From Methylocystis sp. (lineage in GTDB: Bacteria; Pseudomonadota; Alphaproteobacteria; Rhizobiales; Beijerinckiaceae): DNA of 63,370 bases. The DNA is taken from NCBI GenBank assembly GCA_022843405.1, contig JALHNQ010000017.1:1-63370 (forward strand), given 5' to 3'. Both the position numbers and the translations under genes were made by a program. Shown here one piece after another: positions 1-63,370 of the stretch. Position 1 is the first letter of the stretch, and every line of letters starts with the position of its first letter. The notes under the pieces were generated by a model. The model was not told the origin of the DNA, did no database searches, and worked only from the letters and a program-made list of their open reading frames with translations.

Positions 1-689
1 CGCTCGAACTGCCCCGTCTTCTGCTCATTGATGCGGAAATAGGTCGACAGCTCCATCGGGCAGCGCACGCCCTTGGGGATGTAAACGAAGGATCCGTCAG
101 AAAAGACCGCGCTGTTGAGAGTCGCGTAGAAATTGTCGGTCACCGGCACGACCGAGCCGAGATATTTCTTAACCAGCTCAGGGTGCGTCTGCACAGCTTC
201 CGAGATCGGGCAGAAAATCACGCCCGCCTTCGCCAGCTCAGCCTTGAAGGTGGTCGCGACGGACACGGAGTCGAACACCGCGTCAACCGCGACGCGCCGC
301 GTCTCGACGCCTGCAAGAATCTCTTGCTCGCGCAGCGGAATGCCGAGCTTTTCATAGGTGCGCAGAAGCTCAGGATCTACCTCGTCGAGGGACTTCGGTC
401 CGGGCGTCGATTTTGGAGCCGAGTAATAATACAGATCCTGATAGTCGACCGACGGATAATGCACCCGCGCCCAGCGCGGCTCAGTCATGGTGAGCCAGCG
501 CCGATAGGCCTCAAGGCGCCAGTCGGTGAGCCATTGCGGCTCGTTCTTTTTGGCCGAAATGAAACGAACGATGTCTTCATTGAGGCCCTTGGGGGCCTTT
601 TCCTTTTCGATATCGGTCTAAAACCCGTATTTATAGGCGTCGACGTCGATCGACTCGACGCGCGCAACGGTCTCCTGACGAGCCGCCAT
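1..689 (-). pseudogene. sufB: SufB, Fe-S cluster scaffold protein, 5' part, with in-frame amber stop
   Basis: SufB is the scaffold subunit of the cytoplasmic SufBCD complex, which assembles iron-sulfur clusters with sulfur from a cysteine desulfurase. Translating the minus strand from the ATG at 689 gives a typical alphaproteobacterial SufB N-terminus (MAARQETVARV, then DAYKYGF), but codon 24 (620-618) is TAG. The same frame then continues with conserved SufB sequence ([41 protein letters not shown]) to the window edge, so the 3' end is not visible. The Shine-Dalgarno GAGGAGAAAG lies just upstream of the ATG, so the start is secure. No good restart lies near the stop; the next in-frame Met is about 40 codons on. 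The gene is 80 bases downstream of a cysteine desulfurase gene, as in other Hyphomicrobiales. A sequencing error is possible because sufB is normally essential. Confidence 0.88.
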
Positions 690-769
690 TTTTCTTTCTC
701 CTCGTCACGACGGGTTCAAGGCCCGCCGGCCGATCGTTCCGCCTCCGCCCAGCCCGTTTTAGGCGTCGA

Positions 770-1927
770 CTAGGCGGCGGAGTGTCGCGACCTCATGCGA
801 TCCACGACACGTGCAAGAACCTTTCCAAATTGTTCTACATCCTCTTGCGTCGAAGACCAACCCAAACTGGCCCTCAGCGCCTCCTTTTCTGCTGCGCCCA
901 TCGCCGCAAGCACATGGGATTCCATCATCTTGCCTGAGGAACAGGCCGATCCCGCGGAAAGCGCGACATTCTCAAGGTCGAGCGCCATCAGCATGGTGCG
1001 CGGGGCGAGGCCGGGAATTGCGAAGGCGCTAGCGTTTGGCGCGCGCGGCGCCTCCGAACCATAGAATCGGGCGTCTGGCGCAATTTTCAAGACTTGCCGC
1101 TCCAGCTCGTCGCGCAAATCGGCGAGCCGCGACCCCTCGCCCGCGAGGTCGGCGGTCGCCGTGGTCAGCGCCGCGGCAAATCCGGCGATTCCCGAGACGT
1201 TCTCGGTTCCGGCCCGGCGTCCGAACTCCTGGCCGCCGCCGCGCAGCATCGGCGCCGCCAGATGTAAGCTCTCGTCTCGAAAGGCGAGCGCCCCGACGCC
1301 CATTGGGCCGCCGACCTTGTGTGAGGAAAGGAACAATATGTCCGCGTCGGTGGTCGCGAATGTCGTCTCGAGCCGGCCGACGGATTGCACAGCGTCGCAG
1401 ACGACGACGCCCTTCGCCGCATGGACCAGCGCCGCCGCCTCGGCGACCGGCTGAATGACGCCGGTCTCATTGTTGACGGCCTGCAGCGCCAGCATCACGC
1501 GCGCGTCGGCGCGTCGCGAAAGCGCCTCCTCCAGCGCTCGAAGCGAGATCGCGCCGTCCGGGGTCAGCGGAACGGTTTCCACTGCATCGAGAGGAAAGCG
1601 ATGGCCCTGCAGGACGCAGAGATGCTCTCCGGCGCCGGTCAGCAGAACGTCGATCGGCGGCGCATCTTCCTCTCGGCGCAGCCCAGGCGACAGCGCGAGG
1701 CTCGCCGCCTCGGTCGCGCCGCTGGTAAAGACGACGCCGCGCCGATGCCCGCCGATCGCTCGGGCGACGGCGGCCCGAGCGTCTTCGAGCAACGCCTTGG
1801 CCGCCCTTCCCTCGGCGTGCACCGAGGAGGGATTGCCCAACGTCTCCAACGCATCGAGCATCGCCGCCCGCGCCTGCGGGCGCAGCGGCGAGGTTGCGTT
1901 GTGATCGAGATAAACGCGCTTGGCCAT
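770..1927 (-). CDS. Cysteine desulfurase (class V aminotransferase, NifS/IscS-like)
   Basis: This PLP enzyme takes sulfur from L-cysteine and passes it as a persulfide to the Fe-S assembly machinery in the cytoplasm. The 385-residue protein has the family N-terminus (YLDHNATSP), the PLP-binding lysine in SSHK (K204), the RRAGTENV motif (about 238-244) and the catalytic cysteine in SAGSACSSGK (C329). The cysteine context is the NifS/IscS group I type rather than the SufS type. It is the first gene of the suf operon seen here and is followed by sufB on the same strand. A SufS-type partner is expected further downstream, outside the window. The ATG at 1927 fits the family start, although no strong ribosome binding site is visible. 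Confidence 0.95.
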   Translation of the reverse strand: MAKRVYLDHNATSPLRPQARAAMLDALETLGNPSSVHAEGRAAKALLEDARAAVARAIGGHRRGVVFTSGATEAASLALSPGLRREEDAPPIDVLLTGAGEHLCVLQGHRFPLDAVETVPLTPDGAISLRALEEALSRRADARVMLALQAVNNETGVIQPVAEAAALVHAAKGVVVCDAVQSVGRLETTFATTDADILFLSSHKVGGPMGVGALAFRDESLHLAAPMLRGGGQEFGRRAGTENVSGIAGFAAALTTATADLAGEGSRLADLRDELERQVLKIAPDARFYGSEAPRAPNASAFAIPGLAPRTMLMALDLENVALSAGSACSSGKMMESHVLAAMGAAEKEALRASLGWSSTQEDVEQFGKVLARVVDRMRSRHSAA

Positions 1928-2011
1928 GGGGTGGCTATTCTAGCAGAGCGCGTCGGCCTCGGCGCGTTTCTTGTATGTCATGCGCATTCGGCTCCCCTTA
2001 ACAGGCGATTC

Positions 2012-3709
2012 ATGCACATCGAGATCGACAAGCCCCATGTGGAGGCGCTCATCGCGCGCTTTCCGGCTCACGCTGGCCTGTCCGCGCAGCTGCGCTTTTC
2101 TAACCGCGTCGAGGCGGACCTCTCGCATTTCAGTTCGGAGGAGCTCGATTTTCTCGGCGCGATCTATCGAGACGCCGGACCCGACCTTCGCGCCCGCGCC
2201 GCGCAGCTTTCGACCTTGCGCGCGGCGATGGAGGCCAAGAGCGCGCGCTATGCCGCCGAAGACCTGGAAGAAGTGCTGCCGGCGCTGGTGCGCTATCTAA
2301 CGACCGACGCGATACGCGGTTGGATTTTTACCGCCAATGTCACGTCCAAACCCCTGCCCTATGTCATCACCCGTTTCGACTATGTCCCGGCGTCCAATGA
2401 CGAGGCGGGAAAAATCCTCATCGAACTGAAGGCCAACGCCAAGGGGACGCTGCAATCGAACCTGGTCCGGATCATGAGTTCGGACATCGCCGGCCGCACG
2501 ATCGGCGAAATCCTGGCGGCGCGCGGCTTCGTGCGGGAAACGCCGGCGCTGATCGAATCCTTTGACGCCTCCAGCGAGACCTATTTCGACTGGCGCGGGC
2601 GCTACGGCGCGCAATTTTCGGCGAAAGGCGTCGGCTTTCACGCGGAAGACCCGACCTCCACGCATCGCGACACCGACTGGTCGCGCAAGGACATCATCGT
2701 GCTGTCGAGCAATGGCTCGGAAGCCCGGCTGGTGAATGACGAAAGCATTCTTACCGGGCGCAGTCTGACCCTTGAGGCGCCTGGCGACGTTGTCGGTCAC
2801 TTTCTACGCAAGGCCGGCAAGAGCAATCGCTTCGCCGCCGAGGATGAAATCGCCGAACTCAAGGCGCTGATCCCGGAATCTCTGTTCACGCAAATTCCGG
2901 TGCATCCCTACATCTTCATGTTTCATCTCGATCTGCATCATTACGTTTGGGTGCATGTCGACGAGATGCAGCCCTATCGCTATCAGCCGCAGCTGAGGGA
3001 AAAGCTGGTCCTGCCTGAGGAGCAGACGGACTTAATCGACATTCTAACCGCCGAGATGGATGTGCTGATGGACGACATCGTCCAGGGCAAGTCGGGCGGC
3101 ACGACGGTGCTCTGCGCCGGCCCGCCCGGCGTCGGCAAGACGCTGACGGCGGAAGTCTATTCCGAAATCATCCAGCGTCCGCTCTACCGCGTGCATTCGG
3201 GCCAACTCGGGCTCAATGTCGCGACGATGGAGACCGCGCTGAAAGACATTCTCACCCGCGCCCAGCGCTGGGGCGCCGTCATGCTCATCGACGAAGCCGA
3301 CGTTTACATCAAGCGCCGCGACGACAATATCGCGATGAACGCCGTCGTCGGCGTCTTCCTGCGCGTCCTCGAATATTTCAACGGATTGCTGTTTCTCACG
3401 ACAAACCGCGTCGACGACATCGACGAGGCGATCGTCTCGCGTTGCATCGCGCTCATCCGCTATGCGCCGCCGGACGACGACGCGCGACGGCGCATCTGGC
3501 GCGTCATGGCCGGGCAGTTCGAACTGGCGCTGGACGATGCGCTGATCGATCGTCTGGTCGCGACCTTTCCGGAAGCGACTGGCCGCGACATCAAGGGCCT
3601 CGCGAAACTCGCGGCGAAATTCTGCCATCAAAAGAACGTCGCGCCGAGCCTGCCGGTTTTCCAGCGCTGCGCCATTTTCCGGGGGCTGGAGATCGCCCGC
3701 GCGGCGTGA
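2012..3709 (+). CDS. AAA+ family ATPase with an unrecognised N-terminal half
   Basis: This 565-residue protein has a C-terminal AAA+ module with Walker A GPPGVGKT (370-377), Walker B LIDEAD (about 425-430), a sensor-1-like LTTNR and a second-region VSRCIALIRY, so it should hydrolyse ATP and probably works as a ring-shaped remodeller. Residues 1 to about 330 match no domain I recognise; they are mixed helix and strand and include a stretch around DTDWSRKDIIVLSSNG. No membrane segment or signal peptide is visible. The ATG at 2012 is chosen because the reading frame upstream is open but shows no plausible protein or other Met, and an AGGCG precedes it. It is divergent from the suf operon and followed by an alpha/beta hydrolase. 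The substrate is unknown. Confidence 0.85.
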   Translation: MHIEIDKPHVEALIARFPAHAGLSAQLRFSNRVEADLSHFSSEELDFLGAIYRDAGPDLRARAAQLSTLRAAMEAKSARYAAEDLEEVLPALVRYLTTDAIRGWIFTANVTSKPLPYVITRFDYVPASNDEAGKILIELKANAKGTLQSNLVRIMSSDIAGRTIGEILAARGFVRETPALIESFDASSETYFDWRGRYGAQFSAKGVGFHAEDPTSTHRDTDWSRKDIIVLSSNGSEARLVNDESILTGRSLTLEAPGDVVGHFLRKAGKSNRFAAEDEIAELKALIPESLFTQIPVHPYIFMFHLDLHHYVWVHVDEMQPYRYQPQLREKLVLPEEQTDLIDILTAEMDVLMDDIVQGKSGGTTVLCAGPPGVGKTLTAEVYSEIIQRPLYRVHSGQLGLNVATMETALKDILTRAQRWGAVMLIDEADVYIKRRDDNIAMNAVVGVFLRVLEYFNGLLFLTTNRVDDIDEAIVSRCIALIRYAPPDDDARRRIWRVMAGQFELALDDALIDRLVATFPEATGRDIKGLAKLAAKFCHQKNVAPSLPVFQRCAIFRGLEIARAA

Positions 3710-3798
3710 GGCTAGGGCTGCGCCCGCCGAATTTCCTTGCAATTCACTCTGGCCCGCGTGGTAGAAGGCGCGCTTGCCAGTTTTGCAAGGGATCATGA

Positions 3799-4473
3799 AT
3801 GCCCGAAGTAATCTTCACCGGTCCGGCCGGCAGGCTTGAGGGCCGCTTCCATCAGTCCGCCACGCGCGGCGCGCCGATCGCGATCGTGCTGCACCCGCAT
3901 CCCCAGTTCGGCGGCACGATGAACAATCAGATCGTCTATCATCTTTACTATGCCTTCGCCGAACGGGGCTTTTCCGTGCTGCGCTTCAATTTTCGCGGCG
4001 TCGGCCGGTCGCAGGGCGCCTTCGATCACGGGCTGGGCGAGCTTTCTGACGCTGCAGCCGCGCTTGACTGGGCGCAGTCGGTCAATCCGGAAGCGCGCGC
4101 CTGTTGGATCGCCGGCGTCTCCTTCGGCGCCTGGATCGGCATGCAGCTTCTCATGCGCCGCCCCGAGATCGAGGGCTTCATATCGATCGCGCCGCCCGCG
4201 AACCGCTTCGACTTCTCGTTTCTCGCGCCTTGCCCGTCGTCGGGCCTGTTCGTCCATGGCGATCAGGATCGGGTCGCGCCGCTCAAGGAAGTGACGGGGC
4301 TGATCGAGAAGCTCAAAACGCAGAAGGGCATCGTCATCGAACATGCTGTGGTGGAAGGCGCCAACCATTTCTTCGAGGACAGGGTTGAGCCGCTGATCGC
4401 GCATGTCGACGCATATCTCGATAGGCGCCTCGGCAATCCGCCGCGCATCGCCGTTCCCGCACGAGGGGATTGA
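3799..4473 (+). CDS. Alpha/beta hydrolase (COG2945-like)
   Basis: A 224-residue cytoplasmic alpha/beta hydrolase without a signal peptide. It shows the HPHPQFGGTMNN oxyanion region near the N-terminus, the RFNFRGVGRSQG loop, the nucleophile elbow GVSFGAW, an acid residue in VHGDQDRVAP and a histidine in GANHFF, so the Ser-Asp-His triad looks complete. The size and motifs fit the small conserved hydrolase family COG2945, whose members act on esters or thioesters of unknown identity. It follows the AAA+ ATPase gene on the same strand after about 90 bases. A palindromic repeat begins 10 bases after its stop codon, between it and convergent anmK. Confidence 0.85.
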   Translation: MPEVIFTGPAGRLEGRFHQSATRGAPIAIVLHPHPQFGGTMNNQIVYHLYYAFAERGFSVLRFNFRGVGRSQGAFDHGLGELSDAAAALDWAQSVNPEARACWIAGVSFGAWIGMQLLMRRPEIEGFISIAPPANRFDFSFLAPCPSSGLFVHGDQDRVAPLKEVTGLIEKLKTQKGIVIEHAVVEGANHFFEDRVEPLIAHVDAYLDRRLGNPPRIAVPARGD

Positions 4474-4482
4474 GGCGTCACT

Positions 4483-4585
4483 GTCATTCCCGACGCGCGG
4501 AGCGCGATCGGGAATCCAGCGCAACATCAGCCTTCCTGCAATGACTCTGGATTCCCGGTCAGGCCTGCGCCCTGCCGGGAATGAC
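4483..4585. repeat. Nested palindromic intergenic repeat overlapping the 3' end of anmK
   Basis: The outer arms are GTCATTCCCG (4483-4492) and CGGGAATGAC (4576-4585). The inner arms are GGGAATCCAG (about 4510-4519) and CTGGATTCCC (4547-4556). Together they can fold into a long double hairpin. Similar GGGAATGAC/CTGGATTCCC elements are dispersed in many Hyphomicrobiales genomes (from memory). It lies between two convergent genes and runs into the last nine codons of anmK. Confidence 0.8.
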
Positions 4586-5695
4586 GGATGATCCTGCCCG
4601 CGCCAACACGCCGCCCGGTAGCGCCTCGGAGACGCCGGTCGTCGTTGGGAAGGTGATCGGCAAACCTTCCAGCACCCGCGTGGCGAGATAGGCGAAGGCC
4701 TGCGCTTCCATCGAATCCGCCGACCAGCCGACGGCGTTCGCCGTCGTCACCTTGCATGGCAGGCGCATGACGAGTTCGCGAACCAGGATCGGATTGCGCG
4801 CGCCGCCGCCGCAGACGATGAGCAATTGCGGCTGGGTCGGCAGATGCGGAAACAGCCGCAGCACCGAGGCCGCGGTAAAGGCGGTCAGCGTCGCCGCGGC
4901 GTCTTCGGTCGAGAGCTTGGCGATGGCGTCAAGCGCGAAGGCGTTGCGGTCGAGCGATTTCGGCGGCGGCTGATCGAAGAACGGATGCGCTAGCATCTTG
5001 AGCAGCGTCGCTTCATTGACGCGCCCGCGCGCCGCCGTATGGCCGTGCCGGTCAATCGGCGCGCCGGTGCGCTGGAGCATCAGATCATCGATGAGCGCAT
5101 TGCCGGGGCCGGTGTCGCAGGCGATCGGCTCCTCGCCGTCGGCGACGTAAGTGACATTGGCGACGCCGCCAATATTCAGAAGCGCCACTTCGCCCTTCAT
5201 GCCGCCGGCGATAACCAGCGCGCGATGAAACACCGGCACGATCGGCGCGCCCTCGCCGCCTGCGGCAATGTCGGCGGCGCGGAAGTCATAGGCGACGTCA
5301 ATGCCGAGACGGGCGGCCAGCGCCGGCCCGTCGCCGATCTGAATGGTGAGACCCTGCTTGGGACGGTGCAGCACCGTCTGCCCGTGAAAGCCGACGATCG
5401 CGACGCTCGCCGGGTCGATCTCATTGTCTCGCATCAGCGTCTCGACTGCCTCGGCGTGCCGATCCGTCACCATCCGTTCGGCGAAGGCGAGCACGCCCGG
5501 CCGCGCGTCGCGATCCTCGAGCGTCGCGGCTTCGGCGAGCGCGTTGCGCAGCAGCGCGCGGTCGGCGTCATTATAGGGGTAGTGCCCCGTCGGCCCGAAG
5601 GCGACGGCGGCCACGCCGTCGGTTTCAATGAGCGCGACGTCGACGCCGTCCATCGACGTGCCGGACATGAGGCCGATTGAGCGGTAGGTAGGCAA
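4559..5695 (-). CDS. anmK: Anhydro-N-acetylmuramic acid kinase
   Basis: AnmK phosphorylates 1,6-anhydro-MurNAc released during cell-wall turnover, giving MurNAc-6-phosphate for recycling. The protein (about 378 residues) opens with YRSIGLMSGTSMDGVD, carries the ATP-binding and substrate motifs VGFHGQTVLHRP, NIGGVANVTY and CDTGPGNALIDD, and ends in the FPTTTGVSEALPGG segment typical of the family. The start is TTG at 5695: an AGGGGGAG Shine-Dalgarno lies 7 bases upstream, and the first downstream ATG would remove the conserved N-terminus. The final residues (about SSVIPGRAQA) and the stop are encoded by the palindromic repeat at 4483-4585, so the native C-terminus has been replaced. A second, truncated copy of its 5' end lies at 7230-7491. 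Confidence 0.93.
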   Translation of the reverse strand: MPTYRSIGLMSGTSMDGVDVALIETDGVAAVAFGPTGHYPYNDADRALLRNALAEAATLEDRDARPGVLAFAERMVTDRHAEAVETLMRDNEIDPASVAIVGFHGQTVLHRPKQGLTIQIGDGPALAARLGIDVAYDFRAADIAAGGEGAPIVPVFHRALVIAGGMKGEVALLNIGGVANVTYVADGEEPIACDTGPGNALIDDLMLQRTGAPIDRHGHTAARGRVNEATLLKMLAHPFFDQPPPKSLDRNAFALDAIAKLSTEDAAATLTAFTAASVLRLFPHLPTQPQLLIVCGGGARNPILVRELVMRLPCKVTTANAVGWSADSMEAQAFAYLATRVLEGLPITFPTTTGVSEALPGGVLARAGSSVIPGRAQA

Positions 5696-5797
5696 GGCGA
5701 ATCTCCCCCTGAATAAGACGACCTTAGCAGAAACGAACGGCCGCTTGCCTGTCCGTGGTTGCGCGGCTAGCGTCACCGCGACGCTTGGAGCCTCCGC

Positions 5798-7123
5798 TTG
5801 GTTCAATCGGATTTGGGGCGCGATTTCATCAAAGGATCAGCAGTCACGCTCGAGACAAACGGCGGCTGGTGCTGGTTTCAGGACCAGCGCGCGATCGTCG
5901 CGTCGAGCCGGATTATCGTCGGCTCGGTCGCCGGCGCGCCGGAGGCCATTTCCCGGCGCGGCGACATCGGCGTCGCCTCATATGATCTTGCCTCCGGCGC
6001 GATCACACGCGCGAAACTTGCAGAAGGCTTCGAGGCGAACGACCATGCCTCGCCCGCCTTTCTCAGCCTCCCCGACGGCCGGATTCTCGCAAGCTACACG
6101 CGCCATCACAAAGACGATCTGATGGCGTGGCGGATCACCGAGCGGCCGGGAGACATTTCAAAATGGGGACCGGAGCGCACGCTCGATCTCGGCGCGCGCG
6201 TCACATACTCCAATCTTTTCCTGCTGCCCGGAGAGTCGGATCGCATCTACAATTTCCACCGCGGCCTCGGCTTCAATCCGAATGCGGCGATCTCCTCGAA
6301 CGGCGGCGAGAGTTTCGTCTATGCCGGACGGCTTCTGAACTGGCCGCGGCCGGTCGGCGATCCAGTCTTTACGGGCGTCGACGGCGGAAGGCCCTATGTG
6401 AAATATGCGTCCAACGGGATAGACGCGATTCACTTCGTGACGACGGAAGACCACCCCTGGGCCTATGACACGGGCGTCTATCACGGCTTCCTTTCCGGCG
6501 GAAAACTACATGGCTCCGACGGCTCGGCGCTCGCGGACTTCGGCGCGGAAGGCGTTTCGCCAAAAGCATTGACGCGACTCTTTGCGGGCGATCCGGATAA
6601 CGTCGCCTGGACGGTCGATCTGCGCCTCGACCCGCAGGAGCGCCCCTATACGGTTTTCAGCGTCCAGAAGGACGGACGGGCCCATCGCGGAACCATTGGT
6701 CCCTGCGCGCAGGACCATCGCTATCACTATGGCCGGTGGGACGGGCGGGGTTGGAACGTTTTCGAGATCGCTTTCGCCGGAACCAATATCGGCAAGATCG
6801 ACGATTACACCGGCCTCGCCGCCCTCGATCCGCACGATCCCGACCGCATGGTCATCTCGACCAATGCGGATCCGGATTCCGGCGCTCCGCTCATCAGCCG
6901 CGCCGACGGCCGGCGGCATCACGAACTCTTCGAAGGCGCATCGACAGACGGCGGCAGGACCTGGGCGTGGACGCCGCTCACGGCCAACTCAACGGTAGAC
7001 AACATTCGTCCGATCATCCCTGTCTGGCCCGGAGAGCGCCGCGCGATTCTCTGGTTGCGCGGAACCTATCGCACCTGGACCAACTACGATCTCGACGTGC
7101 TGTGCCTGATCCAAAGGCGATAG
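5798..7123 (+). CDS. BNR_4 repeat protein (sialidase-like beta-propeller)
   Basis: A 441-residue protein resembling the BNR_4 family (PF15892). It has the family signature GGWCWFQDQRA near residue 22, then FHRGLGFNPN, an Asp-box-like SSNGGESF, VKYASNGIDAIHF, EDHPWAYDTG and a late STDGGRTWAW Asp box. Members have a beta-propeller fold and some act on polysaccharides; the substrate here cannot be deduced. No clear signal peptide is seen. Start: TTG at 5798 with GGAG about 7 bases upstream; no in-frame ATG precedes the signature. It is divergent from anmK and is followed at once by gene fragments, so it appears to sit on rearranged DNA, possibly acquired by transfer. Confidence 0.78.
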   Translation: MVQSDLGRDFIKGSAVTLETNGGWCWFQDQRAIVASSRIIVGSVAGAPEAISRRGDIGVASYDLASGAITRAKLAEGFEANDHASPAFLSLPDGRILASYTRHHKDDLMAWRITERPGDISKWGPERTLDLGARVTYSNLFLLPGESDRIYNFHRGLGFNPNAAISSNGGESFVYAGRLLNWPRPVGDPVFTGVDGGRPYVKYASNGIDAIHFVTTEDHPWAYDTGVYHGFLSGGKLHGSDGSALADFGAEGVSPKALTRLFAGDPDNVAWTVDLRLDPQERPYTVFSVQKDGRAHRGTIGPCAQDHRYHYGRWDGRGWNVFEIAFAGTNIGKIDDYTGLAALDPHDPDRMVISTNADPDSGAPLISRADGRRHHELFEGASTDGGRTWAWTPLTANSTVDNIRPIIPVWPGERRAILWLRGTYRTWTNYDLDVLCLIQRR

Positions 7124-7127
7124 CCGT

Positions 7128-7236
7128 TCAATGACGCCGCCCCTCCCACGCCCAGGCCGCGACCACTGCGCCGACCAGCGCCAGCATCGCCCACAGTCCC
7201 AAGCCCAGCGGCGCGATTTCGACGCCGACCAGCGTC
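7128..7236 (-). pseudogene. Duplicated 3' end of the COG5426-like gene at 8073-10151
   Basis: Read in its own frame, this stretch encodes TLVGVEIAPLGLGLWAM and ends in AWEGRRH followed by TGA. This matches the last 30 or so residues of the intact gene at 8073-10151, which ends in VWGWEGRR. By eye about nine bases differ over roughly 100. It has no start and is fused, out of frame, to the anmK fragment at 7230-7491 through a shared 7-base CAGCGTC (plus-strand 7230-7236). Confidence 0.88.
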
Positions 7237-7491
7237 TCCGACCGCCTCGGCGTGCCGATCCGTCACCATCCGTTCGGCGAAGGCGAGAACGCCCGGCCGC
7301 GCGTCGCGATCCTCGAGCGTCGCGGCTTCGGCGAGGGCGTTGCGCAACAGCGCACGGTCGGCGTCATTATAGGGATAGTGCCCCGTCGGCCCGAAGGCGA
7401 CGGCGGCCACGCCATCGGTTTCAATGAGCGCGACGTCGACGCCATCCATGGAGGTGCCGGACATGAGGCCGATTGAGCGGTAGAGGGGCAT
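7230..7491 (-). pseudogene. Truncated second copy of anmK (5' part)
   Basis: The ATG at 7491 opens MPLYRSIGLMSGTSMDG and the frame stays identical in protein sequence to intact anmK for about 80 residues, up to RHAEAV. The DNA has about ten scattered differences and those I compared were synonymous. It then breaks at a fusion with the 3' fragment of another gene and runs on as nonsense. The kinase active-site regions further on are missing, so it cannot be a working kinase. Its ATG overlaps the vapD stop (TGATG). Confidence 0.9.
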
Positions 7492-7793
7492 CAGGAGCCC
7501 GTATTGCGGGGAGCGCCCTTCACCAACTGGGTGAAGTCGGACCACTGTTCGACGCGAAAGGCGCGTATATCGCGCACCGCATGTGGAAACCAAGGCAGGT
7601 TACGCAGAGCCATGATAGCGGAGAAGAGCTTGGCCAAATCCTCATTCTTGCTGACATAGAGGCTGCCCTGCACCCAGTCGAACTCGAATTTGGAGAGCGT
7701 GTCGCGAATATCCGAATAAGCTTGCGCGACCCCTTTCGGATGATGGATTTGCGTTTCGGAGACGACCAAATCGAACGCGATGGCGAACATCAA
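7491..7793 (-). CDS. vapD: VapD-family endoribonuclease toxin
   Basis: A 100-residue protein of the VapD family, small Cas2-like-fold ribonucleases found in toxin-antitoxin pairs. It opens MFAIAFDLVV and contains FDWVQGSLYVS, LAKLFSAIMALR, VRDIRAFRVEQWSDFTQLVK, all in family order and near full family length. The tail after LVKG (APRNTGS) looks newly acquired. Its ATG overlaps the stop of the upstream DUF5397 gene by 4 bases (7790-7793), which indicates one operon. Its stop shares a base with the ATG of the truncated anmK copy. The pair sits between the intact COG5426-like gene and that remnant, so it probably arrived with or before the rearrangement. Confidence 0.9.
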   Translation of the reverse strand: MMFAIAFDLVVSETQIHHPKGVAQAYSDIRDTLSKFEFDWVQGSLYVSKNEDLAKLFSAIMALRNLPWFPHAVRDIRAFRVEQWSDFTQLVKGAPRNTGS

Positions 7794-8005
7794 CGCTCCT
7801 TGGGATCATCCAGAATGTCGCTGAATTTATAATCGACGACTTCGCCGGATTCGAGCACGCGAATTTGCATCCAGCGATCGCCCAAGGGCTCTTCCTTGCC
7901 GAGGCCAATGATCTCATAGGCCGGCCCAAATGGACCGAAGCGGCGGCATGTGCCGATCAGGGCTTGCGGCTCGGGGATGAAGGATGCGGCTGGGTGTTGA
8001 TTCAT
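7790..8005 (-). CDS. DUF5397-like protein, probable antitoxin of VapD
   Basis: A 71-residue protein with ALIGTCRRFGPFGPAYEI, GDRWMQIRVLESGEVVDY and a C-terminal DILDDPKER. This matches the DUF5397 type of small protein often encoded directly upstream of vapD (from memory of such loci). It is translated just before vapD, with a 4-base ATGA overlap, so the two should be made together. The antitoxin role rests on this position only; no DNA-binding motif is obvious. The ATG at 8005 is the only reasonable start. Confidence 0.7.
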   Translation of the reverse strand: MNQHPAASFIPEPQALIGTCRRFGPFGPAYEIIGLGKEEPLGDRWMQIRVLESGEVVDYKFSDILDDPKER

Positions 8006-8072
8006 GAATCCAGCCTATCAGCGCATTAGCGGAGGTCAATTCGGCTCGTACAACCCTCTTCCTCAGAGAGGG

Positions 8073-10151
8073 TTACCGCCGCCCCTCCCAACCCCACACC
8101 GCAACCACGGCGCCGAGCAGCGCCAGCATCGCCCAAAGCCCCAAGCCCAGCGGCGCGATTTCGACGCCGACCAGCGTCGAGGCGCCGGTCTGCCTGATTC
8201 CGATCCAGTCCGAGCCGCCATAGCGGTTGGCGTCGCGCAATTCGACCACGCGCGGCATGGAGACCGTGTCGGCGCCGCCGTTCGACAGGCGCCGCGCCGT
8301 CCCACCCGTCGCTTCCACCAGCGGCTGCAGTTTCTCCGTCGTCGACGCGACTTCGCGGAACTCGCGCGGATTGGGCGGGCCGACATTGACGAGCGCCGTG
8401 AGGCCCTCGCTTTCGAAGCGCCATAGGCCCATTTCCTTCGCGTCGAAACGCGCCCGCCACAGTCCCGGCTCGCTCTGCGCGACTGCAATTTCGTCGCGCG
8501 CGCCCGACGGCGCCGTCGCCATCACCGGCGCGGGCGTCTCCTTCATCGTCTGCCGCTCCACGCTCACCTCGCGGCCATGCGCCGACGCACGCAGCGCCTC
8601 CTCTTCGAGGTCGGGCTCCTTCATCAGCCAATGGGCGAGACGGCGCATCAGATCGACATGCGGGCCGCCGCCTTCGAAGCCGCGCGCCCAGAGCCAGATC
8701 TGGTCGGAGAGCAGCAGCGCCACCCTGCCCTTGCCTTCGTGCGACAGCACCAGCAGCGGCTTGTCGCGCACGCCGGACATGATCGAGTCGCCCTTCACCA
8801 CATTGGCGTCGACCTGCCGAAACCACTCGCCCCAATTGGGGGGTTCGGATTTGGCGCCGGCCAGTCCGCGCGTCACCGGATGCTTCTCGCCATCCTTGCT
8901 GACGCGGGCGCGAAACGCTTGCTCGATCAGCGCGCCGTCGGGGCGCGCCGGCAGGATGTTTTCGAGCGGCGAGTAATAGAGCCCGCGCAGCGTCGCGTAA
9001 TCGGGGCCGACAGCCGCCAGAAAGGCGCCGCCGTTCTCGACGTAATTGGCGATGTTCTCGAAATAGATCGAGGGCAGAGTCGTCTGGCTCGAATAGCGGT
9101 CGAAGATGATGAGATCGAATTCGTTGATCTTGCGACCGAAGAGATCGGCGGTCGGAAAGGCGATCAGCGACAATTCGCTTGCCGGGGTGATGTCGAGCTT
9201 CTCCGGCGGCCGAAGAATGGTGAAATGCACCAGTTCGACATTGGCGTCGGCGCGCAGAAGATTGCGCCAGCTTCGCTCGCCGGGATGCGGCTCGCCGGAG
9301 ACGAGCAGAACCTTGAGCCGGTCGCGCACGCCTTCAATCGCCAGCACAGCCTTGTTGTCGAGCGGCGTCAACTCGCCCGGCGCTGATGGAATTTCGAGTT
9401 CGACGACATTCTGGCCGCCATGTTCGATGCGCACCGGAATGCTGACGATATCGCCGGGAACGGGGCTGAAGGTCGGCAGCGCCTCGCCGTCGCGACGCAC
9501 GGAAATCGGGATGCGCGCGCCATCGCCGCCAAGATCGACGATTCGCGCGCGGATGATCTGATCCTTGCCGACGATGCCGAAACGCGGCGCTTCGACAAGT
9601 TCGATCCGGCGGTCGCGCTCGCCTTGATGCCCTGTCACGAGCGCGTGAACGGGCGCTTTGAAGCCGAGCGCTTCGGCTTTGGCGGGAATATCGTGAACGA
9701 CGCCGTCGGTGAGCAGAATCGCGCCGCCGACGCGCTCCGGCGGAACATCCTTCAAGGCTTCGGCGAGCGCGCCGAAGAGCTTGGTGCCGTCATTTCCGGA
9801 AGCGTCGTTGGCGACGCTGATCGCGCGCGTTTCGACGTCGCCGAATTTGGCGAGCGCGGAGTCGAGCGCCTTGCGCGCCTCTTCGGTCTGCGCGGTTCTG
9901 GCGCCGAAATTCTGACTGTCGCTCTTGTCGATCACGACGGCGACGACGCTCTTTTGCGGATCGCGCTTTTCGCGCACCAGCGATGGATCGGCGAGCGCCG
10001 CAATCAACAAGGCGAACGCGAACGCGCGCAAGCCGACGCCGCGCTGGCCTTTCGCCGCCATTAGCGCAAGCGCGCCAGCGCCAAGAATTGCGAGGACGAT
10101 CAGCGCCGGCCAAGGAATGAGCGGCGAAAAGGCGAGCGTGAGGTCGCTCAC
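8073..10151 (-). CDS. Membrane protein with vWA-like and glutamine-amidotransferase-like regions (COG5426-like)
   Basis: This 692-residue protein is the last gene of the MoxR operon. It begins with two hydrophobic segments (about 10-30 and 40-55), then a von Willebrand A-like region opening VVAVVIDKSDS, with ILLTDGVVHD. A Rossmann-like segment follows (KVLLVSGEPHPGERSW, FDLIIFDRYSS) resembling a class I glutamine amidotransferase fold, without a clear catalytic Cys. A C-terminal membrane helix (LGLGLWAMLALLGAVVAVW) closes it. The GTG start at 10151 overlaps the upstream stop (GTGA), indicating translational coupling. Such proteins accompany moxR, DUF58 and DUF4159 genes; the function is not established, though an envelope role is likely. 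Its 3' end is duplicated at 7128-7236. Confidence 0.82.
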   Translation of the reverse strand: MSDLTLAFSPLIPWPALIVLAILGAGALALMAAKGQRGVGLRAFAFALLIAALADPSLVREKRDPQKSVVAVVIDKSDSQNFGARTAQTEEARKALDSALAKFGDVETRAISVANDASGNDGTKLFGALAEALKDVPPERVGGAILLTDGVVHDIPAKAEALGFKAPVHALVTGHQGERDRRIELVEAPRFGIVGKDQIIRARIVDLGGDGARIPISVRRDGEALPTFSPVPGDIVSIPVRIEHGGQNVVELEIPSAPGELTPLDNKAVLAIEGVRDRLKVLLVSGEPHPGERSWRNLLRADANVELVHFTILRPPEKLDITPASELSLIAFPTADLFGRKINEFDLIIFDRYSSQTTLPSIYFENIANYVENGGAFLAAVGPDYATLRGLYYSPLENILPARPDGALIEQAFRARVSKDGEKHPVTRGLAGAKSEPPNWGEWFRQVDANVVKGDSIMSGVRDKPLLVLSHEGKGRVALLLSDQIWLWARGFEGGGPHVDLMRRLAHWLMKEPDLEEEALRASAHGREVSVERQTMKETPAPVMATAPSGARDEIAVAQSEPGLWRARFDAKEMGLWRFESEGLTALVNVGPPNPREFREVASTTEKLQPLVEATGGTARRLSNGGADTVSMPRVVELRDANRYGGSDWIGIRQTGASTLVGVEIAPLGLGLWAMLALLGAVVAVWGWEGRR

Positions 10152-12916
10152 TGGCCGAGCCTTTCCAGCAGATCGCGCACATGGACCTGATCGGACTTAT
10201 AGTTCCCGGTCAGCGTATACATCACGAGATTGACGCCGCCGCGGATCGCGAATTCGCGCTGGCGCGCGCCGCCGGGCGTCAACGGAAACAGCGGCTGGCC
10301 GCGCTTGTCATGCGCCCAGGCGCTCGCGAGGTCGTTGGATGTAATGATGATTGCAGAAACGCTGTCCGTCGCGCGCACCGGACGCGCCGCTTTATCTTTG
10401 GGCTCCGGCGGCAGCGCTTCGACCCAGGTCTCGCCATTGGCGTAGCGGCCGACGAATCCGTCAAGCAGGTAAAAAGTCTTGGTGATGACGTGATCGCGCG
10501 GCGTCACTTCCAGCGGCGGAATGTCGAGACCTTTCGTCAGATCGCGCAGCCATAGCGTCTCTGGCGTCGGCGCCCCGCCCGCGCGTTGCGACAGCGCATC
10601 GCGCGTATCGAAGACGACCGTGCCGCCCTGCTTCATATAGGCCGCGACCCTTGCCGCCGTCTTGGCCGACGGCTGCGGGGCGCTCGCGACGATCGGCCAG
10701 TAGAGCATCGGATAAAAGGCGAGTTCGTCCTTCGCAGGATCGACGCCGACCGGCTCTCCCGGCGAGAAGGAGGTGCGCGAATTGAGCGCCTGGGTGAGCG
10801 CCTCAAGGCCCAGCCGCGATGTTTCGTCGACGCGGGCGTCGCCCGAGATCACATAGGCGAGCCGAGTCGTCAGCGCGGCGTCCTTGTCGCGCTGGGAGGC
10901 CGCAGATTTGGGTGCGGGCTCGGCGCGCGCCTCATCAAACATCGGCGCCACACACATCAGCGCCAACAGCGCGGCTGTCGCGGCGCCGAACGGACGCAGG
11001 CGGAGCTTCCCGCCGAGCGCCATGGCGATCATCGCGTCGGCGATGAAGGCGATAAGCGCGAAGAGGAGCAGCGGTCCGCGCAGATCGAGCTGCGCGCCCG
11101 ATCGCAGCGCGCTCGTGGCGAGCCCGGCGCCGGCGAAATCGAAGGCGGTGATCTCGTCAGTTGGACGCAACGTCTGCACCGCGACGAACCCCTCCCCCGC
11201 GCCGTATAGGCCGGGCGGATGTTCAGCGCTCGCCGGCCCCTCAAAGCCCGGCGGAATGCTTTGCGCGGTCGGACCGGGCGCGCCGAGCGCGCCAAATCCG
11301 TCAAGAACGCGCATCGGCGCCAAAGCCGACTGATCGGCGAAAACGTCGGATCGTTCGTCGCCCGAAGGCGCGGATTCCCTGGCCATGGCGCTGATTCGCT
11401 TCAGCATCTCGACGAACAGCCCCGAGATCGGCAGATTCGACCAATTGGCGTCGGCGTTGACGTGAAACAGCACGATCAGACCCTTGCCGCGCCGTTCCGC
11501 CGTGACGAGCGGCGTTCCGTCGGAAAGGCGCGCCCAGGTCTTGCCCGCAAGTCCGGGATCGGGCTCGGCGAGCACTTGCCGCTGCACCGTGACGTCTTTT
11601 GAGGCGGGCAGGCCGAAAAAGGGACTCGCCGCGTCGAATTCGGCCAGGGACTTCGGCTCCTCCCAGGACATGGCGCCGCCGAGCACGCGGCCGTTGCGGC
11701 GCAGGCGCACCGGCAAGAGATCATCGTCGGCGTTGGCGAGGCGCGGCCCGGCGAAACGCACCAGCGCGCCGCCCTCTTCGACGAAGCGCGAGAGGGCGTC
11801 GAAAGTCTCGCCGGGCGCTAGGCCGACATCGGCAAGCGCGATGATGTTGGGATTCTCAGCAAGGAGCGCCTGCACCGGATCGACGGCGCCCGGCCGCGCG
11901 GTACGGACTTGGGCGAAGGGTGCGAGCGCCTTCTCGAGATAATACAGCGGCGAGAGCAGCGGCTGCGCCACGTCGGCGCCTTCGCCGCCGACAAGCGCCA
12001 CGCGCTTCACTTTCGAGCGCGCGTCGAGCAGCGCGACAGCGCCGGCCGAATTTTCGCCCTCGATGCGCAGATGGCTCACTTCATTGCGCAGTTCGACCGG
12101 CAGTTCGATTTTCGCCCGCATGCGCGGCACGGCCCCGAAATCGACAGCGGCGCGGCCGATCGTCCGCCCTTTGGCGTCGAGCGCGTCGACAAAGGTCGAC
12201 TCCTCGGCGCCGGCGCGCAGCACGTCGACGCTGAGCGCCGCAGCGTCGTTCATCGGCGCGGCGAGCGCGCGCGGCGCATGATTTTCGACATAGACCTCGA
12301 CGTCGCTCGCGCGAGACGCTTTCAGCGCGCGCGCAAAGCCCGCAGCGCCGCCCTGTGCGACGCCATCGCTGATCCAAACGAGCCGCGCATTGGGATGCGC
12401 CTGCGCGAAGGCCGCGACCTGCTCGCCGATCGGCTTGCGCTCCGGCAGAAACGGCTTGGGCCGCACTGAGCGCAATTTCTCCATCGCGCGCGGTCCGTCG
12501 CTTGGCACTGGAGCCGCCGTCTCGGACGCGAGCGCAACGGCGACAGGGCCGCCAGCGCGCGCGGCCGACTCGATGATCGACGCCGCGCCTGCGACGCGGC
12601 GCTCCCACGTCGGCGCCGCCGGCCAGCCGTCATCGATGACGATCAGCGTCGGCGCTGAGGACGCGACAAATCTGCTCGGCGCCCAGACGGGCCCCGCCAT
12701 TGCGAAAATCAGGGCCACGGCAAGCACCAGCCGCAGCGCCATCAGCCACCAGGGAGTCTTGACCGGCGTCTCTTCGTCGGGCTTCAGCTCGCGCAGGATT
12801 TTCGTCGGCGGAAAGATGATCTCGCGCGGGCGCGGCGGCGTCACGCGCAGCAGCCAATAGATCAGCGGCAGAGTGAGAAGTCCGAAGAGCGCAAGCGGCG
12901 CGGCGAAGGAAAACAT
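10148..12916 (-). CDS. DUF4159 domain protein with BatA-type N-terminus
   Basis: A 922-residue membrane protein. Residues 1-80 form the BatA/aerotolerance N-terminal region with two helices (FAAPLALFGLLTLPLIYWLL and a second near 58-78). A vWA-like region follows (TLIVIDDGWPAAPTW). Two more helices lie near 640-690, and the DUF4159 domain fills about 705-920 (AYVISGDARVDETS, ELAFYPMLYWPI, GGTVVFDTRD, FYLLDGFVGRY). It is the third gene of the moxR operon: its ATG shares a base with the stop of the DUF58 gene (TGATG) and its own stop overlaps the next start (GTGA). MoxR ATPases with BatA/DUF58 partners are thought to help mature or insert envelope proteins or complexes; the client here is unknown. 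Confidence 0.88.
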   Translation of the reverse strand: MFSFAAPLALFGLLTLPLIYWLLRVTPPRPREIIFPPTKILRELKPDEETPVKTPWWLMALRLVLAVALIFAMAGPVWAPSRFVASSAPTLIVIDDGWPAAPTWERRVAGAASIIESAARAGGPVAVALASETAAPVPSDGPRAMEKLRSVRPKPFLPERKPIGEQVAAFAQAHPNARLVWISDGVAQGGAAGFARALKASRASDVEVYVENHAPRALAAPMNDAAALSVDVLRAGAEESTFVDALDAKGRTIGRAAVDFGAVPRMRAKIELPVELRNEVSHLRIEGENSAGAVALLDARSKVKRVALVGGEGADVAQPLLSPLYYLEKALAPFAQVRTARPGAVDPVQALLAENPNIIALADVGLAPGETFDALSRFVEEGGALVRFAGPRLANADDDLLPVRLRRNGRVLGGAMSWEEPKSLAEFDAASPFFGLPASKDVTVQRQVLAEPDPGLAGKTWARLSDGTPLVTAERRGKGLIVLFHVNADANWSNLPISGLFVEMLKRISAMARESAPSGDERSDVFADQSALAPMRVLDGFGALGAPGPTAQSIPPGFEGPASAEHPPGLYGAGEGFVAVQTLRPTDEITAFDFAGAGLATSALRSGAQLDLRGPLLLFALIAFIADAMIAMALGGKLRLRPFGAATAALLALMCVAPMFDEARAEPAPKSAASQRDKDAALTTRLAYVISGDARVDETSRLGLEALTQALNSRTSFSPGEPVGVDPAKDELAFYPMLYWPIVASAPQPSAKTAARVAAYMKQGGTVVFDTRDALSQRAGGAPTPETLWLRDLTKGLDIPPLEVTPRDHVITKTFYLLDGFVGRYANGETWVEALPPEPKDKAARPVRATDSVSAIIITSNDLASAWAHDKRGQPLFPLTPGGARQREFAIRGGVNLVMYTLTGNYKSDQVHVRDLLERLGQ

Positions 12917-13854
12917 CAGCGCCGCTCCTCGAACCCCACGCCGTCCGAGCCCAGCAATCCCATCGCCAGCGCCAACGCCGCTTCCGCGGCCGGCCTGTCG
13001 GTGCGATGCTGCAGGAAGATGAAGCCGACGCGTTGCGCGGCGCGGCGCACGGCGTCGCGATGGGCTTCAAACCGCTGCGCATAGGCGGCGCGCAGGCTCC
13101 GCGCATCGCCGGCGTAAAAGGCGGGTCCGCCGTCAGTGTCGAGAAAAGTGGTTTCGCCGGAGAAAGGCAGCGTCTCTTCGCTGGGATCGGTCACCATCAG
13201 GATCGCGCCGGAGGCGCCGGCGTCGGCGAAGCGCCGCAGACGCGCGGCGAGCGCGTCCGGCTCGATGAGAAAGTCGGAGATCAGCACGACCCGGGCGCGC
13301 GGGCGCATCGGCGCCTGCGGCGGAAGATCGTCGCGGGCCACATTCATCGCGTTCTCAGCCAGAGCGCGCGCGAGCCGGTCGATCACGTCGCGGGCCGAGA
13401 CCGGCGCCGTCAGGCTAAGCGCCGCCGCCCGCTCGCCACCGCGAACGAGCACGTCGGCGAGCGCCAACCCAAGGGTCACGGCACGGGAGAGCTTGTCGTC
13501 GTCGGCGAGGGACGAGCCATAGGCCATGGAGGGCGAGCAATCCATCCACAGGAAATAGTCATGCGCGGCCTCCCATTCACGCTCGCGCACATAGAGCTGA
13601 TCGCCGCGCGCCGAGCGGCGCCAGTCGATGCGATGCGCCGCCTCGCCGGACGTAAACGGCCGATATTGCCAGAACGTCTCGCCGACGCCCGCGCGCTTGC
13701 GGCCGTGAACGCCATAGGCGAGGCTCGCCGCGATCTCGCGGGCGCGGGCCACGAGCCTCGGCATTCGGCTCGCGAGATCGGCCGCCGCGGCGCCGTCCGC
13801 AGGCTTGCGCCGCGCCGGATCGTAGGCGCGCGTCGCGACGTCAGCAAACATCAT
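12916..13854 (-). CDS. DUF58 domain protein (vWA-like MoxR partner)
   Basis: This 312-residue soluble protein belongs to the DUF58 family that accompanies MoxR ATPases. It shows the family core GVGETFWQYRPF and the YVREREWEAAHDYFLWMDCSPSM segment (DxSxS metal-site-like motif), plus RVVLISDFLIEPD. The start chosen is the ATG pair at 13854/13851, preceded by GAAAGGG. A GTG at 13923 overlapping the moxR stop (GTGA) is also possible and would add about 23 residues that do not resemble the family. It is the second gene of the operon and is coupled to the DUF4159 gene by a TGATG overlap. Confidence 0.9.
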   Translation of the reverse strand: MMFADVATRAYDPARRKPADGAAAADLASRMPRLVARAREIAASLAYGVHGRKRAGVGETFWQYRPFTSGEAAHRIDWRRSARGDQLYVREREWEAAHDYFLWMDCSPSMAYGSSLADDDKLSRAVTLGLALADVLVRGGERAAALSLTAPVSARDVIDRLARALAENAMNVARDDLPPQAPMRPRARVVLISDFLIEPDALAARLRRFADAGASGAILMVTDPSEETLPFSGETTFLDTDGGPAFYAGDARSLRAAYAQRFEAHRDAVRRAAQRVGFIFLQHRTDRPAAEAALALAMGLLGSDGVGFEERR

Positions 13855-13919
13855 CGGCCCTTTCGGAGATGGCGCGGCGGTCTCGCAATGTCGGCGAAGG
13901 AGGACGCATGCTGGATGCG

Positions 13920-14924
13920 TCACCCAATCCGCGTCACGAGGGTTTCGATCACGTCGGAAACAGTCATCTCGCGGCGCGCGGCGAAATTGAGCGCCATGCG
14001 ATGGCGCAGCACCGGCGCGGCAAGTTTCGCCACGTCGTCGATCGAGGGCGCGAGGCGGCCGGTGACGAGCGCTCTGGCCCGCGTCGCCAGCATCAACGCC
14101 TGCGCGGCGCGCGGTCCCGGACCCCAGGCCACATGCGGCGCGATTTCCGGATCGCCCTCGTCGGGACGGGCGGCGCGAACGAGGTCGAGGATGGCGTCGA
14201 CGACCTTCTCGCCGATCGGCAGCCGGCGCACGAGCCGTTGCGTCGCCATCAGTTCCTCGGCGTCGAGCGCCCGGCTCGCTTCGGCGACGGTCTCGCCGGT
14301 CGTCTCCAGCAGGACGCGCCGCTCGCTGGCGCGGTCGGGATAATGCACGTCGATCTGCATCAAAAAGCGGTCGAGCTGCGCCTCGGGCAACGGATAGGTG
14401 CCCTCCTGCTCCAGCGGATTCTGCGTCGCCAGGACATGGAAGGGCCGCGGCAGGTCGTGGCGCTTGCCGGCGACGCTGACATGGTGTTCCTGCATCGCCT
14501 GCAGCAGCGCCGATTGCGTGCGCGGCGAGGCGCGATTGATTTCGTCGGCCATCAAAAGCTGGGTGAAGATCGGTCCCTTGATGAAGCGGAACGAACGCGA
14601 ACGGTCCGCGCCTTCTTCCAGCACTTCGGAGCCGAGAATGTCGGCGGGCAGCAGGTCGGGCGTGAACTGCACGCGCTGTTCGGCGAGGCCGAGCACGCGG
14701 CCGAGAGTCTCGACAAGCTTGGTCTTGGCGAGGCCGGGCACGCCGACGAGCAATCCATGACCACCAGCCAGTATCGTCACCAGCGCCTGCTCGACGACCT
14801 CGTCCTGACCGAAGATGACGGCACCGATCGCGGTGCGGGCGCGTCCGATATGGTCCAGCGCGCGTTCGGCGGATTGGACGACAGCTGATTCGAGCGAGGT
14901 CGTCTTAGTGTCGAGTGAGGTCAT
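13920..14924 (-). CDS. MoxR family AAA+ ATPase
   Basis: This 334-residue AAA+ ATPase carries Walker A GVPGLAKT, Walker B LLMADEINRA, the sensor region FHVLATQNPLEQEGTYPLPEAQLDRF and a C-terminal helical lid, all typical of MoxR. These ATPases act as chaperone-like remodellers together with vWA-domain partners encoded beside them. It is the first gene of a compact four-gene minus-strand operon (moxR, DUF58, DUF4159, COG5426-like). The ATG at 14924 is the family start. The promoter should lie in the 337-base gap upstream. Confidence 0.94.
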   Translation of the reverse strand: MTSLDTKTTSLESAVVQSAERALDHIGRARTAIGAVIFGQDEVVEQALVTILAGGHGLLVGVPGLAKTKLVETLGRVLGLAEQRVQFTPDLLPADILGSEVLEEGADRSRSFRFIKGPIFTQLLMADEINRASPRTQSALLQAMQEHHVSVAGKRHDLPRPFHVLATQNPLEQEGTYPLPEAQLDRFLMQIDVHYPDRASERRVLLETTGETVAEASRALDAEELMATQRLVRRLPIGEKVVDAILDLVRAARPDEGDPEIAPHVAWGPGPRAAQALMLATRARALVTGRLAPSIDDVAKLAAPVLRHRMALNFAARREMTVSDVIETLVTRIG

Positions 14925-15261
14925 TTCAGCCTTGCTCTGGCAGCCTGTCGATGAGGAGGATCGGGCGCGTCGACGGCAGAGCTGCCCAGTTCCGCCGGGT
15001 GTTGATCCGAAGCCCGCGCCATTGGCTTCGCGCGGATTTTCAATGCGAAGCGGCGGGATCGACGACCAATTTCAATTTTGATCCCTCCGACGGCGCAATT
15101 CAAGCGCAACCGGCGCTATGGAGGATATTTTGTCGCTTTAGCGGCGATTTGCACGTGACAGTTTGTTCATGCGTTCCGCATTAAACCGCCTTCTGACCGA
15201 CGCCATCTATATTCGGCGTATATTCGGCCGCCGGCCCTCATTCTGAAAGGCGCTCTCGCCC
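14925..15261. other. Intergenic region between the divergent moxR operon and DUF6111-cca
   Basis: No convincing gene is seen; a short minus-strand frame at 14921-15109 has no family likeness. The stretch must hold both divergent promoters. An 11-base tandem direct repeat (TATATTCGGC at 15208-15217 and again at 15219-15228) lies about 35 bases upstream of the DUF6111 start and could be a binding site or a promoter part. Confidence 0.6.
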
Positions 15262-15519
15262 ATGTGGCGCGCAATCGTCGAAACCGCCCTGCTCTTTCTC
15301 ACGCCTTTCGTCGCCTATGCGCTGTTCCATTTGCTGCAGCGGCGCTGGCCCTTCGTGCGCGAACTCTGGCATGGCAGGATCGTCTCGCTGCTCACGATCG
15401 CGGGCCTACTTGTCGCGATCGTCGGCGTCGTGACGCTCGGCCTCACGCGCCTTAACCAGGGCGCTTATGTGCCGGCCCATGTCGAAAATGGAAAACTGAA
15501 GCCGGGCCGTTTCGAATGA
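15262..15519 (+). CDS. DUF6111 family small membrane protein
   Basis: An 85-residue protein with two predicted membrane helices (about 8-25 and 42-63) and a short polar C-terminus with NQGAYVPAHVENGKLKPGRFE. It fits DUF6111, a small Hyphomicrobiales family of unknown function typically encoded just upstream of cca. Here its stop overlaps the cca start by 4 bases (ATGA), so the two are co-translated. GAAAGG upstream of the ATG is a fair ribosome binding site. Confidence 0.85.
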   Translation: MWRAIVETALLFLTPFVAYALFHLLQRRWPFVRELWHGRIVSLLTIAGLLVAIVGVVTLGLTRLNQGAYVPAHVENGKLKPGRFE

Positions 15520-16754
15520 ACGCGGCGCAGAGACTGCTTGATGATCCAAGGGTGACGACGGTCTTTGCGGCGCTCGCCAAGACCGGCGCCGAGACCCGCG
15601 TCGTTGGCGGCGCCGTGCGTGACGCTTTGCTCGGCCTGCCGCCTCACGAGGTCGACCTCGCCACGACGGCCTTGCCGGAGTCTGTCCTGACCGCCGCCCG
15701 CGACGCCGGCTTGAAAGGCGTGCCGACGGGCATCGAGCACGGCACCGTGACGATCGTCGTCGCCGGCACGCCCTATGAGGTCACGACGCTGCGCGAAGAC
15801 GTCGAGACCGACGGGCGCTTCGCCAAGGTGCGTTTCGGCGGCGATTTCGAGCAGGACGCCAGGCGTCGCGACTTCACCATCAATGCGCTGTCGCTCTCCC
15901 CCGACGGCGAGATTCACGATTACACAGGCGGTCTCGCGGACATTGAAGCGCGGCGCGTCCGTTTCATCGGCGACGCCGCGACGCGAATCCGCGAGGACTA
16001 TCTGCGCATATTGCGCTTCTTTCGCTTCAACGCCTCCCATGGCGAAGGGCCGTTCGACCGCGAAGGCCTGCACGAATCGATCGTCGCGCGGGAAAACCTG
16101 TCGCGCCTGTCGCGCGAACGCATCCGCGCCGAACTGCTGAAGCTGCTGCTCGCGCGCCGGGCGCCGGAAGTGCTGCGCGCCATGTCTCACGCCGGCGTCA
16201 TCGAGGTGATCCTCGGCATCGGCTATCCCGTCCGCCTGCAGCGGCTCGCGGAAGGCGAGGCGGCCTTGGGCAGACCGGCGGACGCTGTCTTGCGGCTCGC
16301 GGCTTTCTCGGCGCTGACGGTCGAAGACGCGGAGCGGCTGCGCGACCGCCTGCGGCTCTCAAACGACGAATTCGCGCGGCTGGCGGCGGCGGCGCGCGCG
16401 CTCGCGCCTCTGCACGGACGCGATAGCCCGCCGCCTGCGTCGCATCTGCGCGAAATGCTGTTCCTGTGCGGCGCGCGCGCGGCGGCCGACGCGCTGGCGC
16501 TGGTCCATGCCGAAAGCGCGGCGGCGGCGGACGATGGGGATTGGCTTGAAGCGGCGCGCTATCTCGCAGAAACGCCCGCGCCTTCCTTTCCCATTAAGGG
16601 CGCTGACCTCATCGCTCGCGGCGTCGCGCCGGGCAAGGCTTTGGGCGATGCGCTCAAGGCCTTGCAGGCCGAATGGATACGCGCCGGCTTCCCGCGCGAT
16701 CCGGCGGAGGTGATGCGGCTTGTCGAGGAGGCGGTGGGGAAGGATGCAAGTTAG
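15516..16754 (+). CDS. cca: CCA tRNA nucleotidyltransferase
   Basis: This enzyme adds or repairs the 3'-terminal CCA of tRNAs using CTP and ATP without a template. The 412-residue class II protein has the nucleotidyltransferase head GGAVRDALLG with the DLATTAL metal site, RRDFTINALSL, the DYTGGLADIEARRVRFIG segment and the RILRFFRF motif. The remaining helical body binds tRNA. No HD phosphohydrolase domain is evident, unlike the E. coli enzyme. It overlaps the upstream DUF6111 gene by 4 bases. Confidence 0.95.
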   Translation: MNAAQRLLDDPRVTTVFAALAKTGAETRVVGGAVRDALLGLPPHEVDLATTALPESVLTAARDAGLKGVPTGIEHGTVTIVVAGTPYEVTTLREDVETDGRFAKVRFGGDFEQDARRRDFTINALSLSPDGEIHDYTGGLADIEARRVRFIGDAATRIREDYLRILRFFRFNASHGEGPFDREGLHESIVARENLSRLSRERIRAELLKLLLARRAPEVLRAMSHAGVIEVILGIGYPVRLQRLAEGEAALGRPADAVLRLAAFSALTVEDAERLRDRLRLSNDEFARLAAAARALAPLHGRDSPPPASHLREMLFLCGARAAADALALVHAESAAAADDGDWLEAARYLAETPAPSFPIKGADLIARGVAPGKALGDALKALQAEWIRAGFPRDPAEVMRLVEEAVGKDAS

Positions 16755-16796
16755 ATTCGCACCCCAGGCTAGCGCTTGTCACGGAAGGCCAGCACG

Positions 16797-16997
16797 TTAA
16801 CTCGCCGCCTTAATGCGCCGAATGTCCTCCTTGAGCAATTCGTTGACGATCTCGTCAAGCGAATGTCCCTTGGCCTCCGCGCGCGAAAGTAAGAACTCCC
16901 TCACCTCCTGCTCCAAATGGACAGCAGGAGAAAACTCGAGCTCGCCGCGGAAGAACTTGCCACGCTCGCCCTTCGAGAAATCATATTCGTCTTTCAT
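16797..16997 (-). CDS. brnA: BrnA-like antitoxin
   Basis: A 66-residue protein with a polar N-terminus (MKDEYDFSKGERGKFFR), a short strand and a ribbon-helix-helix-like C-terminal half (VREFLLSRAEAKGHSLDEIVNELLKEDI). This is the usual form of antitoxins paired with BrnT toxins. It overlaps the toxin gene by 4 bases (16994-16997) and follows it, the order known for BrnTA modules. It probably neutralises BrnT and represses the module. The pair lies directly behind holB. Confidence 0.88.
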   Translation of the reverse strand: MKDEYDFSKGERGKFFRGELEFSPAVHLEQEVREFLLSRAEAKGHSLDEIVNELLKEDIRRIKAAS

Positions 16998-17305
16998 CCC
17001 GTCAATCCTTGCAGATACTGCCGCGTTTCATTCTTGGTTGGGGAGCGGACGGAAATAATACGGATTTTCGCCAGGTTTTTTCCGCGCTCGCTATATGTAT
17101 GCACGACGACCAAGAGATTACCCAAAGAATTCAGAGCTATTGTAACCCAACGGTCCTCATTGTCACTGTGGTCTTCATCAAAAATTGTCAAAGCGCGCGG
17201 ATCAGAGAAAATTGACATGCCGTCTTCAAACTTGACGCCATGCTTTCGAAAGTTTGACGCCGCCTTTGCCGGATCCCAATCGAACTCGTAACGCACCTTG
17301 GACAT
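16994..17305 (-). CDS. brnT: BrnT family toxin (ribonuclease)
   Basis: A 103-residue BrnT toxin, a RelE-like-fold ribonuclease that blocks growth when not bound by BrnA. It shows the family pattern YEFDWDPAKAASNFRKHGVKFEDG near the N-terminus, then a central strand region (DRWVTIALNSLGNLLVVVHTYSERG) and the basic RIISVRSPTKNETRQY end. Its ATG lies only 2 bases after the holB stop, so it is probably read from the holB transcript. In related genomes (from memory) metG often follows holB, so the module may be an insertion. Confidence 0.92.
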   Translation of the reverse strand: MSKVRYEFDWDPAKAASNFRKHGVKFEDGMSIFSDPRALTIFDEDHSDNEDRWVTIALNSLGNLLVVVHTYSERGKNLAKIRIISVRSPTKNETRQYLQGLTG

Positions 17306-17307
17306 GC

Positions 17308-18381
17308 TTAACGAGCTGCTTCCGCCCGCGCCAGCCGCTCGAAGACCCCCAGCACCAGCGCGCGCTTGTCGAAATTGAACACTTCGGTCTCGCGCGCGGC
17401 GTTGCGAATCTCTTCCCAGGCGCGGGCGTAGCCGGCCAGTCGGATCGGCGGCGCGCCGCTTCCCGCAAGCTCTCGCACCCGACCGTCGAGGTGCCTTTGC
17501 ATCGCGCGCATAAAAGTCTCATAGGCGGCTTCATTGTCGCGGCCGGTGAGCTTGTCGGCGAGCATATGCGCGCCGAGCCAATCGACCTGCGGCAGGCGAT
17601 CGAACAGCCGGCGAACGGCGGCGTCGAAGGCGACGCCGTCATCGCCAAGCAGCCGCAGCGCCTCGCGCACCGAGCCGTCGGCGCGCGCCGCGGCGACGAT
17701 GAGGTCGGCCTCCGGCGCCGCCGACCACGGAAGCCCGACATTCTTTACCGCCGCGATCGTGTCTTCCGGCGACAGGGGGCCGAGCATCAGTCTGCGGCAG
17801 CGGGAGCGGATCGTCGGCAGGATGCGTCCCGGCTGATGAGCAACCAGCAGAAACAGCGCGCGTTCGGGCGGCTCTTCGATCAGCTTCAACAGCGCGTTGG
17901 CGCTGGCCCGATTGAGATCGTCGGCGCAGTCGACGATGGCGATCCGCCAGCCGCCCGTTCCCGACGCTTGATGGAAGGACTGGATGACCTTGCGCACCTC
18001 TTCGATGCGAATTTCGGTGAAATGCTTTTTGGTCTTCTCGTTCCAGGCGCGGCGCAGCAGAAAAATGTCGGCAAGCGCCAGCGAGGCGATCCGGCGCGCC
18101 GCCGGATGGTCTTTCGCGACCGCGAGGCTTTCGGCGGACTGAACCGCCGCTGCGCCGGGTTCAGGATGGGCGAGGAGAAATCGCGCTAGGCGCCAGGCGA
18201 GCGTCGCCTTGCCGACGCCCTCCGGCCCGCCGACGATCCAGGCCTGCGCCATTTTGTTGCGACGGTAGGCGTCGAGGAGTTCGCGCTCCGCCTCGGCGTG
18301 ACCGAACAGGGCGAGAATCTCCCGCGGATGCGGGGCGTCGTCGTAGCGGTCGCTTTCGGGATTCGCTTCGTCGCGGCTCAT
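17308..18381 (-). CDS. holB: DNA polymerase III subunit delta'
   Basis: HolB is the delta' subunit of the clamp loader that places the beta sliding clamp on DNA. The 357-residue protein has a P-loop-like GGPEGVGKATLAWRLARFLL, the IVDCADDLNRASANALLKLIEEPPERALFLLVAH core and the SRC-type RSRCRRLML motif, as expected for delta'. It overlaps tmk upstream by 4 bases (ATGA at 18378-18381), the usual tmk-holB operon of Hyphomicrobiales. It is followed by the BrnTA module instead of an aminoacyl-tRNA synthetase gene. Confidence 0.93.
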   Translation of the reverse strand: MSRDEANPESDRYDDAPHPREILALFGHAEAERELLDAYRRNKMAQAWIVGGPEGVGKATLAWRLARFLLAHPEPGAAAVQSAESLAVAKDHPAARRIASLALADIFLLRRAWNEKTKKHFTEIRIEEVRKVIQSFHQASGTGGWRIAIVDCADDLNRASANALLKLIEEPPERALFLLVAHQPGRILPTIRSRCRRLMLGPLSPEDTIAAVKNVGLPWSAAPEADLIVAAARADGSVREALRLLGDDGVAFDAAVRRLFDRLPQVDWLGAHMLADKLTGRDNEAAYETFMRAMQRHLDGRVRELAGSGAPPIRLAGYARAWEEIRNAARETEVFNFDKRALVLGVFERLARAEAAR

Positions 18382-19055
18382 TGTGCGGCTTGCGCGGCAT
18401 GCGCAAGAAAGCGGTCGTGAATAAACGCGCGCACCGTTCGAGCGACGTCGTCGACGGACAGGGACGCGTCAATCACGCAACAGCGTTCCGGTTCGCTTTC
18501 GGCGATGTCGAGAAAGGCGTGCCGAAGCCCTTCGTGGAAGGAGGGGTCCTCGCTTTCGAAACGGTCGGCGCGCTCGCCGCCGTCCCGCCGCGAGGCCGCT
18601 CGGGCCATTCCTTCCCCAGCGGGAAGGTCGAGCACGATGGTCAGATCCGGCCGCGTCTCGCCCACCGCCGCCCGTTCGAGCAACGCCAGAGTCTTGGCGT
18701 CAACGCCGCCGCGCGCGCCCTGATAGGCGCGCGTCGAATCGGCGAAGCGATCGCACAGCACCCAGGCGCCGCGCTTGAGCGCCGGCGCGATCAGCGTCGC
18801 GACATGGTCGGCGCGGGCCGCGGAGAACAGCGCCGCCTCGGCAAGCGGGCCAAGCGGCGCGGCGCGCCCCGACAGCAGGAAGTCACGCAGCTTCTCGGCT
18901 TTTTCCGTGCCGCCCGGCTCGCGCGTGGTCACGACCTCGAAACCGCACTCGCGCAGATGTTCGGCGAGGCGCGCGAGCTGCGTCGACTTACCGACGCCCT
19001 CGCCGCCCTCGAAGGTGACGAATCGGCCTTTTTCGGGCGTCATCTGGAAGGTCAT
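18378..19055 (-). CDS. tmk: Thymidylate kinase
   Basis: Tmk phosphorylates dTMP to dTDP for DNA synthesis. The 225-residue protein has the P-loop FEGGEGVGKSTQ, the DR motif TTREPGG, the substrate region LCDRFADSTRAYQG and the lid around RAASRRDGGERADRFE. The start at 19055 overlaps the stop of dacC; an in-frame ATG four codons later would also do. It belongs to the rlpA-dacC-tmk-holB run on the minus strand. Confidence 0.95.
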   Translation of the reverse strand: MTFQMTPEKGRFVTFEGGEGVGKSTQLARLAEHLRECGFEVVTTREPGGTEKAEKLRDFLLSGRAAPLGPLAEAALFSAARADHVATLIAPALKRGAWVLCDRFADSTRAYQGARGGVDAKTLALLERAAVGETRPDLTIVLDLPAGEGMARAASRRDGGERADRFESEDPSFHEGLRHAFLDIAESEPERCCVIDASLSVDDVARTVRAFIHDRFLAHAAQAAQ

Positions 19056-20239
19056 TTCTTGCCGGACAGTTTCTGGTGGATGGCGGCGGCGGCGGATTCG
19101 TAAATGGCGTCGAAGGCGCGCCGGGGCAGCGATCCCTGTTCAACCGCTTCGGCGGTCTGCAGCGGCTGTTCCAGCACGACCGCGTTGCCCCGCTTGATTT
19201 CGAGGCGGCCAACCGCCGTCCCAGCTTCCACCGGAGCCAGCACCGGACCTTCGTAAACGATCTTGCCCATCAGCCTCTCATTGGCGCCGCGCGGCAACAG
19301 CACCTTGATGTCTTCCTTGGCCGTGAGCTCCACGGACCCTTGCGTGCCGCCATAGACCTGGGCCGGGCCGATCGCCTCGCCGGCCTTGAACAGCTCCTTC
19401 TCTTCAAAGTTTCGGAATCCCCATTGCAACAATTTCCGCGCTTCTTCAGCACGCTCCTTCGCAGACTTCGCGCCATAAATGGCGACGATGAGGCGCCGGC
19501 CGTCCTGAGTCGCGGACCCCACCAATCCATAGCCGCTTTCTTTGTCGATATTGCCGGTCTTCAGCCCGTCAGCGCCGATGCTCATGGTGAGCAGCGGATT
19601 GCGATTCTGCTGGCGGATCTTGTTCCAGGTGAACTCCTTCTCGCCGAAATAGCCGTAATACTGTGGATAGGTCTTGATGATATGCGCGGCGAGCTTCGCC
19701 ATCTCGCGCGCCGTCACCTTCTGGTCGGGTCCGTCCATGCCCCACGGATTGCCGAATCGCGACTTCACCAGTCCAAGCTCGGCGGCGCGCTTGTTCATCC
19801 GCATCACAAATGTTTCTTCGGAGCCAGCCAGACCTTCGGCGAGCGTGATCGCGGCGTCGTTGCCGGACTGAATCACCAGGCCGCGAACGAGATCTTCGAC
19901 GCGGGCGCGGCTGTTGAGGGCGAGGAACATCGCCGATCCGCCCGCCGGGGCGCCGCCAGTGCGCCAGGCGTGCTCGGAGACGGCAAATTCGTCGTCTGGC
20001 TTTAGTTTGCCCTCGACCAGCGCCTGAAAGATCAATTCCGCCGTCAGGATTTTGACGGTCGAGGCGGGCTTGGCGAAGTCGTCGGCGCCTTTCTCGAACA
20101 AAACCGTGTTGGTGCCGGCGTCGATCAGAATCGCGCTCGGGACGCTCGTCGTAAAACCTTGGGCGAAGGCGACATCGGGCCCCACGCCCGCCCATGCAAG
20201 AAAGGCCAGGATCAGGCATCGCACCGGAAGTTTCGGCAA
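19052..20239 (-). CDS. D-alanyl-D-alanine carboxypeptidase (PBP5/6 type)
   Basis: This low-molecular-weight penicillin-binding protein trims the terminal D-Ala from peptidoglycan pentapeptides in the periplasm. The 395-residue protein has a signal peptide (about 1-26, ending VAFAQ) and the three active-site motifs: S60-TVK63, SGN in VIQSGNDAA, and KTG in GLKTGN. A C-terminal beta domain and an amphipathic end (about 370-395) should attach it to the membrane surface. It lies in the rlpA-dacC-tmk-holB cluster and its stop overlaps the tmk start by 4 bases. Confidence 0.93.
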   Translation of the reverse strand: MPKLPVRCLILAFLAWAGVGPDVAFAQGFTTSVPSAILIDAGTNTVLFEKGADDFAKPASTVKILTAELIFQALVEGKLKPDDEFAVSEHAWRTGGAPAGGSAMFLALNSRARVEDLVRGLVIQSGNDAAITLAEGLAGSEETFVMRMNKRAAELGLVKSRFGNPWGMDGPDQKVTAREMAKLAAHIIKTYPQYYGYFGEKEFTWNKIRQQNRNPLLTMSIGADGLKTGNIDKESGYGLVGSATQDGRRLIVAIYGAKSAKERAEEARKLLQWGFRNFEEKELFKAGEAIGPAQVYGGTQGSVELTAKEDIKVLLPRGANERLMGKIVYEGPVLAPVEAGTAVGRLEIKRGNAVVLEQPLQTAEAVEQGSLPRRAFDAIYESAAAAIHQKLSGKK

Positions 20240-20329
20240 GGGCGCGCTCCCCCTGTTGACGCCGCAGCGCGGCCGAGCGCGGAGAAGATGGCGCGCGGCG
20301 TCGAAAATTGCAATCTCGATATGTTCCGA

Positions 20330-21337
20330 TCAGTTGGTCTTGGTTGAGGCGTTCAGCGCCTGCCGGATGGCGCCTCGGGACGAAGCCTGACGGGCGCCCA
20401 GATGCGCAGGCCGCGCTGGCGGCAGCGGCGCGACGGCTGTCCGCGCCTTTCGGGTTGAAGCCACGGGCTCCTCGTCGACGCCGGCGTCCTCCCGCGACGG
20501 CGGCAGCGGCGCGTCTTTATCCTGGGCCGCATAGGCCGGAGTCTGATCCTGGGAGGCCTGAGCATTCTCATAGGCGATGCGCGCGGCGAGTTCCGCCGCC
20601 TCGGCCCTATCGTCATTGCGCGCGGTTTGCGCCGGCGCCTCATTCGCCGAGGCCAGCATCGTCCAGGGCGTGGCGTCGAGCTGCGCGGGAGCGCCGTCGT
20701 CGCGCAGCGTCGCCAGGAGCTTGGCGTCGTCGTCGCCCTCGAGATCGGCGCGCCCGATCCATTCCACCTTGACGCGCGTGGTCCCCACGCCGTGGAAGTC
20801 GAGCGCATGGGCCACCCGCTGCGACACGTCCATCACGCGTCCGCCATGGTAAGGCCCGCGATCATTGACGCGCACCACCATCGAGCGGTCGTTGCGCAGA
20901 TTGGTGACCCGTGCATAGCTCGGGAGCGGCATGGTCGGGTGAGCGGCGGAAATCGACGCCCTGTCGAAGATTTCGCCATTGGCGGTGCGGCGGCCATGGA
21001 AATCCGACCCGTACCAGGACGCTGTTCCGGTCGCCGAATAGGGCCTTTCGCTGGGATAATAGGTCCGGCCGGCGATCTTGTAGGGTTTGCCGACCATATA
21101 GGCGCCGCCGCCTTTCGGCACCTCTTCGCCGTCCGCAACCACCCGCGGACTTGGACGCACGCCGTAGCGCGGGTCGATCTGGCCTAAACCGCCGAGTCCC
21201 GCGGTCCGGTGCGATCCACTCGAAGAGCATCCGGCGAGCGCGCCGAGACAGACAAGAGGCAGCAGTCTGGCGAGGATTTTCGGGTTAAGTTTGCGATGCT
21301 GCGCACAGTTAAAATTCTTGAAGACAACAAATCGCAT
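20330..21337 (-). CDS. rlpA: RlpA-family septal ring lytic transglycosylase, lipoprotein
   Basis: RlpA-type enzymes cleave glycan strands lacking stem peptides at the division septum. The 335-residue protein has a lipoprotein signal with lipobox LGALAGC (about residue 36), so it should be outer-membrane anchored. The double-psi beta-barrel domain follows (TGTASWYGSDFHGRRTANGE, MPLPSYARVTNLRNDRSMVVRVNDRGPY). The long Ala/Pro-rich C-terminal part shows no SPOR domain. The ATG at 21337 is preferred because AAGGA lies 8 bases upstream; further upstream starts would make the signal too long. It heads the dacC-tmk-holB run. Confidence 0.88.
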   Translation of the reverse strand: MRFVVFKNFNCAQHRKLNPKILARLLPLVCLGALAGCSSSGSHRTAGLGGLGQIDPRYGVRPSPRVVADGEEVPKGGGAYMVGKPYKIAGRTYYPSERPYSATGTASWYGSDFHGRRTANGEIFDRASISAAHPTMPLPSYARVTNLRNDRSMVVRVNDRGPYHGGRVMDVSQRVAHALDFHGVGTTRVKVEWIGRADLEGDDDAKLLATLRDDGAPAQLDATPWTMLASANEAPAQTARNDDRAEAAELAARIAYENAQASQDQTPAYAAQDKDAPLPPSREDAGVDEEPVASTRKARTAVAPLPPARPAHLGARQASSRGAIRQALNASTKTN

Positions 21338-21577
21338 CCCGACGGTCCTTGTCATCATTTCTTGAACCCGCCGCCGATCTGCAATGAAGGACGCGTCGCA
21401 TGGCCACGCCTCTCCATTTTTTGGGCGCGACGTAGACCCGTCGCGCAAATGCAACCCGCGGAGCTTCTCGCTGATGTGTGAAGTTGCCGTTAAACGCAGT
21501 TACGCTCGCGTCAGGAGGCGGTCCAATTGGGACCAAAATGCGACAGTCGCGCCCTAACTCGGTTGGCGAGCGTAGAT

Positions 21578-21607
21578 TGAAAAAACCTGTGGCTCAGGCG
21601 CCACAGT
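21578..21607 (-). terminator. Rho-independent terminator of recJ
   Basis: On the minus strand CTGTGGC, a short loop and GCCACAG form a 7-base stem followed by GTTTTTTC. It lies 12 bases after the recJ stop and is the clearest intrinsic terminator of this part of the window. Confidence 0.9.
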
Positions 21608-21618
21608 CCTTCCCTGCT

Positions 21619-23415
21619 TCATTGAACGCGCGCGAGATCGATGATTCGAGTTTCGACGCGCTCCACGCCGCGAAAAACATTGGACGACAGTTTGGCGGCG
21701 ACGTGAAACGGGCCGCCGTCGCCGTTCAGAAGCGCCATGCCGAGCGGCGAGCTTGCGGCGCGGAAGGCGATGGCGTCGACCGTCGCGCCATCGCGCGAGC
21801 GCAAGCGGGCGCGCACATGATCGGCGCCGACAGTCTGAGCGAATGCGACCTGCTGTTCGGGCAGGGCAAACAAGGGCTCCGGATTGCCCTGCCCGAATGG
21901 CCCCGCCCGTTCGACTCGCCGCAGCAGATCGAGACTGACTCCTCGCCCGGAGAGGGCGGCGTCGACGACAAGCGCGTCGTCAAGTCGAGCCGCCTCGACG
22001 GCGGCTTCGAGGGACTCGTTGAGAAAGAGGCGAAAGTCGTCGAGCCGATCGCGCTCCAGAGTGACGCCGGCGGCCATGGCGTGCCCGCCGCCCTTGACGG
22101 CGAGCCCCAGATCGACTGCGCGCCGGACTGCCGAACCGAGATCGACACCACTTAAACTTCTGCCTGAACCTGTTCCATATTCTCCATTAAATGCAATAAC
22201 AAATGCAGGAATATTAAAGCGTTCCTTTAAGCGTGATGCAATCAGTCCGACGACGCCAGGATGCCAGTCAGCGCCATCGAGGACGAGGCAGGACACTCGA
22301 TTTGATCTCGCCAACTGCGCTTCGGCCTGGGCGATCGCCTGCTCCAATGTCGCCCGCTCGACCAGCTGTCGCTCGCTGTTCAGCCGATCGAGCTCCACGG
22401 CGATGCGATGCGCTTCCACGCCGTCGGCGAGGGTCAAGAGACGCGCGCCGAGGCCGGCGTCGCCGATCCGACCTCCGGCGTTAATGCGCGGACCGAGGGC
22501 GAAGCCGAGATCGCGGGCGCGCGGCGGCCCGTTCAGCCGGGCGGCGTCCATGAGCGCGGCGAGGCCGGGACGCGATCGCGCCGCCATCACCGACAGGCCC
22601 TTGGCGACTAGCGCCCTGTTCAGTCGCGCGAGCGGCGCCACGTCGGCGACCGTCGCCAGCGCGACGAGATCAAGCGCCGCGAGAAGATCGGGCGCGGGCC
22701 GATCCTCGCGCCACCAGCCGCGCCCCCGCAGCGTCCGAGAGAGGCCGGCGAGCGCGAGAAAGACGACTCCCGCGGCGCAGAGCGCGCCCTGCCCCGAAAG
22801 GTCGTCGAGCCGGTTGGGATTGACGACGAGCGCGTCAGGCAAGACCTCCGGAGCCTGATGATGGTCGAGAACGATCACTTCGAGGCCGAGCGCGCGCGCG
22901 ATGGCGAAAGCCTCATGGCTCGTCGTTCCGCAATCGACGGCGGCCAAGAGAGTTGCGCCGCGGGCCGCAAGATCGCGGATCGCCTCGACATTCGGCCCAT
23001 AGCCTTCGGTGATCCGGTCGGGAATGTATAGAAGCGGCTCCGGCGCGCCGGCTGCCCGCCAAAAGTCGATGAGCAGCGCCGCGGAACAGGCGCCATCGAC
23101 GTCATAGTCGCCAAAAATGGCGATCTGCTCGCCCGTCTCGATCGCATGCGCCAGCCTATCGGTCGCGGCGTCCATATCGCGCAGCAATGACGGGTCAGGC
23201 ATGAGGTCGCGCAGCTTGGGATCAAGAAACCCGGCCGCGTCAGCGACCGTGACGCCGCGCCCGGCGATCACCCGCGCAAGAAAATCGTCGATCCCATGCG
23301 CTTGGGTCAGCGCCAGCGACTGGGCCTCGCCTCTGGCGTCGAGCCGCCCGCGCCACCGTCGGCCAAGCACGGAGCGCTCGACCCCAAGAAAGGCCGGAAA
23401 CACCGAATCGGACAT
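21619..23415 (-). CDS. recJ: Single-stranded-DNA-specific exonuclease RecJ
   Basis: RecJ degrades single-stranded DNA 5' to 3' in recombination and repair. The 598-residue protein has the DHH-superfamily motifs in order: FGDYDVDGACSAALL, AVDCGTTSHE, VIVLDHHQAPE, then the DHHA1 region with RINAGGRIGDAGLG and VKGGGHAMAAGVTLE, and a C-terminal OB-like part. The length is normal. The ATG at 23415 fits the family. It is transcribed alone, with a strong terminator behind it and a palindromic repeat upstream. Confidence 0.95.
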   Translation of the reverse strand: MSDSVFPAFLGVERSVLGRRWRGRLDARGEAQSLALTQAHGIDDFLARVIAGRGVTVADAAGFLDPKLRDLMPDPSLLRDMDAATDRLAHAIETGEQIAIFGDYDVDGACSAALLIDFWRAAGAPEPLLYIPDRITEGYGPNVEAIRDLAARGATLLAAVDCGTTSHEAFAIARALGLEVIVLDHHQAPEVLPDALVVNPNRLDDLSGQGALCAAGVVFLALAGLSRTLRGRGWWREDRPAPDLLAALDLVALATVADVAPLARLNRALVAKGLSVMAARSRPGLAALMDAARLNGPPRARDLGFALGPRINAGGRIGDAGLGARLLTLADGVEAHRIAVELDRLNSERQLVERATLEQAIAQAEAQLARSNRVSCLVLDGADWHPGVVGLIASRLKERFNIPAFVIAFNGEYGTGSGRSLSGVDLGSAVRRAVDLGLAVKGGGHAMAAGVTLERDRLDDFRLFLNESLEAAVEAARLDDALVVDAALSGRGVSLDLLRRVERAGPFGQGNPEPLFALPEQQVAFAQTVGADHVRARLRSRDGATVDAIAFRAASSPLGMALLNGDGGPFHVAAKLSSNVFRGVERVETRIIDLARVQ

Positions 23416-23810
23416 TGCAGCCTCTTAGAGCAGGTTCCGAAAAAGTTGACAGACTTTTTCGATGAGAACCTGCTCCAACATTTTGATTTTGAGCGATTCC
23501 TTATCGATCACATGATTCCATGTGATCGGGAAGCGCTCTAGGCAGTGGCTACGCATTGCCCGCGACGGACGCAAGCGCCATCGACAGCCGGAAATGCACT
23601 CGCCATCGCTGTCAATTAGCCGCGTCATCATACTTGTGGAAGATTTTCTCATCCCATCCGTATTGATGAGGCATTTGGCCGTGTGACGTCTGTAAAATTT
23701 TTTCGCGGCGCGACGCCCCAAGAGATGTTCGACGGCAAGGCGATTTACCCGCATGACGCGCTTCTTTGAGCGCAATAGCCTTTCATTGTTGATCGAATGC
23801 GGACCGGCGA
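23416..23810. other. Intergenic region upstream of recJ and the lipase-like gene
   Basis: The first part is filled by the palindromic element at 23426-23541. The remaining 270 bases are AT-richer than their surroundings and hold no gene I can support; a minus-strand frame at 23425-23775 runs through the repeat and resembles nothing. The recJ and lipase-like promoters should lie here. Confidence 0.6.
23426..23541. repeat. Composite palindromic repeat bounded by TAGAGC and GCTCTAG
   Basis: The first hairpin has arms GAGCAGGTTC (23428-23437) and GAACCTGCTC (23466-23475), with an inner CGAAAAAGT/ACTTTTTCG stem. The second has GATCACATG and CATGTGATC. The outer ends are TTAGAGC and GCGCTCTAG. Elements like this are scattered between genes in Hyphomicrobiales (from memory). 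The element at 31535-31638 has the same ends. Confidence 0.82.
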
Positions 23811-25001
23811 ATGGCGCTCAAATCCACGCATATTGTCTTCGTCCATGATTTCTTCGGCTGGGGGCCCCAAGAGTTGGGACTTCCATATTGGGGCGACGCG
23901 CTCGACCAGATCGGCGAACCCTTCGCGGTCCACGAAGCTAAGGTGGGTCCGGTCAGTTCGTTTCACGACCGGGCCTGCGAGCTTTTCGCCCAGATTGGCG
24001 GCGGACGGGTCGATTATGGCGAGCGGCATAGCAATGAAGCGCGCCACGCCCGCTATTCGCGGGAATATACGAATCCTTTCGCGCCCGACTGGTCGGATAA
24101 GAACCCCGTGATCCTCGTCGGTCATGGCGCCGGCGCCCAGACCGCCATGCAGCTGCAGGCGCTGCTCGCCGACGACTTTTGGAAGCGAGGAACAAGCGCG
24201 GACTGGATCGAAGGCGTGGTCAGCGTCGCCGGCGCCATTAACGGATCCTTGCTGCCCTACAATTTTGGATGCGACCATGCGGACGGCCGTTTCAGGCGCA
24301 GACCGAGCCGGCTGATCGCCGAATCGTTCAAATTCCTTGGCATGGCCGCCGGCGTTCCGAGCGCCATGCGCAAGCCTTTCGATCTCCATCTCGATCAATG
24401 GACGGAGGGCGAAGCGGACTCTAACGAGGCCATGGCGCGTCTCGACGCCGGCGCCTTTGTCGAGGGCGAGGACAATCTCGCCTTCGACTTGACGCTGCAG
24501 GGCTGCCGCAACGCCAACGCCCGATTCCGATCGCATCCGGCTTCTTACTATCTCTCTCTCGTGACCAACGCCACGCATGCGCGCCCGTCGGGTTTCTTCG
24601 GCAAAACCTGGCGACCCGATTCGACCATCCATCCCGTTCTCTGGCAGCCGGCGCTTTACCAAGCGCTAGAGGCGAATTTCGCCAAGGCGCCGATCGTTGG
24701 CTGGGGTGGCGGCGACCTCTCGCTGCCGCAATGGCGCCCCAACGATGGCGCGGTGAGCGTCATCTCGCAGCGCTATCCGTTTACGGCGCGGCAGGAGCCG
24801 GTTGGAGGCGAAGGCGTCTTCAGACGCCAAAGACTCAAGCCGGGGCGCTGGTATTACGAATATCTCGACAAGGCGATCGGACAACGGTTCGATCACTTCG
24901 ACGCCGTCGTCGGCGCGCAGCTCAAACCTTGGGTGCCCGGCCTGCGCGACGCGCATCGCGAGATATATCTGAGGCTCGGCGAGACTTTGCGCGGCCTTTG
25001 A
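23811..25001 (+). CDS. Lipase-like alpha/beta hydrolase lacking the nucleophile serine
   Basis: This 396-residue protein follows the plan of the large family I.5 lipases of Bacillus/Staphylococcus type: HIVFVHDFFGWG, a DWSDKNPVILVGHGAGAQTA elbow, FDLHLDQW, NARFRSHPASYYLSLVTNATHA, WRPNDGAVSV with the expected acid, FDHFDAVVG with the expected histidine, and IYLRLGETL at the end. In active members the elbow reads AHSQGG; here Gly106 stands where the serine should be, so normal hydrolysis is unlikely. No signal peptide is visible, although the family is usually secreted. The ATG at 23811 begins directly at the first beta strand. Confidence 0.82.
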   Translation: MALKSTHIVFVHDFFGWGPQELGLPYWGDALDQIGEPFAVHEAKVGPVSSFHDRACELFAQIGGGRVDYGERHSNEARHARYSREYTNPFAPDWSDKNPVILVGHGAGAQTAMQLQALLADDFWKRGTSADWIEGVVSVAGAINGSLLPYNFGCDHADGRFRRRPSRLIAESFKFLGMAAGVPSAMRKPFDLHLDQWTEGEADSNEAMARLDAGAFVEGEDNLAFDLTLQGCRNANARFRSHPASYYLSLVTNATHARPSGFFGKTWRPDSTIHPVLWQPALYQALEANFAKAPIVGWGGGDLSLPQWRPNDGAVSVISQRYPFTARQEPVGGEGVFRRQRLKPGRWYYEYLDKAIGQRFDHFDAVVGAQLKPWVPGLRDAHREIYLRLGETLRGL

Positions 25002-25027
25002 CTAAGGACTCGCGGTCGCGGTCGGCG

Positions 25028-25720
25028 CTAATGCAATCCGCTCAGTCCATGCGACTGTAGCGCGTCGATGACGCCGCTGAACACCAGCGACACCCCCATC
25101 GCCGAGACGAAAAAGCCGACAATTCTGGTCGCCGCGTCGATTCCGTGCGGCCCCAGCGTCTTGGTTAATCGCGTAGCGAACAGAAGACAGGCGTATGTAA
25201 CGGCGACCGCGAGAAGTATCGCGGCGAGGATGGCGCCGAAGGCCAGCGCTTCGTGGGAAGAATGCTCGATGGTCGCCGTCATGCCCAGGACCGTCGCGAT
25301 TGGGCCGGGACCGATCATCAGCGGCATCGCCAGCGGCATGAAGGCGATATTGGCGTCGGCGCCGACCGGCGCGAGGCTGCTTTCTCCATTCGACGACGGC
25401 AAGAACAGTTCAAATCCTATTCGCGTCAGCACGATGCCGCCGGCGACCCGCACCATGGCGAGCGAGACGCCGAATATTTTCAGGATCACGGCGCCAAAGA
25501 AGAGAAAGAACAGGATCAGCAGCAGCGCATAGAGGCAAGCCATCAAGGCGACGCGTTGCCGCTCCTCATTGCTCTTGTCGCTCTGGAGCATCAGGAAGAC
25601 AGGCAGCACCTCGAAAGGATTGATCACCGCTAGCAGCGTGGTGAATGTCGAGAAAAAGAGCGTCAACTCCATTCCGAAAACCCCGCCGCCGATATTCGCG
25701 ACCAGACCGCTAATCGTCAT
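25028..25720 (-). CDS. MarC family integral membrane protein
   Basis: A 230-residue protein with six predicted membrane helices of the MarC (UPF0056) family: LLAVINPFEVLPVFLML, a long hydrophobic LLLILFFLFFGAVIL, GGIVLTRIGFELF, AFMPLAMPLMIGPGPIATVL and a final FFVSAMGVSLVFSGV. The NP and PLMIGPG motifs are typical. The function is not established; the old link to multiple antibiotic resistance in E. coli was not upheld. ATG at 25720 is used; an internal Met at residue 17 is an alternative. It is convergent with the lipase-like gene. Confidence 0.9.
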   Translation of the reverse strand: MTISGLVANIGGGVFGMELTLFFSTFTTLLAVINPFEVLPVFLMLQSDKSNEERQRVALMACLYALLLILFFLFFGAVILKIFGVSLAMVRVAGGIVLTRIGFELFLPSSNGESSLAPVGADANIAFMPLAMPLMIGPGPIATVLGMTATIEHSSHEALAFGAILAAILLAVAVTYACLLFATRLTKTLGPHGIDAATRIVGFFVSAMGVSLVFSGVIDALQSHGLSGLH

Positions 25721-25865
25721 AGGCCCTTCTCATTGGCGTTCGACATGCAGGAGGCATGGCGGCGCGACCTTATTGCGGCATATGCGGCGGCTCAAGCGGC
25801 GCGGAGGCAGAATACTGATTTTATATGCATTCGCTTGGGCCTGCGGCTCACGATAGGATCGAGCC

Positions 25866-26750
25866 GTGACCGACGCGATTCAGCTCACCCATCTCTCCGG
25901 CGACAGCGCGAAGATTCTGCTCTTCGGCGCGGAGCTGGCGGCCTGGCGCGCGCGGGGCGTCGACATGATCTGGGCGAAGGACCCCAAAATCTGGGATCAG
26001 AGCGCGCCAGTTCTGTTTCCCGTCGTCGGCTGGACGCGCGAGGGAAGCGTGCGCGTCGACGGCCGAACCTATCCGCTGGCGCTCCACGGCTTCGCCTGGA
26101 AAAAGCGCTTCGAAATCGCCGAGCGACGCGACGACTATCTGCGGCTTGCGCTCGTCGACGATGACGAGACCCGCGCGCTCTATCCTTTCGCCTTCCGCTT
26201 CGAAGTGGAATTCCGGCTCCACGCCGGCGCGCTGGAAAACAGTCTGATCGTCGCCAACATCGACTCGCGGCCCCTGCCCTATGCTTGCGGCCTGCATCCC
26301 GCCTTTCGCTGGCCGCTCGCGGGCTCTGCCTCGCCGCATGTGATCATTTTCGAGAAGGAGGAGCGCCCCAACGTTCCAATCATCGGACAAGGCGGACTCT
26401 TCTCGAAGCCGATCCGCAAGACCCCGCTCGTCGGCCGGCGTCTGCCGCTGGAGCCTCAAATGTTCGCGCGCGACGCGCTGTGCTTTCTCAATCTTGCGAG
26501 CCATAGTCTCGTTTTCGACAATGGCGAAGGCGCGCGTCTTTCGGTGACGTTGGAAGATTTCCCTCATGTCGGATTCTGGACGCTGCCGCCCGCCCCTTAC
26601 CTGTGCATCGAGCCTTGGACAGGCTACGGCGACCCCGAGGATTTTTGCGGCGATCTCTATGAAAAGCCTTCGATGCGACTGCTGGCGCCCGGCGAGCGTG
26701 CGCGGCATGGCGCGATTTTCGCCTTTGAGAGGAAGGCGCCGGTCGGTTAG
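25866..26750 (+). CDS. Aldose 1-epimerase family protein
   Basis: A 294-residue galactose-mutarotase-like protein. It shows LTHLSGDSAKILLFGAELAAW at the start, FPVVGWTREGSVRVDGRTYPL, HGFAWKKRFEI, CGLHPAFRWPL with the candidate catalytic His, and CIEPWTGYGDP with the candidate Glu. These match the YihR/YeaD-like and LacX-type branch that interconverts sugar anomers or binds sugars. The sugar is unknown. The start is GTG at 25866 with AGGATCGA upstream. It stands 30 bases before cysK on the same strand. Confidence 0.87.
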   Translation: MTDAIQLTHLSGDSAKILLFGAELAAWRARGVDMIWAKDPKIWDQSAPVLFPVVGWTREGSVRVDGRTYPLALHGFAWKKRFEIAERRDDYLRLALVDDDETRALYPFAFRFEVEFRLHAGALENSLIVANIDSRPLPYACGLHPAFRWPLAGSASPHVIIFEKEERPNVPIIGQGGLFSKPIRKTPLVGRRLPLEPQMFARDALCFLNLASHSLVFDNGEGARLSVTLEDFPHVGFWTLPPAPYLCIEPWTGYGDPEDFCGDLYEKPSMRLLAPGERARHGAIFAFERKAPVG

Positions 26751-26780
26751 GAACGATTCGCCGCTTATCGGGAATCATGA

Positions 26781-27812
26781 ATGACTATCGCCTCCAGCGT
26801 CATTGAAGCCATCGGACGCACGCCGCTCATCGAATTGCGCGCCGCCTCGAAGGCGACGGGGTGCCGCATCCTCGGCAAGGCCGAATTCATGAATCCCGGC
26901 GGCTCGGTAAAGGACCGCGCCGCGCTGTCGATCGTCGAAGACGCCTGCGCGAAGGGCGCGTTGAAGCCAGGCGGAACCATCGTCGAGGGCACCGCCGGCA
27001 ATACCGGGATCGGGCTCGCGCTTGTCGCCAATGCGCTCGGCTTTCGCACGGTGATCGTGATCCCGGAAACCCAGAGCCAGGAAAAGAAGGACATGCTGCG
27101 CCTGCAGGGCGCGCTGCTTGTCGAAGTGCCGGCGGTTCCCTACGCCAATCCCAATAATTACGTGAAGCTTTCCGGACGGCTCGCCGAGCGCCTCTCCAGG
27201 GAAGAGCCGAACGGCGCCGTCTGGGCCAACCAATTCGACAATGTCGCCAACCGCGTCGCCCATCTCACCACCACCGGCCCCGAAATCTACGAAGCGCTCG
27301 ACGGCGCGGTGGACGCGTTCATCTGCGCCTGCGGCACCGGCGGAACTTTGGCCGGTGTCGGCATGGCGCTCAAGGAGCGAAATCCCGAGATCAAGATCGG
27401 GCTCGCCGATCCGTTCGGCGCGGCGCTTTATACGTATTATACAACCGGAGAGCTGAAGGCCGAGGGCTCGTCGATCACCGAAGGAATCGGTCAGGGCCGG
27501 ATCACCGCCAATCTCGAAGGCGCCCCGGTCGATGTCGCCTATCGCATTCCCGACGACGAGGCGTTGCGGGTCGTCTTCGATCTCGCCGAGCAGGAAGGCT
27601 TGTTGCTCGGCGGCTCGTCCGGAATCAATGTGGCGGGCGCGATCCGCCTCGCCCGCGATCTGGGTCCCGGCAACACGATCGTCACCGTGCTCTGCGACGG
27701 CGGCGCGCGCTACGCCTCGAAGCTGTTCAACCCAGTCTTTCTGCGCAGTCAGAACCTGCCAACTCCGGCCTGGCTCGAAGGCGGCGTCGAGATCGATCCG
27801 GGCTTCATCTAG
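26781..27812 (+). CDS. cysK: Cysteine synthase A (O-acetylserine sulfhydrylase)
   Basis: CysK joins O-acetyl-L-serine and sulfide to form L-cysteine, with PLP. The 343-residue protein carries the PLP lysine in NPGGSVKDR (K44), the substrate loop EGTAGNTGIG, the phosphate-binding GTGGTLAGVG and the C-terminal GGSSGINVAGA. It is slightly longer than the E. coli form, which is usual for this alphaproteobacterial branch. The sugar-epimerase gene precedes it. It ends tail to tail with a membrane protein gene: the two stops share the palindrome CTAG at 27809-27812. Confidence 0.94.
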   Translation: MTIASSVIEAIGRTPLIELRAASKATGCRILGKAEFMNPGGSVKDRAALSIVEDACAKGALKPGGTIVEGTAGNTGIGLALVANALGFRTVIVIPETQSQEKKDMLRLQGALLVEVPAVPYANPNNYVKLSGRLAERLSREEPNGAVWANQFDNVANRVAHLTTTGPEIYEALDGAVDAFICACGTGGTLAGVGMALKERNPEIKIGLADPFGAALYTYYTTGELKAEGSSITEGIGQGRITANLEGAPVDVAYRIPDDEALRVVFDLAEQEGLLLGGSSGINVAGAIRLARDLGPGNTIVTVLCDGGARYASKLFNPVFLRSQNLPTPAWLEGGVEIDPGFI

Positions 27813-28384
27813 CTTTCGACGGTTTCCGCAGGCGTCGGGTTGCTCGCTTGTTCGGCCTCGCGCCGCGGCACGAAAAACTCGCGACGCACGAAGAGCACGT
27901 TCTGCAGTTCTCTCTCTCCGACCAGCTTGGCGAATTCGCGATAGCCGAAAAAGGGGATCAGCGCGGAGAAGGAGACGAGTCCGACCGACAACAAGGTGCG
28001 AAAATCGTATAGGTTCACACCGTCATGGTCGGCATGGGACGGCCAGAAATGCTCGAGCAGCGTTTGTTCAATCATGTCCATGTCGATGAGCAGCACGCCG
28101 AAGAGAAAGGACTTGGCCAGTATGGGCACGATCAGCGGCATTTTGTCGAAGACGCGCCAGATCCCGAACTTGTTGGCGATAAACAGCACCTTGGCGAAAG
28201 CAAGCGCCTTGACGACGGCGAAGCCCTGATGCTGCACGATATGCGCCTGAGACAAGACAATCGACTTATGCACGCCGAGCACGGCGAGCAGGAACCAAAC
28301 GTATAAGAAGACGGGAAGAAAAGCCTTTGCTTCCTCTTCGACTTTCTCTCTAAGACTTTTTTTCGCTTGCGCGCTCATAGCCAA
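27809..28384 (-). CDS. Conserved hypothetical membrane protein
   Basis: A 191-residue protein of unknown function. It has a charged N-terminus (KKSLREKVEEEAKA) and predicted helices near 23-42 (FLPVFLYVWFLLAVLGV), 60-75, 85-105 (IVPILAKSFLFGVLLI) and 135-150 (SVGLVSFSALIPFFGY), followed by a charged C-terminal tail of about 40 residues. Proteins of this plan occur in several Hyphomicrobiales. The start is TTG at 28384, with GGGGGA 6 bases upstream; ATG two codons later is possible. It shares its stop palindrome with cysK. Confidence 0.75.
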   Translation of the reverse strand: MAMSAQAKKSLREKVEEEAKAFLPVFLYVWFLLAVLGVHKSIVLSQAHIVQHQGFAVVKALAFAKVLFIANKFGIWRVFDKMPLIVPILAKSFLFGVLLIDMDMIEQTLLEHFWPSHADHDGVNLYDFRTLLSVGLVSFSALIPFFGYREFAKLVGERELQNVLFVRREFFVPRREAEQASNPTPAETVES

Positions 28385-28417
28385 CGTCGGTCCCCCAAGG
28401 CGTTGTCGCGCGTCAAT

Positions 28418-29029
28418 TTAGCCGCGCGACTCCTCCTTGGCTATCGCGACGGCGCAAGCCAAATCCTCCGGCCTGTTCACATTGAAGAATGGGTCGTAAG
28501 GCTCGGCTGGCCAATCGACCACGACATTTTCAAAACGCCCGATGAAAGCCGACACTTTGCGCTCGCCTTCTTCAACGAGCGCACGCCGCAGCTCTTCACG
28601 CAGCGCGACCGGCCAGAGCGCCACGGCGTGATGGGTTCGCGCCTTCGATGCGGCGACGGCGATGCGCGCGCCGGCGCCCTCTCGGGCGGCTAGGAGCCGA
28701 GCGATGAGGTCCGCCGGAAGGAATGGCGTGTCGCCCGGCGCGCTGAGCACGTCGGAAGCGCCGCTTTCGGCGGCAAAGTCCATTCCCGCAAGAACGCCGG
28801 CCAGCGGTCCGGCGAAACCTTCGACGCTGTCGGCGACGACCGGCAGGCCGAACGCCGAAAAGCGCGCCGGATCGCCATTGGCGTTGATCGCCAGCGCCGC
28901 GCATTGCGGCCTCAATCGATCGATCACATGCTGAAGGATCGGTCGGCCGGCGATGTCCACGAGCGGCTTGTCGCCCCCGCCCATGCGCCGCGCCAGTCCG
29001 CCGGCCAGAATCACCCCGATGCAGCTCAT
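28418..29029 (-). CDS. mobA: Molybdenum cofactor guanylyltransferase
   Basis: MobA attaches GMP to molybdopterin to make the MGD cofactor used by DMSO-reductase-family enzymes such as formate dehydrogenases. The 203-residue protein has the nucleotide-binding start GVILAGGLARRMGGGDKPL, the PLAGVLAGMDFA segment, the SAPGDTPFLP metal site and the late FFNVNRPEDL motif. Size and motifs are normal. Other molybdenum cofactor genes lie at 31635-32355 and 56150-56695. Confidence 0.95.
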   Translation of the reverse strand: MSCIGVILAGGLARRMGGGDKPLVDIAGRPILQHVIDRLRPQCAALAINANGDPARFSAFGLPVVADSVEGFAGPLAGVLAGMDFAAESGASDVLSAPGDTPFLPADLIARLLAAREGAGARIAVAASKARTHHAVALWPVALREELRRALVEEGERKVSAFIGRFENVVVDWPAEPYDPFFNVNRPEDLACAVAIAKEESRG

Positions 29030-29398
29030 GCGCTTTCCGAATTCGCCTCAGGCGGGGACGCCGACTTCGTCCACGCTCGTCACGGTTTCGCCCGAATGGT
29101 TGACACAGTTAACGCCGCGTTTTTGGAGCGTTGCCGATTTCGATGACGTCGCCGCTCGAACTCCTAAACTTGCCAGATCGGCGTAACGCGCGCGGCTGAA
29201 GCAAAACCCGGCATAATCGGGCGCCAATGTGGTATTGGCGGTTCAGCGGGCGGAGCGGTAAATCTACCGCCTGCCGCATCTTCCTAAAATTTAGTTTATT
29301 TTCCATTGCTTATAGAAGCTATTGGTTTAGCCAATTCTTAAAGAGGCGGCTTTATAAGGATCGCTACTACATGGCTGTTTGAGTAGCGAGTAAGTGAG
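29030..29398. other. Intergenic region between mobA and sciP
   Basis: These 369 bases contain no gene I can support. The second half (about 29280-29390) is AT-rich compared with its surroundings and is the likely promoter region of sciP. A cell-cycle-regulated promoter is expected for that gene, but I found no full TTAA-N7-TTAA CtrA site. Confidence 0.55.
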
Positions 29399-29674
29399 AT
29401 GACCGAGACGCACCGTCCCCGTGTCAAATATGTCATCGGCCCCGATGGCAGTCCGCTGACCATTGCCGATTTGCCCCCCGCTTCGACCAAGCGCTGGGTC
29501 ATTCGGCGCAAGGCGGAAGTGGTGGCGGCGGTGCGCGGCGGCCTTCTTTCGCTCGACGAAGCCTGCAGCCGCTATACGCTGACGGTGGACGAATTCCTGA
29601 GTTGGCAGATGTCGATCGACCAGCACGGGCTAGCGGGGCTGCGAACGACGCGTCTCCAGCAGTATCGCATGTAA
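29399..29674 (+). CDS. sciP: SciP, DUF1153 inhibitor of CtrA
   Basis: SciP is a small helix-turn-helix protein of alphaproteobacteria that binds CtrA and blocks transcription of CtrA-activated genes after DNA replication starts (shown in Caulobacter). The 91-residue protein has the highly conserved RVKYVIGPDGSPLTIADLPP start, the WVIRRKAEVVAAVRGGLLSL helix-turn-helix core, YTLTVDEFLSWQ and the GLAGLRTTRLQQYR end. It is transcribed alone after a long AT-rich leader. The ATG at 29399 is the only sensible start. Confidence 0.92.
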   Translation: MTETHRPRVKYVIGPDGSPLTIADLPPASTKRWVIRRKAEVVAAVRGGLLSLDEACSRYTLTVDEFLSWQMSIDQHGLAGLRTTRLQQYRM

Positions 29675-29837
29675 CCTCGGCGCAAGAGGCGCGTCCCGGC
29701 CGAGAACCTACGGCGACGCGCAGATTGGAGTCGCGCGCTCCAAGCCGCGGTCGTAAAAATTGCGCTCATCCGCGATGTGACGAAAGCGCGGCCTCCCGCG
29801 CCGCTTTGAATTTCTGCACGCCGATCGCCAGTCGCCT

Positions 29838-30821
29838 CTATTTGAGCGGCTGTTCCTCTATCCCGCGCCAGCGCTCGACGAGTTTCCTGCGCTCGAAAAG
29901 CGCAACGACGACAAGCGCGATCAGCAAGGGGATGATGAGATAGAAGAGTCTCCAGACAAGCAGCGCAGCCAAGACCTTCAGTCGCGGCACGTCGGGCATG
30001 ACATTGATGAACAGCAGCTCGAAAATGCCGAGACCGCCCGGCGCGTGTGACACCAAAGCCGCCGAGAAGGACAGGAGAAAGGCGCCGAGCACGACGAGAT
30101 AGCCCGGATTGCCCTGCTCCGGTAGCGCGAAATAGATGATGCCGGCCGCGCCGATCAGCTCCAATGGCGCGGCAAAGAGCTGGCGCACCATGATGCCGGG
30201 GCGCGGATAGAGAATTTCGAAACGCCCGAACAGGCGGATCGCGCGGAAATGCATGAGCGATCCGAGAATGTAGATAACGACGAAGGCCAGACAGGCGAGT
30301 CCGACGACGCGCGCGGTATGGGGGTTGGTCAGGACGTCCGGCAGGAAGCCCGACAGCCGCTGCATGATCGTCGGATCATAGGTGAGCAACAGCCCGGCGA
30401 GAAGCACATTGCCGAAGCCGAACGTATAAGAGCACAACACCACCAACGTTGCGACTTGCGTCGCGGTCAGCCCCTTCGTCGAATAGGCGCGATAGCGCAC
30501 CATGGCGCCCGAGAAAACGCTCGCGCCGATATTGTGCGACAGGGCGTAGGTCGTAAACGAGCAGACCGAAATAAACAGCCAGTTGATATGTTTGACGCCC
30601 AGATGCAGCAGCGCGATGCGATCGTACCAGGCGAGCGCCGCATAGGCGACAAGCGTCGACAGGCCGGCGAAAAGATAATGGGTGGTTGGTATCGCCTTCA
30701 GATTAGCCCAAACCTCGACGCCAACCGATTCTCCTCTAAATTCTCGATAGAGAAGGAAAAAAGAGGCGACGACGGCGACGAGGCCGACCGTCGGCCAAAA
30801 ATATTCCAGCAGTTTTCTCAT
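29838..30821 (-). CDS. Lysylphosphatidylglycerol synthase TM-domain protein (UPF0104)
   Basis: A 327-residue integral membrane protein with about eight helices of the LPG synthase TM family (PF03706). Motifs include YDRIALLHL, SHNIGASVFSGAMVRYRAYS, SFSAALVSHAPGGLGIFE and WRLFYLIIPLLIALVVV. It has only the membrane flippase-like part, not the C-terminal aminoacyl-transfer domain of MprF, so it should move or modify a lipid rather than aminoacylate it. The start chosen is ATG at 30821; a GTG at 30845 would add eight residues. It is divergent from the YIP1 gene. Confidence 0.85.
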   Translation of the reverse strand: MRKLLEYFWPTVGLVAVVASFFLLYREFRGESVGVEVWANLKAIPTTHYLFAGLSTLVAYAALAWYDRIALLHLGVKHINWLFISVCSFTTYALSHNIGASVFSGAMVRYRAYSTKGLTATQVATLVVLCSYTFGFGNVLLAGLLLTYDPTIMQRLSGFLPDVLTNPHTARVVGLACLAFVVIYILGSLMHFRAIRLFGRFEILYPRPGIMVRQLFAAPLELIGAAGIIYFALPEQGNPGYLVVLGAFLLSFSAALVSHAPGGLGIFELLFINVMPDVPRLKVLAALLVWRLFYLIIPLLIALVVVALFERRKLVERWRGIEEQPLK

Positions 30822-30958
30822 GCGGCCCGTCGCGTTAGGTTGCACCGTCGATCACCAAACCGGCCGCAGTGGCCGCATTCTCCCTCGCATGGAGCGCCCA
30901 GCGCCCGCAAGCCCGCTCCGATTATTATGACGCTTGCGGCGAATCAATGGAGACGGGA

Positions 30959-31537
30959 ATGAGATTACTGTCGCGGATCAAGGGCTTAATTCTGAGGCCG
31001 CAGACCGAATGGGCGCAGATCTCGCAAGAAGATACGTCCGTCTTCGATCTCTACCGCGATTATATCGCCATATTGGCGCTTCTCCCGCCTTTCGCCAGTT
31101 TTTTCGGCTCGTGGCTCTTCGGCTTTTCCTACGGCTCACAGGGACTCATGCATCCGACGTTCGCGGGCGGGCTCTATCGCGCTTTCGTTCAATATCTCCT
31201 CAGCCTGCCGGCCTTCTTTCTCGTCGCGTTCGTGATATCGGCGATCGCGCCACATTTCGAAGGCAAGACTGACGACCGCCGCGCCCTGATGCTGACCGCC
31301 TATTCCTTCACGCCGGTCTGGCTCGCTTCGCTCTTCGGCTTGATCCCGGGACTTCGCTGGCTGGACGTGCTCGGCTTTTACGGAATCTATGTTTTCTCGG
31401 TCGGCGTGCCGACCATGATGCGCGTGCCCAGAGAAAATCTCGACGTCTTCACGCTCGCGATGCTGTTTCTCGTCGTCGCGACCGTCGCGCTGCACGGATG
31501 GCTCGCGCATCTCATCGCGCCGCAGCAGCTGATTTAG
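30959..31537 (+). CDS. YIP1 family membrane protein
   Basis: A 192-residue membrane protein of the Yip1-like family. It opens MRLLSRIKGLILRPQTEWAQI, then has helices near 30-50, 75-95, 110-130, 140-155 and 165-185. The first stretch, with a tryptophan before the first helix, is typical of bacterial members. Function is unknown. The ATG at 30959 is preceded by GGAG 6 bases upstream; an upstream frame extension is rejected. Its TAG stop (31535-31537) is formed by the end of the palindromic repeat at 31535-31638. Confidence 0.85.
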   Translation: MRLLSRIKGLILRPQTEWAQISQEDTSVFDLYRDYIAILALLPPFASFFGSWLFGFSYGSQGLMHPTFAGGLYRAFVQYLLSLPAFFLVAFVISAIAPHFEGKTDDRRALMLTAYSFTPVWLASLFGLIPGLRWLDVLGFYGIYVFSVGVPTMMRVPRENLDVFTLAMLFLVVATVALHGWLAHLIAPQQLI

Positions 31538-31638
31538 AGCTCGTTCATGAATCATCGATTCATGAATGAGCTCTAGTTTCTTTAATTGACGCATTTTCTA
31601 CGCCGAACCGGCATCCACTTCGGCGGAAAATGCTCTAG
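31535..31638. repeat. Palindromic repeat that ends both flanking convergent genes
   Basis: The first hairpin has arms TAGAGCTCGTTCATGAAT and the matching ATTCATGAATGAGCTCTAG (31535-31576). A second part runs to GCTCTAG at 31632-31638. The terminal TAG is the stop of the YIP1 gene, and the complement of the terminal CTA is the stop of moaE. Its ends match those of the element at 23426-23541, so the two look like members of one family. It may also act as a bidirectional terminator. Confidence 0.82.
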
Positions 31639-32102
31639 CCCCACCGCTCCGTGGCGCTCTCGTCTTCTGATTTCGCCTCGACCCAGTCGCCTGTGGCGCC
31701 GTCGGCGCGGCGTTCCTTTTTCCAGAAGGGCGCCCGGGTCTTCAGATAGTCCATCAGAAACTCAGCGGCGGCGAAGGCGTCGGCGCGTCGGCGCGCCGCC
31801 GCGATCACCAAAACGATCCTTTCGCCAACCCGAATGCGGCCGAAGCGATGAATGACGGCGAGACCCAGCAAAGGCCACCGGTCGAGCGCCTGGTCGGCGA
31901 CGCGCCCGATCTCGGTTTCCGCCATCCCCGGATAATGTTCGAGTTCTAGCGATTCGAGCGAACCGTCCTCGTCCCTGCAAAGGCCGACGAAGCTGACGAG
32001 CGCGCCGATGTCCCGCCGTCCGTGGGTGAGAAGCGCCTGTTCGCGCCCGGGATCGAAATCCTCGGCCTGCACGCGCACGGACGGCGCCGTCCGCTGCGTC
32101 AT
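31635..32102 (-). CDS. moaE: Molybdopterin synthase large subunit MoaE
   Basis: MoaE is the catalytic subunit of molybdopterin synthase, which adds two sulfurs to cyclic pyranopterin monophosphate with MoaD as sulfur donor. The 155-residue protein shows GALVSFVGLCRDED, LELEHYPGMAE, HRFGRIRVGERIV and the APFWKKE motif with the active-site lysine. It follows moaD after 1 base. Its TAG stop lies in the palindromic repeat 31535-31638. Confidence 0.95.
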   Translation of the reverse strand: MTQRTAPSVRVQAEDFDPGREQALLTHGRRDIGALVSFVGLCRDEDGSLESLELEHYPGMAETEIGRVADQALDRWPLLGLAVIHRFGRIRVGERIVLVIAAARRRADAFAAAEFLMDYLKTRAPFWKKERRADGATGDWVEAKSEDESATERWG

Positions 32103-32103
32103 C

Positions 32104-32355
32104 TCAGCCTCCGGTCATCGGCGGGAAGAAGGCGATTTCGCGTGCGGCGCCAATCGGCGCGTCGGGCGCCGCGTGAGACTTGTCGACCGCCGCGCGGATC
32201 GTCGCTGGATTGGCGAAAGCGGCCGCATAGCCTTCGCCGCGCGCGGACAGCCAGTCGATTAGCTGACGCACCGTGGCTACTTCGCCCGGCGGCGCAATCT
32301 CCTCTTCCGCCAGACCGATGCGCTCGCGCACCCAAGCGAAATACAGCGCCTTCAT
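32104..32355 (-). CDS. moaD: Molybdopterin synthase small subunit MoaD
   Basis: MoaD is the ubiquitin-like sulfur carrier of molybdopterin synthase. The 83-residue protein starts MKALYFAWVRERIG and ends FFPPMTGG, with the C-terminal Gly-Gly that becomes a thiocarboxylate. Its ATG overlaps the pgsA stop by 4 bases (ATGA, 32352-32355), and moaE follows directly, so pgsA, moaD and moaE form one transcription unit. Confidence 0.95.
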   Translation of the reverse strand: MKALYFAWVRERIGLAEEEIAPPGEVATVRQLIDWLSARGEGYAAAFANPATIRAAVDKSHAAPDAPIGAAREIAFFPPMTGG

Positions 32356-32960
32356 CCTGGCCCGTCTTCCCCGAAATGATCCCAAGCCGACTGCAGATAG
32401 TCGAAGCCGGTGTAAAGCGTCAGGATCGCCGCCGCCCATAGGAGAGACGCGCCGATCTTGACTGTGCCGGGAAGGACGATTTCGCCCGCCGGGCCGGCGA
32501 TCAGGAACCCGAGCGCCACGAGCTGCGCCGCGGTTTTCCACTTCGCGATGGCGGAGACCGGCAGTCGAACCTTGAGCTCGGCCAGATGTTCCCGCAGTCC
32601 CGACACCAGGATTTCGCGGCACAGAATGATAATCGCCGCCCAGATCGTCCCGCCGGCAAGCGTCTGGTCGGCGACGAGCGCCATCAGGGTCGTCGCCACG
32701 AGCAGCTTGTCCGCAATAGGATCAAGCATCCGACCGAGGCGCGAGTGCTGCTGCCAAATCCTCGCGAAATAGCCGTCGAGAAAATCGGTCACGGCGGCGG
32801 CGATGAAAATCCCCAGCGCCGTCCATCGCGCCCAAGGTTCGGTGAAGCCGAGAAGCAGACCCGCGACGACCGGAACGGCGGCGACGCGGCCATAGGTAAG
32901 CAGATTGGGCAGCGCCAGCGCTTGGGATCGACGCTTTGCGGTGACAGCCGTCTCGGACAT
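32352..32960 (-). CDS. pgsA: CDP-diacylglycerol-glycerol-3-phosphate 3-phosphatidyltransferase
   Basis: PgsA makes phosphatidylglycerophosphate, the committed step to phosphatidylglycerol and cardiolipin. The 202-residue membrane protein begins LPNLLTYGRVAAVP and has the CDP-alcohol phosphotransferase signature DFLDGYFAR, then GRMLDPIADKLL, with membrane helices through the rest. The ATG at 32960 fits the family start; no ribosome binding site precedes it. A good sigma-70-like promoter ends a few bases before it, so the message may be leaderless. A TTG at 32996 is in frame but coincides with the -35 box. Confidence 0.93.
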   Translation of the reverse strand: MSETAVTAKRRSQALALPNLLTYGRVAAVPVVAGLLLGFTEPWARWTALGIFIAAAVTDFLDGYFARIWQQHSRLGRMLDPIADKLLVATTLMALVADQTLAGGTIWAAIIILCREILVSGLREHLAELKVRLPVSAIAKWKTAAQLVALGFLIAGPAGEIVLPGTVKIGASLLWAAAILTLYTGFDYLQSAWDHFGEDGPG

Positions 32961-32967
32961 AGCGCAA

Positions 32968-32996
32968 GGGAATATGTTCCCGGCGTCCAATGTCAA
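32968..32996 (-). promoter_or_regulatory. Candidate sigma-70 promoter of pgsA-moaD-moaE
   Basis: The minus strand reads TTGACA, a 16-base spacer, then TATTCC. Transcription would begin close to the pgsA ATG, implying a leaderless message. The match is by eye only. Confidence 0.4.
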
Positions 32997-33050
32997 TAGA
33001 AAGAGCGCGCGGATTTTCGTGTCAGCTCTAGAATCGCGGCGGTTGCGGCC

Positions 33051-33440
33051 TCACTCGCGGTCGAGCGCGAAGGCGCCGGGTCCAGCCGCCGCAAAGAACA
33101 GAAAAACGAAGCAGTAGAGCGCGGCGAGCTCTCCGTTGTTGAGGATCGGCCAGAACGCCTTCCCGGCGTGAAACAGGAAATAGGCCACCGCCATCTGGCC
33201 CGAAAGAATGAAGGCGACCGGCCGGGTGAACAGGCCGAGCAGCACCAATACGCCGCCGACGAGTTCGATGATTCCCGCCGCGCCCAGGAGCGAGATCATT
33301 TGCAGCCCGTCAAACATGGCGACGTGCGGGACGCCGAAGAGCTTGGCCGTTCCATGCTGCAAAAAAAGCAGAGCGGCGGCGATGCGCAGCAGGCCCTGCG
33401 CATGCGGGGCGAAGCGTTGCGGAATGAAGCGCAGAGTCAT
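33051..33440 (-). CDS. DoxX family membrane protein
   Basis: A 129-residue four-helix membrane protein of the DoxX family. It shows LLRIAAALLFLQHGTAKLFG near the start, GIIELVGGVLVLLGLFTRPVAFIL in the middle and NNGELAALYCFVFLFFAAAGPG near the end. DoxX-like proteins are often linked to redox or thiol chemistry, but the role of this subgroup is not known. The nitroreductase gene lies 12 bases upstream on the same strand, so they may be co-transcribed. Confidence 0.9.
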   Translation of the reverse strand: MTLRFIPQRFAPHAQGLLRIAAALLFLQHGTAKLFGVPHVAMFDGLQMISLLGAAGIIELVGGVLVLLGLFTRPVAFILSGQMAVAYFLFHAGKAFWPILNNGELAALYCFVFLFFAAAGPGAFALDRE

Positions 33441-33452
33441 GGGGGTGGCCTC

Positions 33453-34061
33453 CTAGAGAATCCTGGCGATCTCCTCGAAATCGAGCCGCGGACCGCGAGG
33501 ATAGAGATTTGCCGGATCACCATAGCCGATGTTGATCAAGAAATTGGATTTTATCCGGGTTCCTTGGAAGAATTCCGCGTCGACCTTGGCCCTGTCGAAG
33601 CCGCTCATCGGTCCGCAGTCGAGACCGACCGCGCGAAGCGCGAGCAGAAGATAGGCGCCCTGCAGCGAACCATTGCGAAAGGCCGTCTCTTCGATCAGGG
33701 TCTCATTGCCGAGGAACCACGAACGCGCGTCGGTCGCCGGATACAGGCGCGGCAGACTGTCAGGAAAATCAAGATTATAGGCGACGATCGCGGTGGCCGG
33801 CGCGGCCATGGTCTTGGGGCGGTTGGCGTCCGACATCGCCGGCGCGAGCCTGGCCTTCGCCGCGGGCGAGCGCACGAAGACGACGCGCATCGGCGAGCAA
33901 TTGGCGCTTGTCGGAGCCCATTTGGCGTAGTCCACGCAGCGTTCGAGCAGGCTGTCGGGCACCTCCCTGGCGAGCCAGCCATTGTGGGTCCGCGCGCGGG
34001 TAAAAAGCTGCTCCAACGCTTCCGGCGCTATCGGAGTCGCGGCCTGCCTGTCGGTCGTCAT
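33453..34061 (-). CDS. Nitroreductase family protein (RutE/HadB type)
   Basis: A 202-residue flavin-dependent reductase of the malonic-semialdehyde-reductase-like (RutE/HadB) group. It has TRARTHNGWLAREVPDSLL, the FMN-binding KWAPTSANCSPMRVVFV, LGNETLIEETAFRNGSLQGAYLLLALRAVGLDCGPMSGFD and the NIGYGDPANLYPRGPRL end. It probably reduces small aldehydes or enones with NAD(P)H. No other pyrimidine-degradation (rut) gene is nearby, so that pathway cannot be assumed. It forms a likely unit with the DoxX gene. Confidence 0.88.
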   Translation of the reverse strand: MTTDRQAATPIAPEALEQLFTRARTHNGWLAREVPDSLLERCVDYAKWAPTSANCSPMRVVFVRSPAAKARLAPAMSDANRPKTMAAPATAIVAYNLDFPDSLPRLYPATDARSWFLGNETLIEETAFRNGSLQGAYLLLALRAVGLDCGPMSGFDRAKVDAEFFQGTRIKSNFLINIGYGDPANLYPRGPRLDFEEIARIL

Positions 34062-34076
34062 CGCATCCTCGCAGCG

Positions 34077-34841
34077 CTAGATGTCGCGCCCCTCGACTTC
34101 AATATGCAGGCGCTCCTCGATTTTGCGCAGCGATTCCTGCCGGGGCGAAATTTCGAGCGACTTTCGATAGGCGGCGAGCGCGCCTTTCTTGTCGCCGGTC
34201 TTTTCCTTGAGCGCGCCAAGAGCGGCGAGCGCGTCGAAACGCTTCGGCTCGAGCGTCGCCGCATTTTCGAAGTCCGCGATAGCGCCGCTGTCGTCGCCCT
34301 GCTGCGCCCGCACTTTCGCGCGCTGCACATAGGCTTCGGACCATTGCGGGGAGAGCGCGACGACATAATCGAGAAGGTTCAGAGCGAGCGATGGCGCGCC
34401 GGCGGCGTCGGCCGCAAGCGCGCGCGCCGCAAGCAAATTGGCAGTGTCCGACTCCGAGCGCGACCAGCGGCTGACAATCGCCGCCGCGACGCCTTTCGCC
34501 TCGCGTTCATCCTCGGCCTGCTCCAGGCGCAGATAGAGCCGCGTCATCTCCTCCTCCCGCCGCTCGGCAGGCTCCTTGGGGGGAGGCGGTCCGGCCATGG
34601 GCGCTTGCCGTTCGGGCTCCATTCGGCCTCCCCTCTGTCCCGGACCGAGCGCGCGGGACCCGGGCGGCAGCGGAATTCGTCCGATGCCGGGAATAAACAG
34701 GAAATTTTCGGCATCCTGCCCGAACGATTCGTTCGGCGACGGTCCAGATTCCTCGGCCGCCGCCCGCCAGACGGGCGAGTTCGCCAAAACGATGACGATT
34801 GTCAGAGGAAGAAGCCACATCGTTCGCATCGCGGCTAACAT
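34077..34841 (-). CDS. Tetratricopeptide repeat protein, exported
   Basis: A 254-residue protein with an N-terminal signal peptide (MRTMWLLPLTIVIVLANS region, ending near AAAEE). A Pro/Gly/Arg-rich linker (about 45-95) follows, then about three TPR repeats (LNLLDYVVALSPQWSEAYVQRAKV, IADFENAATLEPKRFDALAALGAL, GALAAYRKSLEISPRQESLRKI). TPR domains mediate protein contacts; the partner is unknown. ATG at 34841 or the in-frame ATG at 34829 may be used. The nitroreductase gene starts 15 bases downstream. Confidence 0.85.
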   Translation of the reverse strand: MLAAMRTMWLLPLTIVIVLANSPVWRAAAEESGPSPNESFGQDAENFLFIPGIGRIPLPPGSRALGPGQRGGRMEPERQAPMAGPPPPKEPAERREEEMTRLYLRLEQAEDEREAKGVAAAIVSRWSRSESDTANLLAARALAADAAGAPSLALNLLDYVVALSPQWSEAYVQRAKVRAQQGDDSGAIADFENAATLEPKRFDALAALGALKEKTGDKKGALAAYRKSLEISPRQESLRKIEERLHIEVEGRDI

Positions 34842-35065
34842 AGCGTGATCAAACAGAAACGGCCACAGAGAAGCGCGCGGCAGCGTATTGAATTAACCTT
34901 TTGTCAGCCAAATCGCGATGCAAACCCGGCAAATTCATCCTGCGTTCAGGCGCGGCGCCCGATTCCTTTCTACACTAGTTGTGATTGCTAGGAACCACCC
35001 GCGCTTATCGCGCCAACATCGCTGCAGCCCGCGTTTTGGCCGTGAAGCCCCTGGAGTTGGAATCG

Positions 35066-35323
35066 ATGATGGATACCATACGCCGTCTGCTGCAAGAGCA
35101 CGGCCGTCTGCATATGCCGGTGGCGCAATTGTCGGATGTCGACGATCTTTACGGCGCAGGACTGACGCCGTTCGCCGCCATCCGCACGATGCTCGCGCTT
35201 GAAGAAGCCTTCGACATAGAATTTCCGGTCGCTATGCTGCGTCGGCAAAGCTTCGCTTCGATCAATGCCGTTCGTGATTGCGTCAACCAGCTATTATCCT
35301 CGGCCGAGCGCCGCGCCGCTTAA
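35066..35323 (+). CDS. Acyl carrier protein-like protein without the phosphopantetheine serine
   Basis: An 85-residue four-helix protein of the acyl carrier type: DTIRRLLQEHGRL, DVDDLYGAGLTPFAAIRTMLALEEAFDIEFP and LRRQSFASINAVRDCVNQLL. In working carriers the second helix begins with a Ser that takes the phosphopantetheine arm. Aligning on MLALEEAF puts Pro35 (CCG) at that place, preceded by Thr34. From memory, related Hyphomicrobiales proteins read GMTSxAS here. So it may be a non-modified relative, or Thr34 may be used. The start ATG at 35066 has GGAG about 10 bases upstream; a second ATG follows directly. Confidence 0.8.
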   Translation: MMDTIRRLLQEHGRLHMPVAQLSDVDDLYGAGLTPFAAIRTMLALEEAFDIEFPVAMLRRQSFASINAVRDCVNQLLSSAERRAA

Positions 35324-35472
35324 GCTCGCAATGCGGCGAGCGACAGTTAAATCTCTCTTCGCGCGTTTGCGTTGATCGCATGGCGTAAAGCCAAACGCCT
35401 TGAGAGCTACGGCGGTTCGGCCTCGCCCACGGTTGCGGCGTCTCCTTCGCTGCGCTAGTCGTCATCTCTGGA

Positions 35473-35493
35473 AAGGTTCGAACGACGAACCTT
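35473..35493 (+). promoter_or_regulatory. Stable hairpin in the ilvD leader
   Basis: AAGGTTCG and CGAACCTT form a perfect 8-base stem with a 5-base loop, ending 18 bases before the ilvD ATG. It has no U-tract, so it is not an intrinsic terminator. It could influence translation start or message stability. Confidence 0.4.
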
Positions 35494-35511
35494 CGCGACG
35501 ACGAGAATTCG

Positions 35512-37344
35512 ATGCCTCCCTATCGTTCACGTACGACGACGCACGGCCGCAACATGGCCGGCGCGCGCGGCTTGTGGCGCGCCACGGGCATGAAGGACGA
35601 GGATTTCGGCAAGCCGATCATCGCCATCGCCAACAGCTTCACGCAGTTCGTTCCCGGCCATGTGCATCTTCAGGACCTTGGCCAACTCGTCGCGCGCGAA
35701 GTAGAAAAGGCCGGCGGCGTCGCCAAGGAATTCAACACCATCGCGGTCGACGACGGCATCGCCATGGGCCATGACGGGATGCTCTACTCCCTGCCCTCGC
35801 GCGACCTCATCGCTGACAGCGTCGAATATATGGTCAATGCGCATTGCGCCGACGCGCTGGTGTGCATCTCCAATTGCGACAAGATCACGCCGGGCATGCT
35901 GATGGCGGCGTTGCGTCTCAATATTCCGGCCGTGTTCGTTTCGGGCGGTCCGATGGAGGCCGGCAAGGTCGTGCTCGCCGGCAAGGAGCATGCGCTCGAT
36001 CTTGTCGATGCGATTATCGCCGGCGCCGACGACACGGTCAGCGAAGCGGATGTTGCGACGATCGAGCGCTCCGCCTGTCCGACCTGCGGGTCATGCTCCG
36101 GCATGTTCACGGCGAACAGCATGAACTGTCTGACCGAGGCGTTGGGCTTGTCGCTTCCCGGCAACGGATCGGTTCTCGCCACGCATGCCGATCGTCGACG
36201 CCTCTTTGTCGAAGCCGGCCATCTCATCGTTGATCTCGCGCGCCGCTACTACGAGCAGGACGACGAAAGCGTGCTGCCGCGTTCGATCGCGAGTTTCGAA
36301 GCGTTTGAGAACGCCATCACGCTCGACATCGCCATGGGCGGCTCCACCAACACCGTGCTGCATCTTCTCGCGGCGGCGCATGAGGCGCAGATCGATTTCA
36401 CCATGGCCGACATCGACCGGCTGTCGCGACGCGTGCCGGTGCTGTGCAAGGTCGCGCCCTCCGCGGCCGACGTTCATCTCGAAGACGTGCATCGCGCCGG
36501 CGGCGTCATCGCCATCCTCGGCGAGCTGCTGCGCGCTGGCCTGCTGCATGGTGATCTGCCGACCGTCCACAGTCCTTCAGTCGCCGACGCGGTGGCGCGC
36601 TGGGACATCGCGGTGACGCAGAGCGAGACCGCGTGCACCTTCTTTCGCGCCGCGCCCGGCGGCGTGCCGACGCAAGTCGCCTTCAGCCAGGACCGCCGCT
36701 ACAAGGAGCTCGACGTTGATCGCGAGAAGGGCGCGATACGCGACGCGGCGCACGCTTTTTCCAAGGATGGCGGCCTTGCGGTCCTTTACGGCAATCTCGC
36801 CGTCGACGGCTGCATCGTGAAGACGGCGGGCGTTGATGAATCGATCCTGAAATTTTCGGGCCCGGCGAAAGTCTTCGAGAGCCAGGACGCCGCCGTTTCC
36901 AGCATTCTGACGGGCGGCGTAAAGGCCGGCGACGTCGTCGTCATCCGTTACGAAGGCCCGCGCGGCGGGCCGGGCATGCAGGAAATGCTCTATCCGACAA
37001 GCTACATCAAATCGAAAGGACTGGGCAAAGTCTGCGCGCTTGTCACCGACGGGCGATTTTCCGGCGGCACCGCGGGGCTTTCGATCGGCCATGTGTCGCC
37101 CGAGGCTGCGGAAGGCGGCGCGATCGCTTTGGTGAAAGACGGCGACCGAATCGAAATCGACATCCCTTCGCGCAGGATCACGCTCGCGGTGAGCGACGAA
37201 GAACTGGCGATGCGGCGCGCCGAACAGGCGGCCAAGAGCTTCGCGCCGGCGCAGCCCCGGCCGCGAAAGATCACGACGGCGCTGCGCGCCTATGCGTCAA
37301 TGACAACGAGCGCGGCCAAGGGCGCGGTGCGACAGGTTCGCTGA
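35512..37344 (+). CDS. ilvD: Dihydroxy-acid dehydratase
   Basis: IlvD dehydrates dihydroxy acids to the 2-oxo acids that precede valine, isoleucine and leucine, using an Fe-S cluster. The 610-residue protein shows [34 protein letters not shown] with a cluster cysteine, [17 protein letters not shown] with further cysteines, [18 protein letters not shown], and [22 protein letters not shown] with [21 protein letters not shown]. The length fits the long [4Fe-4S] type. The gene stands alone with a 188-base leader containing a hairpin but no obvious attenuator peptide. Confidence 0.96.
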
Positions 37345-37405
37345 GCTTTCGCAATTTTGGCGCGCGTCGTAGACTGACGCGCGCGCTCTCCGTCGCCGGA
37401 ACAAA

Positions 37406-39280
37406 ATGTCTCCGTCACGTAACTTTGTCGCTTCCGGACTTTTTGGCATCGCTTTGGGATTCGCGGTGCTTGCGCTTGCCAGCTATGTGGCGGTGCACGC
37501 CGAATTCCAGCGCCGCGCAGCGGGCGCGTGGCTGCGCCATACAATCCAAGTGCAAAGCGATCTTTATCAGCTTTACGGATTGGTGCAGGCCGCGGAGAGC
37601 AATCAACGCGGTTTTATCATCACTCAAGACGATCGCTATCTCGAGGCATGCAGCGAAGCGGCGGCCACGATTCCCGCCATTATCGACGGGCTTTCCGAAC
37701 GCGTAAAAGACAATCCTAAGCAGCTCCAAGCCATCGCCGAGATGCGGCCGCTGCTCGGCGAAAGGCTCGAAATTATCGATCAAACGATCGCCGACACGCG
37801 CGCGGGGCGAGTCGACAAAGCCGTTCAGCTCGTCAAGTCCGGGCGCGGAAAGGCGCTGATGGACCGGCTCCGCGTCATCATCCGCACGATGAACGAAAGT
37901 GAGGAAAAATTACTCGACTCGCGCGAGCGTGAACTCAACGCCGCCGGCGGCGAGTTCGACGCGGCGATTTGGGCATTGGGCGGAATAATTCTGGCGCTCG
38001 GCGCATTTTCGCTCCTCAATGCGCAGAAGCAGATGAATGCGCAGCAAACGTCGCGCGACTCGCTCAAGTTCGCCTACGACCAGTTGATCGCGGAAACGAC
38101 GCGCCGCGAAGCGCTCGAGTCGCAATTGCGGCAGTCGCAAAAACTCGAATCGCTCGGGCAGCTGACGGGCGGCATCGCGCACGACTTCAATAATATGCTG
38201 GGCGTCATCGTCGCGAGTCTTCATCTGCTGCGGCGCAAACTCGCGGGTTCGGACGGCGAATATACTCAACTCATCGACTCGGCGCTGGACGGCGCCGATC
38301 GCGCCGCGGCAACGGTCCGCAGGCTGCTGGCGTTTTCACGACGCCAGCCCTTGTCGCCGCGACCGCTCGATCCGAACAAATTCGTCTCCAGCATTTCCGA
38401 CATGGTGCGCCGAGCGCTCGGCGCAAGCATCGATCTCGAAACCGTGCTCGCCGGGGGGCTTTGGACGACGAAAATCGATCAGCACGAACTGGAAAACGCC
38501 ATCGTCAATCTCGCCGTCAATGCGCGCGACGCGATGCCAAACGGCGGCAAGCTGACGATCGAGACGGCGAATTGCTATCTCGACGACGCCTACGCCGCCG
38601 AAAACACGGACGTAAAATCCGGCCAATATGTCATGATCGCCGTCACCGACACGGGTCAAGGCATGTCGCCCGAAGTCATTTCGCAGGCATTCGATCCATT
38701 CTTCACAACGAAGCCGACCGGCAAGGGCACGGGACTAGGGCTTTCGCAGGTCCATGGATTCGTCAAGCAATCGGGCGGCCACGTCAAAATCTATTCCGAA
38801 CCCGAACGTGGAACGTGCATTAAGCTCTATCTGCCGCGCTTCATTCACGTCGAAGCGCCCGTTGTAGCGTCGGCTCCGGCGCTAAAGCCACTCGATCTGC
38901 CGCTTGGAAAGCCGGAAGAGCTGGTGCTCGTCGTGGAGGACGACGACACAGCGCGCCGCGTCACCGCGCAAGGCGTGCGCGAATTGGGGTATTCTGTCTT
39001 GGAGGCCGCGAGCGGACGCGCGGCCATAGACATCCTGCGCCAACGCGCCGACATCAACTTGCTGCTTACCGACGTGGTCATGCCCGGCATGGACGGCGCC
39101 CGTCTCGCGCGGGAGGCGGTGTTTCGTCGACACAATCTTCGCGTGCTGTTCATTACCGGCTATACGCGCAACGCCATCCTGCATAACGGCGTTCTCGACC
39201 CAAGCGTCAATCTACTGACGAAGCCGTTCACGCTAGAGCAGCTCGCCGTGAAGATTCGGGAGATTCTGGATTCGAAATAG
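37406..39280 (+). CDS. CHASE3 hybrid sensor histidine kinase with receiver domain
   Basis: A 624-residue membrane kinase. A first helix (about 10-32) and a second (about 188-205) flank a CHASE3-like sensor region (QLYGLVQAAESNQRGFIITQD). A short coiled region leads to HisKA with the phospho-accepting histidine in GGIAHDFNN (H259). The ATPase domain follows (NLAVNARDAMPNGG, DTGQGMSPEV, FFTTKPTGKGTGLGLS). The C-terminal receiver (about 505-620) has VVEDDDTARR, Asp556 in LLTDVVMPGMDG and Lys in LTKPF. No response regulator gene is adjacent, so its output partner and signal are unknown. It is convergent with gpsA, 10 bases apart. Confidence 0.92.
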   Translation: MSPSRNFVASGLFGIALGFAVLALASYVAVHAEFQRRAAGAWLRHTIQVQSDLYQLYGLVQAAESNQRGFIITQDDRYLEACSEAAATIPAIIDGLSERVKDNPKQLQAIAEMRPLLGERLEIIDQTIADTRAGRVDKAVQLVKSGRGKALMDRLRVIIRTMNESEEKLLDSRERELNAAGGEFDAAIWALGGIILALGAFSLLNAQKQMNAQQTSRDSLKFAYDQLIAETTRREALESQLRQSQKLESLGQLTGGIAHDFNNMLGVIVASLHLLRRKLAGSDGEYTQLIDSALDGADRAAATVRRLLAFSRRQPLSPRPLDPNKFVSSISDMVRRALGASIDLETVLAGGLWTTKIDQHELENAIVNLAVNARDAMPNGGKLTIETANCYLDDAYAAENTDVKSGQYVMIAVTDTGQGMSPEVISQAFDPFFTTKPTGKGTGLGLSQVHGFVKQSGGHVKIYSEPERGTCIKLYLPRFIHVEAPVVASAPALKPLDLPLGKPEELVLVVEDDDTARRVTAQGVRELGYSVLEAASGRAAIDILRQRADINLLLTDVVMPGMDGARLAREAVFRRHNLRVLFITGYTRNAILHNGVLDPSVNLLTKPFTLEQLAVKIREILDSK

Positions 39281-39290
39281 CCGGCGGCGG

Positions 39291-40280
39291 TCAGTCCTCG
39301 GCTTTGAGCGGACGCATCAGCAGCGCTTCGATGGCGCCGTCGATGCTCAGCCGCTCCGAAAGAATGGCGTCGACCGCTTCAGCGATCGGCAGTTCGACGT
39401 CGTGGGCGCGCGCCATTTCCACCATGACGCGCGCCGTAAAGGCGCCCTCCGCAAGCTTGCCATGCGTGGCGTCTTCCACCGACTCTCCGCGCCCCAGCGC
39501 ATCGCCAAGGGCAAAGTTGCGCGACTGTGCCGATCCGCAGGTGAGGACGAGGTCGCCCAGTCCGGAAAGACCCATCAGCGTCTCCTGTCGCGCGCCAAGC
39601 GCGCGCCCGAGCCGCATCAGCTCGGCGAATCCGCGTGCGATGAGCGCCGCCTGCGCGCTCGCGCCGAGCCCGCGGCCATGGCTCATGCCAGCGGCGATGG
39701 CGAGAACATTCTTTGCCGCGCCCCCGATTTCGACGCCGCGCATGTCGGTCGAGCGATAGAGTCGAAACGTCTTCGTCGAGAGCTCTTCACACAGACGCCG
39801 CGCCAGCTGCTCGTCATGCGCCGCGAGCGTGACCGCCGTCGGCAGCCCTCTGCAGACGTCTGCCGCGAAGCTTGGTCCCGAGAGCACGGCGACGCTGGCC
39901 TGGGGCAGTTCCTCGCGCGCGACGTCGCTTAAGAATTTGCGGCGCTCGCGCTCAATGCCCTTTGCGCAAATCACGAAAGCGGCGCCCTCGCGCAGAAACG
40001 GCCGCGCGGCGCGCGCCGTCAGGCGTATCGCTTGCGCCGGCGTGACGGCAAGAATGATTTCCGCTTCGCGTAAAATCGACATGTCGTCGGTCGGCGCGAC
40101 GGCGGCGGCGAGCGGCAAGCCCGGCAATCGGCGCTTGTTCTCGCGGTCGCGGGCCAGCGCCTGGGCCGTCCGCGGGTCATGCGCCCATAGCGGAACCCGC
40201 GCGCGGCCCTGGGCGGCGACATTGGCGAGCGCGACGCCCCACGCCCCTGCTCCGAGCACTGCGACCGGCGCCCGCGTCAT
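39291..40280 (-). CDS. gpsA: Glycerol-3-phosphate dehydrogenase [NAD(P)+]
   Basis: GpsA reduces dihydroxyacetone phosphate to sn-glycerol 3-phosphate, the backbone for phospholipids. The 329-residue protein has the Rossmann start VAVLGAGAWGVALANVAA, CAKGIERE, LSGPSFAADVCRGLPTAVTLA, the catalytic-lysine motif GGAAKNVLAIAAGMSHG and GLSGLGDLVLTC. It is downstream of tsaD as in other Hyphomicrobiales, but a PLD-like gene lies between, overlapping gpsA by 4 bases (ATGA). Confidence 0.95.
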   Translation of the reverse strand: MTRAPVAVLGAGAWGVALANVAAQGRARVPLWAHDPRTAQALARDRENKRRLPGLPLAAAVAPTDDMSILREAEIILAVTPAQAIRLTARAARPFLREGAAFVICAKGIERERRKFLSDVAREELPQASVAVLSGPSFAADVCRGLPTAVTLAAHDEQLARRLCEELSTKTFRLYRSTDMRGVEIGGAAKNVLAIAAGMSHGRGLGASAQAALIARGFAELMRLGRALGARQETLMGLSGLGDLVLTCGSAQSRNFALGDALGRGESVEDATHGKLAEGAFTARVMVEMARAHDVELPIAEAVDAILSERLSIDGAIEALLMRPLKAED

Positions 40281-40828
40281 CTAAAGCCCACCCGCTGATT
40301 GTCGGCGCGCGACCACAGCCTCTCGAAGGCTTCGCGAAACCGCGCCGCCATTTGAAGACTCTCGATCACGATGAGGTCATTGTCTTGATAGATTTCGCCG
40401 GAGATGGAGAAATTCGCCGAGCCGCTGCGCAATAGGCGTCCGTCCACTTGATAGGATTTGAGATGCATCAGATCACGCGACCGGCCCTTGCGTCGGACCT
40501 CGATGTTGGGGGCGTCGGCGATCTCCTCGATCGCTGAAGCGCCGCGACCCATTTCCTCGCCGTCCAGATAGATGCGCACCTTGACGCCGCGCATGGCGGC
40601 GCGGCCAAGCGCCGTCAGCAAAGAGCGGTCAGTCAAGACATAGGCCGCCATATCGATCGAGCGGCGCGCCTCGCCGATGAGACGCGCGTCGACCGAACTG
40701 AAGCCTTCGCCGGGCCCGTAAAGCACGCGCACGCCAGCAATGGTCGGCTCTTCCGCAAGGAGTCCGGCAGGTTGCGGCGTCGGCGCGAGCGTCATCGCCA
40801 CAAGCGTCGCCAGGAAAATAAATCGCAT
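40277..40828 (-). CDS. Phospholipase D-like protein with a single HKD motif, exported
   Basis: A 183-residue protein with a signal peptide (about 1-26, MRFIFLATLVAMTL). The PLD-like core follows, with RSIDMAAYVLTD and a complete HKD motif (HLKSYQVDG, then GSANFS). With one motif only, it should dimerise to form an active site, as the small nuclease Nuc does. It could be a periplasmic nuclease or phosphodiesterase. The start at 40828 lies 13 bases after tsaD and gives a clean signal; an upstream ATG at 40918 would overlap tsaD and is not preferred. Confidence 0.85.
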   Translation of the reverse strand: MRFIFLATLVAMTLAPTPQPAGLLAEEPTIAGVRVLYGPGEGFSSVDARLIGEARRSIDMAAYVLTDRSLLTALGRAAMRGVKVRIYLDGEEMGRGASAIEEIADAPNIEVRRKGRSRDLMHLKSYQVDGRLLRSGSANFSISGEIYQDNDLIVIESLQMAARFREAFERLWSRADNQRVGFR

Positions 40829-40841
40829 CGCGCGGCGCGCC

Positions 40842-41906
40842 TCAAGCCTTGCCGTGATGCGATCGGCTTGGCTCGGCGTCAAGCGGCCAGCGTGGACGCG
40901 GCGCAAAGTCGAGGTCATCAGTCAGTCCGCGCTTCAAGCGCTCGAGCCCCGCCCAGGCGATGATCGCGCCATTGTCGGCGCAGAGCGCCGCCGGCGGCGA
41001 AATAAACCGCAGACCGCTTTCGGCGCAAAGCCGCACCAGCGCGCGGCGAATGGCGCCATTGGCGGCGACTCCGCCCCCGATAACAAGTCCCTGCGGCGAC
41101 CGTCCCTCATGTTCGGCAAAGAGCCGCACGCCAGAGCGCACCCGGTCGACGATCACGTCGACGACCGCGGCCTGGAAGGAGGCCGCAAGATCCCTCACGT
41201 CCTGTTGGTTCGGCGTCTGCAACTTGAGAATTTCCTGGCGCACGGCGGTTTTCAAGCCCGAGAACGAAAAATCCGCCCCTTCCCGACCGAGCATCGGGCG
41301 CGGGAAGTCGAAACGATGCGCGTCGCCCTCAAGCGCCAGTCTTTCAATTTGCGGTCCTCCCGGATAGGGGAGCTCCAACATTTTTGCGACCTTATCGAAA
41401 GCCTCGCCCGCAGCGTCGTCGACGGTGGACCCCAGCCGCCGATAATCGCCGACGCCCTTCACGGCGACGAGCTGGGTATGCCCCCCGGAGATCAGAAGCG
41501 CCAGAAATGGAAAATCGAGCCGGTCGGTCAGCCGCGCCGTCAGCGCATGGGCCTCCAGATGATTGACCGCGATGAAGGGCTTGCCAAGCGCCAGCGCCAG
41601 GGCCTTGCCGGCGGTGAGTCCGACCAGAACGCCGCCGATCAGTCCCGGACCGGCCGCCGCGGCTATGGCGTCGAGATCCTTCGCCTCGGTCAAGGCGCGC
41701 TCCAGCGCGCGCCGGATCAACCGGTCAAGCACGTCGATATGGGCGCGCGCCGCGATCTCCGGCACGACGCCGCCGTAGGCCGCGTGTCGGGCGATCTGGC
41801 TCAGCACCTCGTTGGACAGGATCGCTCCTCCCTCTTCGCCGAGCCGTTCCGACACGACTGCGACCGCCGTCTCGTCGCAAGTGGTTTCAATGCCCAAAAC
41901 GCGCAT
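40842..41906 (-). CDS. tsaD: tRNA N6-adenosine threonylcarbamoyltransferase TsaD
   Basis: TsaD transfers the threonylcarbamoyl group to A37 of ANN-decoding tRNAs. The 354-residue protein has [16 protein letters not shown], the metal-binding HLEAHAL histidines, [30 protein letters not shown], and [10 protein letters not shown] with [13 protein letters not shown]. The ATG at 41906 is preceded by AGGGAG 5 bases upstream; an upstream extension is not family-like. It forms a unit with the PLD-like gene and gpsA. Confidence 0.95.
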
Positions 41907-42265
41907 GCGCACTCCCTGGCGCAGAGGATCCTTCCGCCGATTTTCGATCGACGTCTTTCGAAGCTTATACCGTTGCACGATGAGAAGTTTAGAAAATTGT
42001 GATCGCCAAATGGCTTACAGCAAAAATGGCGAGTTGCTTGTGAACATCGCGACCACTAATGCAGAGCTAAAGATAGGCTGATTATTTTTTTTAGAATTCT
42101 CATAGTCGCCACTTGACACGAACTCGGCGAATACGAGTTGGCACAAGAGATCGTTGCTTCCCAAACGGCGGCTTTATCTTGAGCTGAGTTTATTCCGACT
42201 AAGGCGAACAGGTAATTAACGTCCCGGTTGAGGTTGCCCGCGGTCTGAACTGTATGGAGGTGAAA
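41907..42265. other. AT-rich intergenic region upstream of the Gly/Tyr-rich protein
   Basis: These 359 bases hold no gene I can support and are AT-richer than the flanks. A run of eight T lies near 42085. A TTGACA at 42113-42118 is followed by an inverted repeat AACTCG (42121-42126) and CGAGTT (42134-42139), a possible operator, but no good -10 box is seen at the right distance. The long leader suggests regulated expression of the downstream gene. Confidence 0.5.
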
Positions 42266-42583
42266 ATGGCGTCGAACAAGATTAAGGCTTTCGCGCTAAC
42301 GTCCGCAATTGCAATGGCCGCCGTGATCGGCTCCACAACTCTGGCGGAGGCACGTTATTGCCGGGCTCATTACGGCTGGCATCGACACTGCGGAAGCTAT
42401 TGGGGTTATTCGTATCGTCCCGCGCGCTACGTCGGTTGCTATCGGCCGGGCTATTATGGGTCCGCTTGGAATAGCGCCGGCTACTATGGCTACAATTCGC
42501 CGGGCTACTATGGCTACGGCGGTGGCGGCTTACTCGGCGCGGGCACGGGTCTGCTCGGAGCCGGCCTGTTTGGCTGGTGGTGA
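42266..42583 (+). CDS. Small secreted Gly/Tyr-rich protein
   Basis: A 105-residue protein of unknown function. Residues 1-27 form a signal peptide (FALTSAIAMAAVIGSTTLAEA, cleavage before RY). The mature part is rich in Tyr, Gly, Arg, His and Trp with degenerate repeats (RPGYYGS, AGYYGYN, PGYYGYGGGG) and three Cys, then a Gly/Leu end LLGAGLFGWW. Such low-complexity envelope proteins are common in Hyphomicrobiales and may be surface or stress proteins. The start ATG has a near-perfect GGAGGTG site. It separates hemC from tsaD, neighbours in related genomes, and has its own terminators. Confidence 0.82.
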   Translation: MASNKIKAFALTSAIAMAAVIGSTTLAEARYCRAHYGWHRHCGSYWGYSYRPARYVGCYRPGYYGSAWNSAGYYGYNSPGYYGYGGGGLLGAGTGLLGAGLFGWW

Positions 42584-42587
42584 TCGG

Positions 42588-42630
42588 TTAGCATTCCGCG
42601 AGCGGCGTAAGAGTTCGCTCGCGGCGCTAA
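42588..42630 (+). terminator. Long hairpin after the Gly/Tyr-rich gene
   Basis: TTAGC at 42588 pairs with GCTAA at 42626-42630, enclosing CCGCGAGCG and CGCTCGCGG. No T-tract follows, so it may protect the message end or help the next hairpin. Confidence 0.5.
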
Positions 42631-42635
42631 CAGGA

Positions 42636-42669
42636 GCGTCCGCTTTGACGAGCGGGCGCTTCTTTAGTT
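42636..42669 (+). terminator. Rho-independent terminator after the Gly/Tyr-rich gene
   Basis: GCGTCCGCT and AGCGGGCGC form a 9-base stem with one G-T pair and a 6-base loop, followed by TTCTTTAGTTT. It separates the small secreted protein gene from hemC. Confidence 0.75.
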
Positions 42670-42750
42670 TGTCATGTCGCCGCTGCGCGCCTTTCGCTTG
42701 CCCTTCACGCGCTCCCGCCTATAGTCGCGCGCGAGAAGCGCCGGCGGATC

Positions 42751-43680
42751 ATGACATCTTACTTTTCCCTTCGCATTGGAACGCGCGGCAGCCCGCTCGC
42801 CCTCGCTCAGGCCGAATTGGTCCGAGAAGCGTTGATGCGCGCCCATGAAGGAATCGCAGCGGATTTTCCCATCGAGATCATCCGCACGACGGGCGACCAA
42901 ATCCAGGACCGGCCTCTGTCCGAATCTGGCGGCAAGGGACTTTTCACCAAGGAGCTGGATTCGGCGCTCTTCGCTGGTGCAATCGATCTTGCGGTGCATT
43001 CCTCGAAGGACCTGCCGACCCATCTGCCGAGCGAAATCGTGATCGCCGGCTATCTGCCGCGCGAGGACGCGCGCGACGCCTGGATATCGCGCAGCGGTCT
43101 TGGGCTCGACGAGCTTCCCGCCGGCGCCGTGGTCGGAACCGCTTCGCTGCGCCGCGCCGCCCAGGTGAAGCGCCGGCGACCCGACATCAAGACCACGCTG
43201 CTTCGCGGCAATGTCGAGACGCGTCTCAAGAAAGTGGAGGATGGCGAGATCGACGCGACCCTTCTCGCCGTCGCTGGACTGAAACGCTTGGGCCTTGCTG
43301 GGCGCGCCACGGCGCTGCTTCCGCTTGAGGCGTTTCCGCCAGCCTGCGGACAGGGCGCGATCGGCGTGACGCGGCGCGCTGGAGACAATGCGACGCGCGA
43401 TCTGCTGGCGCCGTTGTTCGACGAAGCGACCGGCTTTGCGCTCGCCGCCGAGCGCGCTTTCCTTGCGGCGCTTGACGGCTCCTGCCGCACGCCGATCGCC
43501 GGCCATGCGCAGGTTCACGGCGCCGAACTGTCCTTCATCGGCGAGGTGCTGAAAGCCGACGGCGCCGAAGCCTATGTCGTGCGCCGGCGCGGGCGCGCCA
43601 TTGACGCCGCGATGATCGGGGCCGACGCCGGCAAGGAAATATTGCTGCGCCTGCCGCATGGCGTCGCGGGGCTTATGTGA
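42751..43680 (+). CDS. hemC: Hydroxymethylbilane synthase
   Basis: HemC joins four porphobilinogens into hydroxymethylbilane for heme, siroheme and related tetrapyrroles. The 309-residue protein begins LRIGTRGSPLALAQAELV and has DRPLSESGGKGLFTKELD, AVHSSKDLPT, GTASLRRAAQ, RGNVETRLKKV and the dipyrromethane-binding cysteine in LDGSCRTPIAGHA. Its stop overlaps the GTG start of hemD (GTGA), so the two are coupled. Confidence 0.96.
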   Translation: MTSYFSLRIGTRGSPLALAQAELVREALMRAHEGIAADFPIEIIRTTGDQIQDRPLSESGGKGLFTKELDSALFAGAIDLAVHSSKDLPTHLPSEIVIAGYLPREDARDAWISRSGLGLDELPAGAVVGTASLRRAAQVKRRRPDIKTTLLRGNVETRLKKVEDGEIDATLLAVAGLKRLGLAGRATALLPLEAFPPACGQGAIGVTRRAGDNATRDLLAPLFDEATGFALAAERAFLAALDGSCRTPIAGHAQVHGAELSFIGEVLKADGAEAYVVRRRGRAIDAAMIGADAGKEILLRLPHGVAGLM

Positions 43681-44384
43681 GGCGCGTCCTGGTGTTGCGC
43701 GCGACGGATGACGCCGCGCGCACGGCGGATAGGCTGCGCGCGATCGGTTTGATCCCCGTCCTCTCCCCCGTGCTCGAGATCGCCGCCACCGGCGCGCAAT
43801 TGCCGCAAGGCGCCTATGACGCGCTATTGGCGTCGAGCGCCAAGGGCATCGAACTCGCGCGAGGCGCAGAAGCGTTCAAGGCACTGCCCTTCCATGCCGT
43901 CGGCGAAAGAACGGCGCATGCGGCGCGCGCGCATGGTTTTCATCCCGACATCGTTGCGGGAAACGCCGAAGCGATCCTGCCGCTTCTACTCGAGCGCTAT
44001 CAGCGTCCGGCGCATTTCCTCTATCTCGCCGGACGCGATCGCCAGCAGACTCTGGAGGCGGGCCTAAAGGCGGCGGGCCATCGCGTCGCCGCTGTGGAGG
44101 TCTACGAAGCGCGCACGGCGAAGGCGCTCTCGCAAGAAGCGGTCGATGCGATCGCCGCGGGCGAGATCGATGCGGTTCTTCATTATTCTCGCCGCAGCGC
44201 CGAGATTTTTATCACGCTCGCGAAAGGCGCCGGGATTTTGGAGAAGACGCGCGACGCCCTACATGTCGCTCTGTCGCAGGAGGTCGCGCAGCGGCTTCTT
44301 TGCGAGAATATTCCAAATGTCGGCGTCGCCGAACGGCCAGACGAAGACCATTTGCTGGAGCTGCTCGCAAGGCGGAGCATTTAG
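43677..44384 (+). CDS. hemD: Uroporphyrinogen-III synthase
   Basis: HemD closes and inverts ring D of hydroxymethylbilane to make uroporphyrinogen III, the branch point to heme and to siroheme (see cysG in this window). The 235-residue protein is poorly conserved, as usual, but has VLVLRATDDAARTADRLRAIG, AFKALPFHAVGERTAHAARAHG, LYLAGRDRQQTLEAGL and VEVYEA. Position after hemC settles the call. The start is GTG at 43677, overlapping the hemC stop. Confidence 0.92.
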   Translation: MRRVLVLRATDDAARTADRLRAIGLIPVLSPVLEIAATGAQLPQGAYDALLASSAKGIELARGAEAFKALPFHAVGERTAHAARAHGFHPDIVAGNAEAILPLLLERYQRPAHFLYLAGRDRQQTLEAGLKAAGHRVAAVEVYEARTAKALSQEAVDAIAAGEIDAVLHYSRRSAEIFITLAKGAGILEKTRDALHVALSQEVAQRLLCENIPNVGVAERPDEDHLLELLARRSI

Positions 44385-44417
44385 GGCGCGGCGCCCAAGG
44401 AAATAAGGGAGAAGCCA

Positions 44418-44885
44418 ATGTTTCGACCGGAGCTTGTTCCATTCCTGATATTGATCGCTCTTCCCACCTTCGCTCAGGCGCAGGGCGTCGGCGCGCGCTG
44501 CGCCAAGGTCGGCGACGACGACAAGACGAAGCCCATTCCCGCCGCGCTCGTTCCGCAAGCCCGCCAACTCTTCGGCTTTTCGAAAGAGACGCCGAACGCC
44601 GTCATTCGCAACGGGACGAGCTATCGCTGCATGGGCGGCAAGGCGTGGCTGTGCAATGTCGGCGCGAATCTCGTCTGCGGCAAGGCGAACGCCTCACAAA
44701 GCCTGCCGGGCGCCGCGGCCTTCTGCAAAGACAATCCCGGCTCGGACATGATTCCGATGGCGGCCACCGGCCACGACACGATCTATGAATGGAAATGCGT
44801 CGGGCCGACTGCGCAGATCGTTCGCCCGATCGTCGCCGTCGACCCGCGCGGCTTCATCGCCGACAATTGGAAGCCTCTCGATTAA
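44418..44885 (+). CDS. Hypothetical secreted protein with paired cysteines
   Basis: A 155-residue protein of unknown function with a signal peptide (MFRPELVPFLILIALPTFAQAQ). The mature part begins GVGARCAKVGDDD and has six cysteines (at RCAK, YRCMGG, WLCNVG, VCGKA, FCKDN, KCVGP), which suggests three disulfides in the periplasm. SD-like AGGGAGAAG precedes the ATG. It lies 33 bases after hemD and may be co-transcribed, though nothing ties it to heme synthesis. Confidence 0.75.
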   Translation: MFRPELVPFLILIALPTFAQAQGVGARCAKVGDDDKTKPIPAALVPQARQLFGFSKETPNAVIRNGTSYRCMGGKAWLCNVGANLVCGKANASQSLPGAAAFCKDNPGSDMIPMAATGHDTIYEWKCVGPTAQIVRPIVAVDPRGFIADNWKPLD

Positions 44886-44977
44886 TTTTCCTCGCTCGCC
44901 AAAGCGCGCGGCGTTCGGGCATGCGCATTAAGAGCGTTCACGGCGCGCCGCAAGTTACGCGAGACGCGGTGAACGAA

Positions 44978-45898
44978 TTACTGCTGGGGGACAGTCGAGG
45001 TGGGCGCGCCATTCGTCGTATTCCCGCCGATCCGGTTGTTTCCGAAGGAAACCACAGCGCCGCCCTGCGGGCTGACGCCGGTGGAATTGCCGTAAACGCC
45101 GACATTCGACAAACGCACGGTGGCGGAAGCGCCGGAGGCTCTCACGCCGATGAGGTTGTTGGACAGCATCGAGCGCTCGATATTGATCACGCAGTTCGCC
45201 GTCGCGCATTGGGCAATGGCGCCGATTGAATTTTCGCTCATCGTGCTGTCCAGAACATTGGCGTTGGTGCGATCCCTTACCCTCAGGCCTTCAGTGGTGA
45301 GAATCGCATTGACGCCGACAAGCTCGACCAGCGCATTTCCCGCCGCGCCGGGCTGAACGAATACGCCGCCGCCGTTGGCTCCCTGATTATCGGTGATTGT
45401 CGTGTGCAACACGACAAGCCTGGAAGTCGCTGCGGGTTCGAAATCGATCCCCTTTTGCGTGAAGCCGAATATCTTCACATTCTCGACGATCAAGGTGGAG
45501 CCGGCAAGGAAGCGGATGCCGTTCAAGCCGTTGCCTACGCCGTTGATGTCGATATTGCGCAGCTGAATGACGTCATTCACGCCGGCATTGATAATTACGC
45601 CATTCGTCAGCGAAGCCAGGATGCTCGACGTATGGCCTCCGCCCCCGTCGATGGTGATCGATTTGGTGATGGTGACGGCGCCGAACCCACCCGGATCGAT
45701 CGTGTTGATCTCGCCATGGGCGGCGGTTTTGGAAATGGCGCCGGCGAAGGTTTTACAAGGCGCAGTGCGCGAACAAGGATTGGCGTCGTCGCCGACGCCT
45801 GAAACCCAAGTGCGAGTCGCCTGTGCAAGAGCCGGTGCGCCCCAAAAGGCGGCGCTGGCGAGAATGATCGACGCCGACATGTATGCGAAGCGTTTCAT
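44978..45898 (-). CDS. Right-handed parallel beta-helix repeat protein, secreted
   Basis: A 306-residue protein with a signal peptide (MKRFAYMSASIILASAAFWG, ending ALAQA). It begins with RTWVSGVGDDANPCSRTAPCKTFAGAI, a start common to many alphaproteobacterial beta-helix proteins, then repeating strands such as ITIDGGGG, NGVIINAG, LRNIDINGV, LIVENVKIFG and SNNLIGVRA. It may bind or cleave polysaccharides, but no catalytic site is evident. The ATG at 45898 has GAGGGGGAA upstream; the open frame further upstream is not protein-like. Confidence 0.85.
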   Translation of the reverse strand: MKRFAYMSASIILASAAFWGAPALAQATRTWVSGVGDDANPCSRTAPCKTFAGAISKTAAHGEINTIDPGGFGAVTITKSITIDGGGGHTSSILASLTNGVIINAGVNDVIQLRNIDINGVGNGLNGIRFLAGSTLIVENVKIFGFTQKGIDFEPAATSRLVVLHTTITDNQGANGGGVFVQPGAAGNALVELVGVNAILTTEGLRVRDRTNANVLDSTMSENSIGAIAQCATANCVINIERSMLSNNLIGVRASGASATVRLSNVGVYGNSTGVSPQGGAVVSFGNNRIGGNTTNGAPTSTVPQQ

Positions 45899-46157
45899 GA
45901 TGAGTTCCCCCTCTGCCGGGGCTGAAGTTGCGACTTCCGTTGGCCGCGGTCTTACAGATAGCAATTCAGCGCTAAATTGATTTGTTGGGTCTGGAATTCG
46001 CCGGATCAGACGCCGGCTGGAGGCGACTGTCGTCCGATTTGCCGCCTTTGACAAGACGTAGCCGTTTCCAAACGCCCTGCTGGATCGCGAAAGGGCGATC
46101 CGAGCCAGCCTTTCAACCGCGGAAATCTCGCGGCCAGGCCGGGCGAGGACTGTCTGA

Positions 46158-47708
46158 TCAGCTGCGTAGGAACACGCCCTGACCATTCTCGTTGAAATAA
46201 TCGATCAGAACGGAGCGCGCTTTCTCGCTGCCGCTTCGCGAGAATCTTACCGGACTGACGCCGGCGGCGTTTTCTCCCGTCGGCTGAAAGGTGAAAATGT
46301 TGCCCGAATAATGATGAAGCGGATAGGACGTCGGCGCCGGACCGAGCGTGAGCGAAATCCCTTCGGTGGTTTCGATAACGCCGATAGGGCCGTATAGATC
46401 ATTGCGGTAGTCGCCGACATAGGCCGAGCGCGGCGCGCCCGCCCGCGCGCCCGCGGGCGGCTTCGCGTAGTCGGCGTCCCGACCATAGTGCGGGACCGCC
46501 ATTTGCGCGAAGGCTTCGCCAAAGAGCGCGAGCCAGTCCCGCTCGATCCTTCCCATCAGGACCAGATCAAGGAAGCTGCGGCAAATCGTTTCCGGCGCGC
46601 CGACCGGCGCAGAATTGCTCAGCACGACGATGCCGAAGCGCTCGGCCAGCATGACATAAACGCAGGTCGCGGCGCCGAGCGCAAACGCGCCCGAATGACT
46701 CCAGCGCACGCGCGCCGGACCGCCGTAATCGATGTCCCAGCCCAGCCCGTAATAGGTCGGCCCGCGCTTCGGATCATGCGCCGGACCGGTAGCGATCTGG
46801 GGAAAATGCGTTTCTTCAAGCGACTCCGGCTTGATGATTTCGCGGCCGTCGATCGAGCCGCGTCCGAGCTGCAGCCGAACCCAAATCGCCATGTCGCGCG
46901 CCGACGCTGACGCGCCGCCTGCCGGCGCCTGCGCGTCGGCGTTTCGCTGCTCCTTACCGACCACCCAGCGGTCGCCGCGGCGCACATGGCCGAAGACGCG
47001 ATTTTTTTGCGCGAAGAAATCGGCGTGCCGCGAACTGGCGCTTGTCATCCCCAGCGGCCGATAAAGACGCTGATCGCACACGTCCTCCCAGGATTTTCCT
47101 GCAGCCTTCGCCGCCGCGAAGCCTGCCGCCGAAAACCCCATGTTGTTGTATGCGTAATGCGTGTGAAAGCTCGAGTTCGGCTTGATGTAGCGCAGGCGTC
47201 GAATGATTTCGTCGCGATCGTAGCCGATGTCCTCGACGAGATCGCCGGCATGGTCGGGAAGTCCGCTACGATGGCAGAACATGTCGCGTAGCGTGATTTC
47301 GCGCGTCACCCGGGGATCGCTCATCGCAAAGCCCGGCAGGCTCCGCACGATCGGTTGATCCCATGAGACGACGCCGTCTCCGACAAGACCCGCGACGACT
47401 GTGGTAGAAAGAGGCTTGGACAGCGACGCGAGCTGAAAGACCGTATCGGGGTCGACGCGATTCGCCGCGTCCGCTCGGCGCAGGCCGAATCCCTTCAAGT
47501 AGAGCACGCGGTCGGGCGAGACGACGGCGACCGCAACTCCTGGCACGCCGGTCTTTTTCATGACGTCGACGACGAGGGCGTTCAACGCAGTAAGATGCTT
47601 CTCAGTCAGTTCGCGGCCAGGCGTCGATTGCGGCGTCGCCTTGCCGAACGCGGGAGCCAGCAGGCCCAGTCCCGACGCAAGCAGAGCGGACCGTCTCGTG
47701 AAAGGCAT
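46158..47708 (-). CDS. Serine hydrolase of the beta-lactamase family, exported
   Basis: A 516-residue class C beta-lactamase-like serine hydrolase. Residues 1-25 look like a Tat signal (FTRRSALLASGLGLLAPAFG). The active-site motifs are S95-LSK98, YNN in HTHYAYNNMG and HSG in RWSHSGAFALG. The C-terminal 120 residues (from about GAPRSAYVGDYRNDLYG) form a beta-barrel-like extra domain seen in EstB- and penicillin-binding-like esterases. It may be an esterase or a D-aminopeptidase; beta-lactam resistance is not implied. Confidence 0.88.
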   Translation of the reverse strand: MPFTRRSALLASGLGLLAPAFGKATPQSTPGRELTEKHLTALNALVVDVMKKTGVPGVAVAVVSPDRVLYLKGFGLRRADAANRVDPDTVFQLASLSKPLSTTVVAGLVGDGVVSWDQPIVRSLPGFAMSDPRVTREITLRDMFCHRSGLPDHAGDLVEDIGYDRDEIIRRLRYIKPNSSFHTHYAYNNMGFSAAGFAAAKAAGKSWEDVCDQRLYRPLGMTSASSRHADFFAQKNRVFGHVRRGDRWVVGKEQRNADAQAPAGGASASARDMAIWVRLQLGRGSIDGREIIKPESLEETHFPQIATGPAHDPKRGPTYYGLGWDIDYGGPARVRWSHSGAFALGAATCVYVMLAERFGIVVLSNSAPVGAPETICRSFLDLVLMGRIERDWLALFGEAFAQMAVPHYGRDADYAKPPAGARAGAPRSAYVGDYRNDLYGPIGVIETTEGISLTLGPAPTSYPLHHYSGNIFTFQPTGENAAGVSPVRFSRSGSEKARSVLIDYFNENGQGVFLRS

Positions 47709-47750
47709 CGTGCTTCTCCGCTCGCTCGTTCTTGCAACAATAGCGCTGAA

Positions 47751-49160
47751 TCACTTCTCCGCCAGCGCCCAGCCGATCAGCACCATGACCGGCCCGACGA
47801 TGGCCTGTCCCTCCACTCTCGACGGCAAATCCGCGATCGTGCCTTTGACCACGCGCTCCTGCGGCGTCGAGGCGCGTTCAATCAGGAAGGCGGGCGTATC
47901 ATGCGACATGCCCTCCTGCAACAAGCGACGCGACAATTCCGGCAGCGTGCGGTTGCCCATATAGACCGCCGTGGTGGCGCGTTCGTCGGCGAGCGCGCCC
48001 CAATCGAAGTCTTCGGGAAATTCGCCGTCCTTGGTGTGCGCGGTGATGAATTGCAGGCGCCGCGCCGTTTCTCGGCTGGTCAGCGATGCGCCGATCGCGG
48101 CGGCGCCGGCGCAAGCGGCGGTCACGCCAGGAACAATCTCGATTGAAAATCCCGCCTCGCGCAGTGCGGCGATCTCTTCATTGGCGCGCCCGAAGATGAG
48201 CGGGTCTCCGCCTTTGAGCCGCACGACATTCTTGCCCTCGCGCGCAAGCTCGACGAGCAGAGCGCTGATCTCTTCCTGGCGCACGGAGGGCGCATAGCCC
48301 CGCTTGCCGACATTGATCCGCGTCGCTTCGCGACGGGCGAGATCAAGAATGCTCGCCGGAACGAGATCGTCGAACAGCACGACGTCGGCGCCGGCGAGCG
48401 CGCGCGTGCCTTTCAAGGTGAGGAGTTCGGGATCGCCGGGCCCGGCGCCGACGAGCGTTACGCGTCCGCGCGCCGTGGTCTCGGCGCCGGCGCGCGCCTC
48501 TTCGATCAACGCCACGCGGTCTTCGTCCAGCGGCCTTCGTTCGATGTCGCGGAAGGCCAGCCGCGTAAACCGGCGCCAGAAATCGCGCCGCGCCAAAAAG
48601 TCCAGTCCGGACGCGCGCACCAGCGGCCGCCAGACCTGCGCCGCGCGCGCCCAGGCCTGAAATGTTGCGGGCACCAGTGTCTCGATCCTGCCGCGGACGG
48701 CTTGCGCAAATACGGGCGAAGCCCCGCCGGTCGAGACGCCGATCACCAGCGGCGATCGATTGACGATGGCGCCCATGATGAAATCGCTCTGCGCCGGACG
48801 GTCGGCAAGATTGAGCGGCGCGCCGGCCGCGCGCGCCCATTCATGCGCTTGTCGAGCAAGAGCGTCGTCCTCGATCGCGCCAAGCGCCATCGCCGCCCCG
48901 GCGAAATCTTCGGGCCCGACATCGCGCGCATGAATGGCCACATTGTCGCGCGCGCGCGCAATCTCGCGAAGCTTGTCGCAGGGCTCGGTCGCGAAAACGT
49001 CGACCTTCGCGCCGGTCGCGGCCGCCAGATCGACCTTCCAGGCCGCGGCTTCGCCGCCGCCGATGACCAGCACCCGCCGCCCGGCAAGGGCATAGAACAC
49101 CGGCAGAGTCGCCAGCGGCTGCATGAGATCGGCAGGGACTTCGTCGGGCTTGCGGGTCAC
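47751..49160 (-). CDS. cysG: Siroheme synthase (trifunctional CysG)
   Basis: CysG makes siroheme, the cofactor of sulfite and nitrite reductases, from uroporphyrinogen III by methylation, oxidation and iron insertion. The 469-residue protein has the N-terminal dehydrogenase/ferrochelatase part (ALAGRRVLVIGGGEAAAWK, RSPLVIGVSTGGASPVFAQ) and the C-terminal methyltransferase (VTLVGAGPGDPELLTLKGTRAL, VVRLKGGDPLIFGRANEE, AVYMGNRTLPEL). The start is GTG at 49160 with AGGA upstream. No sulfite reductase genes are adjacent in the window. Confidence 0.95.
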   Translation of the reverse strand: MTRKPDEVPADLMQPLATLPVFYALAGRRVLVIGGGEAAAWKVDLAAATGAKVDVFATEPCDKLREIARARDNVAIHARDVGPEDFAGAAMALGAIEDDALARQAHEWARAAGAPLNLADRPAQSDFIMGAIVNRSPLVIGVSTGGASPVFAQAVRGRIETLVPATFQAWARAAQVWRPLVRASGLDFLARRDFWRRFTRLAFRDIERRPLDEDRVALIEEARAGAETTARGRVTLVGAGPGDPELLTLKGTRALAGADVVLFDDLVPASILDLARREATRINVGKRGYAPSVRQEEISALLVELAREGKNVVRLKGGDPLIFGRANEEIAALREAGFSIEIVPGVTAACAGAAAIGASLTSRETARRLQFITAHTKDGEFPEDFDWGALADERATTAVYMGNRTLPELSRRLLQEGMSHDTPAFLIERASTPQERVVKGTIADLPSRVEGQAIVGPVMVLIGWALAEK

Positions 49161-49169
49161 GGCGTCCTA

Positions 49170-49217
49170 GATCACGCTGCATTTGGACGGAATCGCCCAA
49201 ATGCAATTTACGTGATC
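49170..49217. repeat. Short palindromic repeat upstream of cysG
   Basis: Outer arms GATCACG (49170-49176) and CGTGATC (49211-49217), inner arms TGCATTTGG and CCAAATGCA. A degenerate relative sits at 53483-53527. It lies between cysG and the TonB-dependent receptor gene. Confidence 0.75.
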
Positions 49218-49291
49218 GATTTCTATAGCCTAGTGCGCTTTGCACGAAAATCGGCGTCGCGCCCATCCGCGAGGCTCAAAACCGTGCGCAG

Positions 49292-51820
49292 CTAGAATCG
49301 CGCGTTAAGCGTCACATAGGCCGAGCGCGGCGCCCCTGGCGTGATGTTGTTGTTGTTATGCGCAAAGACATAGTAATGCGCCCCCGCCAGATTCTCGACA
49401 TTGAGCTGTCCCGAGACGTTTTCGCTCAACTTGACGAACAAGGCGCCGTCGACGCGCGCATAACCGGGCACGACGACCAAATTGTCGATGGCCGGATAGA
49501 ACTTGGCGTTATAGACGACGCCTGCGCCGACGCCCAGAACGCCGGGACCAGCGTCGAAGAAGTTGGAAATATCGTATTTGTTCCAGAGGGAGAAGGTGTT
49601 TCTGGGCACAAAGGGATTGGTCTTGCCGACGTCAGTGAAGAACGGCGTCCGCAAAGTCGGCGTCCTGTCGGTGCTGACAACCTTCGCGTCCTGATAGCCG
49701 TAGCCGAGCGAAACCTCCCACCGGTCGGTGACATTGCCGACAAGCCCGAGCTCTGCGCCTTGCGTTCTTGTGTTCGCGAGAATGGCTGTCGTCGCGTTGA
49801 CCGTGAGCTGCTGATTCGAACGATTGAGCTGATAAACCGCGCCGGTCAAAAGCAAGGAAGGCAGCAACTGCGCCTTGAACCCAACCTCAACATTCTCGAA
49901 GCTCTGCGGCGCTAAATTGGCGACGGTCGGGAAGAGCACGTTGAACTGGTCCCCCGCCACGGGCAGGAAGCTTCGCGAATAGGAGCCATAGATCGAAAGA
50001 ATGTCGATCGGTTTGAACACAAGGCCGAAGCGCGGCGACCACACATTGTCGACGCGGCGCAGCTGGCCTCTAAAGTCGGTCGGACCGGGGTCGAAGCCGG
50101 TGTATTTCAGGTCGAACATGTCGAATCGCACGCCCGCGATCACGTCGATGTATCGCGTGACCTCGATCTGATCCTGAAGATAGCCTGCGGCAAGGTCCAG
50201 AGTGGTGTGGCGACGACGGTTCGGATTGACGAACGCCACGGGAAGAAAGGCGGTCGGCGTCCAAAAGGGCGTCGTCACCCGCTGCGTTCTGCAGGACAGA
50301 TTGAAGCAGGAGAGATCGCGGTTGTCGTCGCTTCTTTGGTTGCCGACTTCGGCGCCAAACATCACCGTGTGACGGATGTCCGGAGTCATCTGCCATTTGT
50401 AGACGAAGTCCGTCTGGTTGAAGATGTTCTGCCGCGGATTGGAGCTGAGATAGCCGTCGAGGCGCGCAGCGCCGAGGGGAGTCACGCTTGTCGCGACAGG
50501 ATTAAGCAATGTCGTGACGACGCCCAGACCCTGATCCGGGAACGTGTTCTGATAGCGTTTCTCATAATCCGCATAGACCGTCTGGTTGCGGATGTTGAGG
50601 CCGAATTCGGTCGTGTGATCGAAGGCGAGCGCAACGCGATTGAGATCGACCTTGGAGTAATTCACCGCTTCGACTGAAGGATTGCCAACGCCGAAGAAAG
50701 CGTCGATCGGCGCTGGCGACGGATATCCCGGATAGATCACCGAGCCTCCAAAAATGAAGCCGCCCACTGACGGAATCCCGCGGTCGGCGGTGCGGCGATC
50801 GCGGAAATGCTCGTAGCTCAGCGTAATGAAGGTCTTTTCGAGCGGACGCCAGGTTATCGTCGGATTGACGCCATAGCGTTCGAGCTTGAAATAGTCGCGG
50901 TAGCCGTATGATTGCTCATAGAGCCCGTTCAGTCGAACTGCGAGAGAATCGTTGATGGCGTCGCCGACGTCGACGGTCAGGCGCTTGCGCGCGAAACTGC
51001 CGGAACTGACAATCATCGACCGCAGCCTTTCGCCGTCGGCCTTCTTGGTGACGCGGTTGACCACGCCGCCGCCGCCGCCGCGTCCGAAGATCAGCGCATT
51101 GGGGCCCTTGAGAACCTCGACAGCCTCGATGTTGTAAAGGTCTCGGAAATATTGCGCGTCGTCGCGAATGCCGTCGGTATAGAAGTCGGCGGTCGTGTCC
51201 TGGCCGCGGATCGTGATCTGGTCGCGATTGCCTTCGCCCTGCGCGACCGTGACGCCGGGCACATACGTTAGCGCCCGACCGAGATCGATGCTGTTGCGGT
51301 CCTGCAGCTGCTGCTTCGTTAGAATCGTGATCGACTGAGGGATATCGATAATCGGCGTGTTCGTTTTCGTCGCCGTCGACGTCCTGCCCGCGAAATAACC
51401 GACGACGTCCGTCGGACCGCGGCCAAGCGCCGTGGCGGGGAACAGCGGACGCTCGCCCGGAGCGCCATCGGCGGTGGGAGCCGCAGTCGCGGCGGGCGCG
51501 CGGGTCGTCGGAATCACTCGAGCGCCGCGTCGTGCGCCTCCAACGTCGATGGGCGGCAAATGTTGAGCGCCGCTCGTGGAGCGCGCTTGCGAGGCGACAT
51601 GCTTCGGCTTCGCCGGGGCGACGGCGCGGGGCTTCTCCGGCGGCGCATCTACCCGCACCGCCGGCAAGGGCCCGGACTGGGTTTGCGCGAGTACGGGAAG
51701 CGTGGGCGTCAGCGCGGCGGCAAGAGCTAGGGCGCCGACTGAAGCCGCGCCTTTCATCCGGGCAATCGCCGCAGGACGGGAGAAGAGCGTCTGCAATGAC
51801 AGGGATTGTTTCTGAATCAT
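49292..51820 (-). CDS. TonB-dependent siderophore receptor
   Basis: An 842-residue outer-membrane receptor for a siderophore or similar ligand, energised by TonB. A signal peptide (to about residue 46, LPVLAQ) precedes an Ala/Pro-rich linker (about 50-135). The plug domain follows (DIPQSITILTKQQLQDRNS, LTYVPGVTVAQGEGNRDQITIRG, VEVLKGPNALIFGRGGGGGVVNRVTK) and then the beta-barrel, ending in the typical aromatic residue (NARF). The plug resembles catecholate and hydroxamate siderophore receptors. No transporter or siderophore gene is next to it. The ATG at 51820 has GGAGGGG upstream. Iron control is likely, but no recognised Fur or RirA box is seen. Confidence 0.94.
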   Translation of the reverse strand: MIQKQSLSLQTLFSRPAAIARMKGAASVGALALAAALTPTLPVLAQTQSGPLPAVRVDAPPEKPRAVAPAKPKHVASQARSTSGAQHLPPIDVGGARRGARVIPTTRAPAATAAPTADGAPGERPLFPATALGRGPTDVVGYFAGRTSTATKTNTPIIDIPQSITILTKQQLQDRNSIDLGRALTYVPGVTVAQGEGNRDQITIRGQDTTADFYTDGIRDDAQYFRDLYNIEAVEVLKGPNALIFGRGGGGGVVNRVTKKADGERLRSMIVSSGSFARKRLTVDVGDAINDSLAVRLNGLYEQSYGYRDYFKLERYGVNPTITWRPLEKTFITLSYEHFRDRRTADRGIPSVGGFIFGGSVIYPGYPSPAPIDAFFGVGNPSVEAVNYSKVDLNRVALAFDHTTEFGLNIRNQTVYADYEKRYQNTFPDQGLGVVTTLLNPVATSVTPLGAARLDGYLSSNPRQNIFNQTDFVYKWQMTPDIRHTVMFGAEVGNQRSDDNRDLSCFNLSCRTQRVTTPFWTPTAFLPVAFVNPNRRRHTTLDLAAGYLQDQIEVTRYIDVIAGVRFDMFDLKYTGFDPGPTDFRGQLRRVDNVWSPRFGLVFKPIDILSIYGSYSRSFLPVAGDQFNVLFPTVANLAPQSFENVEVGFKAQLLPSLLLTGAVYQLNRSNQQLTVNATTAILANTRTQGAELGLVGNVTDRWEVSLGYGYQDAKVVSTDRTPTLRTPFFTDVGKTNPFVPRNTFSLWNKYDISNFFDAGPGVLGVGAGVVYNAKFYPAIDNLVVVPGYARVDGALFVKLSENVSGQLNVENLAGAHYYVFAHNNNNITPGAPRSAYVTLNARF

Positions 51821-52145
51821 GTCTGCCCCTCCGCGCGGTCAAGATCGCGACTGGGCAATGGCTACGGTTTATCTTTGAAAACTGTCAATTACGACAATGG
51901 TATAGTATGGAAGGCTTCCAAGTAATGTTTCTGATTGTAACAAAGTGTTGCTGAATTGCGACATAAACGCGATGAATAGCTGGAATTCTTTCAAAGACTA
52001 AATCTTTACTTTTTGTTGACTGTTGTATTCTCAGCACACTCTCTGAGCCTTGAGTCTGGCGTCTGATTCGATCTTCATGCAATGGCGCAACAAAAAAGGC
52101 GGCCCTGAAAGAGGGCCGCCAAAAGCGCGTCTCGAGAAGAGGCGT
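51821..52145. other. AT-rich promoter region upstream of the TonB-dependent receptor
   Basis: This stretch is AT-rich and contains no gene I can support. An inverted repeat TGTC-N6-GACA (51883-51896) lies about 65 bases upstream of the receptor ATG and is a candidate operator. The cytochrome c terminator occupies 52091-52120. Confidence 0.5.
52091..52120 (-). terminator. Rho-independent terminator of the cytochrome c gene
   Basis: On the minus strand GGCGGCCCT and AGGGCCGCC form a 9-base stem with a short loop, followed by TTTTTTG. It lies about 25 bases after the cytochrome c stop codon. Confidence 0.93.
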
Positions 52146-52544
52146 TTACTTCTTTTTGCCGTCCGCGCCGAACTGCGCGAGATAGGCCCACACATTCTCC
52201 TCGTCGCCCTCGCTGGGCAGGCCTTGGAAGATCATCTTGGTGCCGGGAACCTTGACCTTCGGGCTCTTGATGAACTCCTTGAAGCTCGCCTCGTCCCAGG
52301 TAATGCCCGAGGACTTCATCGGCTCAGAGTAGCTGTAGTCCGCCGCCGCTCCGGCCTTGCGGCCATCGAGACCGTTCAACTGCGGACCGATGGCGTTTTT
52401 AGCCGTTTCTCCGACCTGGTGGCAGGCTTTGCATTTGGCGAAGACCTTTTCGCCCGCGGCGGCGTCGCCGGCGGCGTAAGCCTGGCCGGCGGAAGCGGCG
52501 AAAGCGACGCTCGCGGCGAACGTCAGCAGGGAAATCGTCTTCAT
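52146..52544 (-). CDS. Class I cytochrome c (c2/c550 type)
   Basis: A 132-residue periplasmic electron carrier. A signal peptide (1-24, ending AYA) is followed by the heme-binding C38-KACH42 and the sixth ligand Met104 in GTKMIF, with the IGPQLNGLDGRKAG and NVWAYLAQF segments of mitochondrial-type c cytochromes. It could shuttle electrons from the bc1 complex or a periplasmic dehydrogenase to an oxidase. It is transcribed alone, with AGGAAAGGAAC before the ATG and a strong terminator behind. An open extension upstream of the ATG is not family-like. Confidence 0.93.
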   Translation of the reverse strand: MKTISLLTFAASVAFAASAGQAYAAGDAAAGEKVFAKCKACHQVGETAKNAIGPQLNGLDGRKAGAAADYSYSEPMKSSGITWDEASFKEFIKSPKVKVPGTKMIFQGLPSEGDEENVWAYLAQFGADGKKK

Positions 52545-52746
52545 CCTTGTTCCTTTCCTCTTCCCGGCGTTCGCTTTGCGTCCGCCCTTTTTGAAATGCG
52601 ACCGGCCGATGTTGGCCCCTCGCCGGCGCTCTTTAGACGGTTTCGAAACTACAACGAAGCCGCCGCCAAAGACAATACGCCAGAGGCCATGTTCGGCCTC
52701 GCTGAACCCTATGCCAAATGTCGTGAACGCGCCGTGAACCGGCGGC

Positions 52747-53373
52747 TTAGGTGACACGCCGAAGCGTGAGATTGACACGGACGCCAAACGTTCTGAGCGC
52801 CGGCGGCAAGGAGGCGTCGACCGTCGGCAGAATTCTGTCGACGCCGTGATAACGCATCCTGGCGGGTCCTGAGAGCACGAGCGCGTCGCCGGACGACAGC
52901 GCCAAGGCGATCGCGCGGTCGCCGCGACGCGTTCCGCCAAGCCTGAAGCGGCAATCGGCGCCAAGCGACAGCGACAGGATCGGCGCCGCCAAATCCTCTT
53001 CGTCCTTGTCTTGATGGAGGCCCATGCGCGCCTGTTCGTCATAGACGTTCACCAGACAGGCTTCGGGCGGTTTGGGGTGGCGCGCCAGCACGTTCCAGAG
53101 CTGCAACAGAAGCGGCGGCATCGCCGGCCAGGGCTCGCCCGTTATCGGGTGGCGCGCCTCGTACCGATAACCCCGCGCCTTGTCGCTGACCCAGCCGAGC
53201 GCGCCGCAATTCGTCATCCGCACCGACATTGGCGCGCCGGTCTTCGGCATCGTCGCGACATAGAGCGGCGCAGCGGCGATAACGTCGGCGATCTCTTCAG
53301 CCAGAGCCGCCTGCGCCGCCGCGTCGAGGAAACCCGCGTAATGAAACACGCCTGGCGCGATTTCAGACATCAT
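52747..53373 (-). CDS. alkB: AlkB, Fe(II)/2-oxoglutarate DNA demethylase
   Basis: AlkB removes methyl groups from 1-methyladenine and 3-methylcytosine by oxidation. The 208-residue protein has APGVFHYAGFL, LGWVSDKARGYRYEARHP, the iron ligands in GLHQDKDE (HxD) and RYHGVDRI, and the 2-oxoglutarate arginines in RVNLTLRR. The start chosen is the ATG pair at 53373; a frame extension to 53439 adds 22 basic residues and cannot be excluded. It is transcribed on its own, so it may not belong to an ada-type operon. Confidence 0.94.
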   Translation of the reverse strand: MMSEIAPGVFHYAGFLDAAAQAALAEEIADVIAAAPLYVATMPKTGAPMSVRMTNCGALGWVSDKARGYRYEARHPITGEPWPAMPPLLLQLWNVLARHPKPPEACLVNVYDEQARMGLHQDKDEEDLAAPILSLSLGADCRFRLGGTRRGDRAIALALSSGDALVLSGPARMRYHGVDRILPTVDASLPPALRTFGVRVNLTLRRVT

Positions 53374-53482
53374 GCGACATGTGGCGCCGAAAGGGCGTTT
53401 CGTCCATCGCCTTGGGAAGCCGGCGCGCGCGTTCTCCATACGCCGGCGAATGAAAGGATTCGGCGCCCCGCCCTACCGCCTC

Positions 53483-53527
53483 GATCATGCTGCATTCAGG
53501 CCGGTTCGCCCAAATGCAACTTAATCC
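53483..53527. repeat. Degenerate copy of the GATCACG palindromic repeat
   Basis: It begins GATCATGCTGCATTCAGG and contains GCCCAAATGCAACTTAATC, clearly related to the repeat at 49170-49217 but with weaker outer arms. It lies in the gap between the divergent alkB and methyltransferase genes. Confidence 0.65.
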
Positions 53528-53551
53528 AGTCCTGACCGAAAGCGCACGCTG

Positions 53552-54565
53552 ATGAGCCGACATGGATTTCTGGACGTATGCCTACAATCCCATATCGCGG
53601 GATGGGCGATGGAGGACGGCGAACCGGCCATCCTCGACATTTATGTCAATAACGAACGAATCGCGCAGATCGCCTGCAACTGCTTTCGTCCAGAACTGGC
53701 GCCGTTTAATATCTCGCCCTCGGCGGGTTTTTTCTTTCACTTTCCATCGCCCCTGTCGGCGACGGATGTGGCGTCGGTCCGGTTCCGCAACGGCGAGCAT
53801 ATCGAAAACTCGCCCTCCCGCCAGCATGTGCGCCACCTTGAACAGATGCTCCACGGCGTCGCCGGCGGCCCTGGGCTCGAATTCGGCGCGCTGGACCGGC
53901 CGATGCTGTCGCGCGAGCGGTTTGACGTTTCCTTCGTCGATCATGCAAGCAGCGAGCAGCTGCGCGTGAAATATCAGCGCGTGCATGACGCCAGCCTGGT
54001 CAATCCCCTGCATATTGTCCACGTCGATTATGTCTGGTCCGAGGGCTCCCTCGACGCGGTTGTCGGCGGCAAGCGCTTCTCCTTCGCGATCGCCTCGGGC
54101 GTGATCGAACATATTGGCGATCCGATCGGATGGCTGGCGCAGATCGCCAGCGTTCTCGAGCCGGGCGGGCGGCTCAATCTCGCCATACCGCAGCCGCCGA
54201 TGACCTTCGATCATCGGCGCCGGCTGACGACGCCGGCGGAAATGCTCGACGATCATGTGCGCGGCCTGCAACGGCCGAACTATCGCCAGATATTCGATCA
54301 TCTCACCGGCGCCGCGCCCCTCGGCGCGCCGGTCGCGGACCGCGAGACCCGCTTCGACAATATTCGACGCGCCCACGGCATCGCTCAGGCGGCGGAGCGG
54401 GACGGCTTATATCTCGACGTGCATTGCCATGTCTGGACGCCCGACTCATGGCTCGAATGCTGGGACGCGATCGAGGCCCTGAACCTGGCGCCGCTACGCA
54501 TAGACCATATGTTCGAGCCGCTTCCGGAGACCGCAATGTTCGTCGTATCGCTGGTTCGGACGTGA
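53552..54565 (+). CDS. SAM-dependent methyltransferase with N-terminal beta domain
   Basis: A 337-residue protein. Residues 1-90 look like a beta-sandwich (IAGWAMEDGEPAILDIYVNN, FRNGEHIENS) of the kind attached to glycan-modifying enzymes. The second part is a class I methyltransferase: GGPGLEFGALDRPML in place of the usual glycine loop, FSFAIASGVIEHIGDPIGWL as the motif before the catalytic region, and VLEPGGRLNLAIP. It probably methylates a glycan or small molecule; the substrate is unknown. No sugar cluster is adjacent. The ATG at 53552 starts the beta domain. Confidence 0.82.
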   Translation: MSRHGFLDVCLQSHIAGWAMEDGEPAILDIYVNNERIAQIACNCFRPELAPFNISPSAGFFFHFPSPLSATDVASVRFRNGEHIENSPSRQHVRHLEQMLHGVAGGPGLEFGALDRPMLSRERFDVSFVDHASSEQLRVKYQRVHDASLVNPLHIVHVDYVWSEGSLDAVVGGKRFSFAIASGVIEHIGDPIGWLAQIASVLEPGGRLNLAIPQPPMTFDHRRRLTTPAEMLDDHVRGLQRPNYRQIFDHLTGAAPLGAPVADRETRFDNIRRAHGIAQAAERDGLYLDVHCHVWTPDSWLECWDAIEALNLAPLRIDHMFEPLPETAMFVVSLVRT

Positions 54566-54572
54566 GCGGCGC

Positions 54573-55190
54573 CTATCCCAACACCGTCTTCGACGCCACG
54601 GTCGAATCGGCGTTGAGCTGGTAGATGATCGGAATGCCGGTCGCGAGCTCCAAGGTCGTGACGGACTCCGGCGTCATTTGCTCCAGCACCATGCAGAGCG
54701 CGCGCAACGAATTGCCATGCGCCGCGACCAGCACGCGCTCGCCGCGCATCACCGGCGGCAAGATACGCTGGACGTAAAAAGGCACGACCCGCGCCACCGT
54801 GTCCTTGAGGCTCTCGCCGCCAGGCGGCGGCACGTCATAGGAGCGCCGCCACAGCCGCACCTGTTCCTCGCCCCATTTGTCACGCGCCTCGTCCTTGTTG
54901 AGACCTGAAAGATCGCCGTAATGACGCTCGTTCAGCGCGCGGTCCTTGATCGTCGGGACATTCGTCTGGCCCAGTTCTTCAAAAATAAGATCGATCGTGT
55001 GCTGCGCGCGGATCAGAGCGGAGGTGAAACCGACGCTGAACAGAATGTCGAGCTTCTTCAGCTCGCGGCCGGCGCGGCGCGCCTCGTCAATGCCGAGCGG
55101 CGTGAGATCGGGGTTCTTCCACCCGGTGAAGAGATTTTTGGCGTTCCATTCGCTTTGGCCATGGCGAACCAGAACGAGAGTGCGATTCAT
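54573..55190 (-). CDS. gpmA: 2,3-bisphosphoglycerate-dependent phosphoglycerate mutase
   Basis: GpmA interconverts 3- and 2-phosphoglycerate in glycolysis and gluconeogenesis. The 205-residue protein has the phosphohistidine motif [10 protein letters not shown], then [45 protein letters not shown] and the second histidine in [12 protein letters not shown]. It is shorter than the 250-residue E. coli form, which is usual for alphaproteobacteria. The ATG at 55190 is preferred over an extension of seven residues. It lies 21 bases after dapB on the same strand. Confidence 0.95.
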
Positions 55191-55211
55191 GCTCGTAAAC
55201 GCTCGTCCCAA

Positions 55212-56018
55212 TCAGGCGCCGGAAAGGCCAAGCACATCGGCCATGGAGTAGAGCCCGGGAGTCTTTCCACGAGTCCACAGCGCAGCGGCCAGGGCGCCGC
55301 GCGCGAATACGCCGCGATCCTCGGCGCGATGCGAGAATTCGATTCTCTCGCCGGACCCGGCGAATAAGACGGTGTGATCGCCAACCACCGTGCCGCCGCG
55401 AAGGCTGGCGAAGCCGATCTCGCCGATCCGGCGGGGACCCGTCAAGCCGTCGCGCCCGTGCGCGCTGTTCTCGGCAAGCTCGACGCCGCGGCCATGCGCC
55501 ACCGCTTCGCCAAGCAGCAGCGCCGTTCCTGATGGCGCGTCGACCTTCAGACGATGGTGCATCTCGACGATTTCGGCGTCCCAGGCCGGCCCGAGCGCCC
55601 GCGCGGCGCGCTCGACAAGCGCGGCGAGAAGATTGACACCGAGACTCATATTGCCGGAACGAACGATCGCCGTTTTCTCGGCGCAGGCCGCGATCGCTGC
55701 GAGGTCTTCTGGAGAAAGCCCCGTCGTGCCGATGACGACGGCGACGTTGGCGTCCGCCGCCGCCTTTGCCAGTTCGACGCTCGAACTCGGCGATGAAAAA
55801 TCAACGACCGCGTCCGCGTCGGCGAGGGCGGCGCCGATATCGCTCGTGATCGGCACGCCGTTCGGCGTCGCGCCGCCGCTGTCGGCGCCGAGCGCTGGCG
55901 CGCCAGGGCGCTCGAGGGCGGCGGTCAGGCGCACGCCCACCGTGTCGGGGACGATGTGGGTCAGCATCCGGCCCATGCGCCCCCCCGCGCCAACCACCAC
56001 CAAACGCAGTTCGTTCAT
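55212..56018 (-). CDS. dapB: 4-hydroxy-tetrahydrodipicolinate reductase
   Basis: DapB reduces the dihydrodipicolinate precursor in the diaminopimelate/lysine pathway, which also feeds peptidoglycan. The 268-residue protein has the nucleotide-binding [23 protein letters not shown] region ([12 protein letters not shown]), [14 protein letters not shown] and the substrate site [20 protein letters not shown]. It is followed by gpmA, the usual order in Hyphomicrobiales. Confidence 0.95.
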
Positions 56019-56132
56019 TCGCTCGCCCTCGCCCCCCGCGCTAGCGGCTTCGATTCAGTTTTCGTGACGCGCCATCCCTATACAGGCGAGGCGCCGCGAT
56101 GAGAAGCGCGCAGCTGTCGCGGGCCTCGGCAT

Positions 56133-56150
56133 ACCGCCCGTTCGGGCGGT
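56133..56150 (-). terminator. Hairpin directly after the mogA-like gene
   Basis: ACCGCCCG and CGGGCGGT form an 8-base stem right behind the TAA of the mogA-like gene. No T-tract follows on the minus strand, so termination is uncertain. Confidence 0.45.
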
Positions 56151-56695
56151 TATTTTGCCTTGGGGCGGAAGCTTTTCACGCGACTTGGATCGGTTTCAAT
56201 ATATGCGGCGCCGATGAGGTCGAGGCAGTAAGGCACGGCGGGCATGACAGCGTCGAGGCAAAGTTCGATCGCCCTTGGCTTGCCGGGCAGATTGATCACG
56301 AGGCATTTGCCGCGATGGGCGGCCAATTGTCGTGACAGGATCGCGGTCGGAGTCTGCGCCAGCGAGACCTGTCGCATCAATTCGCCAAAACCGGGCAGTT
56401 CCCGCAGGCAGGCGGCGAGCGTCGCTTCCGGCGTCAAATCGCGCGGACTGGGGCCCGTGCCGCCGGTCGTCACGATGAGGTCGCATCCGAAATTGTCGGC
56501 GAGATCGATCAGCGTATCGCGCACGCTTTCAAAGCCGTCGGGAATGATGCGCCGCTCGATCCGGAAAGGCGTCGTCAGCGCCGCGCGCAGATAGGCCTCG
56601 ATCGCCGGACCGCTCTCGTCCTCATATACGCCGGCGCTCGCGCGGTCAGAGGCGGTGACGACCCCGATGATCGCGGCGCGCTTTTCATCTGTCAT
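56150..56695 (-). CDS. MogA/MoaB-family molybdopterin adenylyltransferase
   Basis: This 181-residue protein activates molybdopterin with ATP before molybdate insertion. It has IGVVTASDRASAGVYEDESGPAI, the nucleotide-binding TTGGTGPSPRDLTPEA, the GFGELMR segment and VINLPGKPRAIELCLDAVMP, typical of MogA. The ATG at 56695 has GGGAG 8 bases upstream; the longer open frame is not family-like. It stands apart from the other molybdenum cofactor genes in this window. Confidence 0.92.
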   Translation of the reverse strand: MTDEKRAAIIGVVTASDRASAGVYEDESGPAIEAYLRAALTTPFRIERRIIPDGFESVRDTLIDLADNFGCDLIVTTGGTGPSPRDLTPEATLAACLRELPGFGELMRQVSLAQTPTAILSRQLAAHRGKCLVINLPGKPRAIELCLDAVMPAVPYCLDLIGAAYIETDPSRVKSFRPKAK

Positions 56696-57035
56696 TGGCG
56701 AGTCTCCCGGCGCGCATGTTTGCCGCGTCGCCGCGCGCTTGTCACTAGCGCTTCCTGCAGCGCTTAAGCCAGGCCAATTTGCCAATTGTCGAACTATGAT
56801 TGGCTTAAGTTAAGCTTTATATCGATATGATAATAGATGAGTTATATATAGATAGCGCATTTCACACTTCTTGTTCGAAGATAGTTCCTGAATATGCGAC
56901 GAACATATTTCGCCACATTTCTGCATTAACCAATCTATCCTCACCTCCATTCAGACAGATGGAATCTATGCGCTCGGCGCCGCGAGATGCGCGTCGGCGT
57001 TCTTTCACGCTTATGGGCGAACGGAGTAATCCTGC
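56696..57035. other. AT-rich intergenic region upstream of the RlpA-like gene
   Basis: This 340-base gap is strikingly AT-rich between about 56790 and 56950, unlike its GC-rich surroundings. A plus-strand frame at 56827-57039 (70 codons) resembles no family. The stretch probably holds the promoter of the RlpA-like gene; a TTAACCAAT near 56925 recalls a CtrA half-site, but there is no second half. Confidence 0.5.
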
Positions 57036-57449
57036 ATGAAGCATATCTATGGCGTCGTGACGATCCTTGGACTGATGACCGCGCCTGCGTTGGCGCATCA
57101 CGCCTCCCGCCATTCATGGCGTCACGTTGAGGCTTCCCAAGGCCAGGAGTTTACCGCCAATGCGTCGTTCTACGGCGGCGGTCCGCGCCGCTACGAGCCC
57201 AACGCCCGGACCGCCAATGGCGAAATTTTCGACATGTGGGACCTAACCGCCGCCCACCGCACCCTGCCGATGGGCACGCGGCTGCGCCTGACCTATGCCG
57301 GGCGGTCGGTGGTGGTGCGCATCAATGACCGAGGACCGGCGGCCTGGACCGGGCGCAGCCTCGACATGTCGCGGGGCGCGGCGACCCAGCTCGGCCTCAT
57401 CGAACGCGGCGCCGGACCGGTGCGCGTCGAGGTGCTGGGCAAAAGTTGA
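57036..57449 (+). CDS. RlpA-like double-psi beta-barrel protein, secreted
   Basis: A 137-residue secreted protein with a signal peptide (MKHIYGVVTILGLMTAPALA) and a single RlpA-type barrel: NASFYGGG, EPNARTANGEIFDMWDLTAAH, TLPMGTRLRLTYAGRSVVVRINDRGP and LDMSRGAATQLGLI. It lacks the lipobox and the long tail of the rlpA at 20330-21337, so it is a minimal, soluble relative. It may cleave or bind peptidoglycan. It is convergent with thiC, with a palindromic repeat between them. Confidence 0.9.
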   Translation: MKHIYGVVTILGLMTAPALAHHASRHSWRHVEASQGQEFTANASFYGGGPRRYEPNARTANGEIFDMWDLTAAHRTLPMGTRLRLTYAGRSVVVRINDRGPAAWTGRSLDMSRGAATQLGLIERGAGPVRVEVLGKS

Positions 57450-57465
57450 GGCAATTGTGAGCGAC

Positions 57466-57587
57466 CCTCTCCCATTGGGAAAGGGTCGGACCGAAGGTCC
57501 GGGGTGAGGGGTAGGCGCTTTGCCGGAAAGGCGAAACCCCTCACCCGGCCGCCTTCGGCGTCCACCCTCTCCCGATGGGAGAGGGTT
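57466..57587. repeat. Composite palindromic repeat between the RlpA-like gene and thiC
   Basis: Two hairpins CCCTCTCCC/GGGAAAGGG (57466-57486) and CCCTCTCCC/GGGAGAGGG (about 57567-57586) flank a pair GGGTGAGGGG and CCCCTCACCC with a GC-rich middle. Such elements are widespread between convergent genes in Hyphomicrobiales and other proteobacteria (from memory). It ends 9 bases before the thiC stop. Confidence 0.82.
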
Positions 57588-57595
57588 AGCGCGCC

Positions 57596-59431
<1,836 letters not shown>

Positions 59432-59540
59432 GATCGCGCTCCTTCATCGCGCTTCGTCAAGGGAAGCGGACGCTGAGTCAGGAAGACGAAGGAGGGCGCG
59501 CGATCATAGCGTCGACGCGAGGCGCCGTTCGCTTTTTCGC

Positions 59541-59616
59541 TGGCCTTCCCTACGCCGGCATGACCCGGATCAGGTTCGACGGGTGCTTCTCAGCCGCGCT
59601 TGCGGCGCCCCTCGCC
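59541..59616 (-). ncRNA. TPP riboswitch (THI element) of thiC
   Basis: The minus strand has the conserved core GGCTGAGAA, ACCCGT, GAACCTGATCCGGGTCATGCC and GGCGTAGGGAA, closed by a GC-rich stem. It senses thiamine pyrophosphate and lowers thiC expression when TPP is plentiful. It lies about 110 bases upstream of the thiC ATG. All conserved parts appear present. Confidence 0.95.
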
Positions 59617-59706
59617 ATTATGGAAAAGTTACCGCGTTCACACTCGTGTCGCAAGTTCGCGTGGCGATACCTGCAAATAGCGTATAGCCCCGACGAGCCC
59701 AGACAT

Positions 59707-62241
59707 ATGAAGAATTTAGATTTCCAGGGTCTGTCATCAAGCGAGGCGGCCCGACGTCTTGCCCAATATGGCTCCAACGAGCAGCCGCGCGCTCCCCCGC
59801 CGGGCATATTCGCGATCGCGCTGCGCACGCTCAAAGAGCCCATGTTCTTTCTGCTTGCGTCCGCCGCCCTGCTCTATCTTTTCGTCGGCGATCTTGGCGA
59901 AGGCCTGTTCATGGTCGCCGGCGCCGGCGCGTCGATTACGCTTGTCATTCTGCAGGAGCTGCGAACCGAACGCGCGCTCGAAGCGCTCAACCGTCTTGCG
60001 GAGCCGACCGCGATCTGTCGGCGCGACGGGGTCGAGCGGCGCATTCCTGCGCGCGACCTCGTGCCGGGCGATATTATTCTGGTTGGCGAAGGGGAGCGTG
60101 CGCCTGCCGACGCGTTGCTGATCGGCGGCGATGCGCTGACTGTCGACGAGTCCCTGCTGACCGGCGAATCGGCTCCGGTGACAAAGACGCTCGCAGGCGA
60201 GACCCGTTCGGCGGAATTTCCCGATCCTGGCGGCGAGCATACGCCCTTTCTTTTCGCCGGAACCATGATCGCGCGCGGATCGGGGCTGGCCGAAGTCGTC
60301 CGCACCGGGGCGCGCACGGCGATGGGCCGTCTTGGCGCCTCGCTTGCCGCGATCGAGAGCGAGCCTAGTCCTCTGCAACAACGGACCGGAAGGCTCGTCG
60401 CGACGCTTGGCGCCTTCGCGCTCCTTTTTTGCGTGTTGGTGTTTCTCGCCTATTGGCTCGTGCATGGCGATTGGTTTGAAGGCGCCATCGCCGGGATCAC
60501 GCTCGCCATCGGCCTTTTGCCCGAAGAATTTCCGATGGTGCTGGCGATCTTTCTGGCGCTCGGCGCCTATCGGCTCGCCCGCCGCAACGTGTTGGTGCGG
60601 CGCTCTTCGGTGACCGAAACGCTCGGCTCAACCTCAATTCTCTGCGTCGACAAGACCGGCACGCTGACGCAGAATCGCATGCGTGTGGCCTTTGCCGTCG
60701 TCGAAGGCGACGAAACGACGGATGCGCCGCGCCCGGAAAGGCGCTGCATGCTTGTCCGCGCCGCCCTGCGCGCCTCATCGGCGAATCCCGTCGATCCGAT
60801 GGACCGCGCCGTTCACGCCTTCGCGGCGGACGCCGGCATGGCGCCGGAAGGCGAACCGGTTCGAAGCTTTCCGATCAGCCCGGACCTTCTCGCCTTCATC
60901 CAATGCTGGCGCGATGAGTCGGGAGAGAGCTATGCGGCGAAAGGCGCGCCGGAGGCGATCTTCAAACTCGCGCGACTTTCCGATGAAGCGCGCGCGCGCC
61001 TCGAAATTCAGGTCGGCGATTTTGCCCATCGCGGCCTGCGCGTGCTTGGAGTCGCGACAACGGCGCCGCTGCCGCAAGCGCCGCCGCTGGAGACCGCATC
61101 GTTCGATTTTGTCGGATTGCTCGCCTTTGAGGATCCGCTGCGCGAAGACGTCCCGGCCGCCGTCGCAGCGGCGCGGCGCGCGGGAGTCGCCGTGGCGATG
61201 ATCACCGGCGACTATCCTGCGACGGCTCTCGCCATCGCGCGCCAGGCAGGGATCGATTCTGACGCCGGCGTGATCACCGGCGCGGAGATCGTGGCGACGC
61301 CAAGCGAAATGGTTCCCGACAAAATCCGCAATGTGCGCGTCTTCGCCCGAGTGACGCCGACCAGCAAGCTGGCGCTCGTCGAGGCTTTCAAGGCGGACGG
61401 CCATATTGTCGCGATGACCGGCGACGGCGTCAATGACGGGCCGGCGCTGGCGGCGGCGCATATCGGCATCGCCATGGGCCAGCGCGGCTCGGATGTGGCG
61501 CGCGAAGCCGCGCATATCGTGTTGCTTGACGACAGCTTCGCGTCGATCGTCGCCGGCGTTGCGCTGGGGCGGCGCATTTACGCCAACCTGCGCCGCGCGC
61601 TCACCTATGTCACGGCGATTCACATTCCGATCGCCGGCCTCGCCCTGACGCCAATTCTGATGGGGCTTCCGCCGCTATTGCTGCCCGCACATGTCGTGCT
61701 GATGGAGCTGATCATTGACCCGACCTGCGCGCTCGTTTTCGAGTCGCAGCCGAATGAGGCTGACGCCATGCTCAAACCGCCGCATCGGCGCGATGAGCCG
61801 CTTTTTGGTCCGCGCGAACTCTGGCTTGGTTTCGTGCAGGGCTTCGTCGTCTTCCTAGCCGTGATGTCAGTCTATGTCATCGACGATGGGTTGGGCGCGC
61901 CCGAGCCGCAGGCGCGCGGACTCGCCTTCGCGACCCTTGTCATCAGCAATCTCGTGCTTGCGCTCTCGGATGCGCTTCCCCGCGGTGCGTCGCTGTTTGC
62001 ACGCGACAATCTGGCGTTCTGGCTGGTCGCCTTCGCGGCTAGCGCAATGGTGGCGGCCAGCCTTTACTTGCCGCTTATCTCGGAGCTTCTGCGCTTCGAG
62101 CCGCCGACCTGGCCAAAACTCGTTCTGGCGCTGACGCTCGCCGCGATCGCGGGAAGTTGGTACGGCGTTTGGCGTCGATTGCTCGATCCGGCGCCCCATC
62201 CGCAACGGGAAGACGCCGTCCTGACCGTCGATTTGCGCTGA
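59707..62241 (+). CDS. Cation-translocating P-type ATPase (P2-like)
   Basis: An 844-residue ion pump. It starts with the N-terminal cation-ATPase region (LSSSEAARRLAQYGSNE), then the actuator motif LLTGESAPVTK, the M4 sequence IGLLPEEFPMVL, the phosphorylation site CVDKTGTLTQNR, KGAPE in the nucleotide domain, MITGDYPATA and the hinge MTGDGVNDGPAL, and four C-terminal helices. The PEEFP motif differs from the PEGLP of calcium pumps, so the ion is uncertain. No metal-binding N-terminal domain is seen, which argues against copper or zinc. The ATG at 59707 is chosen; an upstream open frame would run through the thiC riboswitch. It is divergent from thiC. Confidence 0.92.
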   Translation: MKNLDFQGLSSSEAARRLAQYGSNEQPRAPPPGIFAIALRTLKEPMFFLLASAALLYLFVGDLGEGLFMVAGAGASITLVILQELRTERALEALNRLAEPTAICRRDGVERRIPARDLVPGDIILVGEGERAPADALLIGGDALTVDESLLTGESAPVTKTLAGETRSAEFPDPGGEHTPFLFAGTMIARGSGLAEVVRTGARTAMGRLGASLAAIESEPSPLQQRTGRLVATLGAFALLFCVLVFLAYWLVHGDWFEGAIAGITLAIGLLPEEFPMVLAIFLALGAYRLARRNVLVRRSSVTETLGSTSILCVDKTGTLTQNRMRVAFAVVEGDETTDAPRPERRCMLVRAALRASSANPVDPMDRAVHAFAADAGMAPEGEPVRSFPISPDLLAFIQCWRDESGESYAAKGAPEAIFKLARLSDEARARLEIQVGDFAHRGLRVLGVATTAPLPQAPPLETASFDFVGLLAFEDPLREDVPAAVAAARRAGVAVAMITGDYPATALAIARQAGIDSDAGVITGAEIVATPSEMVPDKIRNVRVFARVTPTSKLALVEAFKADGHIVAMTGDGVNDGPALAAAHIGIAMGQRGSDVAREAAHIVLLDDSFASIVAGVALGRRIYANLRRALTYVTAIHIPIAGLALTPILMGLPPLLLPAHVVLMELIIDPTCALVFESQPNEADAMLKPPHRRDEPLFGPRELWLGFVQGFVVFLAVMSVYVIDDGLGAPEPQARGLAFATLVISNLVLALSDALPRGASLFARDNLAFWLVAFAASAMVAASLYLPLISELLRFEPPTWPKLVLALTLAAIAGSWYGVWRRLLDPAPHPQREDAVLTVDLR

Positions 62242-62455
62242 GAGGCGCAATGGGCTTCCGATTCCAAAAAACACTTGTGTGGCAAAGACGTAACAGACGA
62301 AAGAAATCGGTAGGCTCGAAGCCGAATTTGCGCCCCAAAGGCGAAAGGGTCCTGTAATCTGCAAAAGTAACATGAACATGCGTCGACATTCGGCGCAACG
62401 GGCGAACCCTCGCGCTTTTTTAGAGACAGTTCACCTTGGGACGGACTCGCCGCTC

Positions 62456-63370
62456 ATGACGAGATTGATTACGCGGAATATCCTCTTCACCCTGGCGGCG
62501 ACCGCTTCGCTCCTGCCCTCTTTGTCCTATGGCGCTGACGGCTACTTCCTTACAGGTTACGGCCCACGTCAGCGGGCATTAGGTGGCGCTGGCGTCGCGG
62601 ACTCGCGAGACCCGATGGCCATGTCGATCAACCCGGCGGGCATCGTCGGACTCGACCGGGAGTTTCAGGTCGGGCTCGCCGCGAGCCTCCCCGAGCGCGG
62701 TTACTCGACGATAGGTCTGCCGGCGGTCCTGGCGCCCGGCGATGTGAGGAGCGGTCGACCGATCTTTCCGGTTCCTAACGGCGCCTATGTCCAGCCGATC
62801 GACGCCGAATCCGCGTGGGGAGTCGCCAATTACGGCAACGGCGGACTCAATACTTCGTACGACTTCGGCCATTTCAAGCCTCCGGTCAAAGCGGGCCCAG
62901 GCGGCGCGATTACCGTCGCTCCTTCATTCGGCGGCGTGCTTGGCGGCGGCTGGGCGGGACTCGATCTTCAACAGTCATTTATGAGCGCCACTTACGCCAG
63001 AAAATTCGGTCCGATCACTGTTGGCTTCTCGCCCACTTTGGCGGTCCAAATGTTCAACGCGCAAGGACTGAAAATCCTCTCTCCCTACTCCTCCAACATG
63101 TACAATTTTTCCGACATGGCCTATGATTGGTCGGTCGGCGGCGGGTTCCGCGTCGGCGTCGAGTGGCGTGCGACGAATGAACTGCGGTTTGGCCTCGCCG
63201 GCGCCACGCCCATGTTCATGTCGAAACTCGAAAAATATAGAGGATTGATCGCCGACCAGGGCAGTTTCGACATTCCGGCGACCCTGATCGCCGGCGTCGC
63301 CTATGACCTGTTGCCCAACCTCACGCTGATGGCCGACTGGCGACACATCTTCTACGCGGCGACCACCGGC
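62456..63370 (+). CDS. FadL/OmpP1/TodX-family outer-membrane transporter, 5' part
   Basis: The frame is open to the window edge (305 codons) and lacks its 3' end. A signal peptide (about 1-26, MTRLITRNILFTLAATASLL) precedes the FadL hallmark GYFLTGYGPRQRALGGAGVADSRDPMAMSINPAG. Then come beta strands such as WAGLDLQQSFM, ITVGFSPTLAVQMF and LRFGLAGATPMFM, as in long-chain fatty acid and hydrocarbon porins. It may import hydrophobic compounds across the outer membrane. The ATG at 62456 gives a clean signal; an in-frame ATG at 62372 would add 28 residues and is less likely. The 214-base gap upstream shows no other gene. Confidence 0.9.
   Translation, partial: MTRLITRNILFTLAATASLLPSLSYGADGYFLTGYGPRQRALGGAGVADSRDPMAMSINPAGIVGLDREFQVGLAASLPERGYSTIGLPAVLAPGDVRSGRPIFPVPNGAYVQPIDAESAWGVANYGNGGLNTSYDFGHFKPPVKAGPGGAITVAPSFGGVLGGGWAGLDLQQSFMSATYARKFGPITVGFSPTLAVQMFNAQGLKILSPYSSNMYNFSDMAYDWSVGGGFRVGVEWRATNELRFGLAGATPMFMSKLEKYRGLIADQGSFDIPATLIAGVAYDLLPNLTLMADWRHIFYAATTG

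Follow-up and report, generated by a model that had tools for sequence, protein, structure and literature searches.

A chimeric anmK and COG5426-like stretch in a variable gap between two conserved Methylocystis genes and its possible origin by one-sided capture

We analyzed a window of 63,370 nucleotides (the whole stretch of DNA under study), in which a short chimeric stretch lies between an intact COG5426-like gene and an intact anmK gene. The genome carries a PF02461 (AMO) gene, and the host is probably a Methylocystis-like, methane-oxidising bacterium. The features of the locus are listed here by position in the window.

8073–10151, minus strand: intact COG5426-like gene (ORF, 692 aa); left flank of the hotspot and last gene of a MoxR/DUF58/BatA-DUF4159 operon
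7790–8005, minus strand: DUF5397 (VapX-like) gene (PF17375, E = 1e-11), taken as resident cargo; same position in relatives
7491–7793, minus strand: VapD-like gene (PF09827, E = 8e-6), taken as resident cargo; its stop TGA overlaps the ATG of the remnant
7237–7491, minus strand: anmK remnant, codons 1–84, leader lost; 95% identical to 5443–5694
7230–7236, minus strand: joint, the 7 bases CAGCGTC (minus-strand reading GACGCTG), bordered towards anmK by a single additional G
7131–7236, minus strand: remnant of the COG5426-like gene end, codons 659–692; 91% identical to 8077–8178
5798–7123, plus strand: BNR_4 gene, 441 aa (PF15892, E = 3e-16), taken as newcomer cargo
5696–5735, minus strand: anmK leader before the intact gene, ending GGGGGAGATTCGCC; compared with relatives
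4559–5695, minus strand: intact anmK, 378 aa, TTG start at 5695 (PF03702, E = 3e-89; NF007141 above the cut-off); right flank of the hotspot

The order on the minus strand is COG5426-like gene, DUF5397 gene, VapD-like gene, anmK remnant, gene-end remnant and intact anmK, with BNR_4 on the plus strand before the last of these and ending 4 bp from the stop of the chimeric remnant. For the intact anmK, the ORF list contains a longer form starting at an upstream TTG. The COG5426-like gene matched no Pfam or NCBIfam profile, and its label comes from the first reading of the sequence; in the operon upstream of it, BatA and DUF4159 were identified by profile matches, and two further genes are presumably MoxR and DUF58.

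An earlier note on this DNA had described the stretch as the remains of second copies of anmK and the COG5426-like gene, and both alignment and a DNA search of the own genome confirmed its coordinates and content. Positions 7239–7490 matched 5443–5694 over 252 nt with 95% identity, and positions 7135–7236 matched 8077–8178 over 102 nt with 91% identity; the own-genome search returned these places only (E = 7e-114 for anmK and 6e-35 for the gene end), which excludes a chance match. The extents given in the note, about 80 first codons of anmK and the last 30 codons of the other gene, became codons 1–84 and 34 codons (659–692). The chimeric stretch is real. An artefact of assembly collapse is unlikely, since the two copies in one contig differ by 4% in anmK codons 4–84 and by 9% in the gene end.

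Neither of the two matches contains an internal indel, and the sole extra base is found at the joint, between CAGCGTC and the anmK stretch, which is why the ungapped anmK match stops at 7239. The 7-base sequence at 7230–7236 is indeed common to both parent genes, as had been noted, but the extra base beside it weakens a reading as clean microhomology. When random joints were drawn between 600 nt of anmK and 400 nt of the gene end, at least 7 shared bases occurred at a frequency of 0.0019 (0.19%).

We then compared the coding content of each remnant with that of its intact counterpart. The anmK protein had been reported to match exactly, with silent changes in the DNA, and this applies to codons 4–84, in which all 10 nucleotide differences are silent and 0 are replacements, but not to codons 1–3 (ATG CCC CTC in the remnant vs TTG CCT ACC in the intact gene) or to the gene end. 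The latter carries the replacements L679V, V685A and G687A, and in place of the stop codon TAA it has CAT, with a TGA directly after it at 7130–7128. Because V679, A685 and A687 are common residues in relatives, these replacements look like ordinary alleles and not like decay. TTG is the anmK start in 25 of the 28 relatives compared (in the 3 others, which are distant, the aligned stretch begins later), and it is preceded there by a leader ending GGAGATTCGCC or similar; it follows that the intact anmK is normal and that the remnant has lost its leader. The stop TGA of the VapD-like gene overlaps the ATG of the leaderless remnant as TGATG (7489–7493), a form that could couple translation.

The genus set comprised 39 genomes including the own, of which 38 matched the query (the exception was G022). 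A COG5426-like gene followed by anmK on one contig, the ancestral order suggested in the earlier note, was seen in 29 of the 38 other genomes (28 loci were fetched, and G019 was placed by match coordinates). The gene end and anmK were on two contigs in G029, G030, G034 and G035, and in G001, G004, G015 and G017 anmK was found and the gene end was undetected, the G017 locus being shortened by a contig end. Spacer and alignment analyses omit these last four genomes and G019, and the distant G014, G024 and G036 were also omitted from the alignments.

The gap between the COG5426-like gene and anmK ranged from 45 to 3,477 bp across 28 genomes, as measured by protein alignments and accurate to a few bases. 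In a 20-genome control, this gap was 166–3,474 (median 886), whereas three gaps upstream in the operon stayed within –71 to 163, that between MoxR and its neighbour was 224 to 1,357, and that on the other side of anmK was 28–3,324 (median 106, 19 genomes); the ends of these control gaps were extrapolated from partial alignments, and another two gaps could be measured in a single genome. The gap between the two conserved neighbours holds variable cargo and is far more variable than those upstream in the operon, although variability is not unique to this side of anmK because the far-side gap also varies in some genomes.

We then looked for both kinds of cargo in the relatives. The VapXD-like pair, which has a putative toxin-antitoxin role, also lies in this gap in G028, G016, G027 and G030, and is partial in four more genomes (shortened in G008 and G007, fragmentary in G031 and G035). 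The VapD-like gene matched NCBIfam VapD with E = 4e-9 and 36.8 bits, against a cut-off of 100, and has the DUF5397 partner gene directly upstream; since 24 of the 199 family genomes gave a VapD-like match at any strength, the gene also occurs outside this gap. BNR_4 was found in 1 of the 39 genus genomes, namely the own, and in 2 of the 199 family genomes including the own, the other match being weak (E = 5e-4) and covering a short stretch. Its relatives, at 44–51% identity, came from Minicystis rosea and from Opitutaceae, Planctomycetales, Acidobacteria and Phycisphaera MAGs, in a search that reaches close relatives only and may have left out the genome's own records. The only strong relatives of BNR_4 that we found belong to a myxobacterium and to MAGs of Opitutaceae, planctomycetes and acidobacteria, which would be distant as a source for this genome.

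To examine the history of the two remnants, we built an anmK tree from 240 columns and 29 rows (G034, G037 and rows with at least 120 gaps were omitted). The remnant was sister to the intact gene (98/98), and G032, the next nearest by path, was used to polarise the changes on the remnant branch. The anmK part of this branch had 5 silent and 0 replacement changes and the gene-end part 3 silent and 2 replacement changes, so that 8 of 10 were silent, compared with an expected proportion of 0.28 (P = 0.0011). Of the two replacements, L679V has the base most common in relatives, and the second counts as a replacement relative to the AGG codon of G032 but is silent against the CGG of the intact gene. 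This pattern indicates that both remnants evolved as working alleles, in agreement with the earlier suggestion that the copy had been under selection, or had come from a related strain, before it was broken, and a copy dead from birth is disfavoured by the same count. Because silent changes dominate the branch, the pieces were probably parts of working genes for most of the time since they diverged, and their breakage is probably recent. Judging by the anmK tree, the source of the anmK piece would be closer to the own genome than the other 27 rows. The gene-end remnant is nearest to G025, with 93% identity against 91% to the own intact copy; the tree built from its 102 nt lacks resolution and did not reject a grouping with the own lineage (p-AU 0.375).

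Similar but more decayed pieces of anmK were observed in the same gap of 3 of the 32 other genomes having at least part of it. An anmK start together with its leader is represented by 132 bp in G005 and by about 110 bp in G013, the latter alignable only with indels; G030 has a 39-bp piece (nt 154–192 of anmK), and in all three the same PDZ-protein cargo follows within ~20 bp. The order is the same in G005 and G013, and their remnants are therefore likely to represent one event. In G005, 5 codons of the remnant differ from the intact anmK by a replacement and 1 differs silently. No match to the end of the COG5426-like gene was obtained in the gaps of the 32 genomes. Short matches of 23–44 bp, with E values from about 1e-4 to 8e-4, were treated as noise, namely those to anmK in G027 and, inverted, in the window's own spacer, and those to the inner COG5426-like gene in G005, G031 and G009; a further tiny anmK-like piece after VapD in G030, noticed by eye, was below the cut-off and was not used. 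No integrase or transposase was found among the 9 of 62 gap ORFs that were scanned (8 whole and 1 trimmed to a later start), nor among the three cargo genes of the window. These observations tentatively suggest, at somewhat under even odds, that the gap before anmK is a self-recording exchange site working without an integrase, in which dead anmK starts left by one-sided captures form a rough age series across a probably methanotrophic genus; if so, the series would run from fresh in the window's genome, through mutated in G005 and broken by indels in G013, to nearly gone in G030.

For the window itself, we propose that the chimeric stretch is a scar left when an allele of a close relative was captured on one side only, and we put the probability of this reading at slightly below 60%. 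The resident order on the minus strand would have been COG5426-like gene, VapXD pair and anmK, and the incoming fragment, from a closely related lineage, would have carried the gene end, BNR_4, the leader and anmK. Homologous recombination would have occurred within anmK downstream of codon 84, and the other end of the fragment, inside the COG5426-like gene, would have been joined illegitimately to codon 84 of the resident anmK at GACGCTG. The resident anmK start would then have been left as a dead remnant beside the donor gene end, with a working anmK rebuilt downstream, and the loss of the remnant's leader would represent a second, small event. The resident VapXD cargo would have been kept in the process; a short loss of anmK between codon 84 and the crossover would be invisible. 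The crossover was not located in the intact anmK, for which seven triplet tests gave weak and inconsistent signals (p 0.0004–0.07, uncorrected, two of them driven by alignment ends), and six triplet tests in the COG5426-like gene yielded nothing (p 0.065–0.78). With regard to how the DNA might have entered, ComEC and DprA genes are present in the genome, which says little because they were also matched in 10 and 11 of 14 control genomes, respectively. A gene transfer agent was considered as the carrier and set aside, the GTA_TIM family being found in 1 of the 14 control genomes and not in the own; another carrier may have been involved.

The same product and the same microhomology joint would also result if two full gene–anmK units had lain one after the other, the second having arisen through duplication or been acquired from a relative by integration, and a deletion between the GACGCTG of anmK and that of the COG5426-like gene had then fused the halves, and full copies under selection would account for the silent changes. 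This route requires one extra step, however, a second full anmK or COG5426-like gene was found at no relative locus examined, and it does not predict the remnants of G005, G013 and G030, which are followed by cargo and have no gene end. We regard it as a reading with a modest but real chance, and from this one genome it is not distinguishable from capture in one step. The earlier note had favoured a tandem or recombined pair followed by a microhomology deletion; the recombined origin is retained here, but the separate deletion is not needed, because an incoming allele that joins the resident anmK at the 7-base match, and recombines in the normal way farther along anmK, would give the same product in one step. 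A local tandem duplication from codon 659 to anmK codon 84 via the 7-base repeat, with cargo later changed or differentially lost, is unlikely, although it would produce the joint expected from GACGCTG repeats and would allow the lost leader and the altered gene-end stop to be scars of later deletions. Remnants born dead in this manner would change neutrally, contrary to the excess of silent changes on their branch; in addition, the two long matches are free of indels apart from the base at the joint, and the two units carry different cargo.

A circle of a relative's DNA, closed at the 7-base match and integrated by a single crossover in anmK or the COG5426-like gene, likewise predicts the observed order and joint, and for E. 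coli one report refers to linear DNA being made circular through ligation (PMC3240628); with no distinguishing feature at this locus and an extra closing step, it has in our view only a slim chance. It is highly improbable that the remnant functions as a short gene, coupled to VapD at TGATG, whose product would be the N-terminus of AnmK with a tail read in another frame. In favour of such a gene, 135 aa can be read without a stop from the ATG at 7491 (within a 169-aa ORF that begins at an upstream TTG), the VapD stop overlaps this ATG, and codons 4–84 lack replacement changes. Open frames, however, occur often in this G+C-rich DNA (94 ORFs of at least 60 aa overlap the first 16 kb), and 84 residues amount to less than a quarter of the 378-residue kinase and are followed by a frame-shifted tail, from which we infer non-function.

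One-sided capture, the reading that we prefer, closely resembles homology-facilitated illegitimate recombination (HFIR), which has been reported for three competent species and for conjugation of E. coli, usually with 3–10 bp at the joint (PMC3240628, in the sections drawn on here). In HFIR, as in the capture proposed here, one end would be homologous, the other illegitimate with short homology, and foreign DNA would be trapped between them; the short shared sequence at the present joint (7 bases, with an extra base beside it) fits the range of 3–10 bp. The outcome of HFIR in the same sections was an insertion with a deletion of similar size, whereas the present case is an addition that kept the resident cargo and duplicated the anmK start. 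HFIR was moreover seen in the laboratory, whereas this is a natural case in which the homologous end was not located. An origin of the trapped DNA in another lineage is favoured by the excess of silent changes and by the absence of BNR_4 from the 38 other genus genomes, among which no donor allele with the gene end, BNR_4 and anmK alone was found.

Hotspots without mobile elements have been reported to turn over through flanking core genes (PMC5635113, as far as the part cited here extends), and they share with this gap a variable cargo between two conserved genes and, on the reading proposed here, exchange via the flanks. In the cited part of that study, strains within species were compared and recombination rates were tested, whereas our comparison took one representative per species. 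Successive one-sided insertions, with HFIR as the mechanism, were proposed for type VI immunity-gene arrays of Vibrio cholerae (PMC5361080, in part), and there too a one-sided insertion leaves some of the older cargo behind; unlike the immunity genes of those arrays, the leftover here is a core-gene start with an unrelated cargo pair. Transformation of Streptococcus pneumoniae makes tandem merodiploids, which illustrate that incoming DNA can create partial duplications, although those merodiploids are ~100–900 kb and repeat-based according to the portion cited (PMC3784515), compared with ~360 bp here. Homology-assisted illegitimate recombination was proposed for two-state loci in E. coli in a passage of another report (PMC2884548).

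In these sources, as excerpted here, one-sided captures were described from laboratory crosses or inferred from genome comparisons. A search of a limited literature collection, with the genus name assumed, found no paper on this locus; anmK combined with Methylocystis gave no paper, and Methylocystis combined with natural transformation gave papers that were unrelated, judging by their listing. The locus thus offers a good example from nature of a process that is already known, close to HFIR and to hotspot turnover. One short locus shows several probable events of different ages, and the order of the parent genes is known from relatives, so that the rate and the favoured side of captures could be measured by sequencing more strains. 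The locus also suggests how unrelated small cargo genes accumulate between two conserved genes.

Several further observations were made on the gap and its surroundings. Nine gap loci contain a gene whose PDZ match is weak and does not reach the cut-off, and G005 also has this gene, as judged by DNA match; an FkbM methyltransferase is found in the gap of G005 and G013. The gaps of G010, G021, G009 and G038 (loci L038, L041, L047 and L049) contain a related gene, whose G038 member, the one scanned, matched PF05526 (R_equi_Vir, E = 2e-7), a family that is unexpected here. The only sizeable ORF in the G025 gap (L044) encodes a CAP12/Pycsar-type TIR protein (PF10137, E = 1e-37), possibly a defence gene without an adjoining partner. 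The two G030 contigs (L068 and L045) end within the gene for the PDZ protein, and at each of these ends a similar inverted GTTTGAGAATG motif was recognized by eye, possibly the mark of an inserted element. In the gap of variable length beyond anmK, the window contains at 4480–4590, between anmK and a hydrolase gene, a palindromic repeat of the GGGAATCCAG...CTGGATTCCC type, also recognized by eye.
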